Assembly (NCBI RefSeq): GCF_000337035.1
Contig: NZ_AOJL01000046.1
Span: 1 to 55,271, forward strand
DNA: 55,271 nucleotides
Direction: 5' to 3'
Source of the DNA: Halorubrum coriense DSM 10284
Lineage (GTDB): Archaea; Halobacteriota; Halobacteria; Halobacteriales; Haloferacaceae
Positions 1-55,271 of the stretch are shown piece after piece. Numbering within the stretch: position 1 is the first letter of the stretch; every line of letters starts with the position of its first letter. The position numbers and the translations under genes are program-made. The notes beneath the pieces were generated by a model that worked only from the letters and a program-made list of their open reading frames with translations, searched no databases and was not told where the DNA came from.

Positions 1-1615
1 GTCGCTCGCCGAACGCCTCGGTCGCCTCCCGGCTGATCGCCGTCGGACGGAGGCGGTTCGCCGACGGGTCGTACAGCCGGACGCCGCTGTTCGGAAACTC
101 GAGGGTGTCTATCGCGGCACGGGCCGCCACCGCGGCGACGTCCTCGCGGTTCTCGCCGCCGAACATCTCCCGCGTCGTCGCGTGGAGCTTCCTGAGTGTC
201 TGTTGGACGCGCTTCTGCTCGTCGATGTCGGCGTAGATGGAGTAGACGACCGATTCCTCCGGCTGGACGACGGGGATGGCGTGGAGGATGAAGTTGCGCA
301 GCCCGTCGGTCGTCCGGCGGCGCACTTCGAGCCTGATCGGTTCGTCCTCCCGAATGAGCGTCTCGTGGTCGAACTGCTCGGTCTCCGGCGGGATGACCGC
401 GTCGGCGACCTCGTCGTACGTCGACTCCGCGGCGTCGTAGCCGAACGTCTCCGCGAAGGCGTCGTTGGTGTCCGTCAGGCGCTTCGCGCCGTCCCCGTCG
501 ATGACGGTGCTCGCCATCGGCAGCGGGAGGTTGTCGTACAGCGCCGCGAGGCGGTCCCGCTCGCTCCGCAGCTCCGTCTCCGTCCGGATCCGGTCGATCG
601 CGTTCGCGGCGTGCGACGCGATGAGTTCGGCGAACTCGACGTCGCCGGCGTCGAAGGCGGCGTAGCCGTTCGAGACGGCCTGGAACACCCCGTACGGTCC
701 GATCGGCACGCTGATCGCGGACCGGACGTCGTCGGACACCGGGTCCGCCACCTCCGCCGTGTCGAGGGGCTCCGGACCGCCGACCCGGTCGTGGTCGGGC
801 CCGCGGCGGCCCGAGTCCGCCGAGTCGACCGGACCCTCCAGTTCGTCCGGGTCCGCCGGATCGACGCTGAGGTTGTCCACGACGACGGTCCGCTGCTCCC
901 GCGCCGTGTATCCGACCACGCCCTCGTCGAGGTCGAACGTGCGTATCTCGTCGGTCGAGACGCTCTCCGACCGGACCACCGGAACGAGTCGGTCGCCGCG
1001 CCGCCGGGCGACGACGCAGCGGTCGAACTCCAGTATCTCTTCGGCGACGTCGATGACGCGGTCGAACACGGTCGGAACGTCCTCGACGTCCGCGAGTCCG
1101 GTCGCGAACCGGTGGATGCCGGTGATCTGGTCGTTCACCTCGCGGAGGTCGCGCTCCGCCCGCCGCCGGCCGAGCGCGTTCGCGACGCTGTTGGCGAGCA
1201 TCTCGTAGCGGTCCCGTCCCGCGCCCTTCTGGAGGTAGTCCGTGACGCCGGCCGAGATGGCCTCGCTCGCTATCTCCTCGCTCCCCTTGCCGGTGAACAG
1301 GACGAACGGGACGTCGGGGTCCACCCCGCGGACCGAGTCGAGGAACTCCAGCCCGTTGTGGCCCGGCATGTCGAAGTCGCTGACGACGCAGTCGATCGAC
1401 CCCCCGCGGACGACGTCGAGCGCCTCGTCGGGGGAGAGCCGCGTGACCGGTTCGACGCCGTCGAGCAGCCGCTCGACGTGGGTCGCGGCGAGGTCGGCCG
1501 CCCCGGGTTCGTCGTCGACGAACAGGACGCGAGTCGCGGTGTCGCCGGTCGGTCCCGACCGCTCGGAAGCCTCCGAGTCGGAGCGAGGCGACGGGTCGTC
1601 GGGACCTGTGTTCAT
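1..1615 (-). CDS. Receiver-GAF-PAS-GAF signal transduction protein (3' end outside window)
   Basis: The ATG is at 1615 and the frame stays open to base 1, so only about 538 N-terminal residues are visible. Residues about 28-145 form a response-regulator receiver domain: the VDDEPG acidic pocket, the phospho-acceptor Asp in VVSDFDMPG, and the conserved Lys in YLQK. A GAF domain follows (about 160-335), then a PAS domain (about 350-465), then the start of a second GAF region. This order is typical of haloarchaeal sensory histidine kinases and Bat-type regulators. The output domain (HisKA/HATPase or HTH) lies beyond the window, so kinase versus regulator cannot be decided. A TATA-like box (taaagttac) about 27 bases upstream of the ATG supports this start and a leaderless transcript. 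Confidence 0.85.
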   Translation of the reverse strand, partial: MNTGPDDPSPRSDSEASERSGPTGDTATRVLFVDDEPGAADLAATHVERLLDGVEPVTRLSPDEALDVVRGGSIDCVVSDFDMPGHNGLEFLDSVRGVDPDVPFVLFTGKGSEEIASEAISAGVTDYLQKGAGRDRYEMLANSVANALGRRRAERDLREVNDQITGIHRFATGLADVEDVPTVFDRVIDVAEEILEFDRCVVARRRGDRLVPVVRSESVSTDEIRTFDLDEGVVGYTAREQRTVVVDNLSVDPADPDELEGPVDSADSGRRGPDHDRVGGPEPLDTAEVADPVSDDVRSAISVPIGPYGVFQAVSNGYAAFDAGDVEFAELIASHAANAIDRIRTETELRSERDRLAALYDNLPLPMASTVIDGDGAKRLTDTNDAFAETFGYDAAESTYDEVADAVIPPETEQFDHETLIREDEPIRLEVRRRTTDGLRNFILHAIPVVQPEESVVYSIYADIDEQKRVQQTLRKLHATTREMFGGENREDVAAVAARAAIDTLEFPNSGVRLYDPSANRLRPTAISREATEAFGER

Positions 1616-1720
1616 AAGCGGAGGTTGCGCCACCCGTAACTTTAGCTTTCGCTCTGACTACCGGGATTGAAAACTAGAGCCGCCGGCGGCGCGCCCGGGA
1701 GCCGGGCGGTCGAGGGGCGT

Positions 1721-2590
1721 CTACAGGAAGTCCTCGACGTGGTCGGCGACCTCCTCCGGCGTGTCGCCGACGGGGACGCCCGCCTCGTTGAGCGCGTCGA
1801 TCTTCGACTGCGCCGTGCCCGTGCCGGAGCCGGAGACGATGGCGCCCGCGTGGCCCATGCGTTTGCCCGGCGGGGCCGTGCGCCCGGCGATGAACCCGGC
1901 GACCGGCGTGTCCATGTGCTCGCCGATGAACTTCGCGGCCTGTTCCTCGTCTTCGCCGCCGATCTCGCCGCACATCACGACGGCGTCGGTGTCGGTGTCG
2001 GCCTCGAACGCTTCGAGGGCGTCGACGAAGGAGGTGCCGATGATCGGGTCGCCGCCGATGCCGATGGCGGTCGACTGGCCGAGCCCGCGCTCGGTGAGGT
2101 TGTCGACGACCTGGTAGGTGAGCGTGCCGGAGCGGGAGACGAGCCCGACGTTGCCCCCGGAGAAGATGTTGCCGGGAAGGATGCCGAGCTTCGCCTCGCC
2201 GGGCGTGATGATCCCGGGGCAGTTCGGCCCGATGAGGCGGGTGTCGGTCTCGTCCAGCCGCTTGTTCACCTTCGCCATGTCCTGCGTCGGGATCCCCTCG
2301 GTGATCGCGACCGCGAGGTCGAGGTCGGTGTCGAGCGACTCGAAGATCGCGTCGGCGGCGAACGCCGGCGGTACGAAGATGACGGAGGCGTCAGCGTCCT
2401 CCGCCTCGACGGCCTCGTCGACGGTGTCGTACACCGGGACGCCGTCGACCTCCTGCCCGCCCTTGCCGGGCACCGCGCCGGCGACGACGTTCGTGCCGTA
2501 CTCGATCATCTGGCCGGCGTGGAACTTCCCCTCCCCGCCGGTGATCCCCTGGACCACCACTCTGGTGTCGTCGTCGACGAAAATGCTCAT
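1721..2590 (-). CDS. sucD: Succinate--CoA ligase, alpha subunit
   Basis: 289 residues, full length for the alpha subunit of succinyl-CoA synthetase. The enzyme interconverts succinyl-CoA and succinate with ADP or GDP phosphorylation in the TCA cycle. The N-terminal CoA-binding Rossmann region contains [14 protein letters not shown]. The C-terminal ligase region carries the active-site phosphohistidine motif GHAGAIVSG (about residue 245), and GPNCPGII is also present. The ATG overlaps the stop codon of sucC by 4 bases (ATGA), so the two subunits are translationally coupled and read from the sucC promoter. Confidence 0.97.
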
Positions 2591-3732
2591 TGAGTCACCT
2601 CTTCGGCGTTCTTCACCGCGCGCTGGACCGCGTCCTCCAGCGTCTTCTCGACCTCGACGAGGTCGGTGTTCAGAATTTCCATCCCCTCCTCGGCGTTCGT
2701 GCCGGCGAGCCGGACGACCACCTTCTTGGGGATCTCGTCGAACCCTTCGAGGGCCTCGTTGATCCCCTTGGCGACCTCGTCGCCGCGGGTGATCCCGCCG
2801 AAGATATTGAAGACGACGGCGTCGACGTTGTCGTCGGAGAACACCATGTCGAGCGCCTGCGTGACGCGCTCGGCCTTGGCCCCGCCGCCGATGTCGAGGA
2901 AGTTCGCGGGCGCGCCGCCGTAGTAGTCCACGAGGTCGAGCGTCGTCATCACGAGCCCGGCACCGTTGCCGATGATGCCGACGTTCCCGGAGAGGCGGAC
3001 GTAGTCGAAGCCGTACTCGCCGGCCTTGCGTTCGAGGTCGTCCTCGTAGGACGCCTCGGCCATGTCCGCGAGGTCGGGCTGGCGGAACAGCGCGTCCTCG
3101 TCGATGTTCATCACGGCGTCCGCGGCGACCACGTCGCGGTCGCCCGTGATCATCACGGGGTTGACCTCGATCTCGGAGGCGTCGTTCTCCTCGTAGAGGT
3201 CGTACAGCGTCGAGAGGATCGACGCCACGTCGAGCGCCACGTCGGCGTCGACGCCCGCCTCGTAGACGACCTTCCGGGCCTGGTACGGGTGGAGGCCGAA
3301 TGCGGGGTCGACGTGCTCGCGCGCGATCGCGTCGGGGTTCGACTCGGCGACCTCCTCGATGTTCACGCCGCCCTCGGTCGACACCATCAGGACCGGCTTC
3401 CCCTCGCCGCGGTCCATCGTGACGCCGACGTACAGCTCGTCGACGAAGTCGACGCCGGCCTCGACGAGGACCTGGTCGACGGTGTACCCCTTCAGATCCA
3501 TCCCGAGGATCTCGTCGGCGTACCGCTCGGCCTCCTCGCGGTCGGTCGCGATCTTGATCCCGCCGGCCTTGCCGCGGCCCCCCACGTGGACCTGCGCCTT
3601 GATCGCGGCCGGGTAGCCGATCTCGTCGACGGCGTCGAGCGCTTCGTCGACGCTCGTCGCGAGCCGGGAGTCCGGAACCGGGATCCCGGCGTCGGCGAAG
3701 AGAGACTTCGCTTGATATTCGTGAAGTTTCAT
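2587..3732 (-). CDS. sucC: Succinate--CoA ligase, beta subunit
   Basis: 381 residues, matching the usual length of the ADP-forming beta subunit. The protein begins [12 protein letters not shown], a very conserved start. It has an ATP-grasp fold with the nucleotide-binding segment [12 protein letters not shown] (about residues 48-60) and a C-terminal Rossmann-like ligase domain with [16 protein letters not shown]. It is the first gene of the sucCD operon and overlaps sucD by 4 bases. A TATA-like element about 27-30 bases before the ATG indicates a leaderless transcript. Confidence 0.97.
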
Positions 3733-3756
3733 CCGTGTGGGATCGGTACCGACACC

Positions 3757-3766
3757 GGCTTAAATG
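3757..3766 (-). promoter_or_regulatory. TATA-like box of the sucCD operon
   Basis: Read on the minus strand the element is catttaagcc, centred about 30 bases before the sucC ATG at 3732. That is where the TATA box of a leaderless haloarchaeal gene is expected. Confidence 0.55.
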
Positions 3767-3895
3767 GTTCCGATTCGGCGCGAACCGCGGTCGCGACGGG
3801 ATCCGAACCGGGGCCGAAACGAGGCCTAAATCGGGGGACTGCGGCGACGACGCCGGCCGGCGCGCCTTTTTGCCCGTCCGGCGTCTGCGGACCGC

Positions 3896-4279
3896 ATGGA
3901 TCCCGCCGAGTTCCTCGAGGACGGGACCGTCAGCGTCTCCGAGGAGACGTACGCGGTCTGCCGGACCGACGGCGACCGCCCCGACGCGTTCGCGACGGTC
4001 CGGGAGGCGAACGAGACGACGGTCGTGGTCGAGCAGGGCCGAGTCGACGCGGTCGCGGCCGACGCGGTCGAACACGGGTGGAAGCGGCTCACCTTCGAGA
4101 TGGAGCTCCCCTTCGAGCTCGTGGGGTTCCTGGCGGCCGTCGCGACGGCGCTCGCCGAGGTCGACGTCTCGGTGTTCGTCGTCTCGTCGTACGCGACGGA
4201 CCACGTGTTCGTCAAAGAGAGAGACCTCTCGGCCGCGGTTCGGCGACTGAAGTCGCTGGACTGTGAGGTCGGCGACTGA
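3896..4279 (+). CDS. ACT-domain protein (ACT_7 / CASTOR-type)
   Basis: 127 residues. The C-terminal half, with [20 protein letters not shown] followed by [17 protein letters not shown], has the beta-alpha-beta pattern of the small ACT domains of the ACT_7 type. These bind amino acids or other small ligands. The N-terminal half resembles the paired upstream half of the same family. No catalytic domain is attached, so a ligand-sensing role is inferred rather than shown. It is divergent from sucC across a 163-base spacer, and a zinc-ribbon micro-protein gene follows. Confidence 0.7.
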
Positions 4280-4396
4280 GAGCGGCGGTGAGGCGTTCTC
4301 GATCGCTCGGCGGACGGGCCGGGTCGAACTGCGTCGCTCGCCCCGGCATCCATTTCCCGCTCGGACGGATAGAACGGTCAGGAGTTCGATTTCGGC

Positions 4397-4552
4397 ATGA
4401 TTCCACCTATCGTTCGTTGGTGCCCCGAGTGCGGCGCCAGCGACTGGAGCCGCCGCTTCGCGGTCGTCGTCGACGCGAGCGGGCGCCGGCTCGTCGAGTG
4501 TCCGGAGTGCGGCCACCGGTTCGAGCCGCTCGACAACCCGCTTCTCAACTGA
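4397..4552 (+). CDS. Zinc-ribbon micro-protein (51 aa)
   Basis: A 51-residue reading frame from ATG 4397 to TGA 4550-4552. It starts [13 protein letters not shown] and contains two CPxCG knuckles, CPECG at residues 9-13 and CPECG at 35-39. The second is followed by a His (ECGHRF), giving a four-cysteine zinc ribbon. Haloarchaea encode many such CPxCG micro-proteins, some with effects on biofilm or motility. The specific role of this one is unknown. Codon use matches the neighbouring genes, which supports it being real. Confidence 0.75.
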
Positions 4553-4597
4553 CCCGCGGCGACGCACGGCCGGTGGGTTTCCGCCGACGGCGACGAC

Positions 4598-5215
4598 TCA
4601 CAGCCGCCTGACGCCCACGAAGTAAGCGGGGTTACGGCTCCGGCGTCGTTCGAATGCGGTCCGGAACGCGAACGCGACCTCCCACCCCCCGGCGTTCCCG
4701 AACCGGGTCCGTACTTCCTCCGGCGAAAGTCCGTATATCGCGCCGTCGGCCCGCCGAGCGTCACCGAGGACGCAGTAGAGGCCCCCGGGGCGAACGACGT
4801 CGGCGAGGCTCTCGACGAACCGGTCGCGCTCGCGGTCGCCGAGGATGTGAAACATCGCGGAGTCGACGACGGTTCGAAAGGACAGGTCGGCCGCGCGGAG
4901 CCGAGAGAGGGCCAGCGCGTCCCAGACGAGGAACTGGGCGGAGATCCGCCGCCAGCGCGCCTTCTCCGTGGCCTGCCGTATCGCCAGCGGCGAGAGGTCG
5001 ACGCCGAGGACGTCGTGCCCGTGCCGCGCGAGGAACAGCGACAGCTCTCCCGTCCCGCAGCCGACGTCGAGGACGGGACTTCGAACGAGGCCGGCGTCGA
5101 GAAGGTCGACGAACGCCCGCTGTGGCCGCCCGATGTCCCAGTTCGGAACCCCCGCGTACGCCGCGTCGTACACGTGAGTGATGGGCGGCTCACTGGGGTA
5201 CGGCCGACCGCTCAT
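4598..5215 (-). CDS. Class I SAM-dependent methyltransferase
   Basis: 205 residues. The Rossmann motif I is clear (VLDVGCGTGELSLFLAR, about residues 47-63), followed by the acidic residue of motif II (VLGVDLSPLAIRQA). The fold is that of a class I methyltransferase using S-adenosylmethionine. The substrate cannot be told from the sequence. The N-terminal WDIGRPQ stretch is common in small-molecule and thiol-type methyltransferases of this kind. The gene stands alone on the minus strand between a plus-strand micro-gene and fumC. Confidence 0.85.
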   Translation of the reverse strand: MSGRPYPSEPPITHVYDAAYAGVPNWDIGRPQRAFVDLLDAGLVRSPVLDVGCGTGELSLFLARHGHDVLGVDLSPLAIRQATEKARWRRISAQFLVWDALALSRLRAADLSFRTVVDSAMFHILGDRERDRFVESLADVVRPGGLYCVLGDARRADGAIYGLSPEEVRTRFGNAGGWEVAFAFRTAFERRRSRNPAYFVGVRRL

Positions 5216-5364
5216 CCGTCACCCCGCCGACCGCTCGCGTTCGCGCGGCGCGTCGCCGTGACGTTCACGGAGACGATGTCGGCAGCCGGACCAATCAGTG
5301 TACCGAGAGACGGGGCGTCAGCGCGGACGGCGGCGTCGCCCCGTCCGCACAGGTCGCTCTCGCG

Positions 5365-6774
5365 TCAGTCCTCGTCGCCGAGGATGACGCGGTGGGTCAT
5401 CGCCTCGGGATCGAGCACCTCGTCGGCCTCCGCCTCGGTGAGGTAGCCGGCCTCGACCGCGGCCTCCCGGACGCTCTTCCCTTCCTTCAGCGCGGTCTTC
5501 GCGACCTTACTGGCCTTGTCGTAGCCGATGGCGGGGTTCAGCGCGGTCGCCAGCGCCATCGACTGCTCGACGCGCTCGCGCGCGAACTCCTCGTTCGCCT
5601 CCAGCTTCCCGACGAAGCGCTCGCCGAACGTCTCGGCGACGTTCGAGAGCAGCGCCGCGGATTCGAGGAAGTTGTGCGCGATGACCGGTTTATAGAGGTT
5701 CAGGTCGATCTCGCCGCGGGCCGCGCCCGCGGAGACGGCGGCGTCGTTGCCGACGACCTGCTTGTGGACCTGGTTGACCGACTCCGCGACGACCGGGTTG
5801 ATCTTGCCGGGCATGATCGAGGAGCCGGGCTGGTTCTCCGGCTGTTCGACCTCGCCGAGCCCGTTACGGGGGCCGGAGGCGAGCAGCCGCAGGTCGTTGG
5901 CCATCTTGTTGAGGCTGCCGGCGATCGTCTTGAGCGCGCCGTGGCCCTCCGCCATCGCGTCGTGGGCGGCCTGCGCCTCGAAGTGGTTCTCCGCCTCGCG
6001 GAACTCCGTCCCGGTCTCGTCGGAGATGTACTCCGCGGCGAGTTCGGGGAACTCGGGGTGGGTGTTGAGTCCGGTCCCGACCGCGGTGCCGCCGAGGGCG
6101 AGCTCGCGGAGGTTCGACTGGACGCCCTCGGCGCGCTCGATGCCCTTCGCCACCTGCGTCCGGTAGCCGCCGAACTCCTGGCCGAGCCGGATCGGCGTGG
6201 CGTCTTGGAGGTGCGTCCGCCCCGTCTTGACGACGCCGTCGAACTCCGTCTCCTTGGCTTCGAGCTCGGCGTGGAGCGTCTCCAGCGCCGGCACGAGGTC
6301 CTTCTCGACGGCCTCCAGCGCGGCGACGTGCATCGCAGTCGGGATCACGTCGTTCGACGACTGCCCGTAGTTGACGTGGTCGTTCGGGTGGACGACGCGG
6401 TCGCCGATCTCCGCGCCGGCGATCTCGGCGGCGCGGTTGGCGATCACCTCGTTGGCGTTCATGTTCGAGGAGGTGCCGGAGCCGGTCTGGAACACGTCGA
6501 CCGGGAACTGGTCGTCGTGCTCGCCCGCGATCACCTCGTCGGCGGCGGCGACGATCGCCTCCGCGGTGTCGTCCTCGACGAGGCCGAGGTCGCGGTTCGC
6601 CTGCGCGGCCGCCTTCTTGACGACGCCGAGCGCGCGGATGAACCGTCGACTCATCGGGATCCCCGAGACGGGGAAGTTCTCGACGGCGCGCTGGGTCTGC
6701 GCGCCCCAGTAGGCGTCCGCCGGCACCTGCATCTCGCCGAGGCTGTCCTCCTCCGTGCGGTAGTCGTCTCCCAT
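5365..6774 (-). CDS. fumC: Fumarate hydratase, class II
   Basis: 469 residues. The enzyme hydrates fumarate to L-malate in the TCA cycle. All class II fumarase/aspartase signatures are present: GSGTSSNMNANEV, SSNDVIPTAMH, KTGRTHLQDATPI, and the superfamily signature GSSIMPGKINP containing the catalytic Ser loop. An in-frame alternative start lies at 6822, but the ATG at 6774 (MGDDYRTEEDSLGE) matches the family N-terminus. A TATA-like cttttacag on the minus strand lies about 28 bases upstream of it. The Asp/Glu-rich surface is typical of a halophile. Confidence 0.96.
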   Translation of the reverse strand: MGDDYRTEEDSLGEMQVPADAYWGAQTQRAVENFPVSGIPMSRRFIRALGVVKKAAAQANRDLGLVEDDTAEAIVAAADEVIAGEHDDQFPVDVFQTGSGTSSNMNANEVIANRAAEIAGAEIGDRVVHPNDHVNYGQSSNDVIPTAMHVAALEAVEKDLVPALETLHAELEAKETEFDGVVKTGRTHLQDATPIRLGQEFGGYRTQVAKGIERAEGVQSNLRELALGGTAVGTGLNTHPEFPELAAEYISDETGTEFREAENHFEAQAAHDAMAEGHGALKTIAGSLNKMANDLRLLASGPRNGLGEVEQPENQPGSSIMPGKINPVVAESVNQVHKQVVGNDAAVSAGAARGEIDLNLYKPVIAHNFLESAALLSNVAETFGERFVGKLEANEEFARERVEQSMALATALNPAIGYDKASKVAKTALKEGKSVREAAVEAGYLTEAEADEVLDPEAMTHRVILGDED

Positions 6775-6972
6775 GGCTCGGCCTTCCCGCGAGACGCTGT
6801 AAAAGGTACTGGAAGGCGTCACACGCGCAAAATCGTGCGATGCGGTAGCAATACTGTCGGTGCTGATACGCGCGGCTTCGAGGAGCGTCCGACGACTCGC
6901 TCGGCGGAGCGACCGCCGGCTTGAAATCGATCTTCCGCCTCTTTTCAGCGGTATCGGGGGCTCTCTGGAGTG

Positions 6973-7026
6973 ATTTTAATTCGACTGAAACCGAGTCAAC
7001 TCGGCGCGACGGCGTTCCCGTTATAT
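6973..7026 (+). promoter_or_regulatory. Promoter region with a short inverted repeat
   Basis: A/T-rich elements (ttttaatt at 6973 and ttatat at 7021-7026) precede the membrane-protein gene at 7056. The second sits about 30 bases before its ATG and is the likelier TATA box. Between them is a 6-2-6 inverted repeat, ccgagt-ca-actcgg (6991-7004). It could be an operator but is short enough to be chance. Confidence 0.35.
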
Positions 7027-7055
7027 GTCGGTCCGCCGGCAACGGCCGAGCGCCT

Positions 7056-7637
7056 ATGATCTCGAACGACTCAGCGATCGGAGACGCGCTCGACCGCGAC
7101 ACCGTCCGGTCGGCGAGCAAGCTGCTGATCGGCGCGCTGGCGGTCGTCGGCGTGCTCTCGGTCGCGACGCTGCTCCCGGGGGCGGACCGGCTCGTCCCGT
7201 TCGCGCCGGTGACGTTCGCCGCGGTCGCGACGGGCGTCGTCGCGCTCGCGGTGTCGGGCGTCCTCCTGTACGCCGCGCCCAAGTTCGCGGAGCTAACGCG
7301 GCTGGCGCTCGACGGAACCGACGCCGAGGCGGACGCGCGGCCGGACCGGATCGCCGAGAACGCCGGCGGGATGGCCTACTGGCTCGTCGTCTTCGGGGCG
7401 GTCCTCGTCGCGTACCGCGGGCTCGCGGGCGCGGCGGTTCCCCTGCTGAACGACGCCGCGTGGGCGTACGACGCCGGGTTCCTGTTCGTCGCGCTCGCCC
7501 CCGTCGTGTTCCTCGTCGCCCGCCTGACGGTGACCGTCGACCCGCTGGCCGAACTGGTCGCCGACCGCGTCGCGGGCGAGGCGTCCGCGGAGGGTGGCGG
7601 CGAGTCGGCCGCGACCGACGGCCGAGACGACGGCTGA
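7056..7637 (+). CDS. Four-helix membrane protein, unknown function
   Basis: 193 residues from ATG 7056 (MISNDSAIGDALDRD). Four hydrophobic segments are visible, at about residues 22-42, 50-75, 103-128 and 132-158. A Gly/Glu-rich acidic tail (EASAEGGGESAATDGRDD) would lie in the cytoplasm. The pattern is that of a haloarchaeal conserved membrane protein without a named domain. An open upstream extension to 6921 is unlikely because a TATA-like box (7021-7026) sits inside it. The next gene is convergent, 15 bases away. Confidence 0.7.
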   Translation: MISNDSAIGDALDRDTVRSASKLLIGALAVVGVLSVATLLPGADRLVPFAPVTFAAVATGVVALAVSGVLLYAAPKFAELTRLALDGTDAEADARPDRIAENAGGMAYWLVVFGAVLVAYRGLAGAAVPLLNDAAWAYDAGFLFVALAPVVFLVARLTVTVDPLAELVADRVAGEASAEGGGESAATDGRDDG

Positions 7638-7652
7638 CCGCGGGGGAGCGCG

Positions 7653-8183
7653 TCAGTCCCCCTCGAACAGGAACGGGAGCGCCACGAGCGCCCCGTTGAG
7701 TCCGAACACGCCCAGCACGGCCAACCCGAGCGGCGGGTCCTCGCCCGGGTAGGTGGCCAACAGCGCGAGGGACCCGATTCCGAGCGCGGCCAGTCCGACG
7801 GTCAGCGCGGCGTCCGCCCAGCGGTTCCACGCGTCGTCGAGCGCGGGGTCGAGCCGCGCGAGCCACCAGTCCGGGTCGGACTCCGCGGCGCGGTCTGCCC
7901 GGTCGGTCCACGGCGCGTCGTCGCCGGTCTCGTCGAGCCACGCGTCCCCCTCGGCGGTCGGTCCGCGGTCGTCGCCGCGACCCGGCTCACCTCGCCCCAG
8001 CAGCTGCCGGACTCCCGAGGGACCGACGGCCGCGAGCAGCGTGGCGACCGCGACGGCGGCGAGTCCGCCGAGGACGGTCGGCGCGGTGACGCGCGCTCGG
8101 AGGGCGAGGAAGAGCGCGGCGAACGCGAGGAGCGAGACGGCGGCCGCGGTTCCGCGGAGGGCGCGGGCGATGGCGGAGCGCAT
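7653..8183 (-). CDS. Membrane protein with central acidic domain, unknown function
   Basis: 176 residues. There are two N-terminal transmembrane segments (about residues 8-28 and 32-52), a hydrophilic acidic middle with several Trp residues (DPDWWLARLDPALDDAWNRW), and two C-terminal segments (about 127-147 and 152-172). I do not recognise a named family. It lies downstream of bolA on the same strand with 38 bases between them, so co-transcription is possible. Confidence 0.6.
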   Translation of the reverse strand: MRSAIARALRGTAAAVSLLAFAALFLALRARVTAPTVLGGLAAVAVATLLAAVGPSGVRQLLGRGEPGRGDDRGPTAEGDAWLDETGDDAPWTDRADRAAESDPDWWLARLDPALDDAWNRWADAALTVGLAALGIGSLALLATYPGEDPPLGLAVLGVFGLNGALVALPFLFEGD

Positions 8184-8221
8184 CTGTGTGGAGGGATCCG
8201 CGAGGGGTCGGAGCGCGGGCG

Positions 8222-8545
8222 TCAGGCCTCGTCGATCGGGAGCAGCCCGGCCTCGCGGAGTTCGCCGGCGAGCGCGCCGTCGCCGTGTTCCGCGTACGCT
8301 TCGGGCGTGTACGTCTTGATCTCCAGCGCGTGGACCGAGCGCGTCATGTGGTCGCCGACCGCGTCGTACACGCGCTGGTGCTGGTCGACGAGCGACTCGC
8401 CCTCGAAGGCCGGGGAGACGACGACCGCCGCGAAGTGGGCGTCCTCGGCCTCGTCGTTGTGGATCCGGGGCGCGGTCACGTCCGCGACCGCGTCGGGGAG
8501 GTGCTCCTCGATGAGGTCTGCGACCGCGTCGGGTTCGATGGTCAT
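8222..8545 (-). CDS. BolA family protein
   Basis: 107 residues. The BolA fold is recognisable from the helix-turn segment SPAFEGESLVDQHQRVYDAV, followed by the strand and motif HALEIKTYTPEAY. BolA proteins work with monothiol glutaredoxins in iron-sulfur cluster trafficking and stress responses. Which partner is used in haloarchaea is not evident here. The protein is about the usual BolA length. The upstream DUF1028 gene is on the same strand, 90 bases away. Confidence 0.85.
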   Translation of the reverse strand: MTIEPDAVADLIEEHLPDAVADVTAPRIHNDEAEDAHFAAVVVSPAFEGESLVDQHQRVYDAVGDHMTRSVHALEIKTYTPEAYAEHGDGALAGELREAGLLPIDEA

Positions 8546-8635
8546 GGGCCCGCTCGGTAGCGGACGGGCAAAAGTCGACCGGCCACGCTCGGCGCGAGCC
8601 GGCCCGGGGCGACGGAGACGGTCCGCGGGCCGCCG

Positions 8636-9574
8636 CTACACCCGGTCGAGCCGCGAGAGCCCGCGCCAGATCGCGTCGATCAGCCGCGGTTCGGGATCGG
8701 CGTCCGGGTCCGTCTCGTCCCAGCCCCTCGCAACGGCGTCCTCCAGCACCGGGAGCGAGTGGTTCTCGAAGTTGTTCATCCCGCGGAACGACTCCAGGGC
8801 GTCCCGGGCGTCGTCGCCGAAGTCGGGGGTCGGCTCGCCCTCGTAGAAGCCGAGGTCCGCGAGCGCCGCCTCGACGGCGACCGCCGCGTCGCCGGTCAGT
8901 TCCTGCGTCTCCGCGGGCGCTTCGCGTTCGAGGAGCGTCACGTCGTAGATCTTGAACACGCGCTCCAGCTCGTCGATCGGCCGCTCGTGGTCGTCGACGC
9001 GCACGTCGACCCAGCGGTCGTTCCGTCCGTCGTAGCCGCCCTCGGGCTTCGCGACGTACAGCGCCGCCGCCTGCTCGCCCCGCCTGTCGCCGCCGGCCTC
9101 GTTGCCCGCGTGGAGCGCGGCTATCAGCCGCTCCGGGAGCCCCCCGTCTGTCTCCTCGAACGCCGCGGCCATCGCGTCGAGGGTGTCGGCGTTCTCCAAG
9201 ATGTTGCCCTGGACCGTGTAGTGGTCGCCCCGTCGGTCGCCGGCGTGGTCGTGGCACTCGTCACCGGTGAACGCCGCGGGCGGCTCGTCGGGGTCGACGC
9301 CGACGATTCCCACCTGTCGCGACGGGGCCTCGTCGTCCGCCGCGGTAAGCCGGTCGATCGCCTCGGCGGGCGCGTGGCCCTCGCGCAGCAGGTCGAGCCC
9401 GTCGGGGCCGTACGCAACGTTCGCGAAGCTCTGCGTGGCGACCGCGCCCGCGTCGGCGCTGACGAACGGGACCACGGAGCCGACGCCGACGAACTTCGAC
9501 TGGACCGCCACGCCGACCGCGCCCGTCTCCGGGTCGCGGGCGGCGATCGAGAAGGTCGATGGTCGAGGTGGCAT
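8636..9574 (-). CDS. DUF1028 family putative Ntn-hydrolase
   Basis: 312 residues. The N-terminal about 220 residues fit the DUF1028 family: STFSIAARDPETGAVGVAVQS, then ADAGAVATQSFANVAYGPDGLDLL, and a VQGNIL stretch. Members have an Ntn-hydrolase-like fold, and their substrate is unknown. The last about 85 residues form a separate helical module (ADLGFYEGEPTPDFGDDAR) similar to the peptidoglycan-binding-like tail found on many members. In an archaeon without murein that tail must do something else. The start at MPPRPSTFSI fits the family. Upstream ATTTATGA on the minus strand acts as its TATA-like box, facing away from grpE. Confidence 0.85.
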   Translation of the reverse strand: MPPRPSTFSIAARDPETGAVGVAVQSKFVGVGSVVPFVSADAGAVATQSFANVAYGPDGLDLLREGHAPAEAIDRLTAADDEAPSRQVGIVGVDPDEPPAAFTGDECHDHAGDRRGDHYTVQGNILENADTLDAMAAAFEETDGGLPERLIAALHAGNEAGGDRRGEQAAALYVAKPEGGYDGRNDRWVDVRVDDHERPIDELERVFKIYDVTLLEREAPAETQELTGDAAVAVEAALADLGFYEGEPTPDFGDDARDALESFRGMNNFENHSLPVLEDAVARGWDETDPDADPEPRLIDAIWRGLSRLDRV

Positions 9575-9599
9575 GCGGGAACGACCGTCGGTCGCCGCG

Positions 9600-9640
9600 A
9601 TCATAAATCCGCCCGTCCCGGTTCTGAACGCTTATCCCCG
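9600..9640. promoter_or_regulatory. Divergent promoters of DUF1028 gene and grpE
   Basis: The 86-base gap holds a TATA-like ATTTATG on the minus strand about 29 bases before the DUF1028 ATG. On the plus strand, gcttatcc lies about 27 bases before the grpE ATG. No heat-shock regulator site could be identified by eye. Confidence 0.45.
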
Positions 9641-9660
9641 CCGACCGACTTCGATCGGGT

Positions 9661-10302
9661 ATGAGTGACGACGACGCCGTCGATGTCGAGTCCCCCGACG
9701 ACGCCGAGGGCGACGCGGCGAGAGCGAACGGCACGGCGGAGGCGACCGCCGAGGGCGAGCCCGGCGAGGGCGAGGCGCTGGCCGCGGCCGTCGCCGAACA
9801 CGACGAGGCGCTCGCGAGAGCGGTCGCGGCGCTGGAGGCGGACCTCGCCGAGGCCCGCGAGGAGCTCCGCGAGCGCGACGAGGAGGTCGAGGAGCTGACG
9901 AGCAAGCTCGCCCGCGTGAAGGCGGACTTCAGCAACTACAAGCAGCGCGCGAAGCGGAAGCAGGAGGACATCCGCGAGCGCGCCTCCGAGGCGCTCGTCG
10001 AGCGGCTCACCCCGGTCCGCAACGACCTGCTGCGCGCGCTCGACCAAGACGAGGGAAGCGACCTCCGCCCCGGCGTCGAGTCGACGTTAGAGAAGTTCGA
10101 CGACGTGCTCGCCGACGAGGGCGTCGAGTCGATCGACCCGGAGCCGGGCGAGGAGGTCGACCCCGCGCGCCATCAGGTGATGCTCCGCGTCGACAGCGAC
10201 CGCCCCGAGGGGACGGTCCACGAGGTGTACGAGCCCGGCTACGAGATGGGCGACCGCGTGCTGAGCGAGGCGAAGGTGACGGTCAGCGGCGACGGCGAGT
10301 AG
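9661..10302 (+). CDS. grpE: GrpE nucleotide exchange factor
   Basis: 213 residues. GrpE speeds ADP release from DnaK (Hsp70). After an acidic N-terminus of about 70 residues there is a long coiled coil (LEADLAEAREELRERDEEVE) with the family motif KADFSNYKQRAKRKQ (about residues 88-102). The C-terminal beta domain has HQVMLRVDSDRPEGTV and YEMGDRVLSEAKVTVS. No dnaK follows. The next gene is convergent surE, 12 bases away, so the DnaK partner must be encoded elsewhere. Confidence 0.95.
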   Translation: MSDDDAVDVESPDDAEGDAARANGTAEATAEGEPGEGEALAAAVAEHDEALARAVAALEADLAEAREELRERDEEVEELTSKLARVKADFSNYKQRAKRKQEDIRERASEALVERLTPVRNDLLRALDQDEGSDLRPGVESTLEKFDDVLADEGVESIDPEPGEEVDPARHQVMLRVDSDRPEGTVHEVYEPGYEMGDRVLSEAKVTVSGDGE

Positions 10303-10314
10303 CGCGACCGCTTC

Positions 10315-11109
10315 TCACGACCGGAGCGCCGCCTCGTAGGCGTCGATCAGGTCGTCGACCCCGGCGTCCGGCTCGGCCGCGTGCGGTACGGACAGCGGCG
10401 AGACCGACACCTCGCCGTCGACGACGGCGCGTCGGTCGGTCCCCACCGAGTCCGGCACGTCGTCCTCGTTCATCCGGCCCCAGATCGGGTCGGAGAACCC
10501 GACCCGACCGTCGCCGTTCCGCTCCGCTCGCAGCCCGTACCACGTCGACGGCGTCGTGACGCGGAGCGGCGCGCGGTCCGCGTCCGCGATCGGCGCGTTG
10601 ACGTTGAGGTAGTCCGCGCGGTCGAACACGCCCGCCTCGACCGCCTCGTCGACGAGGAACCGGGTCGCGCGGGCCGCGTGCGCGAAGTCCGGCCCCTCGA
10701 ACTCGCGTTTCCACCAGTCGTCGCCCCCGGGCACGTACATCGAGGTCGCCACCGCGGGCACGTCGAAGAACGACGCCTCGACCGCCGCGGAGACGGTCCC
10801 CGACCGGCCCAGCGTGTACGCCCCGAGGTTCGCGCCCTCGTTACAGCCCGCGACGACCGCGTCCGCCTCGGGGACGAGCTCGTCGAGCCCCGCGACGACG
10901 CAGTCGACCGGCGTACCGTCGACGACGTACCCGAGGTCGTGCGCTTCGACGGCGACGTCCTCGGAGAGCAAGCGGCCCACGGACGACTGGTCGTCCGCCG
11001 GCGCGACGACGGTCACCGCGTACTCGGCCGCGAGGGCGTCGTAGAGCGCGCGCAGTCCCGCGGCGTCGACGCCGTCGTCGTTGGTCAAGAGGATCCGGTC
11101 GACGCTCAT
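10315..11109 (-). CDS. surE: 5'-nucleotidase SurE
   Basis: 264 residues. SurE is a metal-dependent 5'/3'-nucleotidase acting on nucleoside monophosphates. The N-terminal signature LLTNDDGVDAAG (residues 7-18) gives the metal-binding Asp pair. Further family motifs are VVAPADDQSSVGR and VVAGCNEGANLG. The start MSVDRILLTNDDG is the family's normal one. An 84-residue upstream extension is open but lacks homology-like features and was rejected. Confidence 0.95.
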   Translation of the reverse strand: MSVDRILLTNDDGVDAAGLRALYDALAAEYAVTVVAPADDQSSVGRLLSEDVAVEAHDLGYVVDGTPVDCVVAGLDELVPEADAVVAGCNEGANLGAYTLGRSGTVSAAVEASFFDVPAVATSMYVPGGDDWWKREFEGPDFAHAARATRFLVDEAVEAGVFDRADYLNVNAPIADADRAPLRVTTPSTWYGLRAERNGDGRVGFSDPIWGRMNEDDVPDSVGTDRRAVVDGEVSVSPLSVPHAAEPDAGVDDLIDAYEAALRS

Positions 11110-11219
11110 ACCCGTATCAGGGGCGAGTCGGGCAAAAGTCCACCGTCGACCGGAGCGAATCGCCGAGTGAATTCGGATCGAACGGAAAAGCACACGTATC
11201 GCCGGGCCGACCGGTCGGT

Positions 11220-11540
11220 ATGGGATTCGGGGACACCGCCAAGAAGATCCAGACGCTCGCCGACCGCGCCGAGCGGACGTACAAGAAGATCAGCGAACTG
11301 CGCGACGAGGTTGACGAGACGCAGGAGACCGTCGTCGACACCTCCCGGCGCGTGAAGACGCTCGAAAACGAGATGGCCGAGCAGCGGGCCGTCCTCGACG
11401 CCGTCGCCGAGGAGGTCGGCGTCGATCTGGAGCGCGTGAGCACCGAGGCGCACATCGCCGACGCGGAGGAGGGAGGAGCCGCGAGCGACGGCGGCGACGC
11501 GGACGCCGGGGAGGGCGACACGGACGACGACGCCGCGTAA
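11220..11540 (+). CDS. Coiled-coil protein (DUF5798-like)
   Basis: 106 residues. MGFGDTAKKIQTLADRAERT is followed by a continuous heptad-rich helix (about residues 10-75) and an extremely acidic, Gly/Asp-rich tail. The start and helix fit a small haloarchaeal family that I recall as DUF5798. The assignment is from memory of the pattern and is moderate. It is divergent from surE. Function is unknown; a cytoplasmic oligomer is likely from the coiled coil. Confidence 0.65.
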   Translation: MGFGDTAKKIQTLADRAERTYKKISELRDEVDETQETVVDTSRRVKTLENEMAEQRAVLDAVAEEVGVDLERVSTEAHIADAEEGGAASDGGDADAGEGDTDDDAA

Positions 11541-11546
11541 CTCGAC

Positions 11547-11621
11547 GCCGCGTAGTCGCCGCGGTCAGTCGTCGCTCGCCGCCGCGTAGTCGCCGCGGTC
11601 AGTCGTCGCTCGCCGCCGCGT
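11547..11621. repeat. 34-bp tandem duplication at the 3' end of the acyltransferase gene
   Basis: The unit beginning gccgcgtagtcgccgcggtc occurs at 11547-11580 and again, identically, at 11581-11614. A 7-base third start follows. The second copy contains the stop and last codons of the acyltransferase gene (11599), so the first copy is a duplicated gene end left in the intergenic space. Confidence 0.85.
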
Positions 11622-12147
11622 CCGTCCGCGAGACGACCTCGGCCGGGACCCCCGCGACGGTCGCGCCCGGCGGGACGTCCTCCGCGACGAGCGAGTTCGC
11701 GGCGACGCGCGCGCCCTCCCCGACCGTGACGCCCGGGAGGACTATCGCCCCCGCGCCGATCATCGCCTGTTCCTCGACGACCACGTCGCCGAGCCGGTAC
11801 TCCTCGTGGAGGAACTCGTGGCACAGCAGCGTGGCGTCGTACCCGATGATCGCGTCGTTGCCGACGCGGATCCGCTCGGGCCAGAACACGTCCGGCGTCG
11901 ACTCCAGCCCCCACGCGACGCCCTCCCCGACCGTGACGCCGATCCGCCGGAGCAGCCGGTTCTTCAGCCGGAGGCTCGGACAGATCCGCGCGAGGACGAT
12001 CGCGACGTAGTTGCGGACGACCGCGAGCGGCGACTTCGCGTCCGGCCACGACCACAGCGAGTTGCGGGTTCCCGGGGTCGGAAACCGGTCGAGGCGGTCG
12101 CTTCGGGACGGGTCCTCGCGCGTCGCGGCCGCGTCGTCGTCTGTCAC
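11599..12147 (-). CDS. Left-handed beta-helix (hexapeptide) acyltransferase
   Basis: 182 residues, GTG start. The C-terminal two thirds show hexapeptide repeats (IRVGNDAIIGYDATLL, then MIGAGAIVLPGVTVGEGARVAA). They end with the classic tail VPPGATVAGVPAEVV of the LacA/NodL/Vat acetyltransferase group. An O-acyl transfer from acyl-CoA to a sugar or similar acceptor is likely, but the acceptor is unknown. The basic segment near residues 45-70 resembles a membrane-proximal helix. The last codons are duplicated downstream as a 34-bp tandem repeat. Confidence 0.85.
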   Translation of the reverse strand: MTDDDAAATREDPSRSDRLDRFPTPGTRNSLWSWPDAKSPLAVVRNYVAIVLARICPSLRLKNRLLRRIGVTVGEGVAWGLESTPDVFWPERIRVGNDAIIGYDATLLCHEFLHEEYRLGDVVVEEQAMIGAGAIVLPGVTVGEGARVAANSLVAEDVPPGATVAGVPAEVVSRTDAAASDD

Positions 12148-12210
12148 GTCACGCCGTTCGAACGGGGAGGATAAAAGGGTCGCTCCGGACCGCCGACCGA
12201 CGGGACCGGA

Positions 12211-13494
12211 TCAGTCCCGCAGTTCGTCCATGTGGTCGATCCGGCGCTGAACGAGGTCGGCCGTACCGATGTCGTGGCGGATGCGGACGCGGTCGCCCGC
12301 GGCGGCCAGCGCGTCCTCGGCCTGCGCCTCGGCCGCGGCGATCGAGTCGCCGCGGCCGACGACGGCGAACGCCCGCGACGTGGTGGTGTACAGCCCGCCG
12401 TCGCGCTCGTCGACGCTGGCGTAGTAGAGGAGCGCGTCGCCCGCGCTCTCCTCGTCGACCGCGATCGCCGCCCCGGCGTCGGGGTCGGTGGGGTAGCCGT
12501 CGGGCACCGCGTACTTACAGACGGTCGCCTCCCCCGAGAACGCGAGTTCGGGGAGCGGTTCTCCGTCGCGCGCGGCGGCGAGCACGTCGACGAACGGCGT
12601 GTCGAGGACGGGGAGCGCGTTCATCGCCTCCGGGTCGCCGAAGCGGGCGTTGAACTCGACGACCTTCGGGCCCTCGTCGGTGAGCATGAACTGCCCGTAG
12701 AGGACGCCCTTGTAGTCGGGGAGCGCGTCGACGACGGCCTCCAGCACGTCGACCGCGGCGTCGTAGTCGCCCTCGGCCATGAACGGGAGCGAGAGACCGG
12801 TGTCGGTGTACGATCCCATCCCGCCGGTGTTCGGCCCCTCGTCGCCCTCGTAGGCGCGCTTGTGGTCCTGGACCGCGGGTGTCGTCCGCACGTCGCCGTT
12901 CGCGACGAACGCCTGAACCGTGAACTCCTCGCCGACGAGCCGCTCCTCGAGGACGACGCGGTCGTAGTCGGAGTCCCGGAGGTACGCCTTTGCCTCCTCG
13001 GCGGTCACCTGATCGCCGATCACCTTCACGCCCTTGCCGCCGGTGAGCCCGGCCGGCTTGACCGCGAGGTCGCCGTCGTAGGCGTCGATGTGCTCGCAGG
13101 CCGCCTCGGTGTCGTCGAACACGGCGTAGTCCGGGCAGCCGGGGATCGCGTTCCGCTCCATGAACTCCCGCTGATACGCCTTGTCCGTCTCCAAGCGGGC
13201 CTCCGCCGCACGCGGACCGAAGGCGTAGACGCCGGCGTCGTCCAGGGCGTCCGCGACGCCGGCCTCCAGCGCGGACTCCGGGCCGATGACGGCCAAGTCG
13301 GCGTCGACCGCGGTCGCGTACTCGGCGACCGCCTCGGCGTCGGTCTCGTCGATCGACTCGAACCCGTCCGCGAGCCGCCGGACGCCCGGGTTCCGGACGC
13401 TCGCGCAGGCGTACAGCGCGCAGTCGTCCGCCACCGCCCGAGCGATCGCGTGTTCGCGGCCGCCGCCTCCCACCAGCAGCACGGTCTCCGTCAT
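12211..13494 (-). CDS. purD: Phosphoribosylamine--glycine ligase
   Basis: 427 residues, full length. GAR synthetase joins glycine to phosphoribosylamine using ATP, the second step of purine synthesis. The N-terminal VLLVGGGGREHAIA is the invariant PurD start. The ATP-grasp core shows VKPAGLTGGKGVKVIGD and the loop DHKRAYEGDEGPNTGGMGSY. VVEFNARFGDPE is the metal- and nucleotide-binding motif. The gene is not next to other pur genes in this window. TAAACCTT-like A/T bases about 28 upstream on the minus strand suggest the promoter. Confidence 0.97.
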   Translation of the reverse strand: MTETVLLVGGGGREHAIARAVADDCALYACASVRNPGVRRLADGFESIDETDAEAVAEYATAVDADLAVIGPESALEAGVADALDDAGVYAFGPRAAEARLETDKAYQREFMERNAIPGCPDYAVFDDTEAACEHIDAYDGDLAVKPAGLTGGKGVKVIGDQVTAEEAKAYLRDSDYDRVVLEERLVGEEFTVQAFVANGDVRTTPAVQDHKRAYEGDEGPNTGGMGSYTDTGLSLPFMAEGDYDAAVDVLEAVVDALPDYKGVLYGQFMLTDEGPKVVEFNARFGDPEAMNALPVLDTPFVDVLAAARDGEPLPELAFSGEATVCKYAVPDGYPTDPDAGAAIAVDEESAGDALLYYASVDERDGGLYTTTSRAFAVVGRGDSIAAAEAQAEDALAAAGDRVRIRHDIGTADLVQRRIDHMDELRD

Positions 13495-13635
13495 GCCCGA
13501 CGGGTGACCGCACGGTAGTGTAAACCTTACTCTCTACGCGACTAGATGTGTGCGCGTTCGTGGATACTTTCGTCCCGAGCGGCGGCGCTCGGCGCGGCCC
13601 GGACGCCTTTTGTCGCGCCGGGCCGAACCAGGGCC

Positions 13636-15873
13636 ATGTCACAGCCGACCGAGCGGAACCGCCTCGACGGGGAGGCGAGTCCCTACCTCCGACAGCACGC
13701 GGACAACCCCGTCAACTGGCAGCCGTGGGGCGACGAGGCGTTCGAGCGCGCCCGCGAGCACGACGTGCCGGTGTTCGTCTCCATCGGCTACTCCTCGTGT
13801 CACTGGTGTCACGTCATGGCCGAGGAGAGCTTCGAGGACGAGTCGGTCGCGGCCGTCGTGAACGACTCGTTCGTCCCGATCAAGGTCGACCGCGAGGAGC
13901 GCCCCGACGTCGACAGCACGTTCATGACCGTCTGCCAGCTCGTCACCGGCGGGGGCGGCTGGCCGCTCTCGGCGTGGTGTACGCCCGAGGGGAAGCCGTT
14001 CTACGTCGGGACCTACTTCCCGCCCGAGCCGCGGCGGAACCAGCCCGGGTTCCGCGGCCTCTGTGAACGGATCGCCGACTCGTGGAGCGACCCCGAGCAG
14101 CGCGAGGAGATGAAGCGGCGCGCCGACCAGTGGACCCAGAGCGCGCGCGACGAACTGGAGTCGGTGCCGACGCCCGCCGAGGGCGACGCGTCGCCGCCCG
14201 GCTCCGACCTGCTCGACACGGCCGCCGCCGCGGCGCTGCGCGGCTACGACGAGGAGTACGGCGGCTTCGGGAGCGGCGGCGCGAAGTTCCCGATGCCGGG
14301 CCGGATCGACCTCCTCATGCGCGCGTACGCCGGCCGCGGCCGCGACGCGCTCCTGTCTGCCGCCACGGGGACCCTCGACGGGATGGCCGACGGCGGGATG
14401 TACGACCAGGTCGGCGGGGGGTTCCACCGCTACGCGGTCGACCGTCAGTGGACCGTCCCCCACTTCGAGAAGATGCTGTACGACAACGCCGAACTGCCGA
14501 TGGCCTACCTCGACGGCTACCGGCTCACCGGCGACCCGAGGTACGCCCGCGTCGCGAGCGAGTCGCTGGCGTTCCTCGACCGCGAGCTCCGCCACGAGGG
14601 CGGCGGGTTCTTCAGCACGCTCGACGCGCGGAGCCGCCGGCCAGCGAGCCGCGGAAGCGACTCGGAGGCGGACGAGGAGGCGGACGTCGACGCGGGGAAC
14701 GTCGGGGGAGACGACGTCGAGGGGGCGTTCTACGTCTGGACGCCCGAGGAGGTGGACGCGGTCCTCGACGAGCCGGCGGCGTCGCTGGCGAAGGATCGCT
14801 ACGGGATCCGGTCCGGGGGCAACTTCGAGCGCGGCACGACCGTCCCGACGATAGCCGCGTCGGTCGAGGGGCTGGCCGCGGACCGCGACCTGTCGCCCGA
14901 GGCGGTCCGCGAGACGCTCGTCGAGGCGCGCACGGCGCTGTTCGACGCCCGCGAGTCGCGGCCGCGGCCCGCCCGCGACGAGAAGGTGCTGGCCTCGTGG
15001 AACGGGCGGGCGATATCCGCGTTCGCGAGAGCCGGTGATTCTCTCGGCGAACCGTACGCCGAGATCGCCCGCGAGGCGCTCGATTTCTGCCGCGAGCGGC
15101 TCTACGACGCCGACGCCGACGCGGGCGCGCTCGCCCGCCGCTGGCTCGACGGCGACGTGCGGGGGCCGGGCTACCTCGACGACTACGCGTTCCTCGCGCG
15201 CGGCGCGCTCGACACCTACGCCGCGACCGGCGACCCGGAGCCGCTCGGGTTCGCGCTCGACCTGGCCGGCGCGCTCGTCGAGGAGTTCTACGACGCCGAC
15301 GACGGCACGATCTACTTCACGCGGGACCTCGACGACGGGACGGCCGACGACCGCGCCGACGCCGGCCCCCTCATCGCGCGGCCGCAGGAGTTCACCGACC
15401 GGTCGACGCCGTCGAGCCTCGGCGTCGCGGCCGAGACGCTCGCGCTCCTCGACGGCTTCCGGGCCGACGGGGAGTTCCGGGAGATCGCGGAGCGCGTCGT
15501 GACGACCCACGGGGACCGGATCCGCGGGAGCCCGCTCGAACACGCCTCGCTCGTGCGGGCCGCGGACCTCGTCGAGACCGGCGGGATCGAGGTGACGATC
15601 GCCGCTGCCGAGGTCCCGCGCGAGTGGCGCGAGACGCTCGGCGAGCGGTACCTGCCCGGGGCCCTCGTCGCGCCCCGGCCGCTCACCGAGACGGGACTCG
15701 ACGAGTGGCTCGACCGCCTCGGCATGGCCGAGGCCCCCCCGATCTGGGCGGACCGCGACGCGACCGACGGCGAGCCGACCGCCTACGTCTGCGAGGGGTT
15801 CACCTGTTCGCCGCCGCGCACGGACCTCGACGCCGCGCTGGAGTGGTTGGAGACGCGGGAGCCGTCGGAGTGA
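13636..15873 (+). CDS. DUF255 thioredoxin-fold protein (YyaL / spermatogenesis-associated 20 family)
   Basis: 745 residues from ATG 13636. The N-terminal thioredoxin-like domain (about 1-170) has NRLDGEASPYLRQHADNPV and the redox-type motif SSCHWCHVMAEESF. The rest is an (alpha/alpha)6 glycosidase-like toroid, with FPMPGRIDLLMR, GGGFHRYAVDRQWTVPHFEK and DEKVLASWNG. An acidic insertion lies near residues 340-360. This is a widely conserved bacterial and eukaryotic family, possibly an epimerase or redox chaperone, whose reaction is not firmly known. An upstream in-frame extension to 13546 was rejected because this Met fits the family start. Confidence 0.92.
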   Translation: MSQPTERNRLDGEASPYLRQHADNPVNWQPWGDEAFERAREHDVPVFVSIGYSSCHWCHVMAEESFEDESVAAVVNDSFVPIKVDREERPDVDSTFMTVCQLVTGGGGWPLSAWCTPEGKPFYVGTYFPPEPRRNQPGFRGLCERIADSWSDPEQREEMKRRADQWTQSARDELESVPTPAEGDASPPGSDLLDTAAAAALRGYDEEYGGFGSGGAKFPMPGRIDLLMRAYAGRGRDALLSAATGTLDGMADGGMYDQVGGGFHRYAVDRQWTVPHFEKMLYDNAELPMAYLDGYRLTGDPRYARVASESLAFLDRELRHEGGGFFSTLDARSRRPASRGSDSEADEEADVDAGNVGGDDVEGAFYVWTPEEVDAVLDEPAASLAKDRYGIRSGGNFERGTTVPTIAASVEGLAADRDLSPEAVRETLVEARTALFDARESRPRPARDEKVLASWNGRAISAFARAGDSLGEPYAEIAREALDFCRERLYDADADAGALARRWLDGDVRGPGYLDDYAFLARGALDTYAATGDPEPLGFALDLAGALVEEFYDADDGTIYFTRDLDDGTADDRADAGPLIARPQEFTDRSTPSSLGVAAETLALLDGFRADGEFREIAERVVTTHGDRIRGSPLEHASLVRAADLVETGGIEVTIAAAEVPREWRETLGERYLPGALVAPRPLTETGLDEWLDRLGMAEAPPIWADRDATDGEPTAYVCEGFTCSPPRTDLDAALEWLETREPSE

Positions 15874-15929
15874 CGGCGACGCCTCGCACCCTCGCGACTC
15901 CCGCCGGTCCCGGCCGGTTAGCCGCGTCG

Positions 15930-15941
15930 TAATTAAATATC
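15930..15941 (+). promoter_or_regulatory. TATA box of the flavoprotein gene
   Basis: The sequence taattaaatatc stands out in G+C-rich surroundings. It is centred about 27 bases before the ATG at 15962, as expected for a leaderless haloarchaeal transcript. Confidence 0.65.
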
Positions 15942-15961
15942 CCCGTCACCTCGCTTCCCCC

Positions 15962-17062
15962 ATGTACGATTTCGCCGTCGTGGGCGCGGGGCCGCCGGGC
16001 TCGCGGTTCGCTCGGCGCGCGGCCGAGGCCGGCCGCGACGTCGTCGCCTTCGAGAAGGGGTCGGTCGGCGAGCCGCTCGCCTGCTCCGGCCACGTCTCCG
16101 ACGACGTGTGGGAGTACGTCCCCGAGGGGGCCCGCGACGAACTCCTCCAGAACCTGGTGTACGGCGCTCGCTTCCACGTCGACGGGCCGGGGTCGCGGGC
16201 GTATCCGTTCTACAAGCGAGAGCCGGTGTCGAACGTGATCGACCGCGTCGGACTCGACCGAACGCTCGCGGACAGCGCGCGGGAGGCCGGCGCCGACGTC
16301 CGCGAGAACCACACGGTCGTCGGCGTCGAGGAGCGTTCCGACCGGGTCGTCGTCGACGTCAAGACGCCCGCGGGCGACGTGGAGTCGGTCGAGTCGCGGA
16401 TGGTCGCCGGCTGCGACGGGCCGACCTCGCGGGTGCGCCGCGCGCTCGACCTCCCGGAGCCGGACGAGCTGCTCCACGGCGTCCTCGGCTTCGACGAGGA
16501 GGCGGACGCGGGCGACTACGTCGACGTCCACCTCACCGCCCCGACGTTCTTCGCGTGGCGGATCCCCCGGGGCGACGCGGGCGTCGAGTACGGGCTCGCC
16601 GCGCCGCCGAGCGAGGACGTCTCCGGGCGGTTCGACCGGCTCACCGACGCGTACGGCGCGACGACCGACCGCCGCTGCTCGGGCGCGATCCCCGTCGGGC
16701 CGCCGGGGCGGACGACGAGCGACCGCGGGTTCCTGATCGGCGACGCCGCCGCGCAGACGAAGCCGTTCACCGGGGGCGGCATCCTCTACGGGATGCGGGC
16801 GGCCGACGTCGCCGCGGCGGCGATCGACCCCCGCGACCCGGCGACGCTCGCCGCCTACGAGTCCGGGTGGCGCGAGGCGCTCGCGACGGAGATCCGGCTC
16901 GGGAAGGCGATCCGGCGGTGTTACTCGCTGCCGGAGCCGGTCCAGCGGGTCGGGCTCCGGGCGCTCTCGGGCGAGATCGGCGTCCACATGGACGAGCCGT
17001 CCTCGTTCTTCTCGCCGTCGAACCTGCGGGCGCTGTTCTCGCGGGGGAACCCGCCCGAGTGA
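15962..17062 (+). CDS. Geranylgeranyl-reductase-type FAD flavoprotein
   Basis: 366 residues. The N-terminal FAD-binding Rossmann motif is VVGAGPPGSRFARRAAEAG (residues 6-24). The second FAD contact is FLIGDAAAQTKPFTGGGILY (about 257-276), the signature of geranylgeranyl reductases. These saturate the isoprenoid chains of archaeal lipids or act on related polyprenyl substrates. Haloarchaea have several paralogues, so this could be the digeranylgeranylglycerophospholipid reductase or a relative; the sequence alone does not settle it. The start is supported by the TATA box at 15930-15941. Confidence 0.85.
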   Translation: MYDFAVVGAGPPGSRFARRAAEAGRDVVAFEKGSVGEPLACSGHVSDDVWEYVPEGARDELLQNLVYGARFHVDGPGSRAYPFYKREPVSNVIDRVGLDRTLADSAREAGADVRENHTVVGVEERSDRVVVDVKTPAGDVESVESRMVAGCDGPTSRVRRALDLPEPDELLHGVLGFDEEADAGDYVDVHLTAPTFFAWRIPRGDAGVEYGLAAPPSEDVSGRFDRLTDAYGATTDRRCSGAIPVGPPGRTTSDRGFLIGDAAAQTKPFTGGGILYGMRAADVAAAAIDPRDPATLAAYESGWREALATEIRLGKAIRRCYSLPEPVQRVGLRALSGEIGVHMDEPSSFFSPSNLRALFSRGNPPE

Positions 17063-17109
17063 GCCGGGGACGGAGAGCGAGACCGGTGCGGGAGGCGTCG
17101 GAGGAAGAG

Positions 17110-17595
17110 CTACTTCTCGACGACGTTCGCGAACGAGACGTTCTCGCGGACGCTCGTGATCTCGACGGTCGGCTCCTCGCCGGGTTCGGCGTCGGGGACG
17201 ATGACGACGTAGCCGCGCTCGATCTTGGCGATCCCGTCGCCCTTGTCGCCCAGCGTCTCGATCGTCACGTCGCGGACCTCGCCCTCGGAGACGGGCGGGT
17301 CGGGCTGGACGGCTCCGGCGGCCCCGCGAGAGGTGGGGCGCTGCCCGTCGTCCGAGGGCGATTCGCCCGAAGAACCGTCGGCGGCCGGTCCGGACGCCGC
17401 GCCGCTGTCCGCGCTCGCGGCCGCCCCGTCGTCAGCCGCTTCGGCTCGGTCGAGAACGGCTATCCGGTACGTCTCGCCGACGCTGACGCTGCCGTGTTCA
17501 ATCTCCGAGGCCGGAACGGTGACCACGTAGTCGTCGCCGCGAGACTCCACCCGACCGGTGTACAGACACGCGAGAGAATCAGTGATTTCGACCAT
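17110..17595 (-). CDS. TRAM-domain RNA-binding protein
   Basis: 161 residues. A conserved N-terminal beta-rich part (SLACLYTGRVESRGDDYVVT, about residues 1-50) is joined by a low-complexity Ala/Ser/Gly/Asp linker (about 51-100) to a C-terminal TRAM domain. The TRAM domain (about 102-161) contains TIETLGDKGDGIAKIERGYV, PGEEPTVEITSV and FANVVE. TRAM domains bind RNA nonspecifically. Small archaeal TRAM proteins have been proposed to act as RNA chaperones. The gene is divergent from gnaD. Confidence 0.88.
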   Translation of the reverse strand: MVEITDSLACLYTGRVESRGDDYVVTVPASEIEHGSVSVGETYRIAVLDRAEAADDGAAASADSGAASGPAADGSSGESPSDDGQRPTSRGAAGAVQPDPPVSEGEVRDVTIETLGDKGDGIAKIERGYVVIVPDAEPGEEPTVEITSVRENVSFANVVEK

Positions 17596-17654
17596 GCCCT
17601 CCCGTTGCGCGTACGGGGATGAAAAGCCACCTGTTCAGGCGTACCACGCCCGAT

Positions 17655-17668
17655 GGTAAACGTTTACC
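17655..17668. promoter_or_regulatory. Perfect 14-bp palindrome in the gnaD promoter
   Basis: ggtaaacgtttacc is a perfect inverted repeat without a spacer. Its centre lies about 30 bases before the gnaD ATG at 17692, exactly where the BRE/TATA element of a leaderless gene should be (tttacc at 17663). A dimeric repressor bound here would block TBP/TFB. The regulator is unknown. Confidence 0.6.
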
Positions 17669-17691
17669 CTGTTCCGAATAAATCGAAGGGC

Positions 17692-18930
17692 ATGAGCCGG
17701 GACTACGAGTCGCTCCACGACCCGAACGCGGAGTACACGATGCGGGAGCTCTCCGCCGAGACGATGGGGACCACGGGGACGCGCGGCGGCGACCGAGACG
17801 TCGAGATCACGGACGTGCAGACGACGATGGTCGACGGGAACTTCCCGTGGACGCTCGTGCGCGTCTACACCGACGCGGGCGTCGTCGGCACCGGCGAGGC
17901 GTACTGGGGCGCGGGCGTTCCGGAGCTGATCGAGCGCATGAAGCCGTTCGTGATCGGCGAGAACCCGCTCGACATCGACCGCCTCTACGAGCACCTCATC
18001 CAGAAGATGTCGGGCGAGGGCTCCGTCGAGGGCGTCACCGTCACCGCCATCTCGGGCATCGAGGTCGCGCTCCACGACCTCGCCGGGAAGGTCCTCGACG
18101 TGCCGGCCTACCAGCTGCTCGGGGGCAAGTACCGCGACGAGATGCGCGTCTACTGCGACTGCCACACCGAGGAGGAGGCGGACCCCGAGGCCTGCGCCGA
18201 CGAGGCCGAGCGCGTCGTCGACGAGCTCGGCTACGACGCGCTGAAGTTCGACCTCGACGTCCCCTCGGGCTTCGAGAAGGACCGCGCGAACCGCCACCTC
18301 CGGCCCGGCGAGATCCGCCACAAGGCGGAGATCGTCGAGACGGTCACCGAGCGCGTGAAGGACGAGGCCGACGTCTCCTTCGACTGCCACTGGACGTTCT
18401 CGGGCGGCTCCGCCAAGCGCCTCGCGGACGCCATCGAGGAGTACGACGTGTGGTGGCTCGAAGACCCCGTGCCGCCGGAGAACCTCGAGGTCCAAGAGGA
18501 GGTCACGAAGAACACGGTCACGCCGATCGCGGTCGGCGAGAACCGCTACCGCGTCACGGAGCTCCGCCGGCTCATCGAGAACCAGGCGGTCGACATCGTC
18601 GCGCCCGACCTGCCGAAGGTCGGCGGGATGCGGGAGACGCGCAAGATCGCCGACGTCGCGAACCAGTACTACGTGCCGGTCGCGATGCACAACGTCGCCT
18701 CGCCGATCGCGACGATGGCCGCGACGCACGTCGGCGCGGCGATCCCGAACTCGCTCGCCATCGAGTACCACTCCTACGAGCTCGGCTGGTGGGAGGACCT
18801 CGTCGAGGAGGACGTCATCGAGGACGGGTACATCGAGGTGCCGGAGGAGCCGGGCCTCGGCGTCACGCTCGACATGGACGCCGTCGAGGAGCATATGGTC
18901 GACGGCGAGACGCTGTTTGACGAGGCGTAA
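17692..18930 (+). CDS. gnaD: Enolase-superfamily sugar-acid dehydratase, probable D-gluconate dehydratase
   Basis: 412 residues from ATG 17692 (MSRDYESLHDPNAEYTMREL), the length of the haloarchaeal gluconate dehydratase as I recall it. Mandelate racemase-type catalytic features are visible: the Lys in YDALKFDLD, metal ligands in SFDCHWTF, WWLEDPVPPEN and AVGENRYR, and the general-base region MHNVASPIATM. In haloarchaea this enzyme dehydrates D-gluconate to 2-keto-3-deoxygluconate in the semiphosphorylative Entner-Doudoroff pathway. Related sugar acids such as galactonate remain possible. The promoter carries a 14-bp palindrome, and the TAA stop lies in the loop of a hairpin that starts a repeat array. 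Confidence 0.85.
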   Translation: MSRDYESLHDPNAEYTMRELSAETMGTTGTRGGDRDVEITDVQTTMVDGNFPWTLVRVYTDAGVVGTGEAYWGAGVPELIERMKPFVIGENPLDIDRLYEHLIQKMSGEGSVEGVTVTAISGIEVALHDLAGKVLDVPAYQLLGGKYRDEMRVYCDCHTEEEADPEACADEAERVVDELGYDALKFDLDVPSGFEKDRANRHLRPGEIRHKAEIVETVTERVKDEADVSFDCHWTFSGGSAKRLADAIEEYDVWWLEDPVPPENLEVQEEVTKNTVTPIAVGENRYRVTELRRLIENQAVDIVAPDLPKVGGMRETRKIADVANQYYVPVAMHNVASPIATMAATHVGAAIPNSLAIEYHSYELGWWEDLVEEDVIEDGYIEVPEEPGLGVTLDMDAVEEHMVDGETLFDEA

Positions 18931-19140
18931 GCCGAAGTCAAACTCGATAGACGAGCGAAGCGAGTCTATCGGTGTTCGACTGAGCGGAGCGAAGTCGAGC
19001 CAGCAGCGCGGAGCGCTGCGTTGTTCGACGAGGCGTAAGCCGAAGTCAAACGCGGAAATCTCTGATTTCCGCAGTTCGGTTGAGCGGAGCGAAGTCGAGC
19101 GAGCGACTCGCTGATTTTCGCAGTTCACTCCGTCGCGAGC
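18913..19140. repeat. Hairpin-repeat array overlapping the gnaD stop codon
   Basis: Two modules follow each other with a period of about 100-108 bases. Each has the element gacgaggcgtaagccgaagt (18919 and 19027), a variable perfect hairpin, and then the element tgagcggagcgaagtcgagc (18981 and 19081). The first element is itself a hairpin (gtttgac...gtcaaac with an inner ggc-gtaa-gcc). The variable inserts are cgatagac...gtctatcg (about 18943-18970) and gcggaaat...atttccgc. A further hairpin, gcagcgc-gga-gcgctgc, lies near 19002-19019. The gnaD TAA sits in the first loop. Confidence 0.85.
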
Positions 19141-19153
19141 GCGACCGCTCCAG

Positions 19154-19939
19154 TCAGGCGTCCGCGACGATCCGATCGAGGCGGACCGGCTCCAGGCCGC
19201 GACGGTCGAGTTCGGCCTCGATCTCCTCGGCCCGCGGGGCGATCTCCGCCGGGTCGTGGCTGTCGGTCCCGACCGTCACGTCGACGCCGGCGTCGACGAG
19301 TCGGTCGAGGAAGGCGGGGGCCGGGTGGAACTCGCCGTAGTCGTCGAGCAGCCGGCCGGCGTTGATCTCCGGGACGGTCCGCGAGTCGCGGAACGCCTCG
19401 GCGACCGCCGCGTAGTGGTCCTCGGTCGCGAACCCGCGGAGGTGCGGGTTGCGCTCGATCAGGTCCGGGTGCGCGGCGATCGCGAACAGCTCCGACTCGG
19501 CGAGCGCGACCAGCTTCTCGAAGTAGCGGTCGACGAGGTCCCGCCGCTCCGCCGCCGGCTTGTCGGCGAAGTGCGAGCGCGTGTGGACGTTCGCGCCGTC
19601 GAGGTCGTGGACGCTGCCGACGGCGTAGTCGAAGTCCGCCTCGTCGAGGAAGTCGGCGATCGCGCCCTCGTGAGCCGGGTCGTAGTCCATCTCCGCCGCG
19701 TCGAACACGTCGACGTCGACGGCGTCGCGGACCGACTCGATCGCGTCGCGGCGGCGCTCGTAGGTCAGGTCGAGGTTGAACCCGAACGCGCGCTTGTGCT
19801 CCCGCGCGTTCGGCTCCGGCGAGACGTTACAGTGGTCGGCGAACCCGATCCCGTCGAGCCCGGCGTCCGCGGCGGCCTCGACCATCCACCGGAGGAACGC
19901 CCCGTCCGAGTAGTTCGTGTGGGCGTGGTAGTCGTACAC
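19154..19939 (-). CDS. PHP-domain phosphoesterase (histidinol-phosphatase-like)
   Basis: 261 residues, GTG start. The metal-binding motifs of a PHP domain are all present: DYHAHTNYSDGAF at the N-terminus, IGFADHCN, FDAAEMDYDP, AIAAHPDLIERN and VGTDSHDPAEIAPR. The closest well-known relatives are histidinol-phosphate phosphatases of the HisK type, which act in histidine synthesis. Other PHP phosphoesterases look alike, and no his gene is nearby, so the substrate is uncertain. It is divergent from the haem peroxidase across an A/T-rich promoter region. Confidence 0.85.
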   Translation of the reverse strand: MYDYHAHTNYSDGAFLRWMVEAAADAGLDGIGFADHCNVSPEPNAREHKRAFGFNLDLTYERRRDAIESVRDAVDVDVFDAAEMDYDPAHEGAIADFLDEADFDYAVGSVHDLDGANVHTRSHFADKPAAERRDLVDRYFEKLVALAESELFAIAAHPDLIERNPHLRGFATEDHYAAVAEAFRDSRTVPEINAGRLLDDYGEFHPAPAFLDRLVDAGVDVTVGTDSHDPAEIAPRAEEIEAELDRRGLEPVRLDRIVADA

Positions 19940-20078
19940 ACCGACGGTTCGTTCCGGGCGAACTCGAAGGTTCGGGTCGCGTGGGAACGACCGGCGCGCA
20001 GCGGTCCGCCGCGACTACGTTGACCGGCCGGCGGGCACGAAGCCAGCAATATAATCCGGGGAACAAGTTGAAAGTTCA

Positions 20079-20110
20079 TTTAGAAAATTTTTTGACACTT
20101 ATGTGTGTCA
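20079..20110 (+). promoter_or_regulatory. A/T-rich promoter with inverted repeat upstream of the haem peroxidase
   Basis: tttagaaaatttttt (20079-20093) is the most A/T-rich stretch nearby and a good TATA region. Immediately after it is the inverted repeat tgacac-N6-gtgtca (20093-20110). It covers the likely transcription start and the alternative GTG start at 20105, and could be an operator. Confidence 0.5.
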
Positions 20111-20119
20111 TCTAAACCC

Positions 20120-22207
20120 ATGGGTGTTACTGACAAAATAACTTGTCGCGTCGTCGACGACGATTCCCGGCCGCTGGCGGGGCGGATCGTCATCGGCGAG
20201 CGGCGGGACGGCGACCGCATCGGCCACTGGACGACCGGAGCCGACGGGGACTTCGTCCTCGAGGCGGACGGCGGCACCGCCCTCGACGACGTCTCCTTCA
20301 CCGTGCGAAACCCTGCGCAGGGCGGGACCGAGGAGCCGGTCCGACGGCGGAAGCGACCGGACGAGAGCGAGGCGACGCTCCGCCTGACGGTGAACGCGCG
20401 CGACATCGTGCTCCACGGAGGGAGCGGACACCGCGGGATGAACGACGCCGCGTGTACGACCGCGGGCCCGGTCCGGAGCCACCGGTTCTACACGCAGTTC
20501 CCGGAGCTGGACCCGTACGACCGCGACGAGGAGCTGCTCCGGACGCTGGGCGGGACCGGCGGCGAGGTCGGGGCGCCGATGATGGAGACGCCCGACGACC
20601 CGGTCGGCGACGCGGAGACCCCGGCCGGCTACGGCATCTTCGGCCAGTTCGTCGACCACGATATCACGTTCGACCCCACCTCCGATATCGACCGGCGCAA
20701 CGACCCGGCCGCGCTCCGGAACTTCCGGACGCCCGCGCTCGACCTCGACTCGCTGTACCGGACGAACGCCGAGACGGCCCCGTTCCTCTACGACCACGAC
20801 GCGGACGAGCGCAAGCTGCTCACCGGCGAGGCGGCCCCGCCGGAGGGTGACGACGGCGGCGTCTTCGGACCGCCGGGGACGGACCTCCAGCGGAACGAGC
20901 AGGACACGGCGGTGATCGGCGACCCGCGGAACGACGAGAACGTCGTCGTCTCGCAGCTCCAGCTCGCGTTCGCGAACTTCCACAGCCGGATCGTCGACCA
21001 CCTGCTCGGTCCCGGCTCGTCACTCGTCGAGGAGGACGAGTCCGTCCTCGAAGCCGCGCAGCGGCTCGTCAGGTGGCACTACCAATGGGTCGTGCGACAC
21101 GACTTGCTCCCGCGGATCTGCGACCGCTACGTCTTGGCCGACATCGAGGAGCACGGCCGGCAGTTCTTCCTCCCGCCGGGGCATACGCCGGCGATCCCGG
21201 TCGAGTTCGGCGGGGCCGCGTACCGGTTCGGCCACAGCATGATCCCGCACGCGTTCGACGTCAACGACGGGGTGGGCGAGGTGCCGCTGTTCCCGACCGG
21301 CTCCGAGGCGGAAGAACAACACCTCCGCGGAGGGGGACCGGTGTCGAGCGACCTCGTCGTCGACTGGTCCCGGCTGCTCGACACCGGCGACGGCAACTAC
21401 CAGCCCTCGCGGAAGATCGAACCTCTACTCGCGCCGGCGCTGTTCGAGCTCCCGGTGTCCGGCGACAGATCCCTCGCCGTCCGGAACCTCCGCCGCGGGA
21501 AGGCGCTCGGGCTGGCCTCCGGACAGGACGTCGCCGCCCGGATGGGGTACGACCCGATCCGGAACGAGGCGTTCGGCGACGAGTCGCCGATCATGCGGAC
21601 GCTCCGGGCGCACGGCCGCGGCGCCGACCCCGACGCGCCGCTGTGGTACTACGTGCTCGCCGAGGCCGACTATCAGCAGGACGGCGAACGGCTCGGCGCG
21701 GTCGGCAGTCGCATCGTCGCGGAGACGCTCATCGGGCTCATCGAGGCCGACGAGACCGCCTACCCCAACGCCGCGCCCGACGGCTGGGAGCCGAGCCTCC
21801 CGCAGCCGACGCCGACAGACGGGTACACGCTGGCCGACATCACGGCCTTCGCCGCGGAGGCGAGGCCTGACGGGCTCGTGATCGACACCATCGACGCAGG
21901 GCCGGGGAGCGGAGCCGCCGACGGCGCGGGAGACCCCCTCGACGAGTCGGTGCGGCTGCGGAACGCCGCCGCCGAACCGATCGACCTGACGGGCTACGTC
22001 ATCGACTTCGACGGGCAGCGCGACGACCTCCCGGGCGCGACGCTCGCCCCCGACGAGACGCTGACCGTCCACGTCGGCAGCGGCACGGACACGGCCGCCG
22101 ACCACTACCTCGGTCGGGAGGCACCCGTCCTCGACGACGGGGGAGAGGTCGTCACGCTGTACGATCCGGACGGCGAGCGTACGACGAGGCGGCGATACGT
22201 CGGGTGA
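20120..22207 (+). CDS. Animal-type (peroxinectin-like) haem peroxidase with C-terminal lamin-tail domain
   Basis: 695 residues from ATG 20120; a GTG at 20105 is also in frame. An N-terminal beta module (about 5-62) resembles a carboxypeptidase regulatory domain. The peroxidase core (about 95-570) shows the distal haem site GQFVDHDITFDP with His180 between two Asp residues. It also has the catalytic Arg/Glu pair in GDPRNDENV (Arg270, Glu273) and the proximal haem His372 in AYRFGHSMIP. These correspond to the distal His, Arg-x-x-Glu and proximal His of myeloperoxidase. Residues about 600-695 form an LTD-like Ig fold (LDESVRLRNAAAEPIDLTGY). No signal peptide is visible. It probably oxidises halide or organic substrates with peroxide; the substrate is unknown. 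Confidence 0.88.
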   Translation: MGVTDKITCRVVDDDSRPLAGRIVIGERRDGDRIGHWTTGADGDFVLEADGGTALDDVSFTVRNPAQGGTEEPVRRRKRPDESEATLRLTVNARDIVLHGGSGHRGMNDAACTTAGPVRSHRFYTQFPELDPYDRDEELLRTLGGTGGEVGAPMMETPDDPVGDAETPAGYGIFGQFVDHDITFDPTSDIDRRNDPAALRNFRTPALDLDSLYRTNAETAPFLYDHDADERKLLTGEAAPPEGDDGGVFGPPGTDLQRNEQDTAVIGDPRNDENVVVSQLQLAFANFHSRIVDHLLGPGSSLVEEDESVLEAAQRLVRWHYQWVVRHDLLPRICDRYVLADIEEHGRQFFLPPGHTPAIPVEFGGAAYRFGHSMIPHAFDVNDGVGEVPLFPTGSEAEEQHLRGGGPVSSDLVVDWSRLLDTGDGNYQPSRKIEPLLAPALFELPVSGDRSLAVRNLRRGKALGLASGQDVAARMGYDPIRNEAFGDESPIMRTLRAHGRGADPDAPLWYYVLAEADYQQDGERLGAVGSRIVAETLIGLIEADETAYPNAAPDGWEPSLPQPTPTDGYTLADITAFAAEARPDGLVIDTIDAGPGSGAADGAGDPLDESVRLRNAAAEPIDLTGYVIDFDGQRDDLPGATLAPDETLTVHVGSGTDTAADHYLGREAPVLDDGGEVVTLYDPDGERTTRRRYVG

Positions 22208-22249
22208 GGGTATGGATCGACAGAGGCGAGTGACGGCGTCGGCGACGCC

Positions 22250-23467
22250 TCACCGACCTCGGCCGGCGAGCGCGTTCGCCGAGATGACGAGGAACGAGAC
22301 GCCGGCGAGGCCGGCGATGAGGGCGAACGACGCGCCCCAGCCGAAGAGGTCGGCGACGAGCCCGACGCCGACGGAGCCGGCCGAGCCGATGACGGTGTAG
22401 ACGGTCCGGATCAGTCCGAAGCCGGCCCCCCGCTCGGCGTCGCCGAGCGCGTCCATGAACCGGGGGTCGATGGCGGAGAAGAACGAGGAGCCGAGCCCGG
22501 CGAGGAGCACGGCGACGCCGAGCCCGACGGTCGTCGGGAGCGCCGGCAGGCCGACGGCGACGGGGAGTCGGACGAGGTCGGGGAGCGCGACCAGCGAGGC
22601 CAGTCCGAGCGCCCCGCCGAGGAGGGACGCGGCGATGCTCGCGTCGCGACCCACCCGGTCCGAGAGGCGGCCGAGCCCGACCTGCGCCCCCGCCCGGACG
22701 ACGAAGAACGCCGAGAAGACGCCGCCGGCGAACCCCGGCGAGTAGCCGCGGAACTCGACGAGGAACGTCGGCAGGAAAGAGATGACGCCCTGCGCGACGT
22801 ACGTCCCGAGCGTCGCCACGGCGAGCGGGACGAGGATCTCGCGGCGGCCGACCAGTTCGAACAGCGGCCCGAGCCGGAGCCGCTCGGTCATCGGCTGCTC
22901 CGGGCGGCGCGGCTCGGCGGGGCGGACGCGCCGCGCGAACAGGAGGAAGATGGGGACGCCGACGAGCGCGGCCAGCGCGACGCCGGGCCGCCAGCCGTAG
23001 CGAACGCCGACCCACGTCGCGGCGACGGGCGCGATCAGGCCCGCGAGCGGGCCGCCGAGCGAGTGGATCCCAACCGCGGTGCCGAGGTCGTCGAACGTCC
23101 GCGAGAGCAGCGTGGTCGCCACGGCGTAGTGGAGCCCCGCCGCGAGCCCCAACAGCACCGCCGCCAGCACGAACGCGGGGAAGACCGGAACCGCCGCCAG
23201 CAGGAGGCTCATCGCCGTCGTCCCGCCGACCGCGACGAGGATCACCCGGCGCTCGCCGTACCGGTCCGCGAGGATCCCGCTCGGGAACTGCGAGAGCCCG
23301 TAGGCGAACCACATGCCCGAGAGCGCCACCCCGACGGCCGTGTTCGAGACGCCGAAATCGTCGATGATGAGGGGGACGACGGGGCTGATCGCCAGCCGGG
23401 CGAAGTAGGTCACGAAGAACGCCAGCATACACAGCGTCAACACCGTGTGGCGGTACCGCCAGTTCAT
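22250..23467 (-). CDS. Major facilitator superfamily transporter
   Basis: 405 residues with about twelve hydrophobic helices. The loop 2-3 motif is GILADRYGERRV and the equivalent in the second half is GLGRLSDRVGRDA. The N-terminus MNWRYRHTVLTLCMLAFF runs straight into helix 1. The pattern fits MFS carriers for organic acids or drugs, and the substrate is not predictable. It is the last gene of a run of minus-strand genes and lies 79 bases after the Cys-pair membrane protein gene. Confidence 0.88.
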   Translation of the reverse strand: MNWRYRHTVLTLCMLAFFVTYFARLAISPVVPLIIDDFGVSNTAVGVALSGMWFAYGLSQFPSGILADRYGERRVILVAVGGTTAMSLLLAAVPVFPAFVLAAVLLGLAAGLHYAVATTLLSRTFDDLGTAVGIHSLGGPLAGLIAPVAATWVGVRYGWRPGVALAALVGVPIFLLFARRVRPAEPRRPEQPMTERLRLGPLFELVGRREILVPLAVATLGTYVAQGVISFLPTFLVEFRGYSPGFAGGVFSAFFVVRAGAQVGLGRLSDRVGRDASIAASLLGGALGLASLVALPDLVRLPVAVGLPALPTTVGLGVAVLLAGLGSSFFSAIDPRFMDALGDAERGAGFGLIRTVYTVIGSAGSVGVGLVADLFGWGASFALIAGLAGVSFLVISANALAGRGR

Positions 23468-23546
23468 CCGACAGTCACGGGCGACACCTCGGGGCGGTCG
23501 GCCGTCAACCCTTTCGCTTTCGGCAGCCCGCGAGCCGTGCGAGGGG

Positions 23547-24176
23547 TCAGCTCACGGCCGCCGGATCGACCCGGCTACCGACCCAGAGGAGGGTGAGGAC
23601 GAGTCCGGCGACGGACGCCGGCAGGAACCACCGGAACGCGGCGAGCAGCCCCGCAGAGGCCTGAACGCCGATCACTGCGAGGAACGCGGGGCCGCAGCAG
23701 GCGACCCCCGAGAGGACCCCCGGAAGCCCCGCGACGGCGCCCGCGCCGGCACCGATCCGGCAGGCCGAGGGGCCCCGCCACGCGACGACGGAGACGGCGA
23801 GCGTGACGCCGACGAGCGCCGCGAGCGCGAGCCCGAGGACGGTGTTGACGGGAGCGAAGAGGTACTCGACCGGTCCCGCCGAGAGGAGCGCCACGGGCTC
23901 GTACTGGAACGCGGCGACGCGCCGCGTCGCGAGCGCGACCGGGTCGTCGGCGACGGCGAGGTCGAACCGGGGCGTCGAGGCGCTCGCCCCGGCGCGCAGC
24001 CCGAGGTGGCCGAGGCCGAGGTGGTACGCGACGAGATAGGCGGCGGCGACGACGGCGGCCGTCGCCCGACCGTCGCGCCGACCGAGGGCGGCGCGGACGG
24101 CGAACAGCGTTCGTCGGACCAGCCCGGCGAGCCACGCGCGGGGCGAGTCCGCGGCCGCGGCGGTCTCAGCCCCCAT
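23547..24176 (-). CDS. Membrane protein with a conserved Cys pair, unknown function
   Basis: 209 residues. Hydrophobic segments lie at about residues 40-60, 93-133, 143-175 and 180-200. The notable feature is GVACCGPAFLAV (Cys160-Cys161) inside a membrane segment, recalling the vicinal-cysteine CCGP motifs of MerT-type and related metal-handling membrane proteins. Another Cys is at 139. A long extracytoplasmic loop (about 61-92) is possible. The gene overlaps the end of the DUF3179 lipoprotein gene by 11 bases, so the two are almost certainly co-translated. Metal or thiol handling is inference only. Confidence 0.75.
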   Translation of the reverse strand: MGAETAAAADSPRAWLAGLVRRTLFAVRAALGRRDGRATAAVVAAAYLVAYHLGLGHLGLRAGASASTPRFDLAVADDPVALATRRVAAFQYEPVALLSAGPVEYLFAPVNTVLGLALAALVGVTLAVSVVAWRGPSACRIGAGAGAVAGLPGVLSGVACCGPAFLAVIGVQASAGLLAAFRWFLPASVAGLVLTLLWVGSRVDPAAVS

Positions 24177-25278
24177 AGCCCGCCCGCGTGTGCTCGCCGA
24201 CGAACGCGGTGTCCGGGTAGAAGCCGTACCAGGCGAACCACATCGCGTCGAACGCGAGGACCCCTTCGAGCGGCAGGTCCGCGGCCGCGACCCCGGCCTC
24301 GCCGTCGACCCGGTACCCGTCGCCGTCCGGTTCGACCGCGACGCCGTCGGGGTTCCGGTAGACGTACCCCGTCGAGAGGGCCGGGTCGGCGACGGCGACG
24401 ACGGCCGGGCCTCCGCCGCCGACGGTCCCGGTCAGGACGCGCTCCGAGAGCAGCGTCGCCTTGTCGAAGGCGATCGCGCCCGTCGCGGTCCGCGCCCCCA
24501 CGACGACCGACTTGGCGTGGCCGTCCTCCGGGGACGCGAGCGCCGGGAACCTGGTCCCGTCCCGCATGTAGTACCCGCTCAGCGGCGCGTAGCCCCCGTA
24601 CGGGTCGCTGTCGTAGCGGCGGACGTAGCCGGTCTCCTCGGTCATGAGCAGCGAGTCGGGACGCTGCGCCGCCCACTCGCCCGCGGTCGTCCACGCGACG
24701 CGGAACTCGTCGAGGGTCTCGCCGGCCATCGGCCCGTCGACCCCGGTGGCGAGCATCTGCGGGAACCAGCTGTCGGTGGCGCGGTCGTACATGATCAGGT
24801 TGGAGTTGACGAGCCGGCCCGACACGCCGAAGGTCGTGTCGCCGCGGCGGAACCCCTGCGCCGTCCCGGTGAGCGGACAGTACGTGACCGCGACCGGCTC
24901 GCCGCCGACCTCGTCGTTGGCGATCTCGTGGTGCGAGAGGATCCGACGCGGATACGCCTTCGCCTCGCCGCCGCGGACGACGCCGAACACCGGCTCGTTG
25001 CTCGGCGAGTCCGTCTCCTCGATGGGGCGGAAGACCGGGTCGTCGACCGAGGGGATCCCGTCCTTCCCGACGCCGCCGTCGAGCGACTCGGAGGCGAGCG
25101 TGTCGGCCTCGTACGCGAGGTGATAGCCGGTGTCGACGGTCGGCGGGGGGGTTCCGCCGCCCAACTCCTCGGCGTTTCGGCCGGCAGAGTCCGTCGCTCG
25201 GCCCCCGAGGCAGCCGGCGAGGGAAGCCCCCCCGACCGCCGCGATCCCGGCCAGCGCCGCGCGACGGGTTCGGTTCAT
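24166..25278 (-). CDS. DUF3179 domain lipoprotein
   Basis: 370 residues. The N-terminus MNRTRRAALAGIAAVGGASL ends in the lipobox LAGC (Cys23) and has a twin-Arg pair, so Tat export and lipid anchoring outside the cell are likely. The DUF3179 region (about 95-290) has GVVRGGEAKAYPRRIL, VTYCPLTGTAQGF (Cys134), NSNLIMYDRATDSWFPQ and YVRRYDSDPYGGY. The family occurs in bacteria and haloarchaea and its chemistry is unknown. The gene overlaps the following Cys-pair membrane protein gene by 11 bases. Confidence 0.88.
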   Translation of the reverse strand: MNRTRRAALAGIAAVGGASLAGCLGGRATDSAGRNAEELGGGTPPPTVDTGYHLAYEADTLASESLDGGVGKDGIPSVDDPVFRPIEETDSPSNEPVFGVVRGGEAKAYPRRILSHHEIANDEVGGEPVAVTYCPLTGTAQGFRRGDTTFGVSGRLVNSNLIMYDRATDSWFPQMLATGVDGPMAGETLDEFRVAWTTAGEWAAQRPDSLLMTEETGYVRRYDSDPYGGYAPLSGYYMRDGTRFPALASPEDGHAKSVVVGARTATGAIAFDKATLLSERVLTGTVGGGGPAVVAVADPALSTGYVYRNPDGVAVEPDGDGYRVDGEAGVAAADLPLEGVLAFDAMWFAWYGFYPDTAFVGEHTRAGYGG

Positions 25279-25382
25279 GCCGCTCTCTCCGGCTTCGAGC
25301 GGCTAAAGTCCGAAGCGCGGGTGTAAATCACACGCACACCCGATATTCCGGAATCAGTCCAAAGCCCGACGATGCGCGGGCG

Positions 25383-25955
25383 CTACTCGTGGCCGCTCGA
25401 CGACCGTTCCGCGAGGCGCTCCGCGATGGCCGCGCCGGCGGTCCGCGGGTCGGCCTCGCGGAGCGTCACCGCGTCGCCGACGGCGACGGGACCCGGTTCG
25501 ACCACGTCACAGCAGAGGCCGCCGCGGTTCCGGAGCGCGGACGCCAGCCCGTCTTCGGCGGCGAGTTCCTCGACGTGCGCGCAGGGCGGCCGGCGGCGAG
25601 TCGGTCGCAGGAGGGCGTCGCCGACCGCGACGGTCGCGTCGAGGAGCGGGTCCAACCCCGCGCCGAACCCCTCGACGACCACGTTCCGACGGTGACGGCC
25701 GTCGCTCACGTCGATGCCGGTCTCCTCGCGGACCGCGTCGAGCGCCTCCGCGGCGACGAGGGTGACCGCGCAGCCGTCGAGCTGGAAGTGGCCGTCGCCG
25801 CGGCGGTAGCGGTCGCCCTCGACGCCGTCCGGACGGATTTCGACCGCGTCGCAACTGACCGGCGGAGCCCCGCCCTCGGGGGCCGTCACGAGGCCGGCGA
25901 CCGCGCCGGGGCCGGCGTCCCCGTCGGTCGACTCCGGTCGACGGTCGGCCGACAT
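25383..25955 (-). CDS. MOSC-domain protein
   Basis: 190 residues from ATG 25955. MOSC domains bind molybdenum cofactor or related sulfur carriers. Family marks are AVEIRPDGVEGDRY, the conserved Cys region RRPPCAHVEEL (about residue 135), and RNRGGLCCDVVEPGPVAVGDA near the C-terminus. The protein has only the C-terminal-type module and no PLP sulfurase part, so it is a stand-alone MOSC protein. Its ATG overlaps the stop of the preceding membrane protein gene by one base (TGATG), showing translational coupling. Confidence 0.85.
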   Translation of the reverse strand: MSADRRPESTDGDAGPGAVAGLVTAPEGGAPPVSCDAVEIRPDGVEGDRYRRGDGHFQLDGCAVTLVAAEALDAVREETGIDVSDGRHRRNVVVEGFGAGLDPLLDATVAVGDALLRPTRRRPPCAHVEELAAEDGLASALRNRGGLCCDVVEPGPVAVGDAVTLREADPRTAGAAIAERLAERSSSGHE

Positions 25956-26353
25956 CAGGGCCCTCCGAGGAGGTCCGCGTCGTCGGGTTTCAGCCACTCG
26001 CGGTGCGCGTAGTAGAGGACGGCGACCGGGGGCGCGGGGAGCGCGACGAGCGCGTAGACCCACTTGAAGACGCCGAGATCGGCGACCCCCCGCTCGGCGA
26101 GCGAGAGCGCGTCGAGGAGGATGGTCGCGGTCGCCAGCGGGGCGAGCAGGTACCCGTACGCGAACGAGACCGCCGCGCCGATCGGCGTCTGGGGAGTCAA
26201 GAACGCCCAGTCGAGCGCGTACAGGAGCGTCCAGACGGCGACAGTGGCGGTCAGCGCGGCGAGCCACGGCCCGTCGAAGCGTCGGTCCGGGGCGTCGGGC
26301 GAGCCCGCCGAGTCGCCGCCGGACGGCTCCGTCGGTTCTGCGCGCGTGTTCAC
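25955..26353 (-). CDS. Small membrane protein coupled to the MOSC gene
   Basis: 132 residues from a GTG start. After about 28 hydrophilic residues (RAEPTEPSGGDSAGSPDAP) there are three hydrophobic segments, at about 30-50, 57-80 and 93-115. A short charged tail, YYAHREWLKPDDADLL, follows. It belongs to no family I can name. The one-base overlap with the MOSC gene suggests the two products work together. Cysteine synthase lies 56 bases upstream on the same strand. Confidence 0.65.
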   Translation of the reverse strand: MNTRAEPTEPSGGDSAGSPDAPDRRFDGPWLAALTATVAVWTLLYALDWAFLTPQTPIGAAVSFAYGYLLAPLATATILLDALSLAERGVADLGVFKWVYALVALPAPPVAVLYYAHREWLKPDDADLLGGP

Positions 26354-26408
26354 GGGGCATCTGCGCGCCGAACGCTAATCAACTCCCGGGTGGGTCGGTC
26401 CGCGCGGC

Positions 26409-27329
26409 TCACTCGGCGTCGAAGGTACCCGCGGTCAGGTAGCGCTCGCCGCTGTCCCAGTAGACCGTGACGACGAGCGGCTCCTCGCCGTCGAACGCGC
26501 CGCTCTCTCGCAGTTCGGCCGCGACGTCCTTCGCCGCGAGGTTCGACGCGCCCGACGACTGGCCGACCAGAATGCCCTCCTCGCGGGCGAGCCGGCGGCA
26601 CTCGGCCTCGGCGTCGGCCAGCTCGACCGTGTGGACCTCGTCGATCAGGTCGACGTCGAGGTTCGGCGAGACGAACCCCGGGCCCATCCCCTGAAAGCCG
26701 TCGACGCTCGGCTCCCCGCCGGAGAGGACGGCGTTGTCCGCGGGCTCCACGGCGTCGATCCGGACGTCCGGGAAGGCCTCGCGCAGCCGGCGGCCGACCC
26801 CGGTGATCGTCCCGCCCGTGCCGACGCCGGCGACCAGCGCGTCGACGGTGCGGTCGCCCACTTGGTCGAGTATCTCCGGGCCCGTCGTCTCGTAGTGGGC
26901 GCGGGGGTTCGCCGGGTTCTCGAACTGGCGGAGCTGGACGGTGTTCGGCTCGCCTTCGAGCTCGTCCGCCCGGTCCTTCGCGTCCGAGATGTCGCCGTCG
27001 ACGAGCTCGACGGTCGCGCCGTACGCCCGCATGAGCCGGCGGCGCTCGATCGACTTCCCCTCGGGGATGACGAGGGTGACGTCGTAGCCGCGCGCCGCGC
27101 CGACCATCGCGAGGCCGATGCCCGTGTTGCCCGACGTGGGCTCCACGATGCGGTCGCCCGGCTCGATCTCGCCCGCCTCCTCGGCGGCCTCGACCATGTA
27201 CAGCGCGGGGCGGTCCTTCGCTGAGCCGCCCGGGTTGCGGGACTCGACCTTCGCCGCGACCGTCGTCCCCGCGGGCGCGTCGACCCGCACCAGCGGCGAG
27301 CCGAGCGTCGACAGGATGTCGTCGTCCAT
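26409..27329 (-). CDS. cysK: Cysteine synthase (O-acetylserine sulfhydrylase family)
   Basis: 306 residues, the normal length. This PLP enzyme makes L-cysteine from an activated serine and sulfide. The PLP-binding Lys is in NPGGSAKDRPA (about residue 38). The substrate loop is VEPTSGNTGIGLAMVGAARG and the phosphate-binding loop is VAGVGTGGTITGVGR. GQSSGAS appears near the C-terminus. CysK and CysM types cannot be separated safely by eye. It begins a run of minus-strand genes that includes a MOSC protein, a possible sulfur link. Confidence 0.92.
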   Translation of the reverse strand: MDDDILSTLGSPLVRVDAPAGTTVAAKVESRNPGGSAKDRPALYMVEAAEEAGEIEPGDRIVEPTSGNTGIGLAMVGAARGYDVTLVIPEGKSIERRRLMRAYGATVELVDGDISDAKDRADELEGEPNTVQLRQFENPANPRAHYETTGPEILDQVGDRTVDALVAGVGTGGTITGVGRRLREAFPDVRIDAVEPADNAVLSGGEPSVDGFQGMGPGFVSPNLDVDLIDEVHTVELADAEAECRRLAREEGILVGQSSGASNLAAKDVAAELRESGAFDGEEPLVVTVYWDSGERYLTAGTFDAE

Positions 27330-27432
27330 TAGCCGAACCGAGGCGGTCGCGACGCAAAGGCCCCGCGGACTCCGGCAAGCGATGTCGCCCGCGCCGGCGA
27401 AATCCGGTTATAAACGCCTCAGCACGACCGGG

Positions 27433-27450
27433 TCTGTATATAAATAGACA
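27433..27450 (+). promoter_or_regulatory. Strong orphan TATA box
   Basis: tatataaata (27437-27446) is close to the ideal archaeal TATA box and is flanked by gtct and agac, giving a short inverted repeat. A plus-strand transcript would start near 27470, just before the first hairpin. No protein gene lies within range: cysK faces away and the next plus-strand gene begins at 27953. Confidence 0.6.
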
Positions 27451-27469
27451 GCCGGGACCCGAGACTGAC

Positions 27470-27740
27470 GCGGTGGCGCGTGCCTCCGAGCGGCCGATAG
27501 GCCGGGAGGAGCACGCGCGAGGTCGTCGGGCGACGCCCGACTGCCAGAGGGACGCCCGGTCCCTCGCCGGAGTCGCGGCCGTTTAAAAACGGCCGCGACG
27601 AGGCTGGGGAGGTGTGAAGTGCTGTGCGGTACGGGGTGGGACTCGAAGGGGCAGTCGCGAAGCGGGCGCACGCTCGGGGCGGTCCTCGCTCGTTCGCTCC
27701 GCTCACTCGCTGCGGTCCTGCCGTCACCTGCGCCCGCCTC
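27470..27740 (+). ncRNA. Candidate structured RNA or dispersed palindromic element (five hairpins)
   Basis: Five stems follow one another. A: gcgcgtgc (27476-27483) with gcacgcgc (27511-27518), containing inner stems ctcc/ggag and ggcc-gata-ggcc. B: gtcgggc-gac-gcccgac (27525-27541). C: gagggac-gcccg-gtccctc (27547-27565). D: gtcgcggccgtt-taaa-aacggccgcgac (27572-27599), 12 perfect pairs. E: gcgggcgca (27662-27670) with tgcgcccgc (27729-27737). The stretch between D and E (ggtgggactcgaaggggcag) resembles a sequence I recall recurring between haloarchaeal genes. Strand is chosen from the TATA box. It is not 7S RNA, RNase P RNA or tRNA as far as I can tell. Confidence 0.45.
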
Positions 27741-27952
27741 GTGCCTGGGGCTTCGGGGGTACTCGTGTCGACTGACGATTTATAAACAGAACCGTACAGC
27801 CGAGCGGCTGGGCCTTCGGAAGCGTTCGTGACGGGTTTCGGTTTCAGAGCAGTCGGAGCGACGTAACACCGGGCCGTTCGTGCCGCGAACGACCGAGACC
27901 TCGTCTTGCCACCGACGCGCCGTTTACGTGGCTCCGCGACCTACCGAACGCC

Positions 27953-28339
27953 ATGACGCTCGAAACGCTCGCGCCCGCGGACGACGTCGACGCGGCCGCG
28001 TTCGACGACTCCGTTCTCGACGCGCTCGCGGCGGACGACTACGTGTTCAAAGTGTGGGGCGGCGACTGGTGTATCGACTGCCAGCGACAGCTCCCCGAGT
28101 TCGGTGCCGCGCTCGCGGCCGCCGGCGTCCCGGACGACCGCATCGAGTCGTTTCCGGTGACGAAGGGGCCGGACGGGAAGGAGGGCGAACTCGTCGAGGC
28201 GTACGGGATCGAACTGATCCCGACGGTCGTCGTGGAGTCGCCCGACGGCGAGGAGCTCGCGCGGTTCGTCGAGGAAGAAGACGGCTCCATCGCGGAGTTC
28301 CTCGCGACCCGGCTCGCCAACGTCGAAGCGACCGCCTGA
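27953..28339 (+). CDS. Thioredoxin-family protein (TlpA-like)
   Basis: 128 residues. The active-site motif is [15 protein letters not shown] with Cys40 and Cys43 in a C-x-x-C arrangement. The cis-Pro region is [10 protein letters not shown]. There is no signal peptide, so it acts in the cytoplasm as a thiol-disulfide reductant or as a peroxide-linked reductase. The Ile-Asp between the cysteines differs from the usual Gly-Pro and should change the redox potential. ThuA follows 64 bases downstream on the same strand. Confidence 0.88.
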
Positions 28340-28403
28340 GACGGGTGAGCAGGCGGCGAGGGCCGGGGCGAGCGCTCAAGTCGGTTCGGCGACGACCCCG
28401 CGT

Positions 28404-29147
28404 ATGGCACGCGTCACGGTCTGGAACGAGTACCGACACGAGCGCGAGAGCGAGATCGTCGCCGAGGTCTACCCCGACGGCATCCACGCCGTCGTCGCCG
28501 ACGCGCTCCGCGAGGGCGGCCACGAGGTCCGCACCGCGACCCTCGACGAGGGGCCGGAGCACGGGCTCACCGAGGCGGTCATGGACGACACCGACGTGCT
28601 GGTCTGGTGGGGTCACGCGGCCCACGACGAGGTCCGCGACGCGGTCGTCGACCGGGTTCACGAACGCGTCCTCGACGGGACGGGCCTGATCGTCCTCCAC
28701 TCCGCGCACTACTCGAAGATTTTCAAGCGGCTGATGGGGACCAGCTGCTCGCTCAAGTGGCGCGAGGCCGCCGAGCGCGAGCGGCTCTGGACGATCGAGC
28801 CGAGCCACCCGATCGCGGACGGGATCGGCGAGGCGATCGAACTCGAAGAGACGGAGATGTACGGCGAGCGCTTCGACGTGCCCGCGCCGGACGCGCTCGT
28901 GTTCACCTCGTGGTTCGAGGGCGGCGAGACGTTCCGCTCCGGCTGCTGTTACCGCCGCGGGAACGGGCGGGTGTTCTACTTCCGCCCCGGCCACGAGACG
29001 TATCCGATCTACTACGACGAGGACGTCCGGCGCGTCCTCCGGAACGCGGTCGACTGGGCGGAGCCGGGCGACGGGCCGACGCCCGAGTTCGGCAACGCGG
29101 AGCCGATCGAGGAGATCGACGCGAGCGACGACCGGACGGTCCACTGA
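28404..29147 (+). CDS. ThuA-domain protein (trehalose utilization family)
   Basis: 247 residues. ThuA proteins have a class I glutamine-amidotransferase-like fold and are tied to sugar catabolism; the reaction is not established. Family features are [20 protein letters not shown] at the start, [32 protein letters not shown], and [20 protein letters not shown] near the C-terminus. No sugar transporter or dehydrogenase gene is adjacent, so the substrate context is missing here. Confidence 0.88.
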
Positions 29148-29307
29148 GCGGAACGGAGACACGGAGAAACGGCGAGCCGTCGGCTCACCGGTGTAGGGCG
29201 ACCGCCGCTACGGCGCGGACGTTGAAAGGCGACCGCCTCGCGCGAACGCGAGACGACCGGTCGTGTCGCGCGCCGGCGGCCGGTCGAGTAAGCGTCGACC
29301 GCGGCCG

Positions 29308-29315
29308 TATATAAA
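29308..29315. promoter_or_regulatory. Orphan TATA-like box
   Basis: tatataaa lies in the 210-base gap between the convergent ThuA and TIM-barrel-like genes. Either direction would give a transcript running antisense into one of the two gene ends. No reading frame fits a leaderless start from it. Confidence 0.35.
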
Positions 29316-29357
29316 CCCTCGTTCACGGGGCCGCGAGAGGCCGGCCGACGCGGTCGG

Positions 29358-30218
29358 TCACTCCGGTCGGTGGACCTCGCCGTCGCGGGAGTCGGCGTTC
29401 TTCCGGCGGACCGCGGCGGCGGCGTTGTTCGCGTCGTAGCCGAAGAACACGTCCTTCGCGTACGTCTCGGCGACCTCGGTCGCGTGGATCAGGTCGTCGA
29501 CGTCCACCTCGACCGCGTACAGCTCCAGCGAGAACGGCGTCTCCGGCGGCGCACCGTGGACGTCGTAGTCGCCGCCGAGCCGCGAGCGGAACCCCCGCGC
29601 GATCGCCTCCAGCCAGTAGGTCGTCGCGTACTCGGTGTCGTACAGCGGGACCACGAACTCGTCGACGTGCTCCGTGAGGCGGTCGAGGTCGAGGCCGGCG
29701 CGCTCGTAGAGGTGGTCGGGATACGGATCGGGGTACAGCGTGAGGAGCAGCCGGCCGGGGACCAGCTCCGCCGCCTCGGCGACGAAGCCGGTGATGACGT
29801 CCGCGCGCCAGTCGGCGAAGTCGTCGCGGTCGCTCTCGGCGAACAGGCGCTCGCAGCGGTCGCAGTGACAGAACCCCTCGCGGGGGAACCCCACGTCGTC
29901 GAGGCGCACGTCCCCGTTCTCGGCGGCGCAGTCCGCGATGATCTCCAGGAGTCCCTCGCGGTACTCGGGGTGCGTCGGGCAGATGTACGCCCAGTCGAAG
30001 TAGTCGCGGTCGCGGGTCGCCGGCTCGCCACGCTCGTCGACCGGAACGAGGTCCTCGTCCTCGCTCGCGGCCGCGTTGTCGCCGAAACACGACACCATGT
30101 TCACGGCGTTCGGCAGGGGCTCGGCCGCCCGTCCCGTGACGTCTTTGACCTCGTAGAACCCGAGGTCGAACGGCTCCATCGCGACCTCGTCGGCGTTGCG
30201 CGTGACGACCCCATACAT
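29358..30218 (-). CDS. Conserved hypothetical protein, TIM-barrel glycosidase-like
   Basis: 286 residues. The order of segments resembles uncharacterised TIM-barrel glycoside-hydrolase-like proteins: WAYICPTHPEYREGLLEII, then VRLDDVGFPREGFCHCDRC, then RLLLTLYPDPYPDHLYERAG. In those proteins the Asp pair after beta-strand 4 would be near the active site. The C-H-C-x-x-C cluster could bind a metal. There is no export signal. I do not recognise a named family and the enzyme activity is a guess. Confidence 0.6.
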   Translation of the reverse strand: MYGVVTRNADEVAMEPFDLGFYEVKDVTGRAAEPLPNAVNMVSCFGDNAAASEDEDLVPVDERGEPATRDRDYFDWAYICPTHPEYREGLLEIIADCAAENGDVRLDDVGFPREGFCHCDRCERLFAESDRDDFADWRADVITGFVAEAAELVPGRLLLTLYPDPYPDHLYERAGLDLDRLTEHVDEFVVPLYDTEYATTYWLEAIARGFRSRLGGDYDVHGAPPETPFSLELYAVEVDVDDLIHATEVAETYAKDVFFGYDANNAAAAVRRKNADSRDGEVHRPE

Positions 30219-30337
30219 GGGACCGGCTACGGGACAGGTCGGTAAAAACGGACGGTATCGGGCGGTCGGCCGCGGCCGCGGGTCAACCCGCGCGGCGGTT
30301 CGGTCGTCGGTGCGGTTCGCGGAGGGCGCGAGCGCGG

Positions 30338-30433
30338 TTACTCGATCTCGACCGGCTCCTTGTCGCCGGCGAACAGGAAGTACGCGAGCGCGACGAGCGA
30401 CAGCACGAGGACGAGCTTGGCTTTCTTGCTCAT
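30338..30433 (-). CDS. 31-residue single-span membrane micro-protein
   Basis: ATG at 30433, TAA at 30338-30340. The peptide starts with a basic cap (MSKKAK), then one hydrophobic helix (LVLVLSLVALAYFLFA), and ends with an acidic tail (GDKEPVEIE). Positive-inside orientation puts the tail outside. The reading frame, codon use and helix make it look like a real gene. It lies 86 bases downstream of pyrI on the same strand. I recall similar short proteins in other haloarchaea but cannot check. Confidence 0.6.
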   Translation of the reverse strand: MSKKAKLVLVLSLVALAYFLFAGDKEPVEIE

Positions 30434-30519
30434 ACGCGACGGTTGGAACGGCGGGCGCTAAAACTTACCGGACCGAGCGGGGATCGCCCCGCGAGAGACG
30501 GCTCGCGGCGCTCGCCGCC

Positions 30520-30978
30520 TCACACGTCGATGTGGTCGGCGATGTCGGCGCGCAGGATCGTCGCGCAGTAGTCGCAGCGCACCCCGTCGGCGACGACGTC
30601 GAACCGCGTCTCGACCGGCTCGCCGGCGTTGGTGATACAGTTGCGGTTCGGACACGAGAGGACGCCCGTCACGCCGTCGGGGCGGGTGACGCGGTTCTTC
30701 TCGACCACCTCGAAGTCGCGGACGATGTTGATCGTCGCCTCCGGCGCGATGAGCGAGAGCACGTCGACCTCCGACTGCGACAGCTCGCGGTCCTCGACCT
30801 TCACGATGTCCTTGCGGCCGAGCCGGTCGGAGGGGACGTTCATCCCCACCGAGACGCCGAACCCCCCGGAGCCGTCGATGCCTAGGATCGCGAGGACGTT
30901 CAGCGCCTGCCCGCCCTCGACGTGGTCGATCACGGTGCCGTCGCGGATCTTCGAGACGCGGAGCTCGTGGTCGCTCAT
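30520..30978 (-). CDS. pyrI: Aspartate carbamoyltransferase regulatory chain
   Basis: 152 residues. The chain binds the allosteric nucleotides ATP and CTP and assembles with PyrB. The N-terminal allosteric domain begins [20 protein letters not shown]. The C-terminal zinc domain has four cysteines, in [11 protein letters not shown] and RCDYCATIL. Its ATG overlaps the stop of pyrB by 4 bases, so the subunits are co-translated. Confidence 0.96.
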
Positions 30979-31922
30979 CGGTCCACCTCCGTCCCCTCGT
31001 CGCCGTCGGGATCCGCGTTCTCCAGTAGGGTGTCGAGCAACGCCATCCGGACCGGAATCCCGTTGTGCGCCTGTTCGAAGTAGCGCGCGTGGTCGGTCTC
31101 GTCGACATCGGGGGCGATCTCGTCCACCCGGGGGAGCGGGTGCATCACGGTGAGGTCGTCGGCCGCGGCCTCGAGCGTCTCGGCGTCGATCCGGTACTCG
31201 CCCGCGACGCGGTGGTACTCGTTCTCGTCCGGGAACCGCTCCTTCTGGATCCGGGTGACGTACAGCACGTCGAGCTCGCCTAAGACCGGTTCGAGCTCGT
31301 CGTGTTCGCGGATCTGCGCGCCGGTCTCGTGGAGGTCGAAGCGGACCGACCGCGGGAGCCGCAGCGAGTCGGGGCTGATGAAGTGCTGGTTGGCGTCGAA
31401 CTCCGTCAGCGCGGCCGCCAGCGAGTGGACCGTCCGCCCGTACTTCAGGTCGCCCATGATCCCGATCGTGAGGTCGTCGAGCCCGTGGTCCTCGCGGATC
31501 GTGTGGAGGTCGAGGAGCGTCTGGGACGGGTGCTGGCCCGCGCCGTCGCCAGCGTTGACGACGGGGACGTCGACGCGCTCGCCCGCCAGCGTGGCCGCGC
31601 CCTCGCTCGGGTGCCGGAGGACGAGCGCGTCCGCGTACCCCTCGATGACGCGGACGGTGTCCGACAGCGACTCGCCCTTCGAGACCGACGAGGAGTCGAC
31701 ATCGCCCATGCCGATGGTGTTCATCCCGAGGCGCTTGGCCGCGCTGTCGAAGCTCATCCGGGTGCGGGTGCTGGGCTCGAAGAAGCAGAGCGCGAGCACC
31801 CGCCCGGCGTGCCGGTCCGCGTAGGCGGCGGGGTCGTCGGCGACCGCCCGGGCCCGGTCGAGCACGGCCTCGATGTCATCCCGCGAGAGCTGGGTCGCGG
31901 TGATGAGGTGGTCCTGTCGCAT
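30975..31922 (-). CDS. pyrB: Aspartate carbamoyltransferase catalytic chain
   Basis: 315 residues. The enzyme condenses carbamoyl phosphate and aspartate in the first committed step of pyrimidine synthesis. The carbamoyl-phosphate loop [12 protein letters not shown] (about residues 51-62) is the family signature. Further motifs are [27 protein letters not shown] and [12 protein letters not shown]. First gene of the pyrBI operon, divergent from the ASCH gene. Confidence 0.97.
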
Positions 31923-32125
31923 CGTCAGAGATGGGTACCGGCAGTATCTTGAATCCCTCGGCTCGGGACGCAGCGCGGGTGTTCACGGACGTGCGTACCC
32001 GCTCGGGTCGGCGTTTCGATATCCGTAACGCGTCGGGGTTCGGTCCGGCGTCACCGCGACGCGGGGGCCGAGTCGTGGCCGCGCTCGCCGCCGCGCATAA
32101 GCCGGAGCGGACCGAAGGGCGTGAC

Positions 32126-32443
32126 ATGACCGACAACGACCCGGCCGACCTGCTCCCGAACGACCGCGTGAAGCAGGCCGCCCTCGACGGCGAGGTGACG
32201 CAGCTCCACCGCGGAAACCAGTACGGCGAGGAGGGCGAGACCTTCGAGATCGACGGCGTCGCCTTCGAACTAGTCGAGGTGACCGAGCGCACGCTCGGCG
32301 ACATGACCGACGAGGACGCGAAACGCGAGGGGTCGCCGTCGCTCTCGGCGTACAAAGAGCGGATGGTCCGCGCGCACGGCGGGAACTTCGAGTGGGACGA
32401 CGACGCCGACGTGGTCAGACACCGGTTCGAGCGCGCCGAGTAG
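32126..32443 (+). CDS. ASCH-domain protein
   Basis: 105 residues from ATG 32126. The small beta-barrel pattern HRGNQYGEEGETFEIDGV, then FELVEVTERTLGDMTDEDA, fits the ASCH fold, related to the PUA RNA-binding domain. Some ASCH proteins bind RNA and some are amidohydrolases on modified nucleosides. Which applies here is not clear. A TATA-like gcataagc about 27 bases upstream supports the start. Confidence 0.75.
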   Translation: MTDNDPADLLPNDRVKQAALDGEVTQLHRGNQYGEEGETFEIDGVAFELVEVTERTLGDMTDEDAKREGSPSLSAYKERMVRAHGGNFEWDDDADVVRHRFERAE

Positions 32444-32532
32444 GCCGCCCCCGAGATCGACGCGGCGAAGCAGGACCGCATCCGCGGACGACGCGGCGAC
32501 GCCGAACGTCTCGGCCGCCGCCGTCGTATCCC

Positions 32533-32541
32533 ATTATTTAT
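32533..32541 (+). promoter_or_regulatory. TATA box of the atoE-type gene
   Basis: ttatttata lies 27-35 bases before the ATG at 32568. That spacing fits a leaderless transcript beginning at 32568 rather than at the downstream ATG 32640, and supports 32568 as the original start codon. Confidence 0.6.
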
Positions 32542-32567
32542 ACTGTAGGATACTGGATAGGGAAGCC

Positions 32568-32639
32568 ATGGCAGCCAGTGGCGGGGCCGGGATCGTCGAA
32601 CGTGTCGGATTTCGAATATTGAACGTCGTCGAACGGTAG
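32568..32639 (+). pseudogene. Detached N-terminal segment of the atoE-type gene, ending at an in-frame TAG
   Basis: ATG 32568 opens a 23-codon frame (including GIVERVGFRILNVVER) that ends in TAG at 32637-32639. The ATG of the transporter follows directly in the same frame. The peptide looks like the amphipathic helix that precedes the first membrane span in AtoE proteins. There an Arg-Trp-Leu/Met-Pro-Asp-Pro junction is normal; TAG is one base change from TGG (Trp). Confidence 0.65.
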
Positions 32640-33992
32640 ATGCCGAGTCCGTTCGTCTTCGCCATCCTGTTGACGTATCTCGTCTACGGGGCCGGCCTGA
32701 TAGCCACCGACTCCGGGCCGATAGAACTGTTGGAGTTCTGGTACGGGGGGTTCTGGGCGTTCCTCGGCTTCTCGATGCAGATGGTGCTCATCCTGATGAC
32801 CGGGTTCGTCATCGCGTACCACCCGCGGGTCAACGCGGTCCTCCAGCGGCTGGCCGAGGTCCCGAACTCCGGGGCGCAGGCCGCCGCGTTCGTCGGCTTC
32901 ATCTCGATGTCGCTGGCGTGGGTCCACTGGGGGTTCAGCCTCATCATGGGCGCGATCTTCGCCCGCGAGATGGGGAAGGTCGCCCACCGGAAGGACATCG
33001 ACGTCCACTACCCGCTGCTCGCGGTCGCCGGCTACATGGGGCTCGGCCTGACGTGGCACTGGGGGATCTCCGGGTCGGCCCCGCTCCAGTTGACCGACGC
33101 GAACAACATCGGTGAGGGGACCGGGTTCGAGTTCCTCTCGTCGACCGTCCCGGCCGCGGAGACGATCTTTCACCCGTACGCGCTCACGCTCACCGCCCTC
33201 TCGATCCTGTTCGCGAGCGCCGTGCTGTACGTCCTCGCGCCCTCCGGGGGTCGGGCGAAGGGGATCACGGCGTACGTCGACGAGGCGGAGCTGTTCGACA
33301 GGAGTGCGGACGGGGGCCGCGCAGACGACGACGCGGCCGCCGACGGGGGCCGCGCAGACGACGTCCCCGCGGAGCGGCTGAACAACAGCCGGCTCATCGG
33401 CGGGCTGGTCGCGCTGTCGGGCGTCGCCCTGCTCGTGCTCCAGTTCGCCAACCAGGGGCTCGGCGCGTTCACGCTGAACGCCGTCAACTTCGGCTTCCTC
33501 TTCGCGGGCCTCCTCATCTACCAGCGCCCGGCGTACTACCGCGACCGGTTCAACGACGCGGCCGGCGCGGCGGCGGGGATCGTCCTGCTGTTCCCCTTCT
33601 TCGCCGGGATTCAGGGTATCATGGCCGGCTCCGGCCTGGCGCTGCTGCTCGCCGAGGCGCTGCTCGACGTGTCGACGACGGCCACGTACCCCGTGATCGC
33701 GTGGGTGGTCGGCTCCGTCGCGAACCTGTTCGTCCCATCCGGCGGCGGCGAGTGGCTCGTCGTCGGACCGTCGGTGCTTCAGGCCGCACAGGAGCTGGGC
33801 GTCCCCTACGGGCAGGCGACCGTCGCGTACGCGGTCGGCGACGCGCACACGAACCTGCTGAACCCGTTCTGGGCGCTGCCGCTCCTCGCGATCACGAACG
33901 TCAGGGCGCGCGAGATGTTCGGCTACGCCATCGCGATGCTGATCGCGCTCATCCCGTTCCTCGCGATAGCGCTGTACGCGGTACCGTACTGA
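32640..33992 (+). CDS. Short-chain fatty acid transporter, AtoE family
   Basis: 450 residues from ATG 32640. AtoE proteins import short-chain fatty acids such as acetoacetate or butyrate. Shared features are PSPFVFAILLTYLVYG at the first span, FWAFLGFSMQMVLILMTG, VHWGFSLIMGAIFARE, and NLFVPSGGGEWLVVGP, followed by NPFWALPLLAI. About ten to twelve membrane spans are present. A cytoplasmic loop holds a duplicated 11-residue acidic repeat (about 223-241). The expected N-terminal amphipathic helix is encoded just upstream but is cut off by an in-frame TAG, so the protein is N-terminally shortened, or the gene is a recent pseudogene. Confidence 0.85.
   Translation: MPSPFVFAILLTYLVYGAGLIATDSGPIELLEFWYGGFWAFLGFSMQMVLILMTGFVIAYHPRVNAVLQRLAEVPNSGAQAAAFVGFISMSLAWVHWGFSLIMGAIFAREMGKVAHRKDIDVHYPLLAVAGYMGLGLTWHWGISGSAPLQLTDANNIGEGTGFEFLSSTVPAAETIFHPYALTLTALSILFASAVLYVLAPSGGRAKGITAYVDEAELFDRSADGGRADDDAAADGGRADDVPAERLNNSRLIGGLVALSGVALLVLQFANQGLGAFTLNAVNFGFLFAGLLIYQRPAYYRDRFNDAAGAAAGIVLLFPFFAGIQGIMAGSGLALLLAEALLDVSTTATYPVIAWVVGSVANLFVPSGGGEWLVVGPSVLQAAQELGVPYGQATVAYAVGDAHTNLLNPFWALPLLAITNVRAREMFGYAIAMLIALIPFLAIALYAVPY
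33309..33363 (+). repeat. 22-bp direct repeat inside the atoE-type gene
   Basis: gacgggggccgcgcagacga plus cg occurs at 33309-33330 and again at 33342-33363, a period of 33 bases. It adds 11 codons in frame (DGGRADD repeated) in a predicted cytoplasmic loop. Confidence 0.85.
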
Positions 33993-34010
33993 GCAAATAA
34001 AAGCCCGTTT
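33993..34010. terminator. Bidirectional T-tract between convergent genes
   Basis: The 18 bases between the two stop codons read gcaaataaaagcccgttt. T-runs are available to both convergent genes: gtttt on the plus strand, cttttattt on the minus strand. That is the usual form of an archaeal terminator. Confidence 0.5.
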
Positions 34011-34343
34011 TCAGTCGTCCGCGGCCGCGCCGTCGCCCGCGGCGGTCGCCGCGTCGTCCTCGATGCTCGGCGGGTACTTCCCGCGTTCGAGCTTCAGGTC
34101 GGACTGCGGGCGGGCCATACAGGTGAGCGCGTAGCTCTCCGCCTCCTCGTCGGAGAAACCGCGGGCCGCGGGCTGGGTCACCTCGCCCTCGACTATCTCG
34201 GCGGAGCAGGCGAGACACATCCCGACGCGGCAGGAGTACTCCTGAGCGATCCCCTCGTCGAAGCAGGCGCTGAGGATCGTCTCCGTGTCGGCCACCTCGA
34301 TCGTCTCGCCGGTGCCGACGAACTCGACGGTGTACTCGGTCAT
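34011..34343 (-). CDS. 2Fe-2S ferredoxin
   Basis: 110 residues from ATG 34343 (MTEYTVEFVGTGETIEV). The plant-type cluster ligands are visible as SCRVGMCLACSAEI (C-x4-C-x2-C) and the fourth Cys in YALTCMARP. The protein is a single-electron carrier. It lacks the long acidic N-terminal insertion of the main haloarchaeal ferredoxin and has an Ala/Asp-rich tail instead, so it is a secondary ferredoxin. An extension to 34370 is open but not supported. Confidence 0.92.
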   Translation of the reverse strand: MTEYTVEFVGTGETIEVADTETILSACFDEGIAQEYSCRVGMCLACSAEIVEGEVTQPAARGFSDEEAESYALTCMARPQSDLKLERGKYPPSIEDDAATAAGDGAAADD

Positions 34344-34431
34344 GGCGCGGAGTACCCGCCGGCCGGGCAAAAAGGGTTCCCCTCGATCGCGTCGCCGTCG
34401 CGGGGACGGAAGCGGGCGGGACGCGCGGTCG

Positions 34432-34938
34432 CTACTCGACGGGGTCCTCGCGGTCGCCCCTCGCGTGCCGGACGGCCCTCGTCACGACCAACAGGCCGAC
34501 GGCCGCGAGGAAGTCGCGGCCGATCGGTCCGAACACGTCGAGCCACAGGCGCGCGGTCAGCGGGCGGGCGGCGAAGGCGTTCGACCCCAGCAGGAACCGG
34601 AGCGAGTGAGGGGCCCCGCCGACGTACTGTCCGGCGAGGGACCCGGCGACGACGGCCGCGAGCAGCGCTCCGAGCGACCGAGCGGTCAGGGGGATCCGCG
34701 GTCCGATACCGTCGATCGCGTAGTAGGCGACGAAGAGGAGCCCGGGCACCACGAGGTACGTCCCGGCCACGTCGACGAGCAGATCGAGGGCCGTCCGGGC
34801 CGGCACCGGCTGACCCTCCCGTATCGAGTACTGGCGTGAGCGAACCACGGTTTCGAGGAACAGCAGGGCCGCCGAAACGGCGGCGAGTGCGTAGGCCTTC
34901 GCCTGGGGTTGCCGGGCGAACGCGTCGCGGAAGGCCAT
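34432..34938 (-). CDS. Five-span membrane protein, unknown function
   Basis: 168 residues from ATG 34938. Hydrophobic segments are at about residues 15-32, 51-72, 85-102 and 137-152, with weaker ones between. Motif-like pieces are RSRQYSIREGQPVP and APHSLRFLLGSNAF. I recognise no family. It is divergent from the phosphomevalonate decarboxylase gene, with about 120 bases between. Confidence 0.55.
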   Translation of the reverse strand: MAFRDAFARQPQAKAYALAAVSAALLFLETVVRSRQYSIREGQPVPARTALDLLVDVAGTYLVVPGLLFVAYYAIDGIGPRIPLTARSLGALLAAVVAGSLAGQYVGGAPHSLRFLLGSNAFAARPLTARLWLDVFGPIGRDFLAAVGLLVVTRAVRHARGDREDPVE

Positions 34939-35057
34939 GTCGGCTCGGGCGTCGGCCGCCACTAATAATTTGCCTCGGGGCCGTCCGCGTCGCCGGCCGC
35001 TCCGCGTCGCTCCCGCCCATCGCAACGACTAATCCCCCGCCGGACGCTTCCCGAGGT

Positions 35058-36056
35058 ATGACCGGTAAGGCCACCGCGCGAGCCCACCCGATCCAGGGGC
35101 TCGTCAAGTACCACGGGATGCGCGACGAGGAACTGCGACTCCCGTACCACGACAGCATCAGCCTCTGTACCGCCCCGACAGCGACGACGACGACCGTCGA
35201 GTGGCAGCCGGACGCGAGCGAGGACGCCTACGTCATCGGCGGCGAGGACGTTGACGGCCGCGCCGCCGAGCGCATCGACATGGTCGTCGACCACGTCCGC
35301 GACCTGGCCGGCGTCGACGCCGCCGTGCGGCTGGAGAGCGAGAACTCCTTCCCGTCGAACATCGGCTTCGGCTCCTCGTCGTCCGGGTTCGCGGCCGCCG
35401 CGCTCGCCCTAGTGGAGGCCGCCGGACTCGACATGTCTCTCCCGGAGGTCTCCACCGTCGCCCGCCGCGGGTCCTCGTCGGCCGCCCGCGCCGTCACGGG
35501 CGCGTATTCGCGGCTCGACGCCGGGCTCAACGACGAGGACTGCCGCTCCTATCGGCTCGACGTGGGCGTGAGCGAGGACGGCTTCGACCCCGAGGAGGAC
35601 CTCCGGATCGTCGCCGCGCACGTTCCCGCGTACAAGGAGACGGAGGAGGCCCACCGCGAGGCCGCCGCGAGCCACATGATGCAGGCGCGGACCGCGCACG
35701 TCCAGGACCAGCTGGTCGAGATGACCGACGCGCTCCGCGCGGGCGACTTCGACCGGATCTTCGAGACCGCCGAGCACGACTCCCTCTCGCTGACGGCGAC
35801 GACGATGACCGGGCCCGCCGGGTGGGTGTACTGGCAGCCCGAGACGATCGCCGTGTTCAACGCGGTCCGCGAGCTGCGGGAGTCGGGCGTTCCAGTCTAC
35901 TTCTCGACCGACACCGGGGCCTCGGTGTACGTGAACACGCTCGCCGACCACGTCGACGAGGTCGAGAGCCGGATCGCCGAGGTCGGGATCGACACCGACG
36001 TCTGGGAGGTCGGCGGTCCGGCGCGCGTCCTCGACGAGAGCGAGGCGCTGTTCTGA
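35058..36056 (+). CDS. mvaD: Phosphomevalonate decarboxylase (MvaD family)
   Basis: 332 residues from ATG 35058. GHMP-kinase-fold decarboxylase with the start TGKATARAHPIQGLVKYHG and the ATP loop NIGFGSSSSGFAAAALAL. It also has the catalytic region RRGSSSAARAVTGAYSRLDA and, near the end, VYFSTDTGASVYVNTLAD. Work on haloarchaea showed that members of this clade act on phosphomevalonate to give isopentenyl phosphate, in the alternative mevalonate route to archaeal lipids; I apply that result here. An N-terminal extension to 34836 is open but crosses the divergent promoter and was rejected. Confidence 0.9.
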   Translation: MTGKATARAHPIQGLVKYHGMRDEELRLPYHDSISLCTAPTATTTTVEWQPDASEDAYVIGGEDVDGRAAERIDMVVDHVRDLAGVDAAVRLESENSFPSNIGFGSSSSGFAAAALALVEAAGLDMSLPEVSTVARRGSSSAARAVTGAYSRLDAGLNDEDCRSYRLDVGVSEDGFDPEEDLRIVAAHVPAYKETEEAHREAAASHMMQARTAHVQDQLVEMTDALRAGDFDRIFETAEHDSLSLTATTMTGPAGWVYWQPETIAVFNAVRELRESGVPVYFSTDTGASVYVNTLADHVDEVESRIAEVGIDTDVWEVGGPARVLDESEALF

Positions 36057-36138
36057 CGGGGCGCGATGGGGGCGGCGAAACGGGGCTTGCGGGCTCCGTC
36101 GCGGTGATTTATGCGCACGCGGGTTGAATCAGGGTGAC

Positions 36139-36489
36139 ATGTCACCGATCGCCGACGCGATCCTCTCGTTCGACGGGCCCACGCCCCGCGTCGTCGCGGA
36201 CCTCCGGAGCGTCTCGTTCGAGATCGAACACGTCCGCGGGGACGTCGAGGACCGCTACTCGGACGCCGACCTCGACGAGGCGTACCAGCTGGTGATGTCG
36301 AACCAGATCACGGGCGACGACTTCAAGCGCCTCGTGGGGCGGAGCGAGTACGCGGCGCAGACGCTGTTCTTCGACGACCTCGTGGTGTTCCTCTTCCCGT
36401 CGGACCGGTACGACGCGGTGTTCGCGTCGTTCGACTACGACGAGTCGTTCCCCGTGAACGCGCTGGTGAGCGCGGTCACCGAAGTCTAG
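36139..36489 (+). CDS. Conserved hypothetical protein, small alpha/beta
   Basis: 116 residues from ATG 36139; a TATA-like gatttatgc at about 36106-36114 is 29 bases upstream. Notable parts are VADLRSVSFEIEHVRGDVED, then DLDEAYQLVMSNQITGDDFK, then LFFDDLVVFLFPSDRYDAVF. It is soluble with no Cys. I do not recognise the family. The alternation of strands and helices suggests a compact alpha/beta fold. Confidence 0.65.
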   Translation: MSPIADAILSFDGPTPRVVADLRSVSFEIEHVRGDVEDRYSDADLDEAYQLVMSNQITGDDFKRLVGRSEYAAQTLFFDDLVVFLFPSDRYDAVFASFDYDESFPVNALVSAVTEV

Positions 36490-36528
36490 CGGGAGGAGTG
36501 AGCCGGGGTGAGCGGCCCGCGACGACGG

Positions 36529-38064
36529 TCACTCGTCCGGGTCTTCGCCGCGGGCCCGCTTGTACATCGCGAGCGCCTCCTCGCGGCGCTCCGAGTGGTC
36601 GACGATCGGCGCGGGGTACGCCGGAGCCGCGTTCGCGCGCTGCGTCGGCGACAGCTCGTGCCACTCGTGGATCAGGTCGGCCTCGACGCCGCGCAGTTCC
36701 GGGACGTACTCCTTGATGTACTCCGCGTCGGCGTCGTAGCGCTCGCCCTGCGTCATCGGGTTGAAGATGCGGAAGTACGGCTGCGCGTCGGTCCCGGTCG
36801 AGGCCGCCCACTGCCAGCCGCCGTTGTCGTTCGCGGTGTCGTGGTCGGCAAGGTGCTCGCGGAAGTGGTCGTAGCCGTGCCGCCAGTCCGCGAGCAGGTC
36901 CTTCGTGAGGAAGGAGGCGACGATCATCCGCACGCGGTTGTGCATGAACGCCTCCTCGCGCAGCTGGCGCATCCCGGCGTCGACGATGGGGTACCCCGTC
37001 TCGCCGCGCTTCCACGCCGCGATCTCCTCGGGGTCGTCGCGCCAGTCGATCCCCTCCTCGTACTCCTTGTAGTTCGCCGTCACCACCTCGGGGTTGTGGA
37101 AGAGGACCTGCGTGTAGAACTCCCGCCACGCGAGCTGCTGTTGGAACTCCTCGACCTGCTCGGGGGCGTCGTCGGGTCGCGCGTCGGACTCGGCCTCGGC
37201 CATCGCCTCCTCGGTCGCCGCGTACGCCTCCCGGACGCCGATCTCGCCGTACTTGAGGAAGGCGGACAGGCGAGAGGTCGCCCCCTCGGCGGGGAAGTCG
37301 CGCTCGGCCTCGTAGGCGAACACCGCCTCGTCGAGGAAGTCGGCGAGGCGCTCGCGGGCCGCGGCGGTCCCCGCCGGTCCGACGTCGGCGTCCGGCTCCG
37401 CGAAGCCGAGGTCGGCGGGCGTCGGGAGGTCGCCGACCGCGGCGACGGGGGACGCGTCGACGCCGCCGTCGGCCGCCGTCGCGTCGCTCGCGTCGGTCCC
37501 GTCGACAGCGTCGGCCGCGTCCGCGAGTCGGTCGGCGTCCGCGAGCGCCTCGTCGCTCGGCGCGGGGGCCGGGTCCGCCTTCGCGCGGTCGGTCCACTTC
37601 TTCCAGTAGTAGCTGTACACGGAGTACGGGTCGCCGGCGTTCGTCCGGATGGCGTCGGGGTCGTGGAGGACCGCGTCGTGGTGGGCCTCGCGCGCGACGT
37701 CGACCGCGTCGAGCGCGCGCCGCACGCCCGCGTCGCGCTCTCGGGCGAGCCCCGAGTAGTCGCGGTTCCAGACGACGCGCTCGGCGTCGAGCGCCTCGGC
37801 GAGCCGCGGGAGGACGGCCTCGGGGTCGCCGCGGGCGACGAGGAGGTCGCTCCCGCGCTCGCGGTAGTCGTCGCGCAGCGCGGCGAGCCCGTCGAGCAGG
37901 CGGCGGACCCGCACGTCGCTCGCGTGGTCGAGGACGGCGGGGTCGAAGACGAAGACGGGCGCGGCCGGTCCCCGGTCGGCCTCGTCGGTCTCGGTCCCCG
38001 CGGCGGCCGCGAGCCCCACGTTGTCCGCGGCCCTGAGGTCGCGTCGGTGCCAGAACAGCTCCAT
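36529..38064 (-). CDS. phr: Deoxyribodipyrimidine photolyase (cryptochrome/photolyase family)
   Basis: 511 residues from ATG 38064. The enzyme repairs UV pyrimidine dimers with blue light. The N-terminal antenna domain begins MELFWHRRDLRAADN. The FAD domain has TSRLSAFLKYGEIGVREAY, WREFYTQVLFHNPEV, ETGYPIVDAGMRQLR, HNRVRMIVASFLTKDL and the signature NDNGGWQWAASTGTDAQPYF. An Asp/Ala-rich insertion of about 50 residues (about 175-225) between the domains is a halophile feature. Class I CPD photolyase is most likely. Confidence 0.94.
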   Translation of the reverse strand: MELFWHRRDLRAADNVGLAAAAGTETDEADRGPAAPVFVFDPAVLDHASDVRVRRLLDGLAALRDDYRERGSDLLVARGDPEAVLPRLAEALDAERVVWNRDYSGLARERDAGVRRALDAVDVAREAHHDAVLHDPDAIRTNAGDPYSVYSYYWKKWTDRAKADPAPAPSDEALADADRLADAADAVDGTDASDATAADGGVDASPVAAVGDLPTPADLGFAEPDADVGPAGTAAARERLADFLDEAVFAYEAERDFPAEGATSRLSAFLKYGEIGVREAYAATEEAMAEAESDARPDDAPEQVEEFQQQLAWREFYTQVLFHNPEVVTANYKEYEEGIDWRDDPEEIAAWKRGETGYPIVDAGMRQLREEAFMHNRVRMIVASFLTKDLLADWRHGYDHFREHLADHDTANDNGGWQWAASTGTDAQPYFRIFNPMTQGERYDADAEYIKEYVPELRGVEADLIHEWHELSPTQRANAAPAYPAPIVDHSERREEALAMYKRARGEDPDE

Positions 38065-38156
38065 GGGATCAACACGGGCGCGTCCACCGTGAAACCACCG
38101 GGACCGCCGGCGGATGCCCCGCGGGCGTCGGTCGGGTCGTCCCGGTCCGTCGGCGA

Positions 38157-38603
38157 TCAGAGCTCCAGCCGCCCCGGGACGCTCACGCGGTCGAGGAGGA
38201 AGTAGCCGACCGTGAGCGCGAGGACGAGCACGCCGAGCGCCGCGGCCGCGAGCAGCGCCTCGTCGCCCGTGCCGTAGTCGTCGAGCCGGAAGCTGATCAC
38301 GCGCCGCGAGACCGCGATTATCGCGGCGCTCACGACGATCCGGAGGACGGGCTGGCCGCGCGCGTACGCCACGAGCGTCCGGTGGACCTCCACGATGATC
38401 AACAGCAGGAGGACGCTGTCGAGCAGCTCGACGACCTCCGCCGGGTCGGTGAAGTTGCCGGCGACGAGCAGGCGGTACAGCGAGACGAACAGGTCGAACA
38501 CGCCGATGAGGAACAGGAGGAGGAGGAAGTACGCCGCGCCGAGGACGAGCCACTCCATCGCGCGGGCCGCGGGGTCCGCGGCGTCGTCGAGGTCGATGGC
38601 CAT
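38157..38603 (-). CDS. PsiE-like membrane protein
   Basis: 148 residues from ATG 38603. Four hydrophobic helices are seen at about residues 20-42, 60-80, 92-110 and 120-140. Two signatures fit the PsiE (phosphate-starvation-inducible E) family: LLDSVLLLLIIVEVHRTLVA and VLRIVVSAAIIAVSRRVI. The function of PsiE is unknown. A phosphate link here is by family name only, and no PhoU or Pst gene is near. Confidence 0.8.
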   Translation of the reverse strand: MAIDLDDAADPAARAMEWLVLGAAYFLLLLFLIGVFDLFVSLYRLLVAGNFTDPAEVVELLDSVLLLLIIVEVHRTLVAYARGQPVLRIVVSAAIIAVSRRVISFRLDDYGTGDEALLAAAALGVLVLALTVGYFLLDRVSVPGRLEL

Positions 38604-38678
38604 CGTCTGCCACTCGACCCCGGGCAGCAAGGAACTTTGGGTGGCTCGGGTCAGGCGTCGGCGTTTGGGTGGGCCGAG

Positions 38679-41099
38679 TCAGACGTCCGCGTCGGCTCCC
38701 GTGAGCGATTCGAGCAGTCGGACGGCCGGGGCCTTGGCCAAGGGGTCGTTGCCGTTGCCGCAGTGGGGCGACTGGACGCAGGCCGGGCAGCCGCCCTCGC
38801 AGTCGCAGGTGTCGATCAGCCGCGCCGTCCGCGTCATCAGCTCCTCGATCCGACGGTGGCCGCGGCGCGTGAGCCCGACGCCGCCGGGGTAGCCGTCGTA
38901 GACGAACACCGCCGGGCCCTCGGTGTGCGGGTGGTGGGGCGTCGAGATGCCGCCCACGTCGGCGCGGTCGCACAGCAGGTGGAACGGGAACAGCGAGATG
39001 ATCCCGTGTTCGGCGGCGTGGATCCCGCCGTTGAACGCGTACTCGCCGCCGGGGATCGGCTCGTCGTCGGGCCTCCCCCCGTCGGCGCTGACCGCCGGGC
39101 CAGCCCCGTCCTCGTCGACCGCGTCGCCGAGGCGGCGCATCTCGCGCTCGACGTCCTCGGGCACGGGGAAGTACAGCGACTTCGTCCGCAGCGTCGTCTC
39201 CGGGAGGTCGAGCGTCGACTCGCCGAGCGACTCCCCGGTCGCGGCGTCCTTCCGGACGAACCCCGTGATCTGCTCCGTCACCGTGACGTCCGCGAACCGG
39301 ACGGGAACGTCGGGGCGCGCCGAGAGCGCGCGCTCGTCGAGGTCCGCGTTCACGACGATGTCCTTGTCGGAGCGCACCTGCGTGTAGTAGTCCGCCCAGG
39401 ACTGCTGGAGCTCGGCCACGTCGCGGTCGAGGTCCAACTCGACCACCTCGTAGGTTCGGCCCTGCTGGTGGTAGATCGCTCCCGGGTGCGCGTCCCGGAG
39501 CGCGTCCGCGAAGCCGAGCGTCGCCACCGTCTCCCCGCTCGACCGCTCGATCAGCGATATCTCGCGCTCCTCGGCGGTGCGGAGGTTCACCGACTGCTGC
39601 GGGCTCCCCCCGCCGGCGTGGACCCAGCGCGTACCGTCCGCGGCCTCGCGCCGTTCGAGGACGCCCTCCTCGGTCAGGTCGGCGACCACGCTCGGGAACG
39701 AGTCGCCGAAGAAGCGCTCGTCCTCGGGCGAGAGCCAGCTCTCGTCGGCCGCACACGCCACGTGGCCGGGCATGAGCTGTCCGTTCTCCGGGTCGCAGAT
39801 CGCGTCCTCGGGCGGCGCGTCGAAGAAGTCGCTCGGGTTGCGCATCAGGTACTGGTCGAGCTGGTCCTCGCCGCCGACCATGACGACCGTGGCGGGGTCG
39901 TCGCCGCGGCCCGCCCGGCCCGCGCGCTGGTGGGCGGACATCCGCGTCCCGGGGTAGCCGTCCAGCACCACGGCGTCGAGCCCGCCCACGTCGACGCCGA
40001 GTTCGAGCGCGCTCGTCGACCAGACGCCCCGGAGGTCGCCGCCGTGGAGCGCCGACTCGATCTCGCGGCGGCGGTCGTCGGTGAGCGCCGCCTGGTACGC
40101 GCCGACCTTCCCGGCGAGGTCGCGCTCGCCCCGCTCGCGGAGGTCGCTCGCGCTGTCGGTCGCGTACTGCTCCGCGGTCTGGCGCGCGCGGGTGAACGCG
40201 AGCGTCTGCTGGCCCGCCGTGACGAGGTCGACGAAGAGTCGTTTGCTCTCCGTGTGGCTCGACTTCCGCCGGCCGCTGCCGCGCTCGGCCCAGTCGTCGT
40301 CGTACTCGGGCGGGTTCCACAGCACCCAGTCGCGCGGTCCGCGTCCCGAGGCGTCCTCGTCGACCAGGGCGATCCCCTCGGGGTCGCGACCGGTGACGGT
40401 CGCGACGTGGTCGACGGGGTTGTTGATCGTCGCCGAACAGCAGACGAACTGCGGCGCGGAGCCGAACCGCTCGCAGGTCCGTGCGAGCCGGCGGAGCGTC
40501 AGCGCGACCTGCGAGCCGAACACGCCGCGGTAGCTGTGGACCTCGTCGATCACGACGTACTCCAGCGACGAGAAGAACCAGTCCCACAGCCGCCCCGCGT
40601 ACGGGAGCAGCGCGTAGTGGAGCATGTCCGGGTTCGAGAGGAGGACGGTCGGACGGCGGTCGCGCACGTCGCGCTTCTCCGAGCGCGAGAGCCGGCCGGT
40701 GTAGGAGTCGACCGACACGCGGCTGCCGAAGCCGAGGTCGGCGGCGAGCCCCGAGAGCGACTCCTCTTGGTCCGCGATCAGCGCGTTCTGCGGCCCGAGG
40801 TAGAGGGTCCGCCCGCCGTGATCCATCGCGGCCTCGAACGCGGGGACGGTGTACGCGAGCGACTTGCCGCTGGCCGTCTCGGTCGCGAGCACGACGTCGT
40901 CGCCGTCGCGGACCGCGCCGATCGCGTCGGCCTGATGCCGGTAGAGGCGCTCGACGCCGCGGTCGTCGAGCGCGCCGGCGAGCCGTGGTTCGAGGTCGAC
41001 GTCGGCGAACTCGGGGTCGCGCGCCGGGAGCCGCCGGTGGTCGGCGATCTGTCCCTCGTAGAAGGGGCGGTCGCGCAGCCACTCGATGGCGTCGTCCAC
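38679..41099 (-). CDS. DEAD/DEAH-box DNA helicase with DUF1998 zinc module (Hrq1/MrfA type)
   Basis: 806 residues, GTG start. Helicase motifs in order are LATETASGKSLAYTVPAF (Walker A), VVIDEVHSYRG (motif II), VCCSATINNP (motif III), STSALELGVDVGGLDAV, and MSAHQRAGRAGRGD (motif VI). The C-terminal DUF1998-type part ends with the four-Cys cluster TCDCEGGCPACVQSPHCGNG, the hallmark of Hrq1/MrfA helicases. MrfA and Hrq1 act in repair of mitomycin adducts and crosslinks as 3'-5' helicases. It lies beside a photolyase gene on the same strand, separated by the PsiE-like gene. Confidence 0.9.
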   Translation of the reverse strand: MDDAIEWLRDRPFYEGQIADHRRLPARDPEFADVDLEPRLAGALDDRGVERLYRHQADAIGAVRDGDDVVLATETASGKSLAYTVPAFEAAMDHGGRTLYLGPQNALIADQEESLSGLAADLGFGSRVSVDSYTGRLSRSEKRDVRDRRPTVLLSNPDMLHYALLPYAGRLWDWFFSSLEYVVIDEVHSYRGVFGSQVALTLRRLARTCERFGSAPQFVCCSATINNPVDHVATVTGRDPEGIALVDEDASGRGPRDWVLWNPPEYDDDWAERGSGRRKSSHTESKRLFVDLVTAGQQTLAFTRARQTAEQYATDSASDLRERGERDLAGKVGAYQAALTDDRRREIESALHGGDLRGVWSTSALELGVDVGGLDAVVLDGYPGTRMSAHQRAGRAGRGDDPATVVMVGGEDQLDQYLMRNPSDFFDAPPEDAICDPENGQLMPGHVACAADESWLSPEDERFFGDSFPSVVADLTEEGVLERREAADGTRWVHAGGGSPQQSVNLRTAEEREISLIERSSGETVATLGFADALRDAHPGAIYHQQGRTYEVVELDLDRDVAELQQSWADYYTQVRSDKDIVVNADLDERALSARPDVPVRFADVTVTEQITGFVRKDAATGESLGESTLDLPETTLRTKSLYFPVPEDVEREMRRLGDAVDEDGAGPAVSADGGRPDDEPIPGGEYAFNGGIHAAEHGIISLFPFHLLCDRADVGGISTPHHPHTEGPAVFVYDGYPGGVGLTRRGHRRIEELMTRTARLIDTCDCEGGCPACVQSPHCGNGNDPLAKAPAVRLLESLTGADADV

Positions 41100-41172
41100 G
41101 GTTACGATACCCTCGGGCCGGCGGGGCCTAACGGTTGCGGTGGCGGCGGCGGCACGGCGCGCGCCTCGCCGG

Positions 41173-41838
41173 TCAGTCGTCCGCCGGCGACCGCCCGGGA
41201 CCGCGGTCGGCCGGCGAGAGGTCGACCGCCGGCTCCGCGGGCCCCTCGCGGGCGAGCGGCGGCCAGCGGACTTCGGTCGCGATCGGCCGGTCGAGGTCGA
41301 GCCGCATCCGGAGGTCGCCGCGCCGCTCGACGACCTCGAAGCCGACCGTCCGGTAGACGCTCCGGGCGGGACGGTTCCCGGTCTCGACGTGGAGTTCGAT
41401 CCCGTCGCGGCCGGCGGCCGCGGCGTTGGCGATCACGTGTCGGCACAGCTCGGTCCCGACGCCCCGGTCCTGCGCGTCGGGGTGGACGAAGACGGCGAGT
41501 TCGGGCGTTTCGGCGTCGGTCGGCGTGTACACCGCGTGGCCGAACAGCTCGCCGTTCCGCTCGGCGACGACGTTGTTCCCCTCGGACAGCAACGACCGGA
41601 TCCAGTCGACGCGCCGCCGCCGGCTCACCGGCGGGAGCCCCTGCGCGCGGTGGGGACGGCCGAACCGCTCGTACATCTCGGCGAGGAACGGCTCGTCGGC
41701 GTCGGTCGCGGGCCGGATCGTCCAGCGCGCGCCCTCCTCGTCGACGAAGCGCGGACACCGCGGCGGGCAGTGCGGCGTCCCCTCGCACTCGCTCCCGTCC
41801 CAGCCGTCGCAGGCGACGCTCGCGGTATCGGGGCTCAT
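41173..41838 (-). CDS. GNAT N-acetyltransferase with an N-terminal cysteine cluster
   Basis: 221 residues from ATG 41838. The GNAT core (about 38-185) includes the acetyl-CoA loop DAQDRGVGTELCRHVI and the strand GIELHVETGNRPARSVYRTVGF. Before it, residues 10-28 contain Cys10, Cys18, Cys24 and Cys28 with His23 (CDGWDGSEC then HCPPRCPRF), which could bind zinc. The tail after residue 190 is Pro/Asp-rich. The acceptor substrate is unknown. Confidence 0.85.
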   Translation of the reverse strand: MSPDTASVACDGWDGSECEGTPHCPPRCPRFVDEEGARWTIRPATDADEPFLAEMYERFGRPHRAQGLPPVSRRRRVDWIRSLLSEGNNVVAERNGELFGHAVYTPTDAETPELAVFVHPDAQDRGVGTELCRHVIANAAAAGRDGIELHVETGNRPARSVYRTVGFEVVERRGDLRMRLDLDRPIATEVRWPPLAREGPAEPAVDLSPADRGPGRSPADD

Positions 41839-41940
41839 GGCTCGACGTTCGCACCGGATCGTGTTATAGGGTGACAACGACTTTCACGGCGTGGGAATCG
41901 GTGACGGAGACTGCGCGGGCACGACGCGGCCGGGCGGGGG

Positions 41941-42729
41941 CTACTCCCGGATCAGCACGATGCCCTCGCGGAACACCGCGTGGTTCGGGACGACGTGCTC
42001 CTCGCCGTCGGTCTCGATGTGGGTGACGAAGAGGTCGACCTCTTGGACGACGCCGCGCTCGCCCGCGACGCGGACCTCGTCGCCGATGCCGTACGGCTGC
42101 CGGAGGAGGAGGAAGACGCCGGCGGCGGCCGACGCGACCAGGTCCTTCGTCGCGAGCGCGGCGAACAGCACGACCGCGAACGCGTACGCCGCGAGCAACA
42201 CGATGAGCGCGAGCGTCTGGACGCCGACCTGGCCGAGCGCGATGAGCGCGGCGACGTAGACGACGCTGTACTTCACGAGCGTCGGGAGCACGCCGAGTTC
42301 GGGGAGCTTGATCCCCCGGAGGCGCTCGGCGACGAGCAGCTCCGTCTTGTCGCCGACGACGACGCCGACGACGAGGACGACGGCGGCGACGAACAGCCGC
42401 GGGAGGAAGGCGGCGACCCCCGACCAGAACTGTTCGAGGTAGTTCACGTCCGCGACCGTCAGCGCGACGATGACCGTGACGGCGACGATGAAGTAGCTCG
42501 ACAGTTGTGCCAAGATCCGCACCGTCGAGGTGTCGAACTCGCGGGCCGTCCGCTCGAAGGCCGTCCCCTCGATCACCTCCGGGACGCCGGCGCGGCGGAG
42601 CAGCCGCCGGTTGATCACGCCGACGAGGTACGCCAGCAGGAGGCCGACGACGAGGACGAACAGCGCCAGCCAGATCCGGTCCGGGACGGTCCGCGCGAAC
42701 TCGGAGAGGGCGGTCGGGACCGCGGACAT
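41941..42729 (-). CDS. MscS-type small-conductance mechanosensitive channel
   Basis: 262 residues. Membrane helices lie at about residues 17-38, 73-92, 104-126, 145-165 and 168-190. The pore-lining and beta-domain region is ATKDLVASAAAGVFLLLRQP, then YGIGDEVRVAGERGVVQEVD and HIETDGEEHVVPNHAVFREG, the usual MscS core ending. MscS channels release solutes on hypo-osmotic shock. The start codon lies only 3 bases after the dacZ stop, so channel and c-di-AMP synthase form one operon. Confidence 0.92.
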   Translation of the reverse strand: MSAVPTALSEFARTVPDRIWLALFVLVVGLLLAYLVGVINRRLLRRAGVPEVIEGTAFERTAREFDTSTVRILAQLSSYFIVAVTVIVALTVADVNYLEQFWSGVAAFLPRLFVAAVVLVVGVVVGDKTELLVAERLRGIKLPELGVLPTLVKYSVVYVAALIALGQVGVQTLALIVLLAAYAFAVVLFAALATKDLVASAAAGVFLLLRQPYGIGDEVRVAGERGVVQEVDLFVTHIETDGEEHVVPNHAVFREGIVLIRE

Positions 42730-42732
42730 CTG

Positions 42733-43542
42733 TCAGTACTCCTCCGGATCGATCTCCAAGACGAGTTCGCCGGCCTTGAACGCCCGAACGAGCCCGTCCG
42801 ACTCGGAGAGGACGATAGCGGTCGAGTTGGTGTCGCGGGTGATGGCGGCCCCGGACATGTGCCGCGCGCCGAGCCCCTTCGGGATGTCGACCCCCTCCGC
42901 GGCGGGTTCGAGGTAGCGGTACGCGGAGACGATCTTCCCGGAGTCGGAGACGACGAACGCGCCGTCGAGCCGCGAGAACTCCTTCAGCATGACGTTCACG
43001 ATGGGGTCGCCGACGTGGACGTGGCTCTTCTCGAAAGGGTTGTACGACAGCGGCCGCGACTTGTTCATCACCTTCCCCGCGTCGCCGACGACGAACAGCG
43101 CGCCCACCGGCTTCCCCTTCTGCCCCTTCTGGCCGAGTTCGATCGCGACCTCGAACACGTCGCGGATGACGCTCGGCTCGGCCCGGGAGTTGGCGAACAG
43201 GTCGTAGATGCCGGTGCGGATCTCCTCGTCGACGGTGACCCGGACGACCGCGTCCGAGCCGCCGTCGAAGACGGAGGCGACGCAGGCCACCTCGTCCCCC
43301 TCGGAGACGAGGTCCGCGTCCATCGCGCCCTCGATCCCGAACCGGATCCGGTCTTTCACGTTGTCGAAGGGGAGGGGCAGGTCGACGAACGTCTCGGCGT
43401 CGACGTCGTTGTCGGGCGCGACGACGACGACCTCACCCCCGTCGTCCGCGAACCGCTCGTAGAAGGAACTCGTCGGGGAGAACAGCAGGGCGGCGTCGAC
43501 GTCCGCGACGAGGTCCGCCAGGTGGTCGGTGAGCGAGGCCAT
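42733..43542 (-). CDS. dacZ: Diadenylate cyclase DacZ
   Basis: 269 residues from ATG 43542. The enzyme makes cyclic di-AMP from two ATP. The N-terminal part (about 1-120) is specific to archaeal DacZ. The DAC (DisA_N) catalytic domain holds the two invariant motifs, LDGAFVVSDSGKI (Asp-Gly-Ala at 193-195) and GLGARHMSGAAIT (Arg-His at 227-228). It is soluble, with no membrane helices. A TATA-like actatacgc on the minus strand lies about 27 bases upstream. It is the first gene of an operon with mscS. Confidence 0.93.
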   Translation of the reverse strand: MASLTDHLADLVADVDAALLFSPTSSFYERFADDGGEVVVVAPDNDVDAETFVDLPLPFDNVKDRIRFGIEGAMDADLVSEGDEVACVASVFDGGSDAVVRVTVDEEIRTGIYDLFANSRAEPSVIRDVFEVAIELGQKGQKGKPVGALFVVGDAGKVMNKSRPLSYNPFEKSHVHVGDPIVNVMLKEFSRLDGAFVVSDSGKIVSAYRYLEPAAEGVDIPKGLGARHMSGAAITRDTNSTAIVLSESDGLVRAFKAGELVLEIDPEEY

Positions 43543-43664
43543 TGAGCCACGTGACTCTCGGTGGGCGTATAGTCGTTGCGTCGGCGTCGTGCGAACGTCT
43601 GACGCCGGGCGGGATCGCCCTGCGATTCGACGCGGAAGAGCTGACGGCTCGCGCGCAGATCCGA

Positions 43665-45287
43665 TCAATCGTCGGCCGCCGCCGGTTCCTCCGCGTTCGG
43701 CGGCCGCCGGTCGCGAATCAGGTCGGCCGCTCGCTCGGCGACCGCTATCGTCGGGGCGTTCGTGTTGCCGCCGACGAGCGTGGGCATCACGCTCGCGTCG
43801 ACGACGCGGAGCCCCTCGACCCCGTGAACTCGGAGCTCCTCGTCCACGACCGCCGCCTCGTCGTCGCCCATCCTACACGTGCCGACGGGGTGGTACACCG
43901 TGTGGCACGTCTCGCGGACGTGCCGGGCGATCTCCTCGTCGGTCCGGGCGTCCTCGCCGGGCCACACCTCCCGCCCGACGTACTCCGAGAGCGCGTCCTG
44001 CCGCGCGATCTCGCGGGCCCGCTTGACCCCGTCCACGAGGGCGTCGACGTCCGCGTCCGCCGCGAGGTAGTTCGGGTCGATGGCGGGATCGTCGAACGGG
44101 TCGGCCGACCGGAGCGCGATGCGCCCCCGGCTCTCCGGCCGGAGCTGCGTCGCGCCGATCGACAGCCCCCGCCCGGTGTCGGGGTTCTCGAAGCCGTGCT
44201 CCATGAAGTACGAGGGGGCGAAGTGGAACTGGAGCTCCGGCCGGGACTCGCCGTCGCCGGTGCGGACGAACCCGCCGGCCTCGGCGACGTTGGAGGTCAG
44301 CTTCCCGCGCTTGCGGAGGAACCAGTTGAAGACGTCCTTCAGTCCGCCGGCGTCGTCCAGCGTGCTGACGTCGTCGTCGGTCTCGTAGACGGTGAACGCG
44401 AACAGGTGGTCCTGGAGGTTCCGACCGACGCCGGGCGAGTCCGCCTCGACGTCGATGCCGTGGTCCGCGAGGTGGTCGGGGTCGCCCACGCCCGAGAGCA
44501 TGAGGAGCTGCGGCGAGTTGACCGCGCCGGCGCTGAGGACGACCTCCTCGCTCGCGCCGACGGACTGAGCCTCGCCGCCCTGCCTGTACCGAACGCCGGT
44601 GGCGCGGCCGTCCTCGACGGTCACCTCGGTCACCTGTGCGCCGGTCTCGGCGGCGAGGTTCGGTCGGTCGAGGGCCGGTTTGAGGTACGCGTCGGCCGCG
44701 CTGTGGCGCTTCCCGTTCTTCTGCGTGACGTGGTACGTCCCCACGCCCGCCTGCGCCGCGCCGTTGAAGTCGTCGTTGCGGTCGTAGCCCGCCTGCGCGG
44801 CGGCGTCGACGAACGCCCGCGAGACCGGCCGCGGCGAGGACTGATCCGCGACGTTGAGCGGTCCCGCGGAGCCGTGGTACGGCGACGACGAGGGGGCGAA
44901 CGTCTCCGCCCGCTTGAAGTACTCCAGCATGGCGTCGTACCCCCAGCCGTCGTTGCCGAGATCCGCCCAGTCGTCGTAGTCCGACGGGTGACCGCGGACG
45001 TAGATCATCGCGTTCGTGGAGGAGCACCCGCCGAGCGTCTTGCCGCGCGGCCAGTAGAGCCGTCGGCCGGCGCAGCCCTCCTGCGGCTCGGTGTGGTACT
45101 CCCAGTCCGCGTCGGTCTCGAACAGCTCCGGGAACCCTGCCGGGATCCGCATGTTCCGGTCGTCGTCGGGCGTGCCCGCTTCGAGGAGGAGCACGCTCGT
45201 GTCCGGATCCGCGGTGAGTCGGTTCGCGAGGACGCAACCCGCCGAGCCGGCCCCGACGACGACGAAGTCGTATGCCGTGTCTGTCAT
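43665..45287 (-). CDS. GMC-family FAD oxidoreductase (choline dehydrogenase-like)
   Basis: 540 residues from ATG 45287 (MTDTAYDFVVVGAGSAGC). The ADP-binding motif is VVGAGSAGCVLANRL. GMC signature 1 is RGKTLGGCSSTNAMIYVRG and signature 2 is SAGAVNSPQLLMLSG. The active-site His is in YHPVGTCRMG, and TLVGGNTNAPTIAVAER closes the FAD site. Such enzymes oxidise alcohols, including choline to betaine aldehyde, but the substrate range of this subgroup is wide. No betaine-aldehyde dehydrogenase gene is next to it, so a betaine role is unproven. Confidence 0.92.
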   Translation of the reverse strand: MTDTAYDFVVVGAGSAGCVLANRLTADPDTSVLLLEAGTPDDDRNMRIPAGFPELFETDADWEYHTEPQEGCAGRRLYWPRGKTLGGCSSTNAMIYVRGHPSDYDDWADLGNDGWGYDAMLEYFKRAETFAPSSSPYHGSAGPLNVADQSSPRPVSRAFVDAAAQAGYDRNDDFNGAAQAGVGTYHVTQKNGKRHSAADAYLKPALDRPNLAAETGAQVTEVTVEDGRATGVRYRQGGEAQSVGASEEVVLSAGAVNSPQLLMLSGVGDPDHLADHGIDVEADSPGVGRNLQDHLFAFTVYETDDDVSTLDDAGGLKDVFNWFLRKRGKLTSNVAEAGGFVRTGDGESRPELQFHFAPSYFMEHGFENPDTGRGLSIGATQLRPESRGRIALRSADPFDDPAIDPNYLAADADVDALVDGVKRAREIARQDALSEYVGREVWPGEDARTDEEIARHVRETCHTVYHPVGTCRMGDDEAAVVDEELRVHGVEGLRVVDASVMPTLVGGNTNAPTIAVAERAADLIRDRRPPNAEEPAAADD

Positions 45288-45409
45288 AGACAACCATGTG
45301 AGTGTCCGGCAGTTAACTGTGTCCGGTCCGCGGCGGGCGCGGTCTCGGGGTCGCCGTGCCGCCGCGCGGCGTTCGACGCCGTTATCCCTCGCTATCCGAG
45401 TCGTTACGC

Positions 45410-46030
45410 GTGGACCCCGACACCGTCCGAGACGCGTGGCGAGAGCGGGCGGGAGAGTACTCGCCGGCGTACTACGCGTACCGTGGGCCGAACGAGACGA
45501 GCGCGGTGATCCGAGAGGCCCTCTCGGCGCGCCTCGACCGCGACGCCGCCGTCCTCGAACTCGGCTGCGGGTCGGGCCGTCACCTCCGACACCTCGCGGC
45601 GCACGGATTCGAGGACCTGTCCGGCGTCGACATCGACCCCGGGGCCTTCGAGACGATGCGGGAGACGTATCCCGAGCTCGCGTCCGCGGGGACGTTTCAC
45701 TGCGGCTCCCTGACCGAGGTCGTCGGGGAATTCGACGACGGCGCGTTCGACGCGGTGTACTCGGTCGAGACGCTCCAGCACGTCCCCCCGGACGCCGAGT
45801 CGGTCTTCGGGGAGATCGCGCGGATCACCGACGAGGTCTTGATCACGGCGGAGATCGAGGAGCCGACGACCGAGCCGGCGTCGGCGGACCCGGAGGTGAA
45901 CTTCGTCGACGACGACACGCCCCTCTACTACCGCGACTGGGGCGAGATATTCGGCTCGCTGGGGCTCACCGAGGTCGACGTCGTCCGCGGCGACAGGGAC
46001 ACGACGCGGACGTTCCGCGTCGCCGACTGA
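45410..46030 (+). CDS. Class I SAM-dependent methyltransferase
   Basis: 206 residues from GTG 45410 (VDPDTVRDAWRERAGEYSP). The SAM-binding motif I is VLELGCGSGRHLRHLAAHG, followed by LSGVDIDPGAF and the post-motif AVYSVETLQHVPPD. The family is general and the substrate unknown. The frame is open back to a GTG at 45356, but the extra 18 residues are basic and unlike haloarchaeal proteins. A TATA-like gttatcc lies about 27 bases before 45410. Divergent from the GMC oxidoreductase gene. Confidence 0.8.
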   Translation: MDPDTVRDAWRERAGEYSPAYYAYRGPNETSAVIREALSARLDRDAAVLELGCGSGRHLRHLAAHGFEDLSGVDIDPGAFETMRETYPELASAGTFHCGSLTEVVGEFDDGAFDAVYSVETLQHVPPDAESVFGEIARITDEVLITAEIEEPTTEPASADPEVNFVDDDTPLYYRDWGEIFGSLGLTEVDVVRGDRDTTRTFRVAD

Positions 46031-46116
46031 GCGATCGAAGCCTCTCCGTCCGCCTCACCCGCCCCTCGCTCGGTCTCCCGCGCGACTTTTATCCGAGAGC
46101 CGACTACCCGAGCCAC

Positions 46117-47229
46117 ATGGCGACTCGCGAGGCCCTCTGGGGGTACCGGAACCGGTTCGGCGACGCCTTCGGGCGCACCTACTTCCGCCGGTTCGGTCCC
46201 GGCGTCGTCTCCAGCGTCGGGATCGGGACGTACCTCGGCGAGCCGACGCCCGCGGTCGACGAGGCCTCGCGCGAGTCGATCGAACTGGCGCTGCGGTCGG
46301 GAGTGAACCACGTCGACACCGCGGCCAACTACCGCTGCGGCCGCGCCGAGCGCGTCGTGGGCGAGGCGCTCCGAGCGGCTCCCGTCGACCGCGAGTCCGT
46401 CGTCGTCGCGACGAAGGGGGGATTCCTCCCGTTCGACGGCGAGCGCCCGAGCGACCCGAGCGCGTACGTCCGAGAGCGATTCGTCGAGCCGGGGATCGTC
46501 GCCCCCGACGACCTCGCGAACGGCGCGCACGCGATCACGCCGGAGTTCCTCGAGTGGTCGCTCGACCGCTCGCTCGACCGGCTCGGCCTCGACTCGGTCG
46601 ACTGCTACTACGTCCACAACCCCGAGACGCAGCTCGCCGTCAGGTCGCGGGCCGACGTGTACGACGCGCTCGGAGCCGCGTTCGAGGCGCTCGAACGCCG
46701 ACGCGCCGCGGGCGATCTCGGGGCCTACGGCGTCGCGACGTGGGACGCGTTCCGCGTCCCGGAGGGCGGCGATCGATACCTGTCGCTCGCCGAGGTGCTC
46801 TCGCGGGCCGAGGCCGCGGGCGAGGCGGTCGGCCCCGACGACGACCACGGGTTCGAGGCGGTCCAGCTCCCGTTCAACGTCGCGATGGCGGACGCGTTCA
46901 CGCGGCGGAACCAGCCCGCGCCGCCGGGCGCGGACGCGGACGGACCGGTCTCGGCGCTCTCGTTCGCGCACGAGGCCGGGCTCTCGGTGGTGACGAGCGC
47001 GAGCATCGGGCAGGGCGACCTCGCGGTCGAGGGCGCGGTCCCGGCCGACGTCGACGCGACGCTCGCGGGGGAGACGCCGGCCCAGCGCGCGCTCAACTTC
47101 GCGCGGAGCGCACCCGGCGTCACCTCGTCGCTCGTCGGAAGCGCCGACCCGGAGCATGTCCGCGAGAACGTCGCGGCCGGCACCTTCGACCCGCTGGGCG
47201 CGTCGGCGTTCGACGCCGTCTTCGAGTGA
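46117..47229 (+). CDS. Aldo/keto reductase
   Basis: 370 residues from ATG 46117; cttttatcc about 27 bases upstream is its TATA box. Marks of the NADPH-dependent aldo/keto reductase barrel are VSSVGIGTYLGEP, VNHVDTAANYRCGRAERVVG (catalytic Asp and Tyr), the active-site Lys in VVVATKGGF, LGLDSVDCYYVHNPE and APGVTSSLVGSADPEHV. It is longer than most family members because of loops near residues 105-135 and 245-275. Substrate unknown. Confidence 0.9.
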   Translation: MATREALWGYRNRFGDAFGRTYFRRFGPGVVSSVGIGTYLGEPTPAVDEASRESIELALRSGVNHVDTAANYRCGRAERVVGEALRAAPVDRESVVVATKGGFLPFDGERPSDPSAYVRERFVEPGIVAPDDLANGAHAITPEFLEWSLDRSLDRLGLDSVDCYYVHNPETQLAVRSRADVYDALGAAFEALERRRAAGDLGAYGVATWDAFRVPEGGDRYLSLAEVLSRAEAAGEAVGPDDDHGFEAVQLPFNVAMADAFTRRNQPAPPGADADGPVSALSFAHEAGLSVVTSASIGQGDLAVEGAVPADVDATLAGETPAQRALNFARSAPGVTSSLVGSADPEHVRENVAAGTFDPLGASAFDAVFE

Positions 47230-47286
47230 CCGCGGACGGCGGCCGACCCCACAAGACGTTTACCCGGACCGTCGGTAGCCGCCCCC

Positions 47287-47946
47287 ATGTCCCCCACGCG
47301 ACGAACCCTCCTCCGCGGCGGCGTCCTCGGCGCGGTCGCCGCGCTCGCTGGTTGCTCCGGGCCCGACGACCCAGAGTCCGAGTCCGTCCGGCGACGGACC
47401 TCCGGGACCGACACGGACCCGACCGTCCTGAAGCCGCGGAACCCGAACGGCGACCGGGTCCTCCTCGACGGAAGCGAGGTCGACGGCGATCGGTTCCCCC
47501 TCGCCGTCGACCGCGAACTCGTCACGAGCGCGGAGCGAGCGGCCGACCTGCTCGCCGCCGAGGGCGTCGCCGACGCGGACCGCGAGCGAATCCGGTCGTT
47601 CCTCGACGAGACCGACTACGACGCGGAGACGGTGTACGTCTCGCCCGCGGGCGTCAGGTCGTGCGAGCGGCTCCGCGTCGCGTCCGTCTCGTGGGACCCC
47701 GGACGCGTGGAGTACGAGTACTGCCGCGAACTCAGGCCGCCGGACGAGGCGTGCGAAGCGGACGCGCGGGTCGCGCTCGCCCTGCTGTTCAGGCTCTCGG
47801 TCGTACTCGACGGCCGGCTCAACGGGTCCGGCTCCAGCGGGAGGTCGCCGTGTCGGACCACGGGGACAGAGTACGGCGTGATCGACGGGAACGCGACCGT
47901 CCCGGGGAACGACACGGCCCTCGGCGACGGAGGTGACTCTCCGTGA
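47287..47946 (+). CDS. Twin-arginine lipoprotein, first of a pair
   Basis: 219 residues. MSPTRRTLLRGGVLGAVAAL then AGC (Cys23) shows a Tat signal and lipobox, so the mature protein is anchored outside the membrane. The mature part contains DRFPLAVDRELVTSAERAAD, then ETDYDAETVYVSPAGVRSCE and ECYCREL-like spacing with several Cys (three between residues 125 and 165). The family is unknown. A TATA-like gacgtttaccc lies about 28 bases upstream. The stop overlaps the start of the second lipoprotein gene by 4 bases. Confidence 0.7.
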   Translation: MSPTRRTLLRGGVLGAVAALAGCSGPDDPESESVRRRTSGTDTDPTVLKPRNPNGDRVLLDGSEVDGDRFPLAVDRELVTSAERAADLLAAEGVADADRERIRSFLDETDYDAETVYVSPAGVRSCERLRVASVSWDPGRVEYEYCRELRPPDEACEADARVALALLFRLSVVLDGRLNGSGSSGRSPCRTTGTEYGVIDGNATVPGNDTALGDGGDSP

Positions 47947-49295
47947 CGCGGCGGGTGACCCGACGCGGCGCGCTCGCGGCCGCCGGCGCGGCCGCGGTCG
48001 GCTCGCTCGCGGGCTGTTCGGACGTTGGGACCGAGCCGAGATTCTGGGACGACCCGCCGTCGCTGGACGTCGCCGCGGTCCCGAGGGAGTTCGAGGACCC
48101 CGTCCCGGCCCGGCCGCGGCTCGTCCCCGTCGACGTCGAGCCGCGGGTCGCGGCCGCGTTCGCCGACCGCGTCGACCGCCTGCTCGGCGTGGTCCCGGAG
48201 CCGCTGACCGCGGAGCGGCTCCCGCACGGCGGGTTCCGCGAGCGGATCGAGACGGAGCGGGCGGCGGCCCGCGAGGCGCTCCCGGGACCCGACGAGTCGC
48301 TCCCGCCGCTGGAAGCGGCCGAGCGGTACGCGGCGGCGCGCGGTCACGCCGCGACCGCCGTCGGCACGTGGGCGGCCGTGACCGTCGAGGGCGAGCCGGA
48401 GTCGGTGGCGGCCGACCTCGGGACGGTGCGTCACCGCGCGTCCGAGACGCTCGACGCGCTCCCGGGTCCCGCCGCGGACCCGCTCGCGGGCACCGCGGTC
48501 TACGGCCCGCTCGAACGCTGGTACGATAACGCGCTCCGCCGCACGCTGGTCGGCGGCGGGAGTCCGGCAGACGAGGCGAATCCGATCCGGGCGGGAGAGG
48601 CGGTCGGGAACGTCGAGCGCGTCCAGTCGTCCGTCGAGGCCGGGCGGTACCTCCGGGACCGGTACGCGGCCTCGACCCCCGACCCGGAGCCGGTCGCCGA
48701 ACCGATCCGCCGCGAGATGAACCGCCTCGGCCGCGCGGTCGGCGACCGGCTCCGCGAGCTCCACGGCGAGGGGGTCGAGGACCTGCGAGAGAGCCCCGGA
48801 ACCGAGGCCTTCGTCGACGGGCGCGCCGTCGCGCGCGACGCGCCGAGCACCTCCCTCCTGTCGAGCGCGGTCTACCGGACCTTCGACGACTTGTGGTTCG
48901 ATCCGGTCGCGTTCGGCGGTTACGAGCCCGACCACCCGGTGACCGGGCTGACCCGGACCGCGCTCGTCCGGACCCGACTCCGGGCGCTCGACGCCGTCGC
49001 CGCGCGCGTCGAGGCGGGAGAGACGATGTTCCCGGACGACGCCGCGGCGGTCGGCTCGGCGCGCGAGGCGGCGATCGGATCGGCCGGGGCGCTCGCGAGG
49101 AGCGAGAACCCGCTGGCCCGGTGGCTGGTGACGCAGTTCCTGCCGCTGTTCGCGGTACAGGACCGGGCGCTCGCGGCCGACGAGCGGAGCGCGCGCTCGG
49201 CGGTCGAGGCGTACACCGAGTACCGGTGGATCGAGACGGTCGCGGGCGAGGCCGAGGCGGTCGCGGCGTCGGTCGCCGACGGGTTCGAGTCGTGA
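47943..49295 (+). CDS. Twin-arginine lipoprotein, second of a pair
   Basis: 450 residues from GTG 47943, overlapping the previous gene by 4 bases (GTGA). The signal is RRVTRRGALAAAGAAAVGSL followed by the lipobox AGC. The mature part is almost all alpha-helical (for example PLEAAERYAAARGHAATAV and SSVEAGRYLRDRYAA) and has no Cys beyond the anchor. Four-helix-type bundles of this sort often serve as binding or scaffold proteins, but nothing specific is recognisable. Translational coupling suggests it works with the smaller lipoprotein. Confidence 0.7.
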   Translation: MTRRVTRRGALAAAGAAAVGSLAGCSDVGTEPRFWDDPPSLDVAAVPREFEDPVPARPRLVPVDVEPRVAAAFADRVDRLLGVVPEPLTAERLPHGGFRERIETERAAAREALPGPDESLPPLEAAERYAAARGHAATAVGTWAAVTVEGEPESVAADLGTVRHRASETLDALPGPAADPLAGTAVYGPLERWYDNALRRTLVGGGSPADEANPIRAGEAVGNVERVQSSVEAGRYLRDRYAASTPDPEPVAEPIRREMNRLGRAVGDRLRELHGEGVEDLRESPGTEAFVDGRAVARDAPSTSLLSSAVYRTFDDLWFDPVAFGGYEPDHPVTGLTRTALVRTRLRALDAVAARVEAGETMFPDDAAAVGSAREAAIGSAGALARSENPLARWLVTQFLPLFAVQDRALAADERSARSAVEAYTEYRWIETVAGEAEAVAASVADGFES

Positions 49296-49397
49296 GTGGG
49301 GCCGACCGGACGGGGCCGGTCCGCGAGCGGTCGGTCGCGAGAGGAGTGAAAGGAAGCGCAGAGGGCGGCTAGCGGGGAGGCGACGCGTCGACGGCGG

Positions 49398-49568
49398 TCA
49401 GCGGAGCTCCTTGAATCGGGCACCGCACTCCGGGCAGATCCGCACCGAGAACACCTCGTCGGGGTCGTTCTCCTTCTTCAGCACCTGCTCGCAGTCGGCG
49501 CAGTTGAGCCGCTCGTAGGTGTCCTTCATCAGGTCGCCGTCGCGGAGTCCCTTGCGCGTAGATTTCAT
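49398..49568 (-). CDS. HVO_0758-like zinc-finger micro-protein
   Basis: 56 residues, ATG 49568, TGA 49398-49400. The sequence MKSTRKGLRDGDLMKDTYER, then LNCADCEQVLKK, then PDEVFSVRICPECG, ending RFKELR, matches in length and pattern the Haloferax volcanii zinc-finger micro-protein HVO_0758 as I remember it. The four zinc ligands are the two C-x-x-C pairs (ADC and PEC). The minus-strand TATA-like gtttttatcc lies about 27 bases before the ATG. The Haloferax protein binds one zinc; its cellular role is not settled. Confidence 0.85.
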   Translation of the reverse strand: MKSTRKGLRDGDLMKDTYERLNCADCEQVLKKENDPDEVFSVRICPECGARFKELR

Positions 49569-49730
49569 ACCCGCCGTTCGGGGGCGGGGCGGATAAAAAC
49601 CCCGTACGACATCGGTCTGACGCGTCGGCCGAAACCGACGGGAGACGCGCCGTCGCCGGCGGCGGTCGACCTCGGGGTGCTACCCGGCCGCTTTCGCAAC
49701 GCTTGTGTCCGGGCGCGCGGAATCGCCGCC

Positions 49731-50915
49731 GTGTCACGGACCCGGCTGTTCGGATCGCTCTGCGCGCTGGTGTTCCTCGTCAACTTCGCGCGCGTCGTGT
49801 TCGCCCCCCTCGTGGGCGAGTTCATCGACGCGTTCGGGATCCGCGAGGGGACCGCCGGACTCATCGTCACGCTCGCGTGGCTTGGCTCGGCCGCGCCGCG
49901 GCTCCCCGCCGGCTGGGCGCTCACGCGGTTCACCCGGCGGCGGGTCATCCTCGTCTCCGGCGCGATGCTGACGGCGGGCGCGCTCGGCGTCGCCCTCGCG
50001 CCGGGCGTGCTCGCGCTGATGGTCGCCGCCTTCGCGGTCGGGCTGGCCTCCGGCGTCTACTTCGTCGCCGCGAACCCCTTCATCGCCGAGCTGTTCCCGC
50101 AGCGCGTCGGTCGGGTGATGGGCGTCCACGGCATGGCGAGCCAGCTCTCGGCCGTCATCGCCGCGCCCGCGGTCACCGTCGCGCTGTGGTACGACTGGCG
50201 GTACGCCTTCTACGCGCTCGCGGTCGCCGCCGCCGTCAGCACGGTCGTCTTCGCCGCGCTCGTGCGGCGGGCCGACCTCCCGGACGCCGGCGCGAGCGAC
50301 ACCGACTTCCTCGGGGCCGCCCGCGGCGAGTGGAAGCTGATCCTCGCCGGCATCGTGCTGATGGGCCTCACGAGCTTCGTCTGGCAGGGGCTGTTCAACT
50401 TCTACGAGCTGTACATGATCGACAAGGGGCTGGCGCGGGCGACCGCGCGGAACCTCCTGACGGTGATCTTCGCGGCCGGCGTCCCCGCCTTCCTCGTCTC
50501 GGGCGACCTCGCGGACCGGCTCCCCCACGTCCCGTACCTGCTTGGCATCGTGGCCGCGTTCGTCGGCGGGGTCGTCCTCGTCGTCGTCGCCGAGGGGGTG
50601 GCGGCGGTGATCGCCGCGAGCGTCGTCGTCGGCTTCGCCATCCACATGCTGTTCCCGGCGGGCGACACGTACCTGCTCGCGTCGCTGCCCGACGAGTCGC
50701 GCGCGTCGGCGTACGCGATGTTCTCGGCCGGGATGATGTCCACGCAGGCGGCCGGCTCGTGGGTCGTCGGCGAGGCCGTCGAGGCGGGCGCGGCGTACGA
50801 CGCGGTCTTCCTCGCGCTCGCCGGGGGACTGGCGCTCCTCGTCGCGACGTACGCGGTGCTGTACCGCCTCGGACGGGTCCCCGGTGGCGCGGCGGGCGCG
50901 ACCCGGACCGCCTGA
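49731..50915 (+). CDS. Major facilitator superfamily transporter
   Basis: 394 residues from GTG 49731 (VSRTRLFGSLCALVFLVNF). About twelve membrane spans. The loop motifs ALTRFTRRRVIL and GDLADRLPHVPY are the usual MFS Asp/Arg pairs in degenerate form. ELFPQRVGRVMGVHGMASQL is a typical helix 4-5 region. Substrate unknown. An in-frame extension to 49677 adds a basic stretch without family support. No operon partner. Confidence 0.86.
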   Translation: MSRTRLFGSLCALVFLVNFARVVFAPLVGEFIDAFGIREGTAGLIVTLAWLGSAAPRLPAGWALTRFTRRRVILVSGAMLTAGALGVALAPGVLALMVAAFAVGLASGVYFVAANPFIAELFPQRVGRVMGVHGMASQLSAVIAAPAVTVALWYDWRYAFYALAVAAAVSTVVFAALVRRADLPDAGASDTDFLGAARGEWKLILAGIVLMGLTSFVWQGLFNFYELYMIDKGLARATARNLLTVIFAAGVPAFLVSGDLADRLPHVPYLLGIVAAFVGGVVLVVVAEGVAAVIAASVVVGFAIHMLFPAGDTYLLASLPDESRASAYAMFSAGMMSTQAAGSWVVGEAVEAGAAYDAVFLALAGGLALLVATYAVLYRLGRVPGGAAGATRTA

Positions 50916-51007
50916 GGCGACGCCCCGGACGCCGACCCCGCGGTCCGGGACCGAACGGGGGTGGGCTACCGCACTTGTTTTGGTCGTCGCACCCGTGTGA
51001 TAGATAA

Positions 51008-52216
51008 ATGGAGTACGTTCAGGAGCGCGTGACGACCCTCCACGCGTTGACCGACCACCGGCCCGACGCGCCGACGGACCGCGCGGCGGTCGTCGTGCCG
51101 ATGACCGAGCGCGAGTACGGGACGCTCGCGGCCGAGCGCGTGCTCTCCACGCTGGAGACGGTCGACCCGGCCCGGGTGATCGTCCCGCTGCGGGCGTCGG
51201 CCGACCGCGCCGGCCCCTTCGCGGACTGGCTCGACGGGTTCGACCTCGACGTCGAGACGCTGTGGTGTGACGGCCCCCGGCTGGCGTCGCTGCTGGAGGC
51301 GCGCGGGCTCGACGGCGACCGGGGCAAGGGCCGCGACGTGTGGCTCGCCCTCGGTCGCGCGCTCGACGAGGAGTTCGTGGTGGTCCACGACGCCGACACG
51401 AAGACGTACTCGCCGGCGTTCGTGAACCGGCTGCTGTTCCCCTTGGGGCGCGGGTACGCGTTCTCGAAGGGGTACTACGCCCGCGTCGAGGACGGCTCGC
51501 TGTACGGGCGGCTGTTCCGGCTGTTCTTCCGGCCGCTCGTCCGCGCGCTCGGCGACGCCGCGCCGGGGCGAGAGCCCGACGTCCTCCGGTACCTCTCGGC
51601 GTTCCGCTACGCGCTCGCCGGCGAGTTCGCGGCGACGAGCGACCTCGTCTCCCGGCTCCGCGTCCAGCGCGGCTGGGGGCTGGAGGTCGGGACGCTCGGC
51701 GAGGCGTTCGCCCACGCTGGCTTCGCCGACAGCGCGCAGGTCGACCTCGGGCGCTACGAGCACGACCACCGCTCCGTCGACGGGCCGACCGGCCTCGCCG
51801 ACATGAGCCGGGCGGTCGGCGCGGCGACCCTGCGCGCGGTCGAGGACGCCGGCGTCGACGTCGACTACGACGGCCTCGCCGAGCGGTACCGCGAGGCCGC
51901 GGAGTCGCTGACGGACGGCTACGCCGCAGACGCGGCGTTCAACGGGCTCTCGTACGACGCGGACGACGAGCGCTCGCAGGTGGCGACGTACGCCGAGGCG
52001 CTGGCGGCTCCGGGGCCCGACACCCGGCTGCCGGCGTGGCAGGACGCGCCCGTCGACCCCGACGAGGTCTTCGAGGCCGCGACCGCCGACCTCGACGCGG
52101 TGCGGGGAGAGGGCGCGGGAGGCGACCGGAAGGACGCCGGAGGCGGCGGAACCGGCGCAGTCGGCGGGTCGACGGCCGGGAAGGGTCAGACGGAGCCCGC
52201 GCCGAGGGAGGACTGA
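51008..52216 (+). CDS. GT81-type glycosyltransferase (glucosyl-3-phosphoglycerate synthase family)
   Basis: 402 residues. The order of motifs matches GpgS-like GT-A enzymes: VVVPMTEREYGTLAAERVL, then DGDRGKGRDVWLALGRAL, then VVVHDADTKTYSPAFVNRLL with the metal-binding Asp-Ala-Asp. KGYYARVEDGSLYGRLFRLF, and GWGLEVGTLGEAFAHAGFA with the base region, follow. GpgS makes glucosyl-3-phosphoglycerate, a precursor of the compatible solute glucosylglycerate. The C-terminal 50 residues are Gly/Asp-rich linker. No phosphatase (GpgP) gene is adjacent; instead an unknown gene begins 2 bases later. Confidence 0.8.
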   Translation: MEYVQERVTTLHALTDHRPDAPTDRAAVVVPMTEREYGTLAAERVLSTLETVDPARVIVPLRASADRAGPFADWLDGFDLDVETLWCDGPRLASLLEARGLDGDRGKGRDVWLALGRALDEEFVVVHDADTKTYSPAFVNRLLFPLGRGYAFSKGYYARVEDGSLYGRLFRLFFRPLVRALGDAAPGREPDVLRYLSAFRYALAGEFAATSDLVSRLRVQRGWGLEVGTLGEAFAHAGFADSAQVDLGRYEHDHRSVDGPTGLADMSRAVGAATLRAVEDAGVDVDYDGLAERYREAAESLTDGYAADAAFNGLSYDADDERSQVATYAEALAAPGPDTRLPAWQDAPVDPDEVFEAATADLDAVRGEGAGGDRKDAGGGGTGAVGGSTAGKGQTEPAPRED

Positions 52217-52218
52217 CG

Positions 52219-52761
52219 GTGGCCGACGAGAGCGGACCGAGCGTCGCCGCGCGCGACGACCTCGCCGGGGTCGTCGACCTGTTCGAGTGGCTCACGCGCG
52301 CCGAGCTCTCGCGGGCGCTCTCCGAACTGGCGTTCAAACGGCGGACCGAGGTCGACGAGGCGGCCATCGACGCCGCCATCGACCGCGCGGTCGACGAGTA
52401 CGCGCTCGTGCCGGCCCCCGAGGGAGCGCTCTCGGGCGATCGCAGTTCGCTCGACGAAGCCGCGGAGCGGGACGCGGAGGAGGACACCGCCCTCGCGGTC
52501 GGGCCGGCGGCGTTCCCGACGCTCCCGGACGGGGCGGCGGACCTCCCGCACATCCTCGACGTGCCCGACCGCGGCGTCGACCGCGAGGTCCTCGCGGACG
52601 CGGTCCTCGACCGGCTCCGCCGCGAGGCGGTGACGGCGATGGACGGGGGCGACGCCGAGCGGCTGGAGACGCTCGCGGACGTGACCTACGACGTGGAGGC
52701 GTGGGCTCCGGTCGACGTGGACCCCGTTCGGACGCGGATCCTCGCGGAAGTCGACGAGTGA
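52219..52761 (+). CDS. Helical protein coupled to the GT81 gene (DUF7109-like)
   Basis: 180 residues, GTG start 2 bases after the glycosyltransferase stop. The acidic alpha-helical sequence has DLFEWLTRAELSRALSELAF, then RRTEVDEAAIDAAIDRAVDE, which resembles a winged-helix-like start. LADVTYDVEAWAPVDVDPVR is at the end. The family number is from memory and uncertain. Tight spacing implies co-translation and a role tied to the glycosyltransferase, perhaps regulatory. Confidence 0.65.
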   Translation: MADESGPSVAARDDLAGVVDLFEWLTRAELSRALSELAFKRRTEVDEAAIDAAIDRAVDEYALVPAPEGALSGDRSSLDEAAERDAEEDTALAVGPAAFPTLPDGAADLPHILDVPDRGVDREVLADAVLDRLRREAVTAMDGGDAERLETLADVTYDVEAWAPVDVDPVRTRILAEVDE

Positions 52762-52780
52762 CTCGGCCGGGCCCCGTCGC

Positions 52781-53233
52781 TCACCCGGAGAACTCGGACT
52801 CGCTCACGCGGACGACGACCGTCTCGTCGACGTCGCGGAGGTCGTACTCGGGCGTCTCGCCCTGTCGCCGCCGGACGAACAGCGGCTCGACCGGGCGGCC
52901 GTCGACGAGCCCGAACACCTTCAGGCGCTGATCGGTCTCCTCCGGCGGCACCTCGCCGTCGCGGACCTCGCGGGCGAGGTCGCGGGAGAGCCACTCGTCG
53001 GTCGCCACCGAGGGCTCCGACACGAACGCCTCGTCGACGAAGCGGATGAGGTACCAGTCGAGGTCGTTCAGCAGCGAGACGGCGGCCCCGAGGCTCACGG
53101 TGTCGACGGCGACGCTGTTCTCGAACGGCTCCTCGATGTCGTAGGTGGCGAGCGCGTCGCGAGCCGTCTCGCGGGAGAGCAACTCGTAGGAGAGCTCCAC
53201 GTCGGGGTCGCCGAGGAGACACACCCGCGTCAT
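52781..53233 (-). CDS. DUF5804-like haloarchaeal protein
   Basis: 150 residues from ATG 53233 (MTRVCLLGDPDVELSYELLS). Other distinctive parts are TARDALATYDIEEPFENSVA and SLGAAVSLLNDLDWYLIRFV. I recall this pattern as DUF5804, conserved in Halobacteria. Function unknown, soluble, no catalytic motif seen. It is convergent with the DUF7109-like gene, and its upstream region contains a short tandem repeat. Confidence 0.7.
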   Translation of the reverse strand: MTRVCLLGDPDVELSYELLSRETARDALATYDIEEPFENSVAVDTVSLGAAVSLLNDLDWYLIRFVDEAFVSEPSVATDEWLSRDLAREVRDGEVPPEETDQRLKVFGLVDGRPVEPLFVRRRQGETPEYDLRDVDETVVVRVSESEFSG

Positions 53234-53280
53234 GGTCGTGGTTCCGACCGGGCGGCGCAAATCCGTTGCGGTCGGCGGTC

Positions 53281-53363
53281 GGCGGAGGGCGGAGCGGTCG
53301 TCGGGCGGCGGAGGGCGGAGCGGTCGCGGGCGGCGGAGGGCAGAGCGGTCGTCGGGCGGCGGC
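53281..53363. repeat. 25-26-bp tandem repeat, just over three copies
   Basis: Units beginning ggcggagggcggagcggtcg start at 53281, 53307 and 53332, with a partial fourth at 53358. Differences are a single missing base and one g-to-a change. The array lies between the DUF5804-like gene start and the end of the SAM synthetase gene. Confidence 0.8.
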
Positions 53364-53370
53364 TTCCGAT

Positions 53371-54573
53371 TCAGAACGTCGAGACGTCGCCCTCGATGAC
53401 GCTGCGGGTCACGTCCGTCACGTCGGCCAGCTCGCGGTCGACGATCGCGAGGACGTCCTCCTCGATGTCGCCTAATTCGACCGCCTCCTCGGTGACGATC
53501 TGCGCGTCCGCGACGTGCGGCTCGTCGATCGGCCGGCCGATCTGCGAGAGGAGCCGGACCTGGAGGTCGCGGATCCCGTCGACCTCGCTCGTGACGGACT
53601 CGGCGACGCGGGTGGAGAGCAGGTTGTAGATCTTCCCGATGTGGTTGACGGGATTCTTCCCGGAGGTCGCCTCCATCGACATCGGGCGGTTGGGCGTGAT
53701 GAGCCCGTTGGCGCGGTTGCCGCGCCCGACCGAGCCGTCGTCGCCCTGCTCCGCGGAAGTACCGGTGACGGTGAGGTAGACGGAGCCCTCGTCGTAGTCG
53801 TCGGCCGTGTTGACGTCGACGTGGACCTCGCGGTCCGTGTACTCGCGGGCGAGGTCGTCGACGTACTCGCGGACGGACGCGACCGCGTCGTCGTACTCGC
53901 CGAGGCCGTCGACGTAGGCGTCGACCATCGCGGCGGCGACGGTGATGTCGATCCGGTCGCCCTCGCGTTTGCCCATGATCTTCACGTCGGGGCCGAGCTC
54001 GGGGTGGTCGTCGTGATAGGTCGTGTTGAGCGCGCGCTCGGCCTCGTGGACGATGGTCTCCGTCTCGGTGAGCGGGGCGTGGCCCACGCCGAAGGAGGTG
54101 TCGTTGGCCATCGGCACCTCCTGGGTCTCCTCGCCGAAGACGTCCTGGAGGTCGCCCGACCCCTCGCCGAGTCGCGCGTCGACGACGACGTCGGTGCCGT
54201 ACTCCAGCTCCGGGATGGCCTCGGAGAGGTAGTCGCGGGCGGCCGCGAGCGCGGTCGAGTCGACCGGGAGCTGCTCGCCGTCGTACTCCTTCGTGGCGCG
54301 GCCGACGATGAGGATGTAGATGGGCTCGACGACCTCGCCGCCGCCGAACGCGGGGGCCGCGCGGCCGGCGACCAGCTGGGTCTCGTCCGTGTTGTAGTGG
54401 AGCACCTTGCCGACGCGGTCCAGGTAGAGCTGGGAGAGCGCCCGCGAGACCGACTCCGCGACGCCGTCGCAGATCGAGTCGGGGTGACCGATCCCCTTCC
54501 GCTCGACGATTTCGACCTCCTGGTCCTCGACCGCCTGCCGGTCAAGGCGGCTGACCTGTATGTTCCGGTCCAT
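53371..54573 (-). CDS. mat: Archaeal S-adenosylmethionine synthetase
   Basis: 400 residues, the normal length of the archaeal MAT family, which differs strongly from bacterial MetK. It makes S-adenosylmethionine from methionine and ATP. Family marks are [20 protein letters not shown] near the N-terminus, [55 protein letters not shown] and [15 protein letters not shown] minus-strand TATA-like gttatact lies 26-33 bases before the ATG, and a 15-bp palindrome lies about 60-75 bases upstream. Confidence 0.96.
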
Positions 54574-54598
54574 TAGCGCCGGATACTCCGCGGGCGAC

Positions 54599-54647
54599 AG
54601 TATAACTTGCGGAAACTCTTCAGCGATGCCGAATTACCACTGGTAAT
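54599..54647 (-). promoter_or_regulatory. mat promoter with upstream palindrome
   Basis: Reading toward mat, the palindrome attacca-N-tggtaat (54633-54647, seven perfect pairs around one base) is followed by the TATA-like gttatact (54599-54606). The palindrome could be the site of a regulator acting from upstream, or could serve the divergent lipoprotein gene at 54756. Confidence 0.5.
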
Positions 54648-54755
54648 CAACTAACGGTCGTACCGAACCCAACCGATCGTCGCGCCGTCTCCGGTCGCGC
54701 AAGCGGACGTTTGTGCCTCGGCAACGCCTTTCCGTCAGCCCCGATACGACGTCCC

Positions 54756-55271
54756 ATGGACGAACTCGCGCCCTCTCGGCGCACCCTCCTCGCCGGCGCG
54801 GTCGCCGGCGGTCTCGGCGCGGTCGCGGGCTGTCTCGGAGACGACACCGACGGCGAGCCGGGCGGCGGCCCGGAGCTCTCGCTGTCGCTCTCGCGGATCG
54901 ACGGGACGCTGCGCGACCGCCACGTTCGCGGCCACGACGACCCGCCGGACCACTGGGACGAGGCGGCGCTCGGCGCCGTGCTGGTCGGGGAACCGTACAC
55001 GACCCAACACCGGAAGCCGTTCTTCGCGGAGCCCGACGACCCCGCGTACGTCCGCGACGAGGGGACCTACTACCGGCTTCGGTCCGTCGCCGTCGACGAG
55101 GTCGCGGAGACGCATCCGGTCCTCCGGCTGTTCGAAGCGGCGGGCGAGGTCGAGTCGCCGGTCGACGGCAGCGAGGGCGGGGAGCTCCCGCGGGTCGATC
55201 AGCGCGCGGTCCGGATCGGGCACTTCGCCGCGCGGGCCCGCGGGAACGAGGGGGGATACCCGGCGGACTTA
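54756..55271 (+). CDS. Tat lipoprotein, 3' end outside window
   Basis: ATG 54756; the frame is open to the last base, giving 172 residues. SRRTLLAGAVAGGLGAVAGC is a twin-arginine signal ending in a lipobox with Cys26. The mature part is acidic and begins with DDTDGEPGGGPELSLSLSR. Later parts are WDEAALGAVLVGEPYTTQHR and PAYVRDEGTYYRLRSVAVDE. I recognise no named domain in the visible part. Divergent from mat. Confidence 0.75.
   Translation, partial: MDELAPSRRTLLAGAVAGGLGAVAGCLGDDTDGEPGGGPELSLSLSRIDGTLRDRHVRGHDDPPDHWDEAALGAVLVGEPYTTQHRKPFFAEPDDPAYVRDEGTYYRLRSVAVDEVAETHPVLRLFEAAGEVESPVDGSEGGELPRVDQRAVRIGHFAARARGNEGGYPADL

Follow-up and report, generated by a model that had tools for sequence, protein, structure and literature searches.

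An intergenic region of the Halorubrum coriense DSM 10284 window (the whole 55,271-nucleotide stretch of DNA analysed) belongs to a family of ~290-nt elements that is dispersed at high copy number across the haloarchaea and whose helices P1, P3 and P4 carry compensatory changes and tolerate wobble pairs in a strand-specific manner. Copies lie between genes in all gene orientations, mostly at orthologous positions, and among the genomes searched they occur only in Halobacteria. The family appears to be previously uncatalogued, being absent from Rfam and, as far as the literature consulted shows, undescribed as an RNA. From these patterns, we put at roughly one half the probability that conservation acts on the + strand of the family as a folded single strand, in all likelihood RNA, and we infer that a useful RNA fold is the reason why most copies persist. 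A covarying structured element of most sampled haloarchaeal genomes, at very high copy in Halorubrum, would rank among their most abundant non-coding features. The question, which is testable, is whether more than 100 genes encode a cellular RNA or transposition itself maintains the shape of a mobile element.

The region is bounded by a cysteine-synthase (cysK)-like ORF starting at 27329 on the − strand, divergent relative to the region, and a thioredoxin-like ORF starting at 27953 on the + strand, both named by resemblance. As the original prediction had stated, no protein gene crosses the structured part. A near-ideal TATA box-like sequence, TATATAAATA, can be read directly at 27437-27446 of the + strand, 33 nt upstream of the conserved 5′ end, and its position is kept in several clade orthologues. 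The stems of 8, 7, 7, 12 and 9 perfect pairs that had been predicted to follow this box are all present, likewise on the + strand. The first belongs to the P1 hairpin domain (GCGGTGGCGCGTGCC ... GCACGCGC, 27470-27518), in which an 8-bp perfect stem (27476-27483/27511-27518) encloses a covarying 3-bp stem (TCC 27485-27487/GGA 27508-27510), a tandem GA/GA and an apical hairpin. Inspection ruled out a kink-turn in P1, since its tandem GA/GA is symmetrical and lacks a 3-nt bulge. Two optional 7-bp hairpins (27525-27541 and 27547-27565), carried by some copies and missing from others, lead to the 12-bp P3 hairpin with its TAAA loop (27572-27599), which varies in sequence among copies and keeps its pairing. 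The G-rich core that follows (GAGGCTGGGGAGGTGTGA...GGGGTGGGACT, 27600-27643) is the most conserved sequence of the family and is unpaired in the models. The P4 domain (27644-27755) comprises P4a (CGAAG 27644-27648/CTTCG 27751-27755), a GGG/GGG internal loop and P4b, which runs from 27652 with its partner at 27729-27747 and includes nine perfect pairs (27662-27670/27729-27737). Overlapping its end is a 3′ repeat zone (27745-27830) with the 3′ end motif CTGGGGCTTCGG at 27745-27756, TTTATAAA at 27779-27786 and a second, degenerate 3′ unit, CTGGGCCTTCGG, at 27808-27819, all on the + strand; such tandem ~57-bp 'R' repeats lie downstream of many copies. The predicted RNA fold of 27460-27745 (-166.7 kcal/mol; z = -2.87 versus dinucleotide shuffles) would, taken alone, be modest evidence against chance. 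Decisive evidence that the stems are not accidental comes from the hundreds of diverged family copies that keep the same helices with compensatory changes.

The original prediction likened the middle part to sequence that recurs between haloarchaeal genes, and this was right. BLASTN, which it had suggested, matched 43 of 59 related genomes with multiple copies in each, and within the window's own genome a 5′ part (27467-27535) and a 3′ part (27596-27660) recur dozens of times around a variable middle. The conserved 5′ part of the family reads GCGGTGGCGCGTGCC...GCACGCGCGAGG, and the next conserved piece is the stem directly before the core; the conserved core, GAGGCTGGGGAGGYGTGAGG...GGGYGGGACTCRAAGGGGCAG, is followed by the long hairpin and then by the 3′ end CTGGGGCTTYGG. 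Two covariance models, R1 for stem plus core (the middle part) and R2 for P4 alone, could annotate the family across Halobacteria. R1, which matches the window at 27570-27668 with E 3e-25, gives 59 matches in the window's own draft genome, at least 150 copies in each of two complete Halorubrum genomes and 145 in a third complete one. It is present in all 46 Halorubrum genomes listed and in 123 of 391 Halobacteria overall, and some distant genera carry 26-66 copies. R2 matches 66 of 393 genomes of the phylum, corresponding to 66 of 81 Halobacteria and 0 of 312 others. Exact-pattern matches among named genomes are nearly all from Halorubrum, and related pieces occur on plasmids of Natrinema, Halobaculum, Halorussus, Haloprofundus, Halomarina and others. 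The H. walsbyi plasmid PL47, the sole Haloquadratum sequence tested, gave no R1 or R2 match, a result that says little about the chromosome.

In several other genera, two P4 units are joined head to head by a short conserved CCGGCTGACCAACCGG-like spacer and lack the 5′ domain, forming composite palindromes of ~250-400 bp (L418, L419, L420, L421, L422, L426). Together with the spread of R2, this arrangement identifies P4 as a widespread module and the 5′ domain as one of several companions. At three loci (L316, L327, L345) the 5′ domain and core are followed by a different 3′ end, GGCAGTAGCTAG, in place of P4.

The covariation analysis that the original prediction had proposed revealed compensatory base changes in P1, P3 and P4 of homologous copies. 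P1 and P3 change in sequence among copies and retain pairing; pair 6 of P1, for example, is T-A in 90 copies, C-G in 20 and T-G in 4, and pair 3 is G-C in 104 and G-T in 15. P4a, the five-base helix closing P4, appears in Halorubrum copies as CAAA/CTTTG (63) or CGAA/CTTCG (28) with few intermediates (G.U 4, A.C 1), and in other genera as GAAAG/CTTTC or GGAAG/CTTCC. The second P4b pair in 104 Halorubrum copies is distributed as C-G 45, T-A 27, T-G 21 and C-A 1, and a P4b pair in the fixed-helix tally as C-G 69, T-A 34, T-G 32 and C-A 1. Across 20 P4 sequences from many genera, 27 pairs were predicted, 23 of which show changes on both sides. The covariation score of 0.596 compares with 0.175 for shuffles (0 of 500 reach the observed value) and at most 0.139 for slid-partner controls; both kinds of control limit, but do not remove, the circularity of a consensus structure predicted from the same alignment as is scored.

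Strandedness emerges from the fixed helix positions of 151 Halorubrum copies, where the + strand shows 2969 Watson-Crick, 94 G.U, 26 A.C and 93 other combinations, so that 96% of helix cells are still paired. As the copies are related and the counts non-independent, the p-value of 3e-10 for G.U versus A.C serves as a guide only. Since G.U on the + strand is A.C on the other, the asymmetry indicates that the + strand acts single-stranded. Selection thus seems to see the + strand as a single-stranded nucleic acid, most simply RNA.

The window copy is a genuine, partly degenerate member of the family. Its P4 apical segment (27670-27729) lies on the − strand relative to the rest, being inverted with respect to all nine orthologues matched, and over 57 nt it is 100% identical to the opposite strand of one of them (G063). 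Two P4b pairs are also broken (27655/27744 and 27661/27738). These two defects explain its weak R2 score (25.6 bits on the + strand, 27.6 on the −), and full function may have been lost in this copy.

The original prediction left a choice between a structured non-coding RNA and a dispersed palindromic element with a promoter of its own. Structure with strand-specific covariation and dispersal have both stood, and the promoter as a family-wide trait has fallen. Of 97 Halorubrum copies, 51 have a TATA octamer (at least 7 of 8 matching) in the 60 nt upstream (0.7 expected), mostly 13-16 nt before the element. At that spacing transcription would start inside the first stem, too close for a transcript containing it. 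Similar octamers are about as frequent downstream, within 75 nt of 47 of 104 copies and inside the tandem ~57-bp 3′-end repeats, and none was found upstream of 24 copies from other genera. The TATA box is therefore a feature of Halorubrum flanks rather than of the family, and a shared promoter at about −27 was ruled out. In the window copy and most clade orthologues, the box stands 25-34 nt upstream, a spacing that fits a start at ~27467-27475, so the box at 27437 may drive transcription of the window copy.

The main rival to an RNA holds that the family is non-autonomous mobile DNA of PATE or REP type, in which P4 and P1 serve as single-stranded DNA hairpins for a transposase acting in trans, structure being conserved because mobility needs it and without any host function. 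We give this explanation a substantial minority chance. Palindrome-associated transposable elements (PATEs) of Haloquadratum walsbyi, defined by IS605-type-like ends (PMC3119063), are by their published description probably the closest known kind. As described there, PATEs are non-coding, dispersed in hundreds of divergent ('heterogeneous') copies and prominently palindromic, with core-deleted terminal remnants, small palindromic inserts and opposite orientations at one site, all of which the present family shares; both also come from the Haloferacaceae. Very high copy number and the head-to-head P4 pairs of other genera fit mobile DNA, as do repeat-bounded core deletions leaving terminal remnants. 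At the cysK-trx site of one genome (G031), for instance, the core is deleted and the upstream flank is fused straight to a 3′ unit, and the R units belong in the same category. Opposite orientations of the element at one site (in G064 and G027) recall the 'SwitchRepeats' reported for Haloquadratum, and small two-hairpin inserts, restricted to P4 and a single IS200 locus, resemble the reported targeting of PATEs and IS605 elements by SMR-A repeats (PMC3119063).

Other observations count against mobile DNA. The IS605-like ends that define PATEs were sought without success, as 20 TnpB and 9 Y1-transposase neighbourhoods of four Halorubrum genomes showed no ends like those of the element, and the RNA-like covariation of the family goes unreported for PATEs in the text consulted (PMC3119063). 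Bacterial REP/BIME/REPIN, ERIC and BOX sequences are likewise high-copy intergenic palindromic repeats, BOX being modular, and the head-to-head P4 pairs resemble REPIN geometry. However, the present family is archaeal, its P4 alone measures ~100 nt and contains conserved internal loops, a GTAG foot was not seen, and no linked RAYT-type (Y1)/IS200 transposase was found at element ends. A 100-nt rod with conserved internal loops is more than a hairpin foot needs.

The age of the copies bears on the same question. The element occupies the cysK-trx site in at least 13 Halorubrum of one clade and is missing from others, and the base of P4 among these orthologues (CAGTC/GACTG, CAGCC/GGCTG, CGGGC/GCCCG) has undergone compensatory change. 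Across 200-kb stretches from four genomes, the majority of copies whose flanks could be located are common to G064, G074 and G027, about half of these are also in G023, and a G023 copy at 2572314 is also carried by relatives. The family is old: most copies have been passed down at their sites, and new gains and losses come slowly. Dead DNA should not remain 96% paired in copies that are mostly old and shared between species, and the paralogues are too diverged for frequent homogenisation. PATEs are also marked by a lack of terminal inverted repeats and of target duplication; no inverted ends are evident in the present family, and the empty cysK-trx sites are too diverged for boundaries to be read.

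A second alternative is that the element works in cis between genes, as a terminator, insulator or RNA-stability element for its neighbours; this is improbable. Placement between genes and long hairpins would suit it, as would the slightly raised number of convergent sites that is seen when the cysK-trx orthologues are excluded. Yet copies are flanked by genes in all four orientations, and 23 of 109 are antisense to both neighbours by heuristic gene calls from acidic composition, which is the wrong strand for a strand-specific cis signal and speaks against a role as leader, terminator or 3′ UTR. No T-run was found after P4. A guide-RNA-like part (omegaRNA) of IS605-type TnpB elements is very improbable and largely refuted: TnpB-type genes are numerous here (24 matches), but the core and the 5′ and 3′ motifs are absent from element-like positions around them, with no core near 20 TnpB loci.

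Known structured RNAs offer partial parallels. HEARO, one of the OMEGA RNAs, likewise has a dispersed distribution in some genomes; the present family shares with HEARO/OMEGA RNAs the character of a dispersed structured RNA and differs in that no TnpB is linked to its copies in the TnpB neighbourhoods examined. The large ornate RNAs GOLLD, ROOL and OLE are single- or few-copy and are in Rfam. The family resembles these long non-coding RNAs in its many covarying helices, whereas it is high-copy and matched no Rfam model. The original prediction had counted a known Rfam family such as SRP RNA as evidence against itself; the covariance-model search of the region returned none at gathering score, and a permissive search gave one chance-level match (E 9.7). 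A literature search for the conserved sequence, with thin coverage of subscription journals, retrieved no relevant paper. Conserved Halobacteria itsRNAs of unknown function have been reported (PMC7002113).

The reading that we prefer is a folded RNA acting in trans. Pairing that persists in old, shared and strongly diverged copies suggests selection on the fold in place, and hence an RNA of this kind. The + strand would be transcribed, possibly from the TATA box at 27437 in the window copy and from other promoters or by read-through at other copies, and would fold into P1, P3 and the long, rod-like P4. A putative trans-acting partner, probably an RNA-binding protein, could then bind a surface made of the invariant G-rich core and the P4 apical loop (GCAAGCACCGCAG/GAGGAGCGCAGCGAG), and spread to new sites would be rare. 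The ribonucleoprotein step of this mechanism is tentative and less likely than not. Several observations weigh against an RNA: a copy number above 100 per genome would be unusual in a cellular non-coding RNA and is typical of mobile repeats, the promoter is not shared across the family, single-stranded DNA hairpins would also tolerate G.T, and 12 of 104 Halorubrum copies have a flipped P4 tip, a change at odds with a strict sequence-specific RNA role. A broader proposal is more doubtful still, namely a class-wide superfamily of trans-acting structured RNAs with more than 100 Halorubrum loci per genome, each selected on its fold, which would represent an ancient SINE-like archaeal family recruited to a cellular ribonucleoprotein role and whose G-rich core could form G-quartets at haloarchaeal potassium levels.

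Phage origin was considered and set aside, with no phage matches to the element and only chance matches to the R repeat. The intergenic repeats of virus HF2 are 58 bp and carry promoters (PMC8707807); they are alike to the R repeats in length and TATA box, with no sequence match found. Each tandem ~57-bp 3′-end repeat carries a TTTATAA box (window 27745-27830; G064:C1 near 1667224), with one exact duplication. On plasmids of Halobiforma, Haloprofundus, Halomarina, Halorientalis and Halobacterium DL1 (L340-L344), which represent four haloarchaeal families, a P4-only variant is separated by a few hundred bp from a divergent gene for a conserved ~290-aa OB-fold (RPA-like) protein. This protein was rejected as a general partner because several copy-rich Halorubrum genomes, G027 included, show only a weak ~45-bit match, which is present in nearly all genomes and is taken to be chromosomal RPA.

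Elsewhere in the window, intergenic positions 18900-19110 contain direct repeats (GACGAGGCGTAAGCCGAAGTCAAAC) and short palindromes, with model matches at chance level only. The oppositely oriented elements mentioned above occupy the same intergenic site at G064:C1:1639076 and G027:C1:1214702, and two other species are without the element there. The ~60-bp two-hairpin inserts are of two kinds, GTTCACGAGA..TCTCGTGAGCCAATCAGAACG..CGTTCTGATGACGA and the TCTCGTCATCACGAAAGGCG type. In 800 kb all six lie inside the element's P4, and one is found at an IS200 locus; such inserts were noted at L407:3115-3170 and in the P4 interiors of L002, L007, L017, L057, L086, L096, L315 and L331.
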